From IMG/VR virus record IMGVR_UViG_3300013138_000028, positions 1 through 32,199 of that record: a stretch of 32,199 nt of DNA. One strand, written 5' to 3'. The notes under the pieces were generated by a model. It saw only the letters and a list, made by a program, of their open reading frames with translations, was not told the DNA's origin and searched no databases. This document shows, piece after piece, positions 1 through 32,199 of the stretch. Source of the stretch: a virus. The first letter of the stretch is position 1; every line of letters begins with the position of its first letter. A program made the position numbers and the translations under genes.

Positions 1-321
1 GATAGAGATAGTAGAGGAGCAGATTTAAATTTGCCTTCGTTACATATGATAGAAAAAATGATGAAAGACGATATAATAATTAAAGATTGCTTTATTGTAC
101 GTCAGTATTGTATTGATAAATATGTGTATTCTTTCTATATAGAAGTAAGAGAGGAATTGCTTGATCTTCATAAAATTTCATATGAAGAAGTAATAAAAAG
201 TGTTAAGAAAGTATTACAAGAAATAATCAAATCATTAAATGTATCAATGCAAGGATATGGTATTATTAATCTTGCTAATGCTAAAACTATTTCAGGATAT
301 ACAAAAATCTACGTTAAGTAA
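1..321 (+). CDS. Hypothetical protein, C-terminal part (gene enters from left edge)
   Basis: The frame is open from base 1 (it begins DRDSRGADLN) to a TAA at 319-321, so the gene very likely starts outside the window; TTG 31 or ATG 46 would be internal. About 106 residues are visible. They are mixed acidic/basic with a predicted amphipathic helical stretch (SYEEVIKSVKKVLQEIIKSL), and the end is KTISGYTKIYVK. I recognise no family. The stop codon lies in the loop of a perfect 8-bp hairpin (310-317 with 322-329, loop GTAA), which marks the boundary with the structured non-coding region downstream. Confidence 0.6.
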   Translation, partial: DRDSRGADLNLPSLHMIEKMMKDDIIIKDCFIVRQYCIDKYVYSFYIEVREELLDLHKISYEEVIKSVKKVLQEIIKSLNVSMQGYGIINLANAKTISGYTKIYVK

Positions 322-329
322 TTAACGTA

Positions 330-2010
330 TAAAGGGTTACGTTGCCCTAACACAAGAACACGGCGTAATGTATATTGATGTCAATGATTTATTTATTTAC
401 GAACTTTCTAGAAGTAATGACTAAATAAATAAATAATACATGCTCGTAGTTATAATTACTTTTCGTTGTCGGAATGTCGACAGTTGATAAGAATAATCCT
501 AAACCTAAGCTTGCTACATATCTGCAACAGTTGGCAACTGTGAGCCGTATGGGAGTTGTCTATGGTAATGCAACTAGAAATACTAATTATAACATATACC
601 TTTATACATTCCGAAGACAGCGCTGGAGGTGAGATTCCTCGGACAATTCGCTAAGGCTGTTATTATTACTAAAGATAGGAATCGTTTTAATCTTTACTGA
701 AACTGTAAAGTATTATATACACTACTGGGAGTCGTAGTTAAGTCCATTGGGCTAAGTCTTTTTTATACGAAATCGGAGCACCCGATATTAGGAACTGACT
801 GATATAATTAAACGAATGAAAACTATACGCAATAAAATCTAGCACCCTGAGATTAATAATGGGAGTCAGCTACTTGGTAATACTCCAAGGTTGAGAGAAT
901 AGGCAAACGAGAATGCCGAAACTAGTTACAGGCAATAAAGGTTATATATCGCAAATATTTCCCTAAGTGAGTACTAGGTGTTGTTATATGTCAAGACTAA
1001 GATTTATTGAAATGTATGAGGCTTCGTGATGAGAATCCACCATAGTTTGCAAGAACTATCGTATCCAAGATAAACGGGATTGTGCTAGCCCCCGAAGAAC
1101 AAAAGGAGACTAATATTCTTTACTAATTACATATATTATAGTGTTTGCTTCTTTTAACAAGCAATTGTTAACTTTATAACCGTAAGGTGCGAGATAAAGA
1201 AGTTATAAAGGTAATATATGAATGCATTAATTACTATAGAATCTTCAATGTTTTAACTTTGTCTTTATCGCCAAATAAAGAGTCATTAAAATATTGCTGG
1301 TAAATTAGTTGCCATTAAAAAACAGGACAATAAAGGACCAAATTTTAGTCAATCATCATTACATTTGAGATTTATGAGAATGCTTAAATTCCATATGTTA
1401 TCAGATATATCGAAAAAGATGCATTTTGTGTAAGTCACCTGACTGTAGCAGTTTCTACAGTATGGCGTCCAAAACCATAGAACAAATACTGATTGAGGTC
1501 AGCAATTAAAATATTTAAACAAAATTTACGAGTTGATATTGTTAACTTATACTTGAATGATATGCAATGACAAGTAACTGTGTGAATTATCATTACTTTG
1601 ATATTAATTGCCTATATTATTAATATTATAAATAGTATAAAGGTTTGAAAGTATACTGTGAGAGCGAAGTAACAAGGTAAGGTCATTTCCAAACATTTGT
1701 TAATATATAAAGATAGGTTATATATAATAGCGCATAGAGTGAAATCTATGATGTAGCAGTATATTGAGTATATAATAATATTGCGGTAAAAAATAAAATT
1801 AGGAATTCATACCCAACAGAACATAAACATGGGTATTGGTGTGGAAGAAAGTCCACATGTAGCGTTGGGTTAGGATGTAACCCTTCTGTCAATCATACCA
1901 GATTTATCAGAGCTAAAACATTCAGAGTCAAGTATACCTATAGGTGAGCGGTTTACGGTTGTAGCAAACAATTATGTTCTCTTCTCTCCTAATCTATGCT
2001 ACATTTTTTA
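330..2010 (+). ncRNA. Long structured non-coding region; candidate large ornate RNA(s)
   Basis: About 1.7 kb with no ORF of 60 codons or more on either strand. It is visibly richer in G+C (roughly 40-48% in the lines at 601, 841 and 1021) than neighbouring coding lines (about 27%). Perfect helices are dense: 387-399/422-434 (13 bp), 470-477/606-613 closing a ~140-nt domain, 527-532/536-541, 617-621/656-660 around 626-629/637-640, 772-776/782-786, 873-877/885-889, 902-905/914-917, 1042-1047/1054-1059, 1172-1180/1202-1210 (9 bp), 1442-1448/1455-1461 (7 bp), 1733-1738/1745-1750, 1840-1845/1852-1857 inside 1812-1817/1864-1869. It ends at a terminator-like stem. I did not find a complete group I core (no convincing R/S pair), group II domain V or rRNA. 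Large phage RNAs such as GOLLD and ROOL are the closest known concept; a replication origin is an alternative. Transcribed strand and number of molecules are inferred. Confidence 0.5.
1960..2010 (+). terminator. Terminator-like stem with T-run at end of the structured region
   Basis: TGTAGCA (1960-1966) pairs perfectly with TGCTACA (1997-2003) and is followed at once by six T (2004-2009). The 30-nt loop is longer than usual, so this could instead be the closing helix of the preceding RNA. It lies 24 bases before the next gene start and supports a + strand transcript ending here. Confidence 0.5.
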
Positions 2011-2033
2011 ATAACTTTTTAAACAGTTAAATC

Positions 2034-2462
2034 ATGGTAAAATATACATTTAAATTATCAGACAGTTACATACCTGATTTAACACAAAAAAAAGACGATC
2101 TATATGGTGGTGTTAAGTTGGTATATAAAATATACAAATCATTTTATATATCAATATTTAAAAAAGAATTAAATGTTTTCAATCTATATATAGGTAAAGA
2201 AACATTTCTCAGACCTTTTAAACATAACTGGGATAAAAAACGATATTGGTTACCCAAACCTTATTGGGGCAAAATACGCCACCCGTTAATAAGACTATGG
2301 GTTGTTATAGATACTCATCTTTCTGATAAAAAGAAAGTGATACCTAAAACAGACCTTTCTCATCAGGATATTAAACTGTTTAATAAAAAATTTCGCAGTC
2401 ATCAATTAGCTAAATATTTATTTAGCAAATCAAATAAATTTCAATTATTACCAATCAATTAA
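2034..2462 (+). CDS. Hypothetical protein (142 aa)
   Basis: ATG start and TAA stop. The protein is basic and rich in aromatic and Lys residues (for example KKRYWLPKPYWGKIRHPL near residues 67-84), with no signal peptide or membrane segment. It is the first gene after the non-coding region, and the next gene begins 11 bases after its stop, so the two are probably co-transcribed. I do not recognise a family. The high Lys/Arg/Trp content would suit a nucleic-acid or virion-associated protein, but that is only inference. Confidence 0.65.
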   Translation: MVKYTFKLSDSYIPDLTQKKDDLYGGVKLVYKIYKSFYISIFKKELNVFNLYIGKETFLRPFKHNWDKKRYWLPKPYWGKIRHPLIRLWVVIDTHLSDKKKVIPKTDLSHQDIKLFNKKFRSHQLAKYLFSKSNKFQLLPIN

Positions 2463-2472
2463 ATTGTACAAA

Positions 2473-2922
2473 ATGAAAAAAAATGATGCATCTGTTCATG
2501 TTGAGGTAAGTATAAACCTCACAGAAGAAGAAAAACTCCTCATTCCAAGACCAGGAGAAATAGTCTATGTTATACAGCCTTATTGTGTAGACGATAGTGA
2601 AGAAGAAAATGAAACTAAAGAAAGAAATCCCAAACTTGTACCAATTCTTGGCTATAGTTACACAAAAGTTCCTGTAAAATCATCAGTTCTTACCGATGAA
2701 CTTGATGAAGTACGTGTAAATGGTGATTTCAGAATTCCTCTCAAAAGGAAATTTTCTCCAAGTGACAGAATGAGAACTAGGGTATTTGTTTCTGAATCAG
2801 AAGCTAAGGAAGAATACAAAACTCTCATGGAAGCTCAGATAAGAGTTGCCAAAGAACGTTTTGATAAGGCTCGCAACGATTATGAATATCTTGTCGAAGC
2901 TCTTGAAGAAGGAAACCATTAA
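2473..2922 (+). CDS. Hypothetical protein (149 aa), acidic with C-terminal helix
   Basis: I chose ATG 2473 over the upstream TTG 2464 because it gives a normal start (MKKNDASVHVEV) just after the preceding gene. Residues ~1-100 look beta-rich with an acidic patch (DDSEEENETKE). The last ~50 residues (ESEAKEEYKTLMEAQIRVAK and onward) form a charged helix likely to coil. There are no membrane segments. The codon composition is less AT-rich than that of most neighbours, resembling the genes at 7771 and 5184, which may mark highly expressed structural or early proteins. No family recognised. Confidence 0.7.
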   Translation: MKKNDASVHVEVSINLTEEEKLLIPRPGEIVYVIQPYCVDDSEEENETKERNPKLVPILGYSYTKVPVKSSVLTDELDEVRVNGDFRIPLKRKFSPSDRMRTRVFVSESEAKEEYKTLMEAQIRVAKERFDKARNDYEYLVEALEEGNH

Positions 2923-2928
2923 AAAAAA

Positions 2929-3032
2929 TTAAGCTTTGAAATTACTAGATTGATAGTATCCGGTAGTCGTACCAAAAATTTAGTATATAGGAGTAAAAAT
3001 TCGGCTACTGATTTTACTCCTTCAAAGCTTAA
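2929..3032 (+). promoter_or_regulatory. Structured intergenic RNA with possible pseudoknot
   Basis: A perfect 12-bp helix (TTAAGCTTTGAA 2929-2940 with 3021-3032) closes a ~100-nt domain. Inside it is a perfect 9-bp hairpin (GGAGTAAAA 2990-2998 with TTTTACTCC 3012-3020). The 13-nt loop of that hairpin contains CGGCTACT (3002-3009), which can pair over eight positions (two wobble pairs) with GGTAGTCG (2962-2969). The element lies 33 bases before the next start, so it is either the leader of the 3066 gene or the 3' end of the preceding transcript. No T-run follows it. No known riboswitch class recognised. Confidence 0.5.
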
Positions 3033-3065
3033 ACACATTAAATTGTGATAAACTATTAAATAAAA

Positions 3066-3653
3066 ATGAGAATGAAAAAGTTAATAGCATTGTTATTAAT
3101 GTCTGTTTTTACTACTATTATGTCATTTGGACAACAAAGTAAGCAGAACTATGCTGGTTCAGCAAAAAATGATACATTGACTATTAGCATGATACTGATG
3201 GATAAAGTACAAACACCTGTTCTTAAAAATCTTCAAACAGATTTAGCTAAATTGATGGAAAATCAAAATAATACTACAGGTGATATAGCAAATATTTTAT
3301 CTCCATTAAAAAACAGTATCATTGCTTATACTAAGGAAATTGAAAATAGAAATAAGAATGACAGTTTATTTGTTACATCTTATTTTGGTTATTATAATAA
3401 AGAAGTGAAAACTGTAATTCAACGACAGTATATTTTAAATATAATTCCACTGCTAGTTGCTTTCACATTTTTTATATTATTTTATATTCGATTACCTAGT
3501 CAAAAGCCATTACCGGTTACAGGATGGAGTTTATTAACAGGATTAAAAGTATTACAAATTTTAGTAATATACTATATTCTTAAAGAATTACTAACACTAC
3601 TATTTAATCCTGATTATAATATAATTCATACTTTAACCAGGTTCTATATGTAA
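3066..3653 (+). CDS. Exported/inner-membrane protein with signal peptide and two TM segments
   Basis: 195 residues. The N-terminus MRMKKLIALLLMSVFTTIMSFGQQ is a typical Bacteroidota-style signal peptide (basic start, hydrophobic core, SFGQ cleavage zone). Residues ~25-120 are a polar, helical, probably periplasmic region. Two hydrophobic spans follow: ~122-142 (ILNIIPLLVAFTFFILFYI) and ~157-181. The overall plan is an exported protein anchored at its C-terminus. It is followed after one base by the next gene and, about 850 bases on, by a secreted M23 peptidase. A lysis role (holin- or spanin-like) is possible but unproven, and I recognise no family. Confidence 0.7.
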   Translation: MRMKKLIALLLMSVFTTIMSFGQQSKQNYAGSAKNDTLTISMILMDKVQTPVLKNLQTDLAKLMENQNNTTGDIANILSPLKNSIIAYTKEIENRNKNDSLFVTSYFGYYNKEVKTVIQRQYILNIIPLLVAFTFFILFYIRLPSQKPLPVTGWSLLTGLKVLQILVIYYILKELLTLLFNPDYNIIHTLTRFYM

Positions 3654-3654
3654 T

Positions 3655-4251
3655 ATGCGATCACTAATATTAACAAAACTTCAAAAGAAAAAACTTAAGG
3701 AGGTTATTCTTTACTTATTTCCTAAATACAAATATGTAAATATAAATAAGGATGGTATAATCTCCTTAAGAAAATCTTTTTGGTGGTACATATTTAATGT
3801 ATCTATAAAATATGACATCACAGAAATGTGCCTTGTTCAAATACCAGAAAGATTAGAGAAATTAAAATCTAAATCAGATGAATATGAAAATGTATTTCCT
3901 ATACATTCGCATATTATCTTAGATTTTTTTCATTTGCGTAAACCAGATTTGGTAATTAATTATATTTATGATGCTTTTATAAAAGCTAAATATGGTATAA
4001 TAAAAACATACTGTATAACACATAATATATTACCAGAAAAAAGATATACACTATTTTCATCAGAAGCATTAGTGTTATCTCCTTTATCTCCTAGTTATAT
4101 TAAAAGTCAATTATCAAAATGGAAAAATGTAACTAGTAATCAGTTACCAGCATTGAGAAAAAATTATCTCAATATGTGGTTTAAAAAAGAAATAAAAGAA
4201 CAACTCAATATGCTATACAATATAAAAATGCGTATAGCACTTTCATTTTAA
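3655..4251 (+). CDS. Hypothetical protein (198 aa)
   Basis: ATG start one base after the preceding TAA, so translational coupling is likely. The protein is Lys-rich and aromatic (RKSFWWYIFNVSIKYD near residue 40) with no clear signal peptide or membrane span. The mid-region contains HSHIILDFFHLRKPD (~83-97) with several His residues, but no complete metal site that I recognise. It is the last gene before a GC-rich hairpin and the tRNA-like gene. Function unknown. Confidence 0.6.
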   Translation: MRSLILTKLQKKKLKEVILYLFPKYKYVNINKDGIISLRKSFWWYIFNVSIKYDITEMCLVQIPERLEKLKSKSDEYENVFPIHSHIILDFFHLRKPDLVINYIYDAFIKAKYGIIKTYCITHNILPEKRYTLFSSEALVLSPLSPSYIKSQLSKWKNVTSNQLPALRKNYLNMWFKKEIKEQLNMLYNIKMRIALSF

Positions 4252-4257
4252 CACTTA

Positions 4258-4274
4258 AGGGGGTTTATCCCCCT
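4258..4274 (+). terminator. GC-rich hairpin before the tRNA-like gene
   Basis: AGGGGG (4258-4263) pairs with CCCCCT (4269-4274) around a 5-nt loop, five bases after the stop of the 3655 gene and four bases before the tRNA-like gene. The following tract is A/T-rich but has no real T-run, so it may be a weak terminator or an RNA-processing hairpin rather than a canonical terminator. Confidence 0.4.
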
Positions 4275-4278
4275 AAAT

Positions 4279-4363
4279 AGTCTAGTAAGTTTTAAATGGT
4301 AAAACTCTTATTATGGATATAACTATCAAAGTAAGGTTATAGGTTCGATTCCTATCTAGACTA
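4279..4363 (+). tRNA. tRNA-like gene, isotype not assignable
   Basis: The acceptor strands pair perfectly (AGTCTAG 4279-4285 with CTAGACT 4356-4362, discriminator A). U8/A9 follow, then a D-arm with the GG pair (AGTTTTAAATGGTAAAACT). The T-arm is textbook (ATAGG-TTCGATT-CCTAT, 4339-4355). The middle is odd. The only anticodon-like stem is TTAT/ATAA (4308-4311/4319-4322) around TATGGAT, which lacks the usual U33, and 16 bases remain for a variable arm (possible ACT/AGT stem). The 85-nt length would suit a class II tRNA. No CCA is encoded directly after the discriminator. It may be a functional divergent phage tRNA or a tRNA mimic. Confidence 0.6.
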
Positions 4364-4504
4364 CTAAGGAAATCAAAAAATCATACTCCAAAAGGAAACA
4401 ATCAAACAAGTATCCTCGTATAAGTTATTACTCGTTTGTGCCTCAAACACAACGTAAACAACGGTAATTAATATAATTACCAAGTATTAATTAATAACAA
4501 ATAT

Positions 4505-5143
4505 ATGAAAAAATTACTACTTGTATTTTTTCTTCTGTCTTTTCATTTTTTATCATATGCTCCAAATATTTCCATAGAAGAAAGAAAACAAAATATATTA
4601 AGGTGTAATTTATTCAAGGATATTTCGTACATAGTGTCAAAAGATTTTAATAGGACTAAAGATATAAAACGTATTCCTATATTGTCTCCAATAGACACAA
4701 CTAATTTACAGAAAATAAATAGTTATTATGGAAATAGAAAACATCCTTTTTTAGGAATAAAAAAATATCACCATGGTATAGATATTGACTCTAAAATAAA
4801 TAATCCTGTAATGGCTACAGCAACTGGTTATATAGAAGAAGTACAATATAAAAAACATGGTTATGGTAATTACATCATTATAAATCATGGAAATGGTTAT
4901 AAAACAAGATATGCTCATTTAAATAAAATTATAGTACAAAAGAATGATATTGTAAATCAAGGATCTATAATAGGCTATTCTGGTAAATCAGGCATGGCAA
5001 CAGGCCCACATTTACACTATGAAATAATTGATGGTGATAATACTATAGATCCAATATCTATAATTACTTCAAATAAAAGTGAGTATATACCAAAGTTAAA
5101 AAATATACAGAAATATATAGATCTGTATAACGCTATAGTATAA
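4505..5143 (+). CDS. Secreted M23-family (LytM-type) zinc metallo-endopeptidase
   Basis: 212 residues with an N-terminal signal peptide (MKKLLLVFFLLSFHFLSYA) and a C-terminal M23 domain (~75-185). The zinc/catalytic motifs are intact: HxxxD at H89/D93 (YHHGIDID), H138 in RYAHLN, and HLHYE with H169 and H171, followed by the family's DP motif (TIDPISI). M23 enzymes cut peptide cross-links of peptidoglycan. A signal sequence implies export through the host Sec system, so this is probably the phage's lytic endopeptidase or a cell-wall-remodelling enzyme. The leader just upstream holds a perfect GGTAATTA/TAATTACC hairpin (4463-4470/4474-4481). It lies between the tRNA-like gene and a coiled-coil protein. 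Confidence 0.88.
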   Translation: MKKLLLVFFLLSFHFLSYAPNISIEERKQNILRCNLFKDISYIVSKDFNRTKDIKRIPILSPIDTTNLQKINSYYGNRKHPFLGIKKYHHGIDIDSKINNPVMATATGYIEEVQYKKHGYGNYIIINHGNGYKTRYAHLNKIIVQKNDIVNQGSIIGYSGKSGMATGPHLHYEIIDGDNTIDPISIITSNKSEYIPKLKNIQKYIDLYNAIV

Positions 5144-5183
5144 ACTGAGATATAGACGGGTTATCTTTATAAATCAATTTAAT

Positions 5184-5696
5184 ATGGCAAACAAAACAAA
5201 ATCAGTTAAATTAAAATTAGATCAACTACTTCGTATGAAAGAAGATCTTGAAAACAGTATACGTAATGATGAACAATCAATGCGTAAAAACAATTCAAGA
5301 CCGATAGATGAAGAAGCTCAAATAAACTTTAAAGAAATTAAACAAAAATATGAGCTTAAATTAGAGCAATTGATTATTATCAAAGAAGCAATTCGTGATG
5401 GTAACTCTGAACTCAACAAAGAGGATACAACAAATGATACAAATATTTATTTATTATCCAATTTGAATCGTCGGAAGGCATTCCTTAACTCGCTTAACAC
5501 ATTTGAAGGAGAAAGAACTACAATGAAATCTAATGGTAAATTAGTAAAATTTGGAGTTAAATATTCTAACAAGAATGTTGTTGAGGAACTTAAAGAAATC
5601 GAAAAACAAATTCGAGACTTAGAGAATAAGTTGTCTTCATTCAATCATAGCACAGAAGTAAAAGTTGACTTATTTGTAGAACTAGAATTAATATAG
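5184..5696 (+). CDS. Hypothetical coiled-coil protein (170 aa)
   Basis: ATG start 40 bases after the M23 gene, ending at TAG (5694-5696), the only TAG stop in the window. The sequence is highly charged and helical, with heptad-like stretches around residues 10-75 and 125-155 (VVEELKEIEKQIRDLENKL). The C-terminus is a short hydrophobic strand (VKVDLFVELELI). A strong terminator follows, so this closes the transcription unit. No family recognised. A scaffold or structural role would fit the coiled coil but is not shown. Confidence 0.7.
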   Translation: MANKTKSVKLKLDQLLRMKEDLENSIRNDEQSMRKNNSRPIDEEAQINFKEIKQKYELKLEQLIIIKEAIRDGNSELNKEDTTNDTNIYLLSNLNRRKAFLNSLNTFEGERTTMKSNGKLVKFGVKYSNKNVVEELKEIEKQIRDLENKLSSFNHSTEVKVDLFVELELI

Positions 5697-5723
5697 GTAA
5701 GGAAATCTTTTCGTTACCAAATC

Positions 5724-5757
5724 AGGGCAGGGGCGTTGAACGTCCCTTGCCCTTTAT
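5724..5757 (+). terminator. Strong intrinsic terminator
   Basis: AGGGCA-GGGGCG (5724-5735) pairs with CGTCCC-T-TGCCCT (5741-5753) around a 5-nt loop, giving 12 pairs with one bulge, followed by TTATTTAT. It ends the 5184 transcription unit and lies just ahead of the reductase start. This argues for ATG 5768 rather than the in-frame TTG 5747, which falls inside the stem. Confidence 0.8.
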
Positions 5758-5767
5758 TTATCTATTT

Positions 5768-7747
5768 ATGGAAAGATTTAAGTTAAAAGAAGAATTTATT
5801 AATAAGTATAAAAATATACAACCACCATTTGGTTTTAATGGTCTCGGTGAATTGGTTTATTTAAGAACCTACTCCAGACTCAAAAATAATGGTAAAAATG
5901 AAGAATGGTACGAAACAATAGAACGTGTAGTTAATGGACTATACAATATACAAAAAGAACATATTCTAAATAATAATTTAGGATGGAGTGAAAGTAAAGC
6001 TCATGAAAGTGCGGAAGAAATGTATGATAGAATATTCAATATGAAATTTCTACCAAGTGGCAGATCTTTATGGGCTTTAGGTACATCTCTAATAACAGAA
6101 AAAAAGTTATATGCTGCACTAAATGCTTGCTCATTTGTGTCTACTAAAAACATTGATACTGAATTTACCAAACCATTTGAATATATGATGGATATGGAAA
6201 TGTTAGGTGTAGGTGTAGGTTTTGATACAAAAGGTGCAAGTAAAATAATTATTAAAGAACCTAATTTTAATACTTTTGATTATATTGTACCCGATAGTAG
6301 AGAAGGATGGACAGAATCATTAGCATTACTATTAAATGCATACTTTAAAGGAGACCCAATGCCTATATTCAATTATTCAGAAATAAGACCAGAAGGAACT
6401 CCAATTAAAACATTTGGTGGTAAATGTCCAGGTTATAAACCATTAGAAGATTTACATAAAGGTATAATGGAAAAATTAGATGCTCAAATAGATAAACCAA
6501 TTAGTATTACTAATATAGTTGATATAATGAATATGATAGGAGTCTGTGTAGTATCAGGCAATATTCGTAAATCTGCTCAAGTAGTACTTGGTGATACATC
6601 TGATGAATATTTAAAATTAAAAGATTATAAATGGGATACTTTAACTGAAACATTTAAAGGTAGTCAAATAAAAAGAGCTAAATTTGGTTGGACGTCTAAT
6701 AACAGCATTATAGCTGAATTAGGTATGGATTATACAAAAGTAGCTGAACAAACAGCTTTAAATGGTGAACCAGGCTATTATTGGCTAAAAAATGCTCAAG
6801 CTTACAGTCGTTTAGGTGAAGTAGATTGGAAAGATCATAGAGCAGTAGGGGCTAATCCTTGTTTGGAACAAACATTGGAATCTTATGAAATGTGTTGTTT
6901 AGTAGAAACATTTCCTACAAGACACAAAGACATAGAAGATTTTACTAGAACATTAAAATTTGCTTATTTGTTTGCAAAAACAATAACTTTAGGTCAATGT
7001 CATTGGCCTGAAACAAATAGAGTACAATTAAGAAACAGACGTATAGGTACATCAGTTAGTGGTATTGCTCAATTTCTTGAAAATCATTCTATTCATGAAT
7101 TGAAACAGTGGCTTAATATAGGCTACAATACTATTAAAATGTACGACGATATATACTCTGAGTGGCTTGCGATACCAAAATCTATAAAAGTTACTTCTGT
7201 GAAACCTAGTGGCACAGTGTCATTGCTTGCTGGTGTTACTCCAGGTATTCATTTTCCAGAAAGTAACTATTATATTAGGAGAATCAGATTAGCTAAAAAT
7301 TCAAATTTAATTCCTTTATTAAAAAAAGCTGGATATAAAATTGAAGAAGCTAACGAAGATCCAGAAACAACGCTTGTTGTAGAAATTCCAGTATATGCTG
7401 GTAATTGTAAGACAATAAATCAAGTAACTATATGGGAACAGTTACTATTGGCGTCTTTTCTACAAGAGCATTGGGCTGATAATCAGGTATCTTGTACAAT
7501 AACTTTTAAAGAGTGGGAAAAGAATCAGATTAAACCTGCTCTAGAGTTTTTCCAGTATAAATTGAAAGGTGTAAGTTTTCTACCTAAAGCTAATTCTATT
7601 AGTTATCCACAAATGCCATACGAAGAAATCACTAAAGAGAGATATGAAGAACTTGTAAAACAAATTAAGTCCTTTAATAGCAAAGAAATTACAGAGGATA
7701 GCAAACCAGAGCTCTTTTGTGATAACGAGTCGTGTATTTATGTTTAA
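5768..7747 (+). CDS. nrdJ: Adenosylcobalamin-dependent (class II) ribonucleoside-triphosphate reductase
   Basis: 659 residues; it makes deoxynucleotides for phage replication using B12. The class II monomeric reductase pattern is complete: C121 in NACSFVST, GVGVGFDTKG (~147-156), GNIRKSAQV (~264-271), NPCLEQ with N363, C365 (thiyl position) and E367, C376 as the second active-site thiol (11 residues on, as in Lactobacillus RTPR C408/C419), and KPSGTVSLLAGVTPG. The C-terminal shuttle cysteines are C651 and C656, with the same spacing as RTPR C731/C736. It is slightly shorter than the ~740-residue prototype. ATG 5768 was chosen because the upstream TTG lies in a terminator. The gene ends 23 bases before the next start. 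Confidence 0.93.
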   Translation: MERFKLKEEFINKYKNIQPPFGFNGLGELVYLRTYSRLKNNGKNEEWYETIERVVNGLYNIQKEHILNNNLGWSESKAHESAEEMYDRIFNMKFLPSGRSLWALGTSLITEKKLYAALNACSFVSTKNIDTEFTKPFEYMMDMEMLGVGVGFDTKGASKIIIKEPNFNTFDYIVPDSREGWTESLALLLNAYFKGDPMPIFNYSEIRPEGTPIKTFGGKCPGYKPLEDLHKGIMEKLDAQIDKPISITNIVDIMNMIGVCVVSGNIRKSAQVVLGDTSDEYLKLKDYKWDTLTETFKGSQIKRAKFGWTSNNSIIAELGMDYTKVAEQTALNGEPGYYWLKNAQAYSRLGEVDWKDHRAVGANPCLEQTLESYEMCCLVETFPTRHKDIEDFTRTLKFAYLFAKTITLGQCHWPETNRVQLRNRRIGTSVSGIAQFLENHSIHELKQWLNIGYNTIKMYDDIYSEWLAIPKSIKVTSVKPSGTVSLLAGVTPGIHFPESNYYIRRIRLAKNSNLIPLLKKAGYKIEEANEDPETTLVVEIPVYAGNCKTINQVTIWEQLLLASFLQEHWADNQVSCTITFKEWEKNQIKPALEFFQYKLKGVSFLPKANSISYPQMPYEEITKERYEELVKQIKSFNSKEITEDSKPELFCDNESCIYV

Positions 7748-7770
7748 CTAATCAAAAAAGTAAAGTACAA

Positions 7771-8175
7771 ATGGAACTTACAAGAAAACAATTCAAAAGT
7801 CTGATAGATTTATCAGTCAACACAGGTAAACTAGAAGAACTAAAAAGGTTCGAAGGACAAATTTCTTCTACTGCTTACAGGAGAAGGAAAGAGCAACTCA
7901 GAGAAAAAATTGAGGCATCTCTTGACGTTCTTGAAGAAGGTAAGAGAAGTAGCAGACTTGCAGATGAAAATCTGAAGGTCAGAGTTACTGTTAATGGTAC
8001 CGATGTAAAGACAAGCAACGAAAAGAAATCTTTTTCATCAAAACTTAAAGAAATCTTTGGTCTCAAAGTTGAAGAAGAAGAAGATGATGACAGTTTTAGT
8101 ATTGTTCGTGGAATTATTTTGGATTCTGGCCTCGAAGAATCTGAAGTAATTGGAAAAATCGTTACTGAACTTTAA
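7771..8175 (+). CDS. Hypothetical protein (134 aa), charged helical
   Basis: ATG 7771 (MELTRKQFKSLID) was chosen; the upstream in-frame ATG 7732 lies inside the reductase gene. Residues 1-60 are a charged helix (RRRKEQLREKIEASLDVLEE), the middle has a short strand-rich patch (LKVRVTVNGTDV), then an acidic run EEEEDDD. The last ~35 residues form a small helix-turn-helix-sized segment (IVRGIILDSGLEESEVIGKI). Codon composition is less AT-rich than the flanks. It ends at a strong terminator, so it may be abundantly expressed. No family recognised. Confidence 0.7.
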   Translation: MELTRKQFKSLIDLSVNTGKLEELKRFEGQISSTAYRRRKEQLREKIEASLDVLEEGKRSSRLADENLKVRVTVNGTDVKTSNEKKSFSSKLKEIFGLKVEEEEDDDSFSIVRGIILDSGLEESEVIGKIVTEL

Positions 8176-8198
8176 CACAGTTAACCAAATTAATGATT

Positions 8199-8226
8199 AA
8201 GGGGTTATTAATTTAACCCCTTTTTT
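8199..8226 (+). terminator. Intrinsic terminator
   Basis: AAGGGGTTA (8199-8207) pairs perfectly with TAACCCCTT (8214-8222) around a 6-nt loop and runs into six T (8221-8226). It is a textbook rho-independent terminator after the 7771 gene, 24 bases past its stop. Confidence 0.9.
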
Positions 8227-8243
8227 ATTTTAAAACAAATCAT

Positions 8244-10619
8244 ATGACAGATTTTTCATTTCAAAATAAAGCTTATGATTTGTTACTTAATCTAAAAGAG
8301 GATAAAAGTCAATTACCTATAATTAAATCAGTAAAAGAATTAAGACTGCTAATAGATATTATTAAAGAACAATATCCTATATATGCTACAGCAGATAATC
8401 AAACGTTAATTGATTTTATTAAAGATATTTTTAAGATAAATCCTCTACAAAGATATATGTATATGGCAAATCATACAGAAGATAATCAATATAGACCTAT
8501 AGAATGCTTTGAAATAAAACCAGGTGTGAGATGTAGAATGGAAGGTTCCTATGTAGACTATAAAGGAAAAAGTTATCCTTTTTATTATTATCATACTTTT
8601 CCTATAAAAGAAATGTCTAATAAAGAATATGCACACGAATTTGACAAAATATGGTTTAAAGCTCAAAAAGGCAAAGCATGTATAATTAATACATATAAAT
8701 TCAAAATAGGTGACAAAGTAAGACATATTATAGATCATGATGCAGTAGGTATAATTAGATCAAGAATACCTGCAGGTAAAAGATCTCCATTAACGAATCC
8801 ATATGAATTTAGTCCAAATGCTTATATAATTGACTGGTCTAATATTGGTACTAATTCAGAAATATCATTACAATGTTGGTATAATGAAGATTCGTTAATG
8901 CTATTACAAACTAATAAGTTGGAGGTAAAACCGATGAAGACATTTAATAGACGATTAATTGAAATCGAATATGAAAAATTCTCTCCAAAAGAATGGCTTA
9001 AACAAATAGTTAAAGAAGGATATGACAGAGCAGTATATTTAACTTTATTACAAAAAAATACTGAAAGAAGAGAATTTGGTTGGATAAAACAAACAAAAAA
9101 AATTGAGATAGGATATAATACTTTTAATACATTAAATGCAGTAAAAAATAAATTAAGGCATGTATATCATCTCAAAGATAAAAATATTAAAAATATACAA
9201 ATACTTGATGATATAAATTTCAATAAGAAAAAAGATCATAAAGTAAAAAGACATAAAGTTGATACTATTTCAACTCCAAAACCACAAAAATATCAACGAA
9301 AACTTACTGCAGAAGAAAAACAGTTCAGATTGCTTAATACAAAAAATGGTTCTTTACAAACATATACTTCTCCTCATAAATTAGTATGTGTAAAATATAT
9401 TATTCCTGGAGAAGATGGTTTTCAAACCGTTAGTAGGATTCCAGTAAATGAAGCTAAAAAATTAGTTGGTGTAAAAGATAATTATGAATATGCTTCAAAA
9501 ACTGAATATCAGACTTATCTTAATCACTTAAAAAAAGTAAAAGATGAGAAAAAACCAGGTTTAACTGTTATGGGAACAGATTTTAAAACTAAATTACAAT
9601 TACCTAGAAAAACACGTAGATACGATAAGCAAAAATATCGTAAAGGTTCAAGACTTGTTAAAGAACAATTTGTACCAAAAATAATACCAGAAGAAGAAAT
9701 TGAAATTAATTCAATTAATCCTACTCTTAATACATATGATGAAGAAGGTAATATAATTGGGAAAGAAAGATTTCATATGAAATATATTAAGCCAGCTCAT
9801 GTAATTATTAAAAGAATACTCACAAGAATAAAAGCATGGATTCCCATAAAGATTACAAAAGAAATAATTAATGAAAGAAAAGCTCAATCTGAAAAAGATA
9901 AAGCAAAATATGTTGCTACTAAATTTAAAAAGCCACTATCAGTACTTAAAGAAGAATTTGCTATAAATGAACGTAGAAATGATAAATATTCAGAAAGAGA
10001 AAATTGGAGTAAACATTTTCAAAGACTAGTTACTTTGATTACTACTGGTAATAAATATATAGATGAAGATAAATCTATATATATAAATAAAAAAGGTCTC
10101 TTTGCTATGGTATCTAATATAATTAATTTAGATGCTAAATTACATTGGGATAATATTAAAATACTTGATTTTATTAGATATATACGTCAAACTACACATG
10201 GTGTATTTGATAAAGAATCTAAAGTAAAGAAAATTAGACCATCAAAAGCAAAGAAAGTTAAAAAACAAGTAGAATTTGAACCTATAATGTTTGCAACTAA
10301 AATAAATGCAACTAAACTAAAATATAATTTACCTAATGAAGATAAGAAACTTATTGTTATCTTTAAAGATGGTATTAAAGAAACTGAAGGTGAAGGTATT
10401 TTCAAAGAAGGAAATATAATTCATGAATCTGGAGATATAATTTGTCCTATAAATTCAGTCATTAAATGGAAATATGAAGATGACAAAGATTTTAGTACAA
10501 TGCTTATTGATGAAGGAGGTGGTTTCACTGAAATACCAATAAAATTCAAAAGAAAGAAAAATGAAATCAAATTTAAAAGAATTAAAAAAGCAAATAACAA
10601 TTCTGAAAAATCAGAATAA
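8244..10619 (+). CDS. Large basic protein of unknown function (791 aa)
   Basis: ATG 8244 follows an A/T-rich leader just after a terminator. The protein is strongly basic. Residues ~150-195 (FKIGDKVRHIIDHDAVGIIR then YIIDWSN) read like a small SH3/KOW-type beta-barrel of the kind found in nucleic-acid-binding proteins, and the remainder is Lys-rich helical and linker sequence, with a second strand-rich segment near the C-terminus. There is no signal peptide or membrane span. A strong internal Shine-Dalgarno-like GGAGGT (8921-8926) precedes an in-frame ATG at 8934. The gene overlaps the following phosphoesterase by 59 bases. I recognise no family. Confidence 0.75.
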   Translation: MTDFSFQNKAYDLLLNLKEDKSQLPIIKSVKELRLLIDIIKEQYPIYATADNQTLIDFIKDIFKINPLQRYMYMANHTEDNQYRPIECFEIKPGVRCRMEGSYVDYKGKSYPFYYYHTFPIKEMSNKEYAHEFDKIWFKAQKGKACIINTYKFKIGDKVRHIIDHDAVGIIRSRIPAGKRSPLTNPYEFSPNAYIIDWSNIGTNSEISLQCWYNEDSLMLLQTNKLEVKPMKTFNRRLIEIEYEKFSPKEWLKQIVKEGYDRAVYLTLLQKNTERREFGWIKQTKKIEIGYNTFNTLNAVKNKLRHVYHLKDKNIKNIQILDDINFNKKKDHKVKRHKVDTISTPKPQKYQRKLTAEEKQFRLLNTKNGSLQTYTSPHKLVCVKYIIPGEDGFQTVSRIPVNEAKKLVGVKDNYEYASKTEYQTYLNHLKKVKDEKKPGLTVMGTDFKTKLQLPRKTRRYDKQKYRKGSRLVKEQFVPKIIPEEEIEINSINPTLNTYDEEGNIIGKERFHMKYIKPAHVIIKRILTRIKAWIPIKITKEIINERKAQSEKDKAKYVATKFKKPLSVLKEEFAINERRNDKYSERENWSKHFQRLVTLITTGNKYIDEDKSIYINKKGLFAMVSNIINLDAKLHWDNIKILDFIRYIRQTTHGVFDKESKVKKIRPSKAKKVKKQVEFEPIMFATKINATKLKYNLPNEDKKLIVIFKDGIKETEGEGIFKEGNIIHESGDIICPINSVIKWKYEDDKDFSTMLIDEGGGFTEIPIKFKRKKNEIKFKRIKKANNNSEKSE

Positions 10620-11553
10620 ACAATATGCAGATAGACAAGCTTTTTTGGAAGGTATAAATATTAACAATTTATTTTCATTTGAACAGTTAAGTATTTTACC
10701 TTGTGATACTATAAATGAAGAAGCAATTGCTATTTCTACATTAAGCGATGTTCATATTGAAGAACATGTTCCAAAATCAATTGTTAATAACTTAAATGAA
10801 TATAATATTGATATTGCTTCAGATAGAGTAATAAGATTTTTCAAAAGATTACTATATATGGTTAATCAATCTAGAAAAGCTGGATATACAATAGATCATT
10901 TGGTATTAGCTTTATTAGGTGATTTTATAACTGGATATATTCATGAAGAATTAGAAGAAAATAATTTATTAACTCCGGTACAAGCAACATTATTAATTCA
11001 AGATTTATTAATTAAAGGTATAAGATATCTTTCAGAAAATGGTAATTTTAAATCTATAAAAATTCCTTGTACTCCAGGTAATCATGGTAGAACTACAAAT
11101 AAAAAAAGATATATTAGTGGGTATAAGAATTCATATGAATGGTTAATGTATAACAACATTAAAAAATTATTTAATGAAGAAGGAAAATATAATAACGTAG
11201 AATTTATTATACCAGAATCTGAATATATATACATGGATTTATTTGGTTATATAAACAAATTTTCTCATGGAGATCATTTTAAATATCAAGGTGGTATCGG
11301 TGGTCTTGAAGTTCCATTAAAAAAATGGATTTTACGAGAAAATACTGTTATTAAAACAGATATGTCTTGGATTGCTCATTGGCATCAATATATAATACTT
11401 AATAAAGTACGTGTAAATGGTTCATTAATAGGTTATAATGCATATGCTAGAACATTTGGTTTTGAACCTGAACCACCAAAAATGCAATTTCAATTACTTG
11501 ACAAAAAACGTGGTTATACTTTAAACAATCCAGTCATATTAACAGATTGGTAA
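10561..11553 (+). CDS. Calcineurin-like metallophosphoesterase
   Basis: 330 residues with the ordered metallophosphoesterase motifs: SDVHIEE (D63, H65), LLGDFITG (G120, D121), PGNHGR (N174, H175), SHGDH (H236) and HWHQ (H273, H275). These ligate a di-metal centre that cleaves phosphoester bonds. Phage members act as nucleases or nucleotide phosphatases in DNA metabolism. The N-terminal ~45 residues form a charged helix rather than part of the fold. The start overlaps the end of the 8244 gene by 59 bases, implying coupled expression. The exact substrate cannot be told from sequence; an SbcD/Mre11-type nuclease role is only one option. Confidence 0.85.
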   Translation: MKSNLKELKKQITILKNQNKQYADRQAFLEGININNLFSFEQLSILPCDTINEEAIAISTLSDVHIEEHVPKSIVNNLNEYNIDIASDRVIRFFKRLLYMVNQSRKAGYTIDHLVLALLGDFITGYIHEELEENNLLTPVQATLLIQDLLIKGIRYLSENGNFKSIKIPCTPGNHGRTTNKKRYISGYKNSYEWLMYNNIKKLFNEEGKYNNVEFIIPESEYIYMDLFGYINKFSHGDHFKYQGGIGGLEVPLKKWILRENTVIKTDMSWIAHWHQYIILNKVRVNGSLIGYNAYARTFGFEPEPPKMQFQLLDKKRGYTLNNPVILTDW

Positions 11554-11651
11554 AATAAGTAAAAATGGTAAAAAAGATACTGTTTTATATCCGTTGCTAT
11601 AACCAGTGCATTTTTTAGTATTTAAATATTAATAATTTAAAATACATTAAA

Positions 11652-11813
11652 ATGACAAATGCAAAAAAAGAATTAGAACAATTACTCGATGAAAAAACAA
11701 AAGTAAAATGTACTATACCTAAAGTTATAAATCTGGCTTGCAAGCGTGGACAAGAATGTAGTGATTATTGTCCAGATGATATTAATAAATGTCCGTTTTA
11801 CGAACCTGTATAA
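11652..11813 (+). CDS. Small cysteine-rich protein (53 aa), possible zinc-binding
   Basis: A short ORF with ATG 11652 and TAA 11811-11813, preceded by the A/T-rich leader (TACATTAAAATG) that also precedes other genes here. It starts MTNAKKELEQLLDEK, a short helix. The second half carries five Cys (residues 20, 30, 36, 40, 47) in 28 residues, ending NKCPFYEPV. The spacing CX5CX3CX6C could ligate one metal. It lies between the phosphoesterase and the leader RNA of the polymerase operon. Coding is inferred from start context, composition and Cys pattern; I recognise no family. Confidence 0.55.
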   Translation: MTNAKKELEQLLDEKTKVKCTIPKVINLACKRGQECSDYCPDDINKCPFYEPV

Positions 11814-11839
11814 TGCAAGCTTGTTTATAACTACATATA

Positions 11840-11985
11840 ATGGTAAAAAAGATATCGAATAAATATGTCTTTTTACTGTAACTTCCAAGTAAGATTTTAC
11901 GTTTAACTATTACATTATCTTACTTATTAAAAGAAACTTTTACGTTGAGGTTTGCATTATGAGAAATAGTGTTAAAACGTAAAAT
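11840..11985 (+). promoter_or_regulatory. Leader RNA with mutually exclusive helices
   Basis: Several helices compete in this gene-free stretch. GTAAAAAAGA (about 11843-11852) can pair with TCTTTTTAC (~11868-11877). AAGTAAGAT (11887-11895) pairs perfectly with ATCTTACTT (11917-11925). TTTTACGTT (11938-11946) pairs perfectly with AACGTAAAA (11976-11984). The loop of the second helix repeats that motif as TTTTACGTTTAAC (11895-11907), which can instead pair with GTTAAAACGTAAAA (11971-11984) over 13 pairs with one bulge. The region precedes a terminator-like hairpin and the polymerase operon, the layout expected of an attenuator or switching leader. No known class recognised. Confidence 0.45.
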
Positions 11986-11988
11986 AAG

Positions 11989-12063
11989 ACGATTTACGGG
12001 CACTTTCACACTAGATTATAGAAACCTATTACTGGTGATCTGAAAGTGCCTTAAATCGTTTTT
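11989..12063 (+). terminator. Long hairpin with T-run upstream of the polymerase operon
   Basis: ACGATTTA (11989-11996) pairs with TAAATCGT (12052-12059), and GGCACTTTCA (11999-12008) pairs perfectly with TGAAAGTGCC (12041-12050). The inner CACTAG/CTGGTG adds six more pairs with one wobble. Five T (12059-12063) follow. It lies 13 bases before the next ATG, so it could be a terminator, an attenuator controlled by the preceding leader, or a translational element. Confidence 0.6.
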
Positions 12064-12076
12064 AAATGACCTTAAA

Positions 12077-12352
12077 ATGAATTTATATTACTTTAATCCA
12101 AATAATTATGACATGACATACACAGTCATGGCTAAGAATATAGAAGAAGCTAAAACTTTACTATTAAAATATTTTTTTGATATAGCCAAAAAAGATCCAT
12201 TTAATACAAAAAATGATGGAGAAATATATGACTCTTTTGAAATGAAAGAATATCATAAATGGAAAAATGCATTTGATTTAAATATTTTACCAAATAGTTA
12301 TACAATAGATGAATATAAAGAAGGTGAAGTATTAGTAGGAGAAATTTGTTAA
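12077..12352 (+). CDS. Hypothetical protein (91 aa) upstream of DNA polymerase
   Basis: ATG start 14 bases after the long hairpin. The small protein MNLYYFNPNNYDMTYTVMAK and onward is mixed alpha/beta and acidic, with no membrane span or known motif. Its TAA overlaps the polymerase ATG by one base (TAATG at 12350-12354), so the two are translationally coupled, suggesting a role in replication or in setting polymerase level. No family recognised. Confidence 0.65.
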   Translation: MNLYYFNPNNYDMTYTVMAKNIEEAKTLLLKYFFDIAKKDPFNTKNDGEIYDSFEMKEYHKWKNAFDLNILPNSYTIDEYKEGEVLVGEIC

Positions 12353-13461
12353 TGATTTATATATATGATATAGAATGCTTCCCAAATTATTTTGGGGTAA
12401 CGTTTAAAGACGTAAAAACAAAATATATACAAAATTTTATACTATATCATAGTTATCAGAATGAACAGAATAATAAAAACGATATTGACAAATTAATTGA
12501 GTTTGTCGGTAGAAAGAAAAACAAATGGTTTGTAGGTTATAATAATAAATCATTTGATAATCAATTAATAAATTATATTTATACAAATTATCAAATACAA
12601 AGTATATTTTCTATAGAAGAAAGAACAAAAAATATACATGAATTTATGATGTCTATAATTAATGAAAAAGATACTGAATTTAAATATAGACTACCCTTTC
12701 AATCTGTAGATTTAATGCGAGTAGGTAATACACAACATAAATCTTTAAAATTAGTAGCAGTAAACATTAACTGGCCATTAATACAAGATAGTCCTATACA
12801 TGCTGAACAAATAGTAAAAGATGAAGATTTAGAGGAAATATATAAATATAATTTAAACGATGTTGAGATCACTGAAAAGTTATATCATACATTAAAAGAT
12901 GATATAAACGTAAGATGGGAAGTAGGTCAAAAATATGGTATTGATTTAATGAGTGAACCAGATAGTGGAATGGCTAATCGCCTACTTGAAAAAATGTATA
13001 GCGATGCATCTGGTATACCTATTAAAGAATTAAGGGATATGCGTACAGAACGTAAAATAATACATTATGAAAATATCGTATTTCCTGAAATTAAATTTAC
13101 AACACCAATATTAAATGAACTACTTAAAGAAATTAGATCTCAAAAGTATTATAAAAATCAACCATATTTTAATAAAGTAGTAGTATTTAATGGAGTAAGA
13201 TACAAATTAGGTATAGGTGGTATACATTCTGACGATTTGCCAGGAATATTTACCAATGAAAATGATATTAAAATAATAGATTGCGACATCGTATCAATGT
13301 ATCCTAATTTAGTAATAAATAATAATTTATATCCTGCTCATTTAAATAGAACTTTCTTATCTTTATACAAAAAAATAATAGATCAAAGATTACAAGCTAA
13401 AAAAGAAGGTAGAAATACAGAAGCTTATGTACTAAAAATATTAGTAAATTCTGTATTTGGT
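12352..13461 (+). CDS. Family B DNA polymerase, exon 1 (exonuclease domain, motifs A and B)
   Basis: Encodes residues 1-370 of a predicted 622-residue replicative polymerase (join with 13762-14520). The 3'-5' exonuclease motifs are present: ExoI YDIECFPN (D6, E8), ExoII VGYNNKSFDN (D69), ExoIII YNLND (Y166, D170). Polymerase motif A is DIVSMYPN (D312, S315, Y317). Motif B is KILVNSVFG (K362, N366, G370), with Phe in place of the usual Tyr. The exon ends after the GGT codon of G370. Without splicing the frame would stop at 13465-13467, truncating the protein before motif C. The start overlaps the preceding stop. Compact size agrees with phage PolB enzymes; protein-primed versus primase-dependent use cannot be settled, but a primase is encoded nearby. 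Confidence 0.9.
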
Positions 13462-13761
13462 CGATAAATATTTGAATTAATCGAAACTTTTATTTTTTAT
13501 ATGAATATTATAAAGATTATATTTTTAAATATGCATCAGCCCCTTTGAATAGTAATATTCAAAAGGAATCGGATGAATTCGGTGAAGGTCTAAGTCTTAA
13601 TAAAGATATGATAATACCGAGCCAAGTATTAACTACAGTTAATGAAGGTGTAACGACTACTGGAGAAGTATAGTCTTCTTAATTACCAGCAAGAGCGTCC
13701 GACATCCAATAAATTGGATGATGATATAGTCTAGCCTTTATAGAAATATAAAGTATAAGCG
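13462..13761 (+). ncRNA. Group I self-splicing intron in the DNA polymerase gene (no ORF)
   Basis: 300 nt separating PolB motif B from the rest of the palm domain. The core is recognisable: P-like AATTCGGTGAA (~13574), Q-like AATACCGAGCC (~13612; P4 pairing CGGT/ACCG), R-like TAACGACTAC with GACTA at 13654-13658, and S-like GATATAGTCT with TAGTC at 13726-13730 forming P7. Peripheral hairpins CATCCAA/TTGGATG (~13702-13719) and CTTTGAATA/TATTCAAAAG support folding. Predicted ends are U13461 (5' exon) and G13761 (terminal G); joining gives NSVFG-KTMFEHHW in perfect frame. I could not identify a convincing P1 guide sequence, so the 5' site rests on frame and motif restoration. Confidence 0.85.
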
Positions 13762-14520
13762 AAAACAATGTTTGAACATCATTGGTTATATGATCCTTTA
13801 GTAGGATTAAGAGTAACTATAAATGGCCAATTATTCATGTTAATGTTGATAGAACAATTAAGTGAACAAGGTTTCAAAGTTATATCTGCAAATACTGATG
13901 GATTGGTAACATTAGTACCAGAAAATAAATACGAAGATTATATAAATATATGTCAAAAATGGATGGATTATACTAAATTTATACTAGAATATACAGAATA
14001 TAATAAGTATATAAGAAGAGATGTAAATAATTATATTACTATTAAAACTAATGGTACCATAAAAGAAAAAGGTGAATTTTTACAATACGAAAAAATTACT
14101 TTAAGACAAGGTATTGATAAACCTATAATATCTAAATCATTATATAATTTCTTTGTTAATAATACACCAATAGAAAGTACTATATATAATGAAAATAATA
14201 TATATAGTTTTTGTATAGCAAAAAGAGTAGATAACAAATTTATTAATGAATTTCATACTCTTGAAAATAATATACATAAAGTAGATGAATTACAAAGATC
14301 TATAAGATTTTATATCTCTACTAATGGTGGTACATTATATAAAGTTGATAGAGAAAATAATAAATATATCAATTATTGTGTTGGACGTAAAGTAACTATA
14401 TTAAATAATAACAAAGATATTAAGGATATAGCAGACTACAATATAGATTATGGTTACTATATAAAAGAAGCACAAAAAATAATTGATGAAATTATTAATC
14501 CACAATTAACATTATTTTAA
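13762..14520 (+). CDS. Family B DNA polymerase, exon 2 (motif C, thumb)
   Basis: Encodes residues 371-622. It begins KTMFEHHWLYDPL, completing the motif B helix, and carries motif C in VISANTDGLV (catalytic D416), the last carboxylate needed for nucleotidyl transfer. The remaining ~200 residues are the palm/thumb, ending NPQLTLF. There is no separate promoter or ribosome site before ATG 13768, which fits an exon rather than an independent gene. The next gene begins directly after the stop, with no gap. Phase and residues match exon 1 across the predicted intron. Confidence 0.88.
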   Translation, partial: KTMFEHHWLYDPLVGLRVTINGQLFMLMLIEQLSEQGFKVISANTDGLVTLVPENKYEDYINICQKWMDYTKFILEYTEYNKYIRRDVNNYITIKTNGTIKEKGEFLQYEKITLRQGIDKPIISKSLYNFFVNNTPIESTIYNENNIYSFCIAKRVDNKFINEFHTLENNIHKVDELQRSIRFYISTNGGTLYKVDRENNKYINYCVGRKVTILNNNKDIKDIADYNIDYGYYIKEAQKIIDEIINPQLTLF

Positions 14521-15096
14521 ATGAAAATAAAAGAAATTATAAAAAATATAAAAGGAGTATTTAAATTACCTGTAAAAAAATATTATATAGGTAAACAAAT
14601 ATATGGAACTCCTTATTTTGCTCCAATGAATTTCAGCTCAAATATAATACGAATTAAAAAAGTAACTAAAAAATCAGAAAAAGAAATAAGTAAATTATCT
14701 AATTGGGCGAAAACTGTAAAATCTAATATGTATAATTTACCAATGGTTTCAAGATCTAAATTTTGGGTAATAAAATTATTTAATAATTATTATTGGATTG
14801 AAATAGGTTGGCCAATAAAATGTATAAATTATGATTTAGGTTGGAAAGATAAATTTGAGACTCCTAGATTTGAATGGTGCCCATCTTTTCAAATATGGTT
14901 TTTTAATTGGCAATTTTGTATATATTGGAATGCTCCTAAAATAGAAACAAATAAATGTGATGATACTTATTGGGAAATGGTCTTATGGTATTTAAATTAT
15001 TCCGATAAAGATATAAGTAAAGCTAAAGATACATGGAAATGGAATGATTATGATACGAAAGAATCTACATGGAATGATAAGTATCTAGACTTATAA
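14521..15096 (+). CDS. Hypothetical Trp-rich protein (191 aa)
   Basis: ATG immediately follows the polymerase TAA, so coupling is near certain. The protein starts with a basic amphipathic helix (MKIKEIIKNIKGVFKLPVKK), then becomes unusually rich in Trp, Tyr and Asn (WCPSFQIWFFNWQFCIYWNA around 118-137), with Cys at several sites and a C-terminal acidic/Trp segment. The dense aromatic pattern suggests a beta-rich globular domain rather than a membrane protein. I recall similar Trp-rich unknowns in crAss-like genomes but cannot assign a function. Confidence 0.7.
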   Translation: MKIKEIIKNIKGVFKLPVKKYYIGKQIYGTPYFAPMNFSSNIIRIKKVTKKSEKEISKLSNWAKTVKSNMYNLPMVSRSKFWVIKLFNNYYWIEIGWPIKCINYDLGWKDKFETPRFEWCPSFQIWFFNWQFCIYWNAPKIETNKCDDTYWEMVLWYLNYSDKDISKAKDTWKWNDYDTKESTWNDKYLDL

Positions 15097-15119
15097 TATT
15101 TAACACAATATTAATTAAA

Positions 15120-15698
15120 ATGATAATAGAATATTCAGTAGCGTTATTAGAAGAATTAAAACTAACGCCTAATGAATACTTCATAATTATCTTAATAAAG
15201 CATAAAGAATTTGACCTTGTAAAGAAATTTCTAAAAGAAAATTATACAAAAGAAGATTCTGAAAACTTATTCAAAAAGTTTATCTCACTAAAATATCTAA
15301 CATCTACAAGTTATCTACAAAACTCTTATGACTATAGTTTATGTAAAATAGGTAATGAGTTGTATTCAAAATTAAAGACTGATAATATATTTGAAGAATT
15401 GCTTGAAGAATATCCATCAAGTGTAATGAGAACAGATGGAGTAATAGATTATCTAAGAACAGATCAAAAATCATGCAGAATGGTTTATTTGAAAATAACA
15501 GGTAATAATAAAGCAACTCATGCACATATATTAAAATGTCTTAAATTTGAAGTAGAAAAAAGAAATAGAGATGGCTCTATGAAATATATGCCAAGAATGA
15601 GTAAATGGTTAGCTCAAGAAGCATGGAAATCTTATGAAGATGAAATAAATAAAACTAGAGTAGAAATAGAAGATAAATATGGAACTAAGTTCGAATAA
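15120..15698 (+). CDS. Hypothetical replication-region protein (192 aa), possible winged-helix N-terminus
   Basis: ATG 15120 follows the leader ATTAATTAAAATG. Residues ~1-80 (EYSVALLEELKLTPNEYFII, then KLKEN/TKED helices and FISLKYLTS) resemble a winged-helix arrangement seen in phage replication accessory proteins, and the C-terminal half is helical and basic (KWLAQEAWKSYEDEINKTRV). Its end overlaps the helicase start by 20 bases. A helicase-loader or initiator-like role is plausible from position, but the sequence alone does not establish it. Confidence 0.65.
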   Translation: MIIEYSVALLEELKLTPNEYFIIILIKHKEFDLVKKFLKENYTKEDSENLFKKFISLKYLTSTSYLQNSYDYSLCKIGNELYSKLKTDNIFEELLEEYPSSVMRTDGVIDYLRTDQKSCRMVYLKITGNNKATHAHILKCLKFEVEKRNRDGSMKYMPRMSKWLAQEAWKSYEDEINKTRVEIEDKYGTKFE

Positions 15699-15965
15699 AA
15701 AATTAGAAATAAAACACATTTCTAGTGCAACAAAAGAAATATTAGAGTATATAAATAATAGACGATTTGGTAGAATACGATCATTACGTACAAGATGGTC
15801 TAAATTTAATAGACATTGTATGGGTGGAATTGAACCAAATACTATATATAGTATATGCGGAATATCTGGATCTGGTAAATCTTCTTTCGTTAATAGTTTA
15901 CAGATTGACTTATTCGAACTAAATCCAAATGAAGATTTTGTAGTACTCAATTTTAATTTTGAGAT
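15679..15965 (+). CDS. DnaB-type (SF4) replicative helicase, exon 1 (Walker A)
   Basis: Encodes residues 1-95 plus two bases of codon 96 of a predicted 323-residue helicase (join with 16976-17660; 972 nt in all). Walker A is GISGSGKSS (G61-S69, K67). The exon ends in NFNFE, equivalent to the DnaB SLEM region with catalytic Glu95. Without splicing the frame adds IKPK and stops at 15976-15978. The protein lacks the DnaB N-terminal helical domain and consists essentially of the RecA-like motor, as in many phage helicases. The start lies inside the previous gene. Confidence 0.87.
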
Positions 15966-16975
15966 AAAACCAAAATAATTGTTTAATTATGAAACTCTAT
16001 TTTTTAATATACGTATAATAATTAAAATATTGTATATGTGGAAAAAAGAAAGAGTATATCCAGAAATAACAAGTAAACAAAAAGAATTTTTAATAGGATG
16101 TATTATGGGAGATGGTACTTTACAAAAACAACCAACTTCTAGATATCCAGAATTTACTTGTTCACATGGAGAAAAACAATATGAATATGCTAAGTGGAAA
16201 TCTAAAATTTTAGATTGGCCAAATACATATTTAAAACAATTTAAAAGAAAAACACCGAATAAGAAAACAGGGAAATATTATTCTTATTGTTATTTAAGAA
16301 CAATAGTAAATAAAAATCTACAAGAATTATATAATGAATTCTATTTGAATAAAACAAAAAGAATAACTGAAAAAATAATGGAAAATTATACTGATTTTTC
16401 ATTAGCAGTACATTATATGGATGATGGATATATTCAATCAAATTCATATAATTTTGCAACATGTAATTTTGATGATCAAAGTATAAATATATTTAGAAAA
16501 TATTTATATTTAAATTTTGATATAGAAACTACTAAACAAAAATATAATAGAGTAAGAGTTAGAAGTAATTCTATTGAAAAAATGAATGCTTTAATAGAAA
16601 AATATATTCTTGAAATTCCTTGTATGACTTATAAATTAATAAATACGTCTCATAATTCCGTTAATTGTCTGGGAACTCCTGAAGAGGACAATCAGCAGCC
16701 AAGCTCTTGTGGTGACACAGAGAAAGGTTCAACGACTAGTAGTGAGTCTCAAGTAGACAATAATTCTACCACGAAAGCGGAACAATCTAAAACAGGAAGG
16801 GATTATTATTTAGAAGAGTTAGGATCAGATAAAGTAACAACTTTGATTGTTAATCCCATGTCTAAACGATATCCTCAAATAATATTAGATTGAAGATATA
16901 GTCTGAACTGCATATATAACTTAAGGTGTAAAAAATGCAGATGTAGAAAATAAACATTTCTACGATAACATATTG
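15966..16975 (+). mobile_element. Group I intron with homing endonuclease ORF, in the helicase gene
   Basis: 1,010 nt. All four conserved elements are classical: P TTAATTGTCTGGGAA (~16661), Q AATCAGCAGCC (~16690-16700), R GGTTCAACGACTAG (~16726-16739) and S GAAGATATAGTCT (~16892-16904), with P7 GACTA/TAGTC. The guide sequence GTCTCATAATT (16647-16657) pairs with the 5' exon end AATTTTGAGAT (15955-15965) at 10 of 11 positions, with the hallmark U-G wobble at the splice site. The terminal G is 16975. Splicing gives NFE-MLSSKQVGR in frame. The endonuclease ORF therefore occupies the P1 loop and continues into the core. Similar P/Q/R/S wording to the polymerase intron suggests the same intron subgroup. 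Confidence 0.92.
16036..16893 (+). CDS. LAGLIDADG homing endonuclease (intron-encoded)
   Basis: 285 residues from ATG 16036 (MWKKERVYPEITSKQKEFL); an in-frame TTG at 15979 is a less likely start. Two LAGLIDADG motifs are present: LIGCIMGDGTLQ (D26) and LAVHYMDDGYIQ (D129/D130). The spacing and the HYMDDG form resemble the single-chain LAGLIDADG DNA endonuclease family found in introns. It would cut intronless helicase alleles and drive intron homing. The conserved domain ends near residue 210. The last ~75 residues (Ser/Thr/Glu/Gln-rich) are encoded by the ribozyme core itself, and the TGA stop lies within the S element. The tail may be non-functional read-through. Confidence 0.88.
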   Translation: MWKKERVYPEITSKQKEFLIGCIMGDGTLQKQPTSRYPEFTCSHGEKQYEYAKWKSKILDWPNTYLKQFKRKTPNKKTGKYYSYCYLRTIVNKNLQELYNEFYLNKTKRITEKIMENYTDFSLAVHYMDDGYIQSNSYNFATCNFDDQSINIFRKYLYLNFDIETTKQKYNRVRVRSNSIEKMNALIEKYILEIPCMTYKLINTSHNSVNCLGTPEEDNQQPSSCGDTEKGSTTSSESQVDNNSTTKAEQSKTGRDYYLEELGSDKVTTLIVNPMSKRYPQIILD

Positions 16976-17660
16976 GTTGAGTTCAAAACAAGTAGGACGA
17001 GCGTTATCTTATAAATTACGTAAGACAACCTCTGAACTATATAGTGCTTCCAACACAGATGACACCTATAAGGTGACTGATGTAGACTTTGAGGATATCC
17101 TCAAACAAGCTGATAAAATTCAACGCTATCCCATCTATTATGTAGATTGCCCTGGTAGTGTTGAAGAAATAAAGAATACAATTATTTCTTTTCAATTCTT
17201 AGAACAAATGAAAGGAAAGTGGGTTATAGTAATACTTGATCATACTTTACTTACAAAAGGACAGAGTGGAGAAAGTGAAAGAGAAATTATTTCATCTCTA
17301 CAAAAAATGTTTATGGAACGAAAGAAGCATGGTAAAATAACCATAATTCAATTGAGCCAATTAAATAGAGAAATTGAAGATAAAGACAGGATTAATAATC
17401 CTACTATGCATTATCCTATACGTAGAGATATATTTGGTTCTGATTCTTTATTTCAAACCAGCGATTACGTTATTGTGCTACACCGCCCTGAAATATTAGG
17501 TATAGAAAATTATGGGCCTAAAAAACTACCCGTCAAGAATATGATTTATGCTCATATTTTGAAAAATCGAGAGGGCGAACCTACAAATTTAAGTTTTGAA
17601 AATAACTTAAAATATAATAGAATAGATGAAGTTGATCCTTACACAATATTAAATTTTTAA
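16976..17660 (+). CDS. DnaB-type (SF4) replicative helicase, exon 2
   Basis: Encodes the last base of codon 96 and residues 97-323. It continues MLSSKQVGRALSYKL straight from the catalytic-Glu motif of exon 1. Walker B is VIVILDHTLL (D184), the DnaB H4-type motif is IIQLSQLNR (221-227), the C-terminal motif is SLFQTSDYVIVLHRPE, and the arginine/sensor motif is HILKNREG, all typical of hexameric SF4 helicases that unwind the replication fork. There is no independent start; the visible TTG at 16977 is simply Leu97. The 94-residue gene follows after 10 bases. Confidence 0.88.
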
Positions 17661-17670
17661 ATCAATATAT

Positions 17671-17955
17671 ATGAAAATAACAAATCTCAAAAATATTATT
17701 GAATATCTTGAAGATATTAATAAGCCGAAAGAAACAAATAAAAATATGACAATTGACATTGAAATAAATATTCCGCTGAAGACTAAACCAAAAAGAAAAG
17801 TTAGAGTATTTTCTAATTTTGTAAAGGTTGGTTATGATCAGTATAAGATCCGTAAGGATTATTTTACTGGATCTGAATACGCATTGATTGATGGAAAGCG
17901 GTATGAAATTGCTCGTGATTTCTGGACAGGTAGAGGATACCTAGTAGAAATCTAA
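17671..17955 (+). CDS. Hypothetical protein (94 aa) with internal repeat
   Basis: ATG 17671, 10 bases after the helicase stop. The N-terminal half is a charged helix (LKNIIEYLEDINKPKE) and a linker. The C-terminal half contains two similar units, YKIRKDYFTGSEYALID (~60-76) and YEIARDFWTGRGYLVEI (~78-94), which share Y-x-I-x-x-D-aromatic-aromatic-T-G and a closing hydrophobic strand. This suggests a small beta-hairpin repeat. A terminator follows 10 bases after the stop. Function unknown; position suggests a replication accessory protein. Confidence 0.68.
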   Translation: MKITNLKNIIEYLEDINKPKETNKNMTIDIEINIPLKTKPKRKVRVFSNFVKVGYDQYKIRKDYFTGSEYALIDGKRYEIARDFWTGRGYLVEI

Positions 17956-17965
17956 TAACAAGTAT

Positions 17966-18010
17966 AGGGAGCTGTACTTTGTTATTACAAAGATTATAGC
18001 TCCCTTTTTT
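17966..18010 (+). terminator. Intrinsic terminator
   Basis: AGGGAGCT (17966-17973) pairs with AGCTCCCT (17998-18005), with an inner CTTTG/CAAAG stem (17977-17981/17988-17992), then six T (18005-18010). It ends the polymerase-helicase unit ahead of the recombination genes. Confidence 0.88.
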
Positions 18011-18030
18011 ATAATTATTAATACACTATT

Positions 18031-18684
18031 ATGGTAAAACAAGTCTATCAAGTTGCTATAGTAGGTATGTCCGGAAAAGGTAAAACAATGTCTTTTCGCA
18101 ATATGAATCCAGAAACTTGTGGATATATAAATGTGGAAAGTAAACCATTACCTTTTGCAAATAAGTTTAAACATTATTCAACACCAAAAGACTGGATAGA
18201 CACATATCAGAAATTATTAGAATTCGCAAAAGATCCAACTATTACAGAAGTAGTATTGGATAGTTTTTCAGCTTATGCCGAAAGCCTACTTAAAACCGCA
18301 AGAGAAATTAAAAAGAATTTCGATGTTTGGAATATGTACAATGAAGAAATAGGGAAACTTATGTATGTCATTCGTAGATATCCAAAAGACATTTTTGTGA
18401 CTGCTCACTATGAGTGGGTAGAAACTGAAGAAGGTGCAGTTGAAAAACGCATTGCTGTTAAAGGAAAAGAATGGAAAGGTATGGTAGAAAAGGAATTTAC
18501 TATTGTACATTTCACAGATATGAGATTAACAACTGATAAAAAAAGAGAATATTTTCTTACACTAAATTCGGATGGCAAGTCATCTGCAAAGACTCCCCCT
18601 ATGTTTTTGCTGAATGAGAATGAACAAGAGTTACCGAATGATGCTAAAATATTTTTAGACCGTATAAGAAAGAATAACAATTAA
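18031..18684 (+). CDS. Sak4-like RecA-fold ATPase (single-strand annealing/recombination)
   Basis: 217 residues. Walker A is VGMSGKGKTMS (G12-T19) and Walker B is TEVVLDSFSAY (D77). It then follows the AAA_24/Sak4 pattern with a conserved polar strand (IFVTAHYEWVE, ~115) and KGKEWKGMVEKEF. Sak4 proteins are short RecA-like ATPases that stimulate annealing or strand exchange with a cognate phage SSB. The next gene, 12 bases on, is just such an SSB-like protein, which supports the call. It starts a new unit after a terminator. Confidence 0.82.
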   Translation: MVKQVYQVAIVGMSGKGKTMSFRNMNPETCGYINVESKPLPFANKFKHYSTPKDWIDTYQKLLEFAKDPTITEVVLDSFSAYAESLLKTAREIKKNFDVWNMYNEEIGKLMYVIRRYPKDIFVTAHYEWVETEEGAVEKRIAVKGKEWKGMVEKEFTIVHFTDMRLTTDKKREYFLTLNSDGKSSAKTPPMFLLNENEQELPNDAKIFLDRIRKNNN

Positions 18685-18696
18685 TAGGGAGTAAAC

Positions 18697-19320
18697 ATGT
18701 ACGATACAACAAAAACAATAGAAACAGAACAGAGTGGACTAACATTTATACAACCAGGTATACACGAAAATGTCCGATTAGCTAAACCAGATGAATCATA
18801 TCCAATTATTTATGAAAAATCTAAGAATGGAAATGAATTTATCGCATTACATTTTATGAATAATGAAGGGCAAACATTTGTTCATACTGAATGGAAACCT
18901 GTATTAGGTACAGGTGAACAAGCAGAAGCTATACTCGAAAAAAAGCAAGCCAATCTAGTTAAACGACTATTACATATTGGCAAAAAAATTGTAAATGAAT
19001 CTGCACTAAAATTCAAAGTTGATACCTTTGAAGAATTAGCTAAACTATATATTAAGGCTATTGGAGATAACTATAAAGATAAATTATTTAGAGTAAAAAT
19101 AATATATAATAATAAAAATTATACTACTTTCCCAAATTATGTACCATTTATAGAAAGTATGTCAATAAAAAATACTAATCTCAAAATGAGTCCTGACGAT
19201 AAAGTAGCTAAGACAAAAGCAGATACAATACCAACTACAAATAATCCTTTCAACGAAGAATCAGAAGCAGAAACGATAAAAGTAGAAACTACTTCACTTA
19301 ATGATCTTCCTTGGAATTAA
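18697..19320 (+). CDS. Single-stranded-DNA-binding-like protein (207 aa)
   Basis: ATG 18697 is preceded by GGGAG (18687-18691), one of the few Shine-Dalgarno-like sites here. Residues ~5-165 are strand-rich with an OB-fold-sized core (EFIALHFMNNEGQTFVHTEW, ~45-64; LFRVKIIYNNKNYTTFPNYV, ~124-143). The last ~40 residues are a disordered acidic linker ending TTSLNDLPWN, closely resembling the acidic-aromatic tail by which SSBs recruit partners. Location beside a Sak4-like ATPase supports an SSB role. I assign it from architecture and context rather than a family signature. Its stop is 9 bases before the pseudoknot element. Confidence 0.68.
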   Translation: MYDTTKTIETEQSGLTFIQPGIHENVRLAKPDESYPIIYEKSKNGNEFIALHFMNNEGQTFVHTEWKPVLGTGEQAEAILEKKQANLVKRLLHIGKKIVNESALKFKVDTFEELAKLYIKAIGDNYKDKLFRVKIIYNNKNYTTFPNYVPFIESMSIKNTNLKMSPDDKVAKTKADTIPTTNNPFNEESEAETIKVETTSLNDLPWN

Positions 19321-19329
19321 TATAAAATC

Positions 19330-19413
19330 ATGAGTGATAATTAAACAATCCCATGTTGAATATACGGGCATTATGGATTAATCCGTATAAATTATCACTC
19401 ATATATATTCAAC
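19330..19413 (+). promoter_or_regulatory. Interleaved-helix (pseudoknot) element ahead of the primase start
   Basis: A perfect 13-bp helix joins ATGAGTGATAATT (19330-19342) with AATTATCACTCAT (19390-19402). GTTGAATATA (19355-19364), inside that helix's loop, pairs perfectly with TATATTCAAC (19404-19413) outside it, giving an H-type pseudoknot topology. A third hairpin TATACGG/CCGTATA (19361-19367/19383-19389) abuts the first helix and competes with the inner end of the second. The structure ends two bases before ATG 19416, so it would block ribosome access. It also contains a 4-codon ORF (ATG AGT GAT AAT TAA). T4 gene 32 provides a precedent for SSB autoregulation through a pseudoknot, but that leader lies ahead of the SSB gene itself. 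Confidence 0.7.
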
Positions 19414-19415
19414 CT

Positions 19416-20411
19416 ATGTATGATTTAGAAAATACAGTTGAAGTAGACAATCTCAAAGAAATATTGAAATTAACTACTGAATATGATATATACGCATTCT
19501 ACATAGGCGATCAATTTAAGATCGGTAAAGTTATGCGTTCTCCATTAAGAAATGATATCCATCCATCTTTTGGTATATATAAATCAAGTATTGGAGGTAA
19601 TCTAATGTGGAAAGACCAAGCTACTGGTAAAAATGGTAATGTTATACAATTTGTTAGTGAAAAGTATATTATATCATATAATGAAGCATTAAAACAAATC
19701 TTTACAGATATAGAAAATGGCTCTATTACTACTACTGAAACAGGTAAATCTATACAAGATTCTTATAAAGCAACTAAAACAGTTATATCAGTACAAAAAA
19801 AGAATTTAACAGAAGTAGATGATAATTATTGGGGACAATATTATATTACTAGAGACATACTTAAAAAATATAATGTATATCCAATATTAACATTTTGGAT
19901 AAATGATTTACCATCTACATTATTCTATACTAAAGAAAAACCTTTGTATGCATATCAAGTATTTAATAAGTTTCAAATTTATTGCCCATATGGTGATAAA
20001 AAAAATAAATTTAGAACTAATACAAGTATATATGATATGCATGGTTTAGAACAATTACCATCATATGGAAATCTATTAATAATAACTAAAAGTAAAAAAG
20101 ATTTATTAGTATTAGATAGATTAGGATATATAGCAATTGCACCTTGTGGAGAGAATACACCTATACCAGAGAATGTTATGCAAAATCTTAAAGAACGATT
20201 TAATAAAATAATAATTCTTTATGATAATGATAAACCAGGTATAGAAGGAGCTAAAAAATTAGCTAAACGACATTCATTAACATATACATATATTCCTATA
20301 GAATATTATAATATGTTTAAAATAAAGGATGTTAGTGATTTTATAAAGAATTATAAGATCACAAAAACAAAAGAAATGTTAAAGAAAATTTTAAGTTGTG
20401 AAAAAGGTTAA
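19416..20411 (+). CDS. DnaG-type primase with Toprim domain
   Basis: 331 residues from ATG 19416 (MYDLENTVEV). I rejected ATG 19353 because it lies inside the pseudoknot and adds a non-conserved N-terminus. The N-terminal ~85 residues (SPLRNDIHPSFGIYK, then GGNLMWKDQATGKNGNVIQF) follow the fold of the primase zinc-finger domain, though the Cys ligands are absent. The Toprim domain spans ~218-300: NLLIITKSKKDLLVL, with Lys where classical Toprim has Glu (as I recall for many phage primases), and ILYDNDKPGIEGAKK with the DxD metal motif. It would lay RNA primers for the encoded polymerase and helicase. Its end overlaps the next gene by 14 bases. Confidence 0.82.
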   Translation: MYDLENTVEVDNLKEILKLTTEYDIYAFYIGDQFKIGKVMRSPLRNDIHPSFGIYKSSIGGNLMWKDQATGKNGNVIQFVSEKYIISYNEALKQIFTDIENGSITTTETGKSIQDSYKATKTVISVQKKNLTEVDDNYWGQYYITRDILKKYNVYPILTFWINDLPSTLFYTKEKPLYAYQVFNKFQIYCPYGDKKNKFRTNTSIYDMHGLEQLPSYGNLLIITKSKKDLLVLDRLGYIAIAPCGENTPIPENVMQNLKERFNKIIILYDNDKPGIEGAKKLAKRHSLTYTYIPIEYYNMFKIKDVSDFIKNYKITKTKEMLKKILSCEKG

Positions 20412-20889
20412 GCGAAAAAAGCAACCTGTAAACAAAAAAGTCCGTAATGCAGAGAAAATACGGTATAATGGTATACAATTTCAAAGTAAATTAGAAGTAT
20501 ACTGTTATAAAAGATTAAAAGAATATGATTTAGAATTTGAATATGAACCACAAGCATTTGAACTTATGCCTAAATTTGAATATGATACTATTTGTGTAGA
20601 ATCATATAAGAAAGGAACTAAATGGTTATTTGGTGATAAGTCAAAAGTAGTTCGTGCTATAAAATATAAACCAGATTTTGTTAATCTTAAAGATGGATGG
20701 ATTATAGAATGTAAAGGTCATCCTAATGAAAGTTTTCCAATTAAATGGAAACTATTCAAATATTATTTAAAAAGAAATAATATGTTAGTACATCTTTATA
20801 TGCCTAAAAATCAGTCTCATGTAGATGAATGTGTTGCAAATATATTAAAAACGATTTATGGAAAAGCAAAATGGAAGAAGATAAATTAA
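20398..20889 (+). CDS. PD-(D/E)XK nuclease, phage DUF1064-like
   Basis: GTG 20398 start inside the end of the primase gene. 163 residues, basic N-terminus (MKKVKRKKQPVNKK). The catalytic pattern is E33 in SKLEVYCYKRL, then FEYEPQAFEL, D93 in KYKPDFV, and E104-x-K106 in GWIIECKG, the PD-(D/E)XK order. This matches the small phage nuclease group annotated as DUF1064, thought to act as junction or branched-DNA endonucleases. Its 3' end overlaps the next gene by 19 bases. The fold is confident; the DNA substrate is not. Confidence 0.8.
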   Translation: MKKVKRKKQPVNKKVRNAEKIRYNGIQFQSKLEVYCYKRLKEYDLEFEYEPQAFELMPKFEYDTICVESYKKGTKWLFGDKSKVVRAIKYKPDFVNLKDGWIIECKGHPNESFPIKWKLFKYYLKRNNMLVHLYMPKNQSHVDECVANILKTIYGKAKWKKIN

Positions 20890-21122
20890 TAGATCCTAGA
20901 TGGAAAGATCTATATAAAACTCAAAAAAGTATTGCTTGGACTCAACTTCATGAACACTTTTTACATAAAATGAATGAAATTTTAATCGAAAATGATAAGT
21001 TAGATCATGACCAAGAAGAAGAACATTACATAGCAGACAGACTTTTATGTGAACTACTTACTATATTAGGATTTGAAGATCTAGTAAAGATATATGATGA
21101 AATTGGTAAATGGTATGCATAA
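20871..21122 (+). CDS. Hypothetical acidic helical protein (83 aa)
   Basis: ATG 20871 (MEEDKLIDPRWKDLYKTQ), overlapping the nuclease end by 19 bases; the upstream ATG 20829 lies deep inside the nuclease gene and adds implausible sequence. All-helical and acidic (LIENDKLDHDQEEEHYIADR), ending IGKWYA. Its TAA overlaps the next ATG by one base (TAATG, 21120-21124), so it is translationally coupled to the exonuclease-like gene. No family recognised; a partner or inhibitor of the adjacent nuclease would be a reasonable guess. Confidence 0.65.
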   Translation: MEEDKLIDPRWKDLYKTQKSIAWTQLHEHFLHKMNEILIENDKLDHDQEEEHYIADRLLCELLTILGFEDLVKIYDEIGKWYA

Positions 21123-22153
21123 TGGAAGAGAAACAATATTACAAGGAGAAACGAATAAGTAGTTCTTCTCTAAAATATTTTGAACAATCTCCGTTACTAT
21201 TTAAGAAATTTCTTGATTCTGAATTAGAACAAGGAGAGAAAAGATATTTAGTAAGAGGTACACAAATACATATGGCTATACTTGAGCCTAAACTATTTAA
21301 AAATAATTATACTTACTTAGATTTTGAAACTCCTAAATCAGAACAACAAAAACAATTCTGTGAAGATTATATAAAAAATTATACTCAGAATATAGAAGTT
21401 GAATATCCTAAAGGTTCAAATAAAGAAACATTTGAAGGTCCAAAAGTATTAGATGAGGATATTATATTATTAATGAGTTATAAAAATAATTATAAAACTA
21501 CAAAATCTGATGAAAAAGCTTTAGAAGAAGCTAAAACACTTAAAAATAAATTATCCAAATATATAACATATCTTCAAAATAGAAAGAAATTTAAGGATAT
21601 ATTATCTTACACAGATTGGAATAGAATACAAGAATTAAAAGATAATTGTGCAAAACACAAGAAAGCCAAAGAATTACTATTTATAGATGATCTAGATACT
21701 AGAGAAGTTCATAATGAATTTGTAATTTTCTGGGAAGATCCTATTCATAAACTTCCATGTAAATCTATGATAGATAGATTAATCATAGATCATAAAAATA
21801 AAAAAATAATATTAGTAGATTTAAAAACAGTTAATTCATTTAATAAATTTAAGGAAAGATGTGATGAATTTTCATACTTTAGACAAATGGCATTTTATTG
21901 GTATGCTATAAATTGGTATTTTGTAAATGAACTTAAAAAAGATATAGGTGAATATACAAAAGAAACATATCTTATAGCACTTAAAACAACTGATGATGCT
22001 GAAGTTAAAGTATATAAAGTACAAGAACAATTTCTTACAGATGGAATGACAGAATTAACTGAACTATTTAGATTACTACAATGGCATTGGGAAAATAATC
22101 AATGGGATTATACAAAAGAATATTATTTAGGAGACGGAGAAGAAAAAATATAA
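21122..22153 (+). CDS. PD-(D/E)XK exonuclease, RecE/Cas4-like
   Basis: 343 residues from ATG 21122 (MEEKQYYKEKRISSSSLKYF). The N-terminus SSSSLKYFEQSPLLFKKFL with RGTQIHMAILEP (~46-57) is characteristic of phage RecE-type exonucleases. The active site follows: D218 in KSMIDRL, D233-x-K235 in ILVDLKTV, and the Q-x-x-x-Y helix FRQMAFYWYAI. Such enzymes resect dsDNA ends to give the single strands used by Sak4/SSB annealing, so with 18031 and 18697 it forms a recombination set. The start overlaps the previous stop. The C-terminus is followed after two bases by the next gene. Confidence 0.82.
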   Translation: MEEKQYYKEKRISSSSLKYFEQSPLLFKKFLDSELEQGEKRYLVRGTQIHMAILEPKLFKNNYTYLDFETPKSEQQKQFCEDYIKNYTQNIEVEYPKGSNKETFEGPKVLDEDIILLMSYKNNYKTTKSDEKALEEAKTLKNKLSKYITYLQNRKKFKDILSYTDWNRIQELKDNCAKHKKAKELLFIDDLDTREVHNEFVIFWEDPIHKLPCKSMIDRLIIDHKNKKIILVDLKTVNSFNKFKERCDEFSYFRQMAFYWYAINWYFVNELKKDIGEYTKETYLIALKTTDDAEVKVYKVQEQFLTDGMTELTELFRLLQWHWENNQWDYTKEYYLGDGEEKI

Positions 22154-22155
22154 TT

Positions 22156-22680
22156 ATGGACATAATAAAGTATAATCATTATACGAATACTACTAAATTT
22201 ATTATGCCTTTGCTATTTGATAATAATACAAAATATCATGAATTATTTCAGAATTTCTTCATAAACGCATACATTGCGGATATAGCAAATAAGGAAAATG
22301 ATGATAATATACATTTAGTATTTGCTGATTATCCATCGCTTAAATTACAAAATACATTAACAAAGTCCATATCAGAATATAAATATGGCGAAGGATTTGT
22401 ATTAGTCTATCCACTTGCTACTAAATGGTTAGACGATTATGAAAAATTAATAAGAGGAGAATATTCTAAAATTAGTAATGAAGCTAAAAAAAGAATATTA
22501 TTCTTTTGGGATGAAGATAATACATCTGTATTATGGGGTGTACTTCATCAAGAAGGAAATTCAGTACAGAAATTTCTTCAGGATGTACTGGGTTTAAAGC
22601 ATGTAGAACCATTCACAAAAACACGTGAGTGGTGGACAGATTACAAAATATCTGAAGAAATGTTAGGGTTAGGAAACTAA
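22156..22680 (+). CDS. Hypothetical protein (174 aa)
   Basis: ATG 22156 (MDIIKYNHYTNTTKFI) chosen; the longer frame from 22102 lies in the exonuclease gene and encodes an implausible poly-Arg leader. Mixed alpha/beta, with EGFVLVYPLATKWLDDYEKL (~81-100) and RILFFWDEDNTSVLWGV (~116-132) as apparent core strands; there are no membrane segments and no motif I recognise. The stop codon lies inside the terminator hairpin. It is the last gene of the recombination unit. Confidence 0.65.
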   Translation: MDIIKYNHYTNTTKFIMPLLFDNNTKYHELFQNFFINAYIADIANKENDDNIHLVFADYPSLKLQNTLTKSISEYKYGEGFVLVYPLATKWLDDYEKLIRGEYSKISNEAKKRILFFWDEDNTSVLWGVLHQEGNSVQKFLQDVLGLKHVEPFTKTREWWTDYKISEEMLGLGN

Positions 22681-22689
22681 CCCTTTTTT
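22666..22689 (+). terminator. Intrinsic terminator overlapping a stop codon
   Basis: GGGTTAG (22666-22672), GAAA tetraloop, CTAACCC (22677-22683), then six T. The last five codons and TAA of the 22156 gene form most of the hairpin, so the coding sequence and terminator share bases. Confidence 0.9.
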
Positions 22690-22713
22690 ATTAATTTTAA
22701 ATTATAAAATAAT

Positions 22714-23169
22714 ATGACACGATACCAAACTGAAAAAACAGTCGAAGCTATTAAAAATATCATACTTCCTAAGTTTGATAATTACTTAAAAGAGAAAAGA
22801 GAATCTACTTCAATTAAGAAAGAAATTGAAAAAGAAATTGAGAAACTTGAAGCAGTAGAAGATGACCTTTCTAATAGTTCATTAAATAAATATTATGATG
22901 ATAAAATACCTATGACTATTACTATAAATGAAACTGAATTTTATTATGATAAAAAATCTGATATGTTTAGAACAGACGAAGATATAAAACTTATAGCACA
23001 AAATATAGTATATAGACGTCATAGTTTAATCAATTATTGGAGATATTCGGAAAATATATCTACTAGAATTACTGCTATTGTAGCATTGCTTGAAGAAACT
23101 TCTTTTGAAGATGCTCTTACTCTTGTTGAAAGTCAGATTGATTTTGAAGAATTTATGGAAAACAATTAA
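22714..23169 (+). CDS. Hypothetical protein (151 aa)
   Basis: ATG 22714 after the terminator, in an A/T-rich leader (AAATAATATG). The N-terminal ~50 residues form a charged coiled-coil helix (KKEIEKEIEKLEAVEDDLSN); the middle has a short strand pair (MTITINETEFYYDKKSDMF) and the rest is helical and acidic (TSFEDALTLVESQIDFEEF). There is no membrane segment. It is followed after 48 bases by a larger coiled-coil protein. No family recognised. Confidence 0.65.
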   Translation: MTRYQTEKTVEAIKNIILPKFDNYLKEKRESTSIKKEIEKEIEKLEAVEDDLSNSSLNKYYDDKIPMTITINETEFYYDKKSDMFRTDEDIKLIAQNIVYRRHSLINYWRYSENISTRITAIVALLEETSFEDALTLVESQIDFEEFMENN

Positions 23170-23217
23170 TAAATAAATATAAATAAAAAATAATTATTAA
23201 CTTTAATACATATTAAG

Positions 23218-24129
23218 ATGGCAGAAAATACAAAAGATCTCAGAATTACAACTATAAGTCTTGATGAATACGATAGACTTAAATCAGAAATTAGTGTACT
23301 AAAAGAAAAGGCTGGTGCGCAAACCCAGACTATTCATCAATTACAAGATGAAATATCTAAATCTGAAAAAGAACAACCTAAAATTAGAGTTACTCATTAT
23401 ACTGAAAGGTATAATGATTGGGATGACAAAGTATATTTTGATGAAAATAAAGTAGAATTCATGAATATGTCAGAAGTAGTTTCTTTAGCAAATAAACAAG
23501 CTGAAACTAAAGTTAATAGCAAGTTAAAAAAACTTGAAGAAACAGTTGACTATTATGAAAGAATTGAAAAACTGTTAAAGAAAGAAAATCTTAATTTAGA
23601 AGATGAATTAAGAGAACAGAAAAATACTTTTAAAAAAGAAAGAAGTAAAATTACTTCTGAATATGACGAATTACTTAATAGTAACGAAAGTGAATATGAA
23701 AAGAACATTAATAAACTTGTAAAAGCATCTAAACAAGATAATGAATCTTACAATGAAACTATAAAAGAACTTAAAGAAGAAATTCAGAAAGTTAAAGATA
23801 GTAAAACTGACGAAGAAGTCGAGAAAAAACGTAACGAAGAAATTAAAACTCTTAAGGGGCGTATCGCTGATCTCGAAAAAATACTTAATGATCTTAAGAA
23901 TACATCATTCTTCAAAAGAATTGGTAAACTTCGTAATATAACACTTGAACAGAACAAAGCTGCACAGGAACTCAAAGAGAGAGAATGGAATGCAGATAAA
24001 ATAGGCACTACTTGGGTAAAAGAAAATGGTAAAACACGTAAATATAATTATTTTGACGATGTATATACTAATATGAAGAAAATGTATAATGGTGTCTATG
24101 ATTGGGCCTTTAGTTGGGTACAATTCTAA
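23218..24129 (+). CDS. Long coiled-coil protein (303 aa)
   Basis: ATG 23218 preceded by TACATATTAAG. Residues ~10-50 and especially ~95-235 are continuous charged heptads (KKLEETVDYYERIEKLLKK; EEIKTLKGRIADLEKIL), a long coiled coil. The last ~45 residues change to a globular Trp-containing tail (TWVKENGKTRKYNYF and YDWAFSWVQF). The region 45-75 has a short conserved-looking strand block (IRVTHYTERYNDWDDKVYF). It is the last + strand gene before the convergent zone. A structural, scaffold or anti-host role is possible; none is demonstrated. Confidence 0.7.
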   Translation: MAENTKDLRITTISLDEYDRLKSEISVLKEKAGAQTQTIHQLQDEISKSEKEQPKIRVTHYTERYNDWDDKVYFDENKVEFMNMSEVVSLANKQAETKVNSKLKKLEETVDYYERIEKLLKKENLNLEDELREQKNTFKKERSKITSEYDELLNSNESEYEKNINKLVKASKQDNESYNETIKELKEEIQKVKDSKTDEEVEKKRNEEIKTLKGRIADLEKILNDLKNTSFFKRIGKLRNITLEQNKAAQELKEREWNADKIGTTWVKENGKTRKYNYFDDVYTNMKKMYNGVYDWAFSWVQF

Positions 24130-24143
24130 TAATTATTAAAAAA

Positions 24144-24184
24144 TGCCTCTAGAACGCATTTTAAAGCGATCTGAGGCACTTTTA
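24144..24184 (+). terminator. Terminator after the + strand block
   Basis: TGCCTC/GAGGCA (24144-24149/24173-24178), AGA/TCT and CGC/GCG stack around an A/T loop, followed by CTTTT (24180-24184). It lies 14 bases after the stop at 24129 and closes the rightward transcription block. Confidence 0.75.
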
Positions 24185-24234
24185 CTAAGTCCTTAGTCTA
24201 TTTATATTACTTGCTTAATAACATTGCTTAAATT

Positions 24235-24288
24235 GGCTAGAAATAGCCTTAAATGAGGAAAGGGGGCTATATGCCCCCTAACCTTATT
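24235..24288. terminator. Convergent-zone hairpin pair (bidirectional terminator)
   Basis: A perfect GGCTA-GAAA-TAGCC hairpin (24235-24248) is followed by a stronger stem: GGGGGC/GCCCCC (24262-24267/24273-24278), with outer AAATGAGG/CCTTATTT pairing (24251-24258/24281-24288). T-rich sequence follows on the + strand, and the minus-strand giant gene ends 11 bases away, so it probably stops transcription from both sides. The rest of 24130-24298 shows no gene. Confidence 0.75.
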
Positions 24289-24298
24289 TATTAATTTT

Positions 24299-27200
24299 TT
24301 AATTAGTAGTTTCTGTAGGATTATGCCTATCATCAATTGATTTAGGTGTACCTGTAAGTGAAGTTTTATACATCCAAGGAAGTACTTGCTCCATTTCACC
24401 TAACCTATAAAATTGACGTTCAACTGGTACCATTTTATTAAGAGTTTTAATTATTGTAAGTCTACCTTTCCACTTACCTCTTTCATCTCTATCCATAGGA
24501 TGAAATATTTGACCGCTTAAATCAATAATATTTTCTATTACAGACATAGATGCAGCTGGAGATCTAAGAATAGACATAGCACTGTCTAATTTAGGAGAAA
24601 AGAATAATAATTCATTTTGTAACCTATATGCTTGATATGCTGTAAATGCCCAGAATCTAGATTCAAATTCATCGTCGTCATCATCACTACCTATTTTAAA
24701 TTTCATAGCAAGATTAGCCATTATAACAGCTATTATTAAGAAACCTACTTCATATAATGTACGTTGTATATTAGCTTTTTCATGATCAGTAAGAGAAGCC
24801 CATTCTTCTTTAAATATAGACATTTTAAATGATTGAAGATTACTCATTAATCGTTGTAAGAATGCATATTCAGGATGTTCTTCGTCTTTACTAAATATAG
24901 TACCTATAGTATTACCTATATAGTTACCAGTAGTAATATAATTACCTTCTACAAATTGTTCTAGACGTTCCATATAAGCATCTGCTCTAAGGAATTTTTC
25001 TTTACTCTTCTTACCAGTTATTGGATCAATTATAGTTCTAGTTTCCCACATACTATGACCCCATCTACGTCTAAAACCAGGTACAATAAAATGCCTAAAT
25101 AAATAAGCCATACGGCCCAAAGCCATACGTTGTATAGCAACTCTACCTAAACTAGAATACTCACCATGTAACCTTGAAAGAATACCACGTACTTTAACTT
25201 TAAATGCAAGTTGATCTTCTTCTGTCCATTTATTTAAACGTAAAAATCTTTCATAATCACCTGAAGACATAGTAGACTTCTGTTTTAATTGAAGTTTACC
25301 ATCTTTCATTTCATATTGATCTAATAAACGACCTATAACTTTACCATCAAGATCTTTCATTTCTTTATTAGCTAATAAACCAAATAAAAATCTTGATTGC
25401 ATATAATGTTCACCAGAATGTAAAGTAAAATATACAGTATTAGATGTAACTAATTGACCAAATTTAGTACGTACATCCATATTAGTATTACCATAGTCAT
25501 CTAATATACCAAAAAATTCTATTAAATTACTACCTAATGATTTAGGAGCCCTAGAACCTATGTCTCCAGTTATACCACCTAATGTCTTTAAATGAAATTT
25601 ATCGGCATATAAAAAATCTTTAGGAGTCATATATTCCATAGCAAAACTTTCTATACGTTCCAATGTTTCACCTAATAATACGTTAGCAGTACCAGCAACA
25701 AAGTTTACACCAAGTAAGTTTAATGAAGTATAAGAATTAATAAAATCAAAAAGCTTAGTCACATCAATTTTACCAAACAGTAAACCAGCATCTTTTTCCT
25801 TTCTGCCATAAACGCATGCTTCAAACCAATCATTAACCTGATCTGCTAAATTTGATGTATTTACAGTTTGTTCACGTATTGCTTTTTCTTCTTCTGATTC
25901 GTCACCTGCATTTGTCCTACGATATATTTTACGTAGAACTGCTCTACCCATTGAATCTCTTTTAACAGTAGGACGATTGTTAATAATAAATTTAGCTAAT
26001 TCCATTTCTGGTAATACTTGAGACTTATGATAATAATCATTAGCCATTGACCAATATTTAAAGTATATACCAGCTAAATCAAATGATTGTTCTTTAGGAT
26101 CAAATTTCCTATAAACACGTTCTTCACCCTCTTCAGTAATTTCTTTTACTTCTTTAGTAACACGACCAGTAAAATGAGTAGGTAAGAGATATTTAGGATT
26201 ACCTGCTTCATCTAACAACTCTTCATGCACTCTAGTAGTATCATCAATTTTAAATGTAAATCGTTTAGATAATGCACCACGTATAACTTCACCTATACTT
26301 TGACCAGAATCTATACGTTCATGATCTTGTTTAATTACACCTGGAAGTCTATTATTTAACCTATAACCAAATGGTATATAACTATCTGCTTCCATACGCA
26401 TACGAACAATATAATTATATAAATCACCACGTGGATCGTTTGGATTATCTAATATTTTTTTAAGTGCTTGAAACTGTGGATTAGACCATTTACTACTAGG
26501 AGTCCTAAATGCTTGAATATTATTACCTAACCATTTACTTAATAATTCACCTGTTTCAAATCGTAAAGCATTATTCTCTACCATTTGCCAAACAGTAGAT
26601 TTATTCTTAAACATTTGATTTTGTTTTAAATTATTATATTCTTCATCATTAATATATCCATTATCTTTTTGTTCGTTAATAAACTTCCAATATTCATCTT
26701 GAAATGCATCTTTATTTAATACCCAATTACCTGGCATATCCTCATCCCCATCAAGCCAAGCACGTATATAAGCTTTACGATTATCTATATTTTCAATACC
26801 TCTTGCTACTTCTATAATATTTTTATATTCTTTCATCATAGAAGAATAGTAAGACATAATATAATAACCACTATATTCTCCATTAATTTTCTCTAACATA
26901 AAATCATAGAAAGATTCTATTGATTTAGGTATACCTCCATTTGATCTATACCAATCTTCTACTCTACGAAGTAAACTAACTAATTCAGTACGTTTTTCAA
27001 GAGATTCCAATCTAGCTTTTTCATCTTCATAAATAAATCCTTTGATCATTGCAGCAGTTATAGGATCTTTACTATCTAATAAGTTATCTATCCATCTAGC
27101 TAATGTACCAATATCTTTACTTGCTTTCTTTATTTCAGCACGTAGTATAGTTCTAGTACGTTCCTGTAATGTTTCTTCGTTTTCATCAATTGATTTTTCT

Positions 27201-30200
27201 ACATAATCTTTTTCAGTTACACCTTTAGGAATTTCACCTTTAATTTTTTTTCTACGATATTCTTTAATTTTAAGGATACGCATTTCTGCATATGCCATAT
27301 GAAAGAAAGGAGATAAATAATCAACTAATTGTTCAGTGCCTAATCTGCTATATAAACTCTTAATAAGACCACCTAATTTAATAGTTTCATCTAAAGCATT
27401 TATATAATCTGGACCACCATTCTTAAGTCCTATCTCTAAAGTAATTACTGATCTTAATCCATCTTCTTCATTAAGTATAGCATCAAAAGCTAATATAGAG
27501 TCACGCCATGCACTAAGTATATTTAACGGAATTTTCTCATTCTTTTTTTGATATTTTTCATATTCATTAAATATACGTTTTGCTGTTTTATGAGCAAAGT
27601 CTACTATGATTTTAAGTTGTTTTTCAACATCTTTCTCTTTAGTTATATCACTTATAGCTTTATCTATAGATTCTATATCTTGAGCACGTGAACTACGAAA
27701 AGCAATTTGTCTTTTAACACTTAAAGCTTCAAGAGATTTAATTACCATTTTTTCTCTTTCACTTAATTGTTTAGATGAATCATATAAACTTTTTAATGAA
27801 GCCCTAAATTCAGCATCTTTTTGCTTTTGTTCCTCTACATCTATTTGATCATGTACTGGATCACTTAAATAAGAATTATTTTCTTCATTTGTTTTAGTAT
27901 TACTTTTTATAAAAGCATAAAGTAATTTAGTATTTTTATTATAAGGTACAGTAATAATGCCATTTTTAGAATGAGTTTTATCTAATTCTACATTAACTAT
28001 AACATTATCTTCTACTTGAGGTTTAAGTGTGATAATATTTAAAGTATTAACTTTAATACCTGTCATCTTTTCAAGTAGATCTCGATATATACTTATCTGA
28101 ATAGAATGTCTATCTTTATCAGACATAGTCTGAGCTCCACCATATGATTTCTCTACTAAATAATCTTTAAAACCCTTTTCTTTAGTTTTAAAATCATATA
28201 TATGAAAATTATTATTAGAATCAATAACCAACAAGTCTATAAAACCTGCAAGTTTAAGATCTAAATCACTTACTAACACTTCAGATAATATAGTAATTCC
28301 TTTCTTTTTAAAAGGTTTAAGTATATTTTCTATTTGCGTAACTACATCTGGTATATATTTCATACCATTTGCCATAGAAAGATCTGCTGCTATTTTCTTA
28401 ATATCTGCTTCACTTAAAGCATGTATAACATGACCTATACCAGTTGCTCTAGCCTTAGATCTGGCTATTATATCTGCTTTATCAGGATCTGGATTGATTC
28501 TATCACCAGCATAAAATTTAGTTCTTTTCATCATTTCTGTAACAGATGAAAAGACAACTTTATCTTCATCTTTCAAGTCATTACCTTCAGCATCTTTAAT
28601 TAATGTATAAGTATGAGTAGTAGGATCAAAATCAAACATCTGAGAAAACTTATCTAACTTAGCCCATATATCTTGATGCGTAACGTTTTCTTTATTTAAA
28701 TATACATCTTCAGATATATCACGATTTAAAGTCCAATATGATTTACCAGTAGGCTTAAACATTTCTGCTTTACCAAGATAAGTAATAACAGCCTCAAATG
28801 TTGCATCATATACAGATGAACCTGTAAAGAATTTATGTAATGCACGTAAGAATCTTTGCCATAAATTTAATTTCATGGTCATAGCTTCTTTCATGATTGT
28901 AGAATCAGTAAGCATATATGCTAAGAATTCATCTATATTTTTATATGCTTTCCGATTAGTATATTTAGATTGTTTCTTAGCAATAGCATATAATCTTTCT
29001 ATAGTAGTCTTGAATTCTTTCTCTTCTTCAGTATAATCATCATGTAGTGCCTTTAATGTAAAAGCATGTAATAATTCATGTACTATAGTAGCTCCTACTT
29101 CTTGTAAACTATTACCATTATTATTAACATGAACAAATCTATTTAAATATATAGTATTAGTTTCTGGATCAAAGAAACCATATCTAGTATCTTCATTATC
29201 AATTACTACAATTTTTAAAGTAGGATTATAAAATAATTTACTATGTATAATAGATAGTAATTTCTTTTGTTCTTCTGGAAAATCTACACTTTCCAAATAA
29301 TCAAATATTTCAAGTGTATTTTTATCAGAAATATTTTCGAATACATCTTCTACTTTACGTTCTTCATTATGTACTGCTTCTTGTATATCTTGTTCAGAAA
29401 AAGATAACTCATCTTTATTTGATTCTAATGCTTTAGTAACAGTTATTTTCCATATCTTACGATTATTAGGAGCAAAATTACTATTAAGTGATTTTTGAGT
29501 TTGACTAACTGGAAATACTACTTGTTCATATCTAAAAGTATAATCTTCTGGACCATACAATTTAACTAAACGTTGTAATTCTTTAATTACTTTATCAAAT
29601 GTAAATAAAGTTGATTGTCTACCATTTTTAAATGTAACTAATTTTTCTATCTTTTCAACCCACCATGTTTCTGGATTATATGAATCAGTAAGATCAACTA
29701 AAGTACCATCTTTTTGCTTGTACTTACCATTCTCTACACGAGAATACATACGTTTAAGAAATTCTGATTTAGTTTCAGGTTCTTTTTTATTGAATACTTC
29801 AATATTACGAGATAATTTTTCTATTGTTAAATTATTTTTGATAGGAGCGAAAGTAAAATGCCTTAAGCCAGATTCTTGAGCTACATTTTGCATAATCATA
29901 TTATAAGGAATATAATTTGCAAAATCTCTAATATCTTTAGCTCTACCCATCATAAGTTTGGCCTTAAAAATAGGTTGCCAATCTTGAAATCCTTTTTCTT
30001 GAGAATCTAAATCATTTTTCTGTACAAAAAATAAATCTATTGAATAATTACCTATAGTACCTGAAATAGTAACTTCTCCAGGTTTAATTCCTTTAAAAGA
30101 AGTAGTAACTTTAAAAGAAGGATATAACTCCTTTATTTTATTTAATATAGGATGTTTACTGTATACTTCCTTTCTAGATAATATGTTTTTAATTATAAAA

Positions 30201-31219
30201 TCACTACCAGCTTCAGTAGCACTAGGAAATGATTCCAGTTCTTTTTGAATAAGATCATTTATATAAGAACCTTGGCTATCTAAATCCACAGTAAAATCTA
30301 AGTCATGCAAATCTTCATCTATAGATCTATATAGAGTACCTTGTCTTCTTAATGATAAAGAGCCAGTTAATAATAATCCTATATTTTGAAAAGACGATAT
30401 AATGTCATTTGCAGTTTCATTTTTAGATAAAGTATCACTATAATTGGTTAATTGTTGCTCTTCAGATAAATTAGTTCCAAATTTACTAAAATTATTATTA
30501 AGTATATCGTTAGCTATATCATCTACTAATAAATTTAATTCCTCTTTAGATAACTTTGTATCTTTAAATAAATTATCTAAAAAAGCTTTTATTTTTAATA
30601 AATAGTATTTAATTTGTCTTTCTAATTTAGAATCAGCCTTAATACTCCAATAATCAGCTTTTCTATTTTGATAACTATCTTTAGGTACATTAAAATTATT
30701 TTTTATAGCATCTGCTATAAAATCTATAACTATTAATTCTTTTATTTTGCCATCTGATAATTGAGGACTCTTTTTTCTATAATCATTAAATATACTATTA
30801 TAATTATCAATGTTTTCTATAGAATGTATTAGATCTGTTCTGATTTTATTTTTTTTACCTAAAAAACTATACGCAACATACGCACTTTCTTTTAATAATC
30901 CTTCTTCTTTATAATTATTTTTTATTAAAATTGTTTTATAAAGTAAATCAGTTAAAGACTGAGCATCATACCCAGATAATTCTTTTAAATCATCTCTAAA
31001 ATCTACAGTTACATTAAGTTTATTTAAAAAAGATAATAACTTATTGGATAATTCATTAGAAGATATTTTCTGATTAGTAGATTTCAAATAATTATCTACC
31101 TGATCTTTAGTAGGTATTTCTTGACCTAGTAAATCATACAAATAAAGAGCAGAATACTTACCTAATTTTTCTACAGCATATTTGTAATCTTCTTGGTTTA
31201 TATTTGGACAAGCTATCAT
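24299..31219 (-). CDS. Giant multidomain phage protein (2,306 aa): NTase-like, HEXXH protease and PD-(D/E)XK-like segments
   Basis: Read on the minus strand. I chose ATG 31219; the longer TTG 31258 start lies in a recent duplication. Numbered from TTG 31258, segments in order are as follows. A nucleotidyltransferase-like motif lies at ~296-322 (TGSLSLRRQG, then DLHDLDFTVD). A zinc-protease motif ATIVHELLHAF lies at ~723-733. A PD-(D/E)XK-like core at ~1003-1055 has LAGFIDLLVIDS, HIYDFKTKEKG and HSIQISIY. Long helical charged regions follow, then a hydrophobic span VGFLIIAVIMANLAMKF at ~2170-2186, followed by DDDDDE. Such fused giants are packaged or ejected virion proteins in crAss-like and related phages (established by analogy, inferred here). 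It lacks the DxDGD motif of the phage RNA polymerase giants. Confidence 0.85.
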   Translation of the reverse strand: MIACPNINQEDYKYAVEKLGKYSALYLYDLLGQEIPTKDQVDNYLKSTNQKISSNELSNKLLSFLNKLNVTVDFRDDLKELSGYDAQSLTDLLYKTILIKNNYKEEGLLKESAYVAYSFLGKKNKIRTDLIHSIENIDNYNSIFNDYRKKSPQLSDGKIKELIVIDFIADAIKNNFNVPKDSYQNRKADYWSIKADSKLERQIKYYLLKIKAFLDNLFKDTKLSKEELNLLVDDIANDILNNNFSKFGTNLSEEQQLTNYSDTLSKNETANDIISSFQNIGLLLTGSLSLRRQGTLYRSIDEDLHDLDFTVDLDSQGSYINDLIQKELESFPSATEAGSDFIIKNILSRKEVYSKHPILNKIKELYPSFKVTTSFKGIKPGEVTISGTIGNYSIDLFFVQKNDLDSQEKGFQDWQPIFKAKLMMGRAKDIRDFANYIPYNMIMQNVAQESGLRHFTFAPIKNNLTIEKLSRNIEVFNKKEPETKSEFLKRMYSRVENGKYKQKDGTLVDLTDSYNPETWWVEKIEKLVTFKNGRQSTLFTFDKVIKELQRLVKLYGPEDYTFRYEQVVFPVSQTQKSLNSNFAPNNRKIWKITVTKALESNKDELSFSEQDIQEAVHNEERKVEDVFENISDKNTLEIFDYLESVDFPEEQKKLLSIIHSKLFYNPTLKIVVIDNEDTRYGFFDPETNTIYLNRFVHVNNNGNSLQEVGATIVHELLHAFTLKALHDDYTEEEKEFKTTIERLYAIAKKQSKYTNRKAYKNIDEFLAYMLTDSTIMKEAMTMKLNLWQRFLRALHKFFTGSSVYDATFEAVITYLGKAEMFKPTGKSYWTLNRDISEDVYLNKENVTHQDIWAKLDKFSQMFDFDPTTHTYTLIKDAEGNDLKDEDKVVFSSVTEMMKRTKFYAGDRINPDPDKADIIARSKARATGIGHVIHALSEADIKKIAADLSMANGMKYIPDVVTQIENILKPFKKKGITILSEVLVSDLDLKLAGFIDLLVIDSNNNFHIYDFKTKEKGFKDYLVEKSYGGAQTMSDKDRHSIQISIYRDLLEKMTGIKVNTLNIITLKPQVEDNVIVNVELDKTHSKNGIITVPYNKNTKLLYAFIKSNTKTNEENNSYLSDPVHDQIDVEEQKQKDAEFRASLKSLYDSSKQLSEREKMVIKSLEALSVKRQIAFRSSRAQDIESIDKAISDITKEKDVEKQLKIIVDFAHKTAKRIFNEYEKYQKKNEKIPLNILSAWRDSILAFDAILNEEDGLRSVITLEIGLKNGGPDYINALDETIKLGGLIKSLYSRLGTEQLVDYLSPFFHMAYAEMRILKIKEYRRKKIKGEIPKGVTEKDYVEKSIDENEETLQERTRTILRAEIKKASKDIGTLARWIDNLLDSKDPITAAMIKGFIYEDEKARLESLEKRTELVSLLRRVEDWYRSNGGIPKSIESFYDFMLEKINGEYSGYYIMSYYSSMMKEYKNIIEVARGIENIDNRKAYIRAWLDGDEDMPGNWVLNKDAFQDEYWKFINEQKDNGYINDEEYNNLKQNQMFKNKSTVWQMVENNALRFETGELLSKWLGNNIQAFRTPSSKWSNPQFQALKKILDNPNDPRGDLYNYIVRMRMEADSYIPFGYRLNNRLPGVIKQDHERIDSGQSIGEVIRGALSKRFTFKIDDTTRVHEELLDEAGNPKYLLPTHFTGRVTKEVKEITEEGEERVYRKFDPKEQSFDLAGIYFKYWSMANDYYHKSQVLPEMELAKFIINNRPTVKRDSMGRAVLRKIYRRTNAGDESEEEKAIREQTVNTSNLADQVNDWFEACVYGRKEKDAGLLFGKIDVTKLFDFINSYTSLNLLGVNFVAGTANVLLGETLERIESFAMEYMTPKDFLYADKFHLKTLGGITGDIGSRAPKSLGSNLIEFFGILDDYGNTNMDVRTKFGQLVTSNTVYFTLHSGEHYMQSRFLFGLLANKEMKDLDGKVIGRLLDQYEMKDGKLQLKQKSTMSSGDYERFLRLNKWTEEDQLAFKVKVRGILSRLHGEYSSLGRVAIQRMALGRMAYLFRHFIVPGFRRRWGHSMWETRTIIDPITGKKSKEKFLRADAYMERLEQFVEGNYITTGNYIGNTIGTIFSKDEEHPEYAFLQRLMSNLQSFKMSIFKEEWASLTDHEKANIQRTLYEVGFLIIAVIMANLAMKFKIGSDDDDDEFESRFWAFTAYQAYRLQNELLFFSPKLDSAMSILRSPAASMSVIENIIDLSGQIFHPMDRDERGKWKGRLTIIKTLNKMVPVERQFYRLGEMEQVLPWMYKTSLTGTPKSIDDRHNPTETTN

Positions 31220-31234
31220 ATTATAAAATTCCTT

Positions 31235-31350
31235 TACAATGTTTATATTTATCTTCAAGTTTTTTCTTTTGTTCAGCTGTTAAATTAAGCCCATACAATG
31301 TTTATATTTATCTTCAAGTTTTTTCTTTTGTTCAGCTGTTAAATTAAGCC
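31235..31350. repeat. 59-nt tandem duplication at a gene junction
   Basis: Two identical 57-nt copies (31235-31291 and 31294-31350), each beginning TACAATGTTTATATTTATC, are separated by CA, giving a 59-nt period. Because 59 is not a multiple of three, the copy shifts frame. The leftward gene enters the second copy out of frame and stops at 31280, reading ...KHCMGLI. Removing one copy would give ...KHCKGIL and a TAA at 31221-31223, one base before the giant gene's ATG. It is either a recent slippage duplication or an assembly error. Confidence 0.92.
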
Positions 31351-32199
31351 AATCATCACTGCTTTTTATACCAAATTCATCAACTAATTCAGCTACTTCT
31401 GTTGGTTCAGTAGAGAATACAGTATGCTCATTGGAAATAAATGGAAATTCGTCGGTTATTTGCTCTTCTTCCTTATTTCCTTCTTCTTCAATCCGCTCTT
31501 GCAAGTCATTTTTTTCAGTATTTAATTGTTCAACAAAATTATTTAATTCAGCTAATTTAGATTTCAAATGATTATATAATAATGGAGTGCGGGATTCAGA
31601 TATATTTGCTATTTTACTATTAAAAAATCCATTCCCTCCAGGTATAATTATTTTTGTATATTTATCACTTTTAATTGCATTTTCTATCTCTAATATTTCA
31701 TCATTAATAACTGATTTAAATTGATCAATGTCTGCATCCGTCCATCTAGCTTCATCTACTGAAACTCCATGCTTTTTATAAAACCATTTCATAGTAGTTA
31801 TTGGATATGCATTATCTAATCCACGTATTACAGCTGTAGTAGGATTACTTTTACTACCATATGATAAATCATTACCATATTTATTTGAATACCAACCAGT
31901 AACATTTGCTTGTATTCCAGAAGTTCTATCTGTATTATCTGTAAATATATATAATGTTCTATTATCTTTTTCTATAACATCCCTATCGTATAAAACAGAA
32001 GCTTTTTCTATAATAATAGGTTCAAAACTTAATTCAAATTGTTTACTTGTTTCTTTTTTAGTAGTATCAATCACTTGTTCCTCCCTAGGTACGTAAGTGT
32101 AATCAGCAAATTTTTCTGCCCCAACCATACTATTAAGGAATTCTTCTTCATCAGCTTTAGTAATAACATTAAGCTGATTATATATAGGAATTATACTAC
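31280..32199 (-). CDS. Virion-region protein, C-terminal part (5' end outside window)
   Basis: On the minus strand the frame is open to the window edge (SIIPIYNQLNVITKADEEEF precedes Met at 32128), so the gene begins to the right. About 305 residues are visible. A distinctive domain spans TLYIFTDNTDRTSG, then YGSKSNPTTAVIRGLDNAYP, then IIIPGGNGFFNSKIANIS and RTPLLYNHLKSKL, a pattern I recall from large proteins of crAss-like and other big phages, looking like a nucleotide-binding Rossmann-type fold. An acidic coiled linker follows, then a short helix (LTAEQKKKLEDKYKH) whose coding sequence is the duplicated unit. It is probably co-transcribed with the giant gene. Function unknown. Confidence 0.75.
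   Translation of the reverse strand, partial: SIIPIYNQLNVITKADEEEFLNSMVGAEKFADYTYVPREEQVIDTTKKETSKQFELSFEPIIIEKASVLYDRDVIEKDNRTLYIFTDNTDRTSGIQANVTGWYSNKYGNDLSYGSKSNPTTAVIRGLDNAYPITTMKWFYKKHGVSVDEARWTDADIDQFKSVINDEILEIENAIKSDKYTKIIIPGGNGFFNSKIANISESRTPLLYNHLKSKLAELNNFVEQLNTEKNDLQERIEEEGNKEEEQITDEFPFISNEHTVFSTEPTEVAELVDEFGIKSSDDWLNLTAEQKKKLEDKYKHCMGLI

Follow-up and report, generated by a model that had tools for sequence, protein, structure and literature searches.

What does a crAss-like phage keep in some 1.7 kb of DNA that holds no credible open reading frame (ORF)? The stretch belongs to a virus record of 32,199 bases, analysed over its entire length and referred to here as the window, which is considered a fragment of a crAss-like phage because a 2319-aa protein encoded on its minus strand has its nearest counterparts among RNA-polymerase-associated proteins from such phages. 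Between positions 322 and 2033 neither strand contains an ORF of more than 52 aa, reading TAG or TGA as a sense codon opens no long frame, and in the whole 32 kb this is the sole gap of at least 700 bases without an 80-aa ORF. An original prediction had placed here a structured RNA of the kind of GOLLD and ROOL. Very large structured phage RNAs such as these two are few, and their functions are open. From the analysis presented below, the stretch 322-2033 (plus strand) is most probably a large structured non-coding RNA and not a decayed gene.

Gene neighbourhood of the gene-free stretch

The proposed RNA locus lies among the replication-module genes of a crAss-like phage. Upstream, positions 1-321 (plus strand) contain the 3' end of a gene truncated by the contig start; in two related phages, L002 and L039, the equivalent slot holds a conserved 464-478-aa gene adjoining the RNA (L002 27-1463; L039 1046-2440), its match to the window gene being positional only. 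For this upstream gene of the relatives a sub-threshold AMP-binding match (E 0.09) is the only one obtained, and an AlphaFold model with a pLDDT of 30 was set aside. Downstream, a 142-aa gene (2034-2462, plus strand) is conserved as the immediate neighbour of the RNA throughout the three-member clade, and three further conserved genes of 152, 195 and 198 aa (2464-4251, plus strand) keep their order in L002 and L039. The tRNA-like gene that had been noted 2.3 kb on is a tRNA-His gene at 4279-4364 (plus strand), 2.25 kb downstream of the RNA locus.

Elsewhere in the window, the family B DNA polymerase is encoded by two ORFs (12346-13467 and 13768-14520) lying 300 bases apart, which match consecutive parts of one PHROG and are represented by one ORF in a relative (G002, L040:17904-19766); an intron between the two is possible, with no Rfam match at the gathering threshold. 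A LAGLIDADG homing endonuclease gene (15979-16893) is located in the replication-gene block. The ribonucleotide reductase (5747-7747) has its closest counterparts among annotated phages in actinobacteriophage enzymes of 43-47% identity, which suggests transfer. Standard tmRNA genes are situated about 1.6-4 kb downstream of related ribonucleotide reductases in the other phages L009, L012, L014, L018, L019, L021 and L024. In the contigs L031 and L032, which have a distant reductase, several stretches of more than 1 kb contain no standard-code ORF, maybe owing to another genetic code.

Signals in the window sequence

By itself, the window sequence proves little past the absence of genes; comparison was decisive. 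The raised G+C content that had been claimed amounts to 32.3%, which is modestly above most of the window, but some genes reach the same range. Perfect local hairpins show a mild excess only (33 of 5 bp versus 17.6 ± 5.6 in dinucleotide shuffles), and the two helices singled out in the prediction, 470-477/606-613 and 1812-1817/1864-1869, are indeed perfect complements, but not above chance, with complementary 8-mers in the region numbering 77 versus 55.6 ± 10 in shuffled sequence and 6-mers 792 versus 709 ± 44. These helices are not the good evidence for a structured RNA. Equally, the suggested terminator-like end was not recovered, as the scan finds only 741-753 and none at the 3' end, a frequency equal to chance expectation. 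Folding of the region as a single sequence in 150-nt windows yields a stability no greater than that of coding DNA or shuffled sequence, and blastn of the region against phages returns no matches.

Relatives of the window clade

The route to L002 led through the ribonucleotide reductase of the window, to which the L002 enzyme is 64% identical. A profile search with this enzyme retrieved one close relative and 30 distant phages without the locus, in several of which gaps of about 1 kb are partly tmRNA and tRNA regions, and homologue searches using the neighbouring 142-aa or 152-aa protein alone gave no related loci. L002 possesses an ORF-free stretch of 1589 bases (1464-3052), and the gene that comes next is homologous to the 142-aa gene of the window. 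The block GGCTTCGTGRTNNRAATCCACC, common to the window and L002, when scanned over viral contigs matched, apart from the contig of L002, a single new one, L039, where an ORF-free stretch of 1594 bases (2441-4034) precedes the same downstream gene. A gene-free interval is thus held at one place in three related phages, with a length of 1712 nt in the window, 1589 nt in L002 and 1594 nt in L039, a homologous downstream gene of about 145 aa and, beyond it, three to four further homologous genes in identical order.

L002 and L039 keep base pairing well past controls. For these two, RNAalifold gives -174 versus -77 ± 8 in column shuffles, a z of -12.4 on the plus strand, with -7.0 on the reverse strand and -1.9 for the upstream coding gene taken as a control. 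Many helices are changed on both sides, for example from GUAGC/GCUAC to AUGAC/GUCAU and from CCAACAUU/GAUGUUUGG to CCUUCAUG/CAUGUAAGG, and the fold derived from L002 alone finds 65.1% of cells paired in L039 versus 36-41% when slid. An underpowered enumeration of ungapped stems in the same pair showed long perfect stems not above shuffles.

The window's own copy has about 43-45% identity with L002 and L039 once anchored and is too diverged for whole-length alignment, a global MAFFT alignment of the window and its relatives being unreliable until anchored. Three collinear elements of the L002/L039 RNA are kept in it. The first anchor, taken from the alignment, is the conserved block GAATGTCGACAG at 472-483 (plus strand), which reads GAATGTCAACAG in L002 and GAATGTCAGCAG in L039. 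A T-loop hairpin enclosed in an outer helix (617-660, plus strand) constitutes the second, with the hairpin GAGG-UGAGAUU-CCUC at 626-640, in place of GGG-UGGAAUU-CCC, followed by CUAAGGC. Its outer helix (617-621/656-660) is ACAGC/GCUGU in the window versus GUAGC/GCUAC in L002, compensatory changes that put A-U for G-C and C-G for U-A; a covariance model built from L002 and L039 only (R2) finds 617-660 in the window region with 7.1 bits and an E of 0.97, weak alone. The third element is a further T-loop hairpin, AGGCTTCGTG-AUGAGAAU-CCACCAT (1017-1045, plus strand, hairpin 1026-1040), on which the L002/L039 profile has its best nhmmer match anywhere in the window (E 0.44); the motif of this element, exact in the window, retrieved from the viral contigs none but that of L002 and the new syntenic member L039. 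Over the whole window neither R2 nor R1, a model of this last hairpin element, has a significant match, and for R1 with filters off the true site is third in rank. Each match alone is weak (E 0.97 and 0.44), and the case for the window copy rests on order, spacing and synteny. The window's copy exceeds those of the relatives by about 260 nt in its 3' part, and only there.

A gene-free interval throughout the Suoliviridae

In cr4_1 (NC_055893), a 2147-base interval without annotated genes (60885-63028) is found in the DNA-polymerase gene block with a tRNA downstream. Used as a blastn query, it recovers the corresponding interval from further Loutivirinae and fragments of it from Uncouvirinae, Bearivirinae, Oafivirinae and Boorivirinae. 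In five Suoliviridae subfamilies an unannotated or nearly unannotated interval of 1.8-2.5 kb occupies one conserved gene position, preceded in order, as far as the loci are annotated, by a sigma factor (where in view), in most by a gene of about 120 aa, by a 455-571-aa gene and usually by a gene of about 130-190 aa, and succeeded by two genes of about 160-215 aa, which form a fusion in cr53; homology of the flanking proteins extends across the subfamilies. A tRNA gene after the two genes following the RNA occurs in several of these phages (cr4_1, cr114, cr125), and further queries identified a locus of the Suoliviridae type also in pig, macaque and lemur records. The annotation of crAss001 (Steigviridae) has no comparable interval, nor do the stretches next to the DNA polymerase in the Intestiviridae crAss002, cr107 and Rudgehvirus.

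In cr113 and cr109 the RNA interval contains an annotated antisense ORF of about 145 codons (L053 3941-4378 and L054 3943-4380, both minus strand); a minus-strand ORF of about 145 codons is absent from the interval in cr53, cr52, cr60 and cr56. Permuted tmRNA genes are present upstream of the sigma-factor gene (L063 12044-12307, minus strand; L064 2032-2300, plus strand), and cr4_1 has a second gap of about 1.6 kb without annotated genes after tRNA-Leu (L047 23980-25559, corresponding to NC_055893 73980-75559).

The Suoliviridae interval has covariation support in held-out genomes and an excess of G-U on the gene strand. Comparison of homologues for covariation, which the original prediction had proposed among its checks, gives for an alignment of eight Loutivirinae a z of -13.2 and 128 pairs changed on both sides versus 51 ± 6 in shuffles (maximum 66). 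A structure derived from three genomes and tested on five held-out ones leaves 77.5% of cells paired versus 33-43% when slid, including 104 of the 154 cells new on both sides; in the reverse test 75.9% are paired, and 88 of 116 cells new on both sides. Among the variable pairs of the eight Loutivirinae, departures to G-U number 39 versus 7 to A-C, and therefore the gene strand is the RNA. As the minus strand also folds above chance, in the way complementary stems would, the strand call rests on this ratio and on the strand difference in L002 and L039.

T-loop-type hairpins, a form defined after being seen in the window clade and cr4_1, occur 19 times in 13 RNAs versus 2.1 ± 2.0 expected, a ninefold enrichment, and in both the window clade and the Suoliviridae they lie mostly at relative positions 0.18-0.27 and 0.53-0.77. 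In the Suoliviridae hairpin T2 the loop is kept (mostly UGGAAAU) on stems that read GAGG/CCTC, TAGG/CCTA, TGAG/CTCA or TGGT/ACCA; all four stem pairs are changed on both sides, and 93.8% of cells are paired versus 37-60% when slid.

One RNA or two

In our estimation there is an even chance that a single RNA has diverged into the window form and the Suoliviridae form. Gene block, approximate size, strand relation and T-loop layout are common to both groups, with T-loop hairpins at two similar relative positions; the 1.7 kb of the window are slightly below the 1.8-2.5 kb of the Suoliviridae, the gene neighbours are similar, not identical, and comparison of the genes yields one borderline match only (d4 versus d2, P 0.0017 of 54 comparisons). 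On the other hand, nhmmer in both directions, k-mers and blastn find no sequence similarity between the two RNAs, and T-loop hairpins, as common RNA modules, could be convergent, as expected if unrelated large RNAs have separately arisen in a similar slot, a reading whose chances we put just short of even in view of the equal genome region and strand relation. The broader proposition, that a single ancient RNA of 1.6-2.5 kb, not described before, is common to the Suoliviridae and a related crAss-like lineage, is plausible at somewhat below even chances. If true, this RNA would exceed in size every structured phage RNA class known to us and would be a core part of very common human gut viruses, acting as an RNA machine or RNA-built particle in replication.

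Alternative explanations

Conserved position, compensatory changes above controls, T-loop hairpins and the empty Rfam search together bear out the prediction of a structured RNA locus, which could nevertheless be composed, as that prediction allowed, of two adjacent RNAs, or of more, either a 5' and a 3' RNA or an operon leader and an independent RNA. A consensus structure that is mostly local (spans below 450 nt), a 3' domain in L002/L039 with a closing 16-bp helix pair of its own (2846-2866/3007-3024) and the restriction of the window copy's additional length to the 3' part would suit such a division; with an interval that is wholly ORF-free at each locus and stays together as a block in all Suoliviridae subfamilies examined, and with no consistent internal terminator, we consider the division possible, if rather unlikely. 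Inverted repeats occur also at replication origins, and the location within a replication-gene block (polymerase and primase genes in the window) would be appropriate for a DNA-level element such as an origin, a packaging site or a promoter array with inverted repeats. This is improbable, since the surplus of G-U over A-C in the Loutivirinae is not to be expected unless one of the strands acts as RNA, the consensus loops of the T-loop hairpins stay as their stems covary, and 1.6-2.5 kb is large for an origin.

The crAss-like phages carry many introns, and local echoes of rRNA motifs can be seen by eye in the region, such that a diverged form of a known mobile or catalytic RNA (group I or group II intron, HEARO, RNase P, rRNA fragment) comes to mind; three members lack any Rfam match at relaxed threshold, and for the rRNA-like motifs the SSU rRNA model finds none at E ≤ 10 with positive controls, which renders this reading very improbable. 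Nothing is interrupted by the interval, because the flanking genes are whole in L002, L039 and the Suoliviridae. Finally, antisense ORFs of 118-152 codons in a few members, those annotated in cr113 and cr109 among them, might point to a protein gene that is decayed, recoded, spliced or read with a programmed frameshift, an exceedingly improbable explanation for an interval that covaries, in which conserved blocks are interspersed with variable ones and with indels, and no long frame is kept across relatives on either strand, even with TAG or TGA as sense.

A possible mode of action

The preferred explanation is that the interval would be the gene of a structured non-coding RNA, very large and multi-domain, that reads in the direction of the flanking genes; this RNA may be transcribed together with its replication-module neighbours or from its own promoter and would persist as a stable folded RNA. 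In known RNAs T-loops dock with each other or with further loops, and the recurrent T-loops suggest a compact globular fold. Docking of this sort might join the T-loop hairpins into a compact particle, which could function during infection as a free-standing RNA scaffold, either self-assembling like ROOL and GOLLD or holding proteins of phage or host, tRNAs or ribosomes. Docking and scaffold role are put forward jointly and tentatively, as a suggestion that may well not hold, and the confidence in a structured RNA covers its identity, not this mechanism. By analogy, ROOL and GOLLD would be the closest functional precedent for a scaffold; roles as decoy or sponge, packaging RNA or ribozyme are also conceivable.

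Comparison with known large RNAs

As predicted, the RNA corresponds to no known class by model search. The Rfam search that had been recommended matched the window region to none of 4227 families, relaxed threshold included; the stretches of the window, L002 and L039 have no match at E ≤ 10, group I and group II introns and HEARO included, and a covariance-model scan of L002, L039, cr4_1 and eight loci left the interval RNA without a match. In the Suoliviridae loci Rfam identifies only tRNA and permuted tmRNA, outside the interval. No description of the RNA was found in the open-access literature, subscription papers and preprints lying mostly outside the search.

The T-loop motif occurs in the T arm of tRNA, RNase P, rRNA and T-box RNAs. 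Shared with these are 7-nt loops of the form U-N-N-R-A-N-N, which sit on covarying stems and recur in every group; the motif is a module, not a family, and here it is found in a long phage RNA without tRNA or RNase P match. OLE, a large ornate bacterial RNA of about 600 nt, likewise has a conserved neighbour gene, a trait shared with the RNA described here, but no covariance-model match connects the two.

GOLLD is a very large phage-encoded structured RNA of unknown function often located near tRNA genes, and ROOL a large ornate RNA of phages and prophages, equally of unknown function, which forms RNA-only nanocages; both assemble into RNA-only cages (PMC12286853). The likeness to these two that had been proposed stands as to kind, a very large phage RNA with a tRNA gene nearby, but not as to membership, as no covariance model matches. 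With GOLLD, the RNA shares a location near tRNA (tRNA-His in the window; tRNA in cr4_1, cr114 and cr125); in contrast to GOLLD of about 0.8 kb, it is about twice as long (1.6-2.5 kb), lacks a tRNA island and a covariance-model match, and is held family-wide at one gene position in the Suoliviridae. Compared to ROOL, it is at least 2.5 times longer, equally without covariance-model match. In kind a very large phage RNA like GOLLD and ROOL, it would be a new RNA family, and at two to three times their length and fixed throughout a crassvirus family, it would represent a core unannotated component of common gut viruses.
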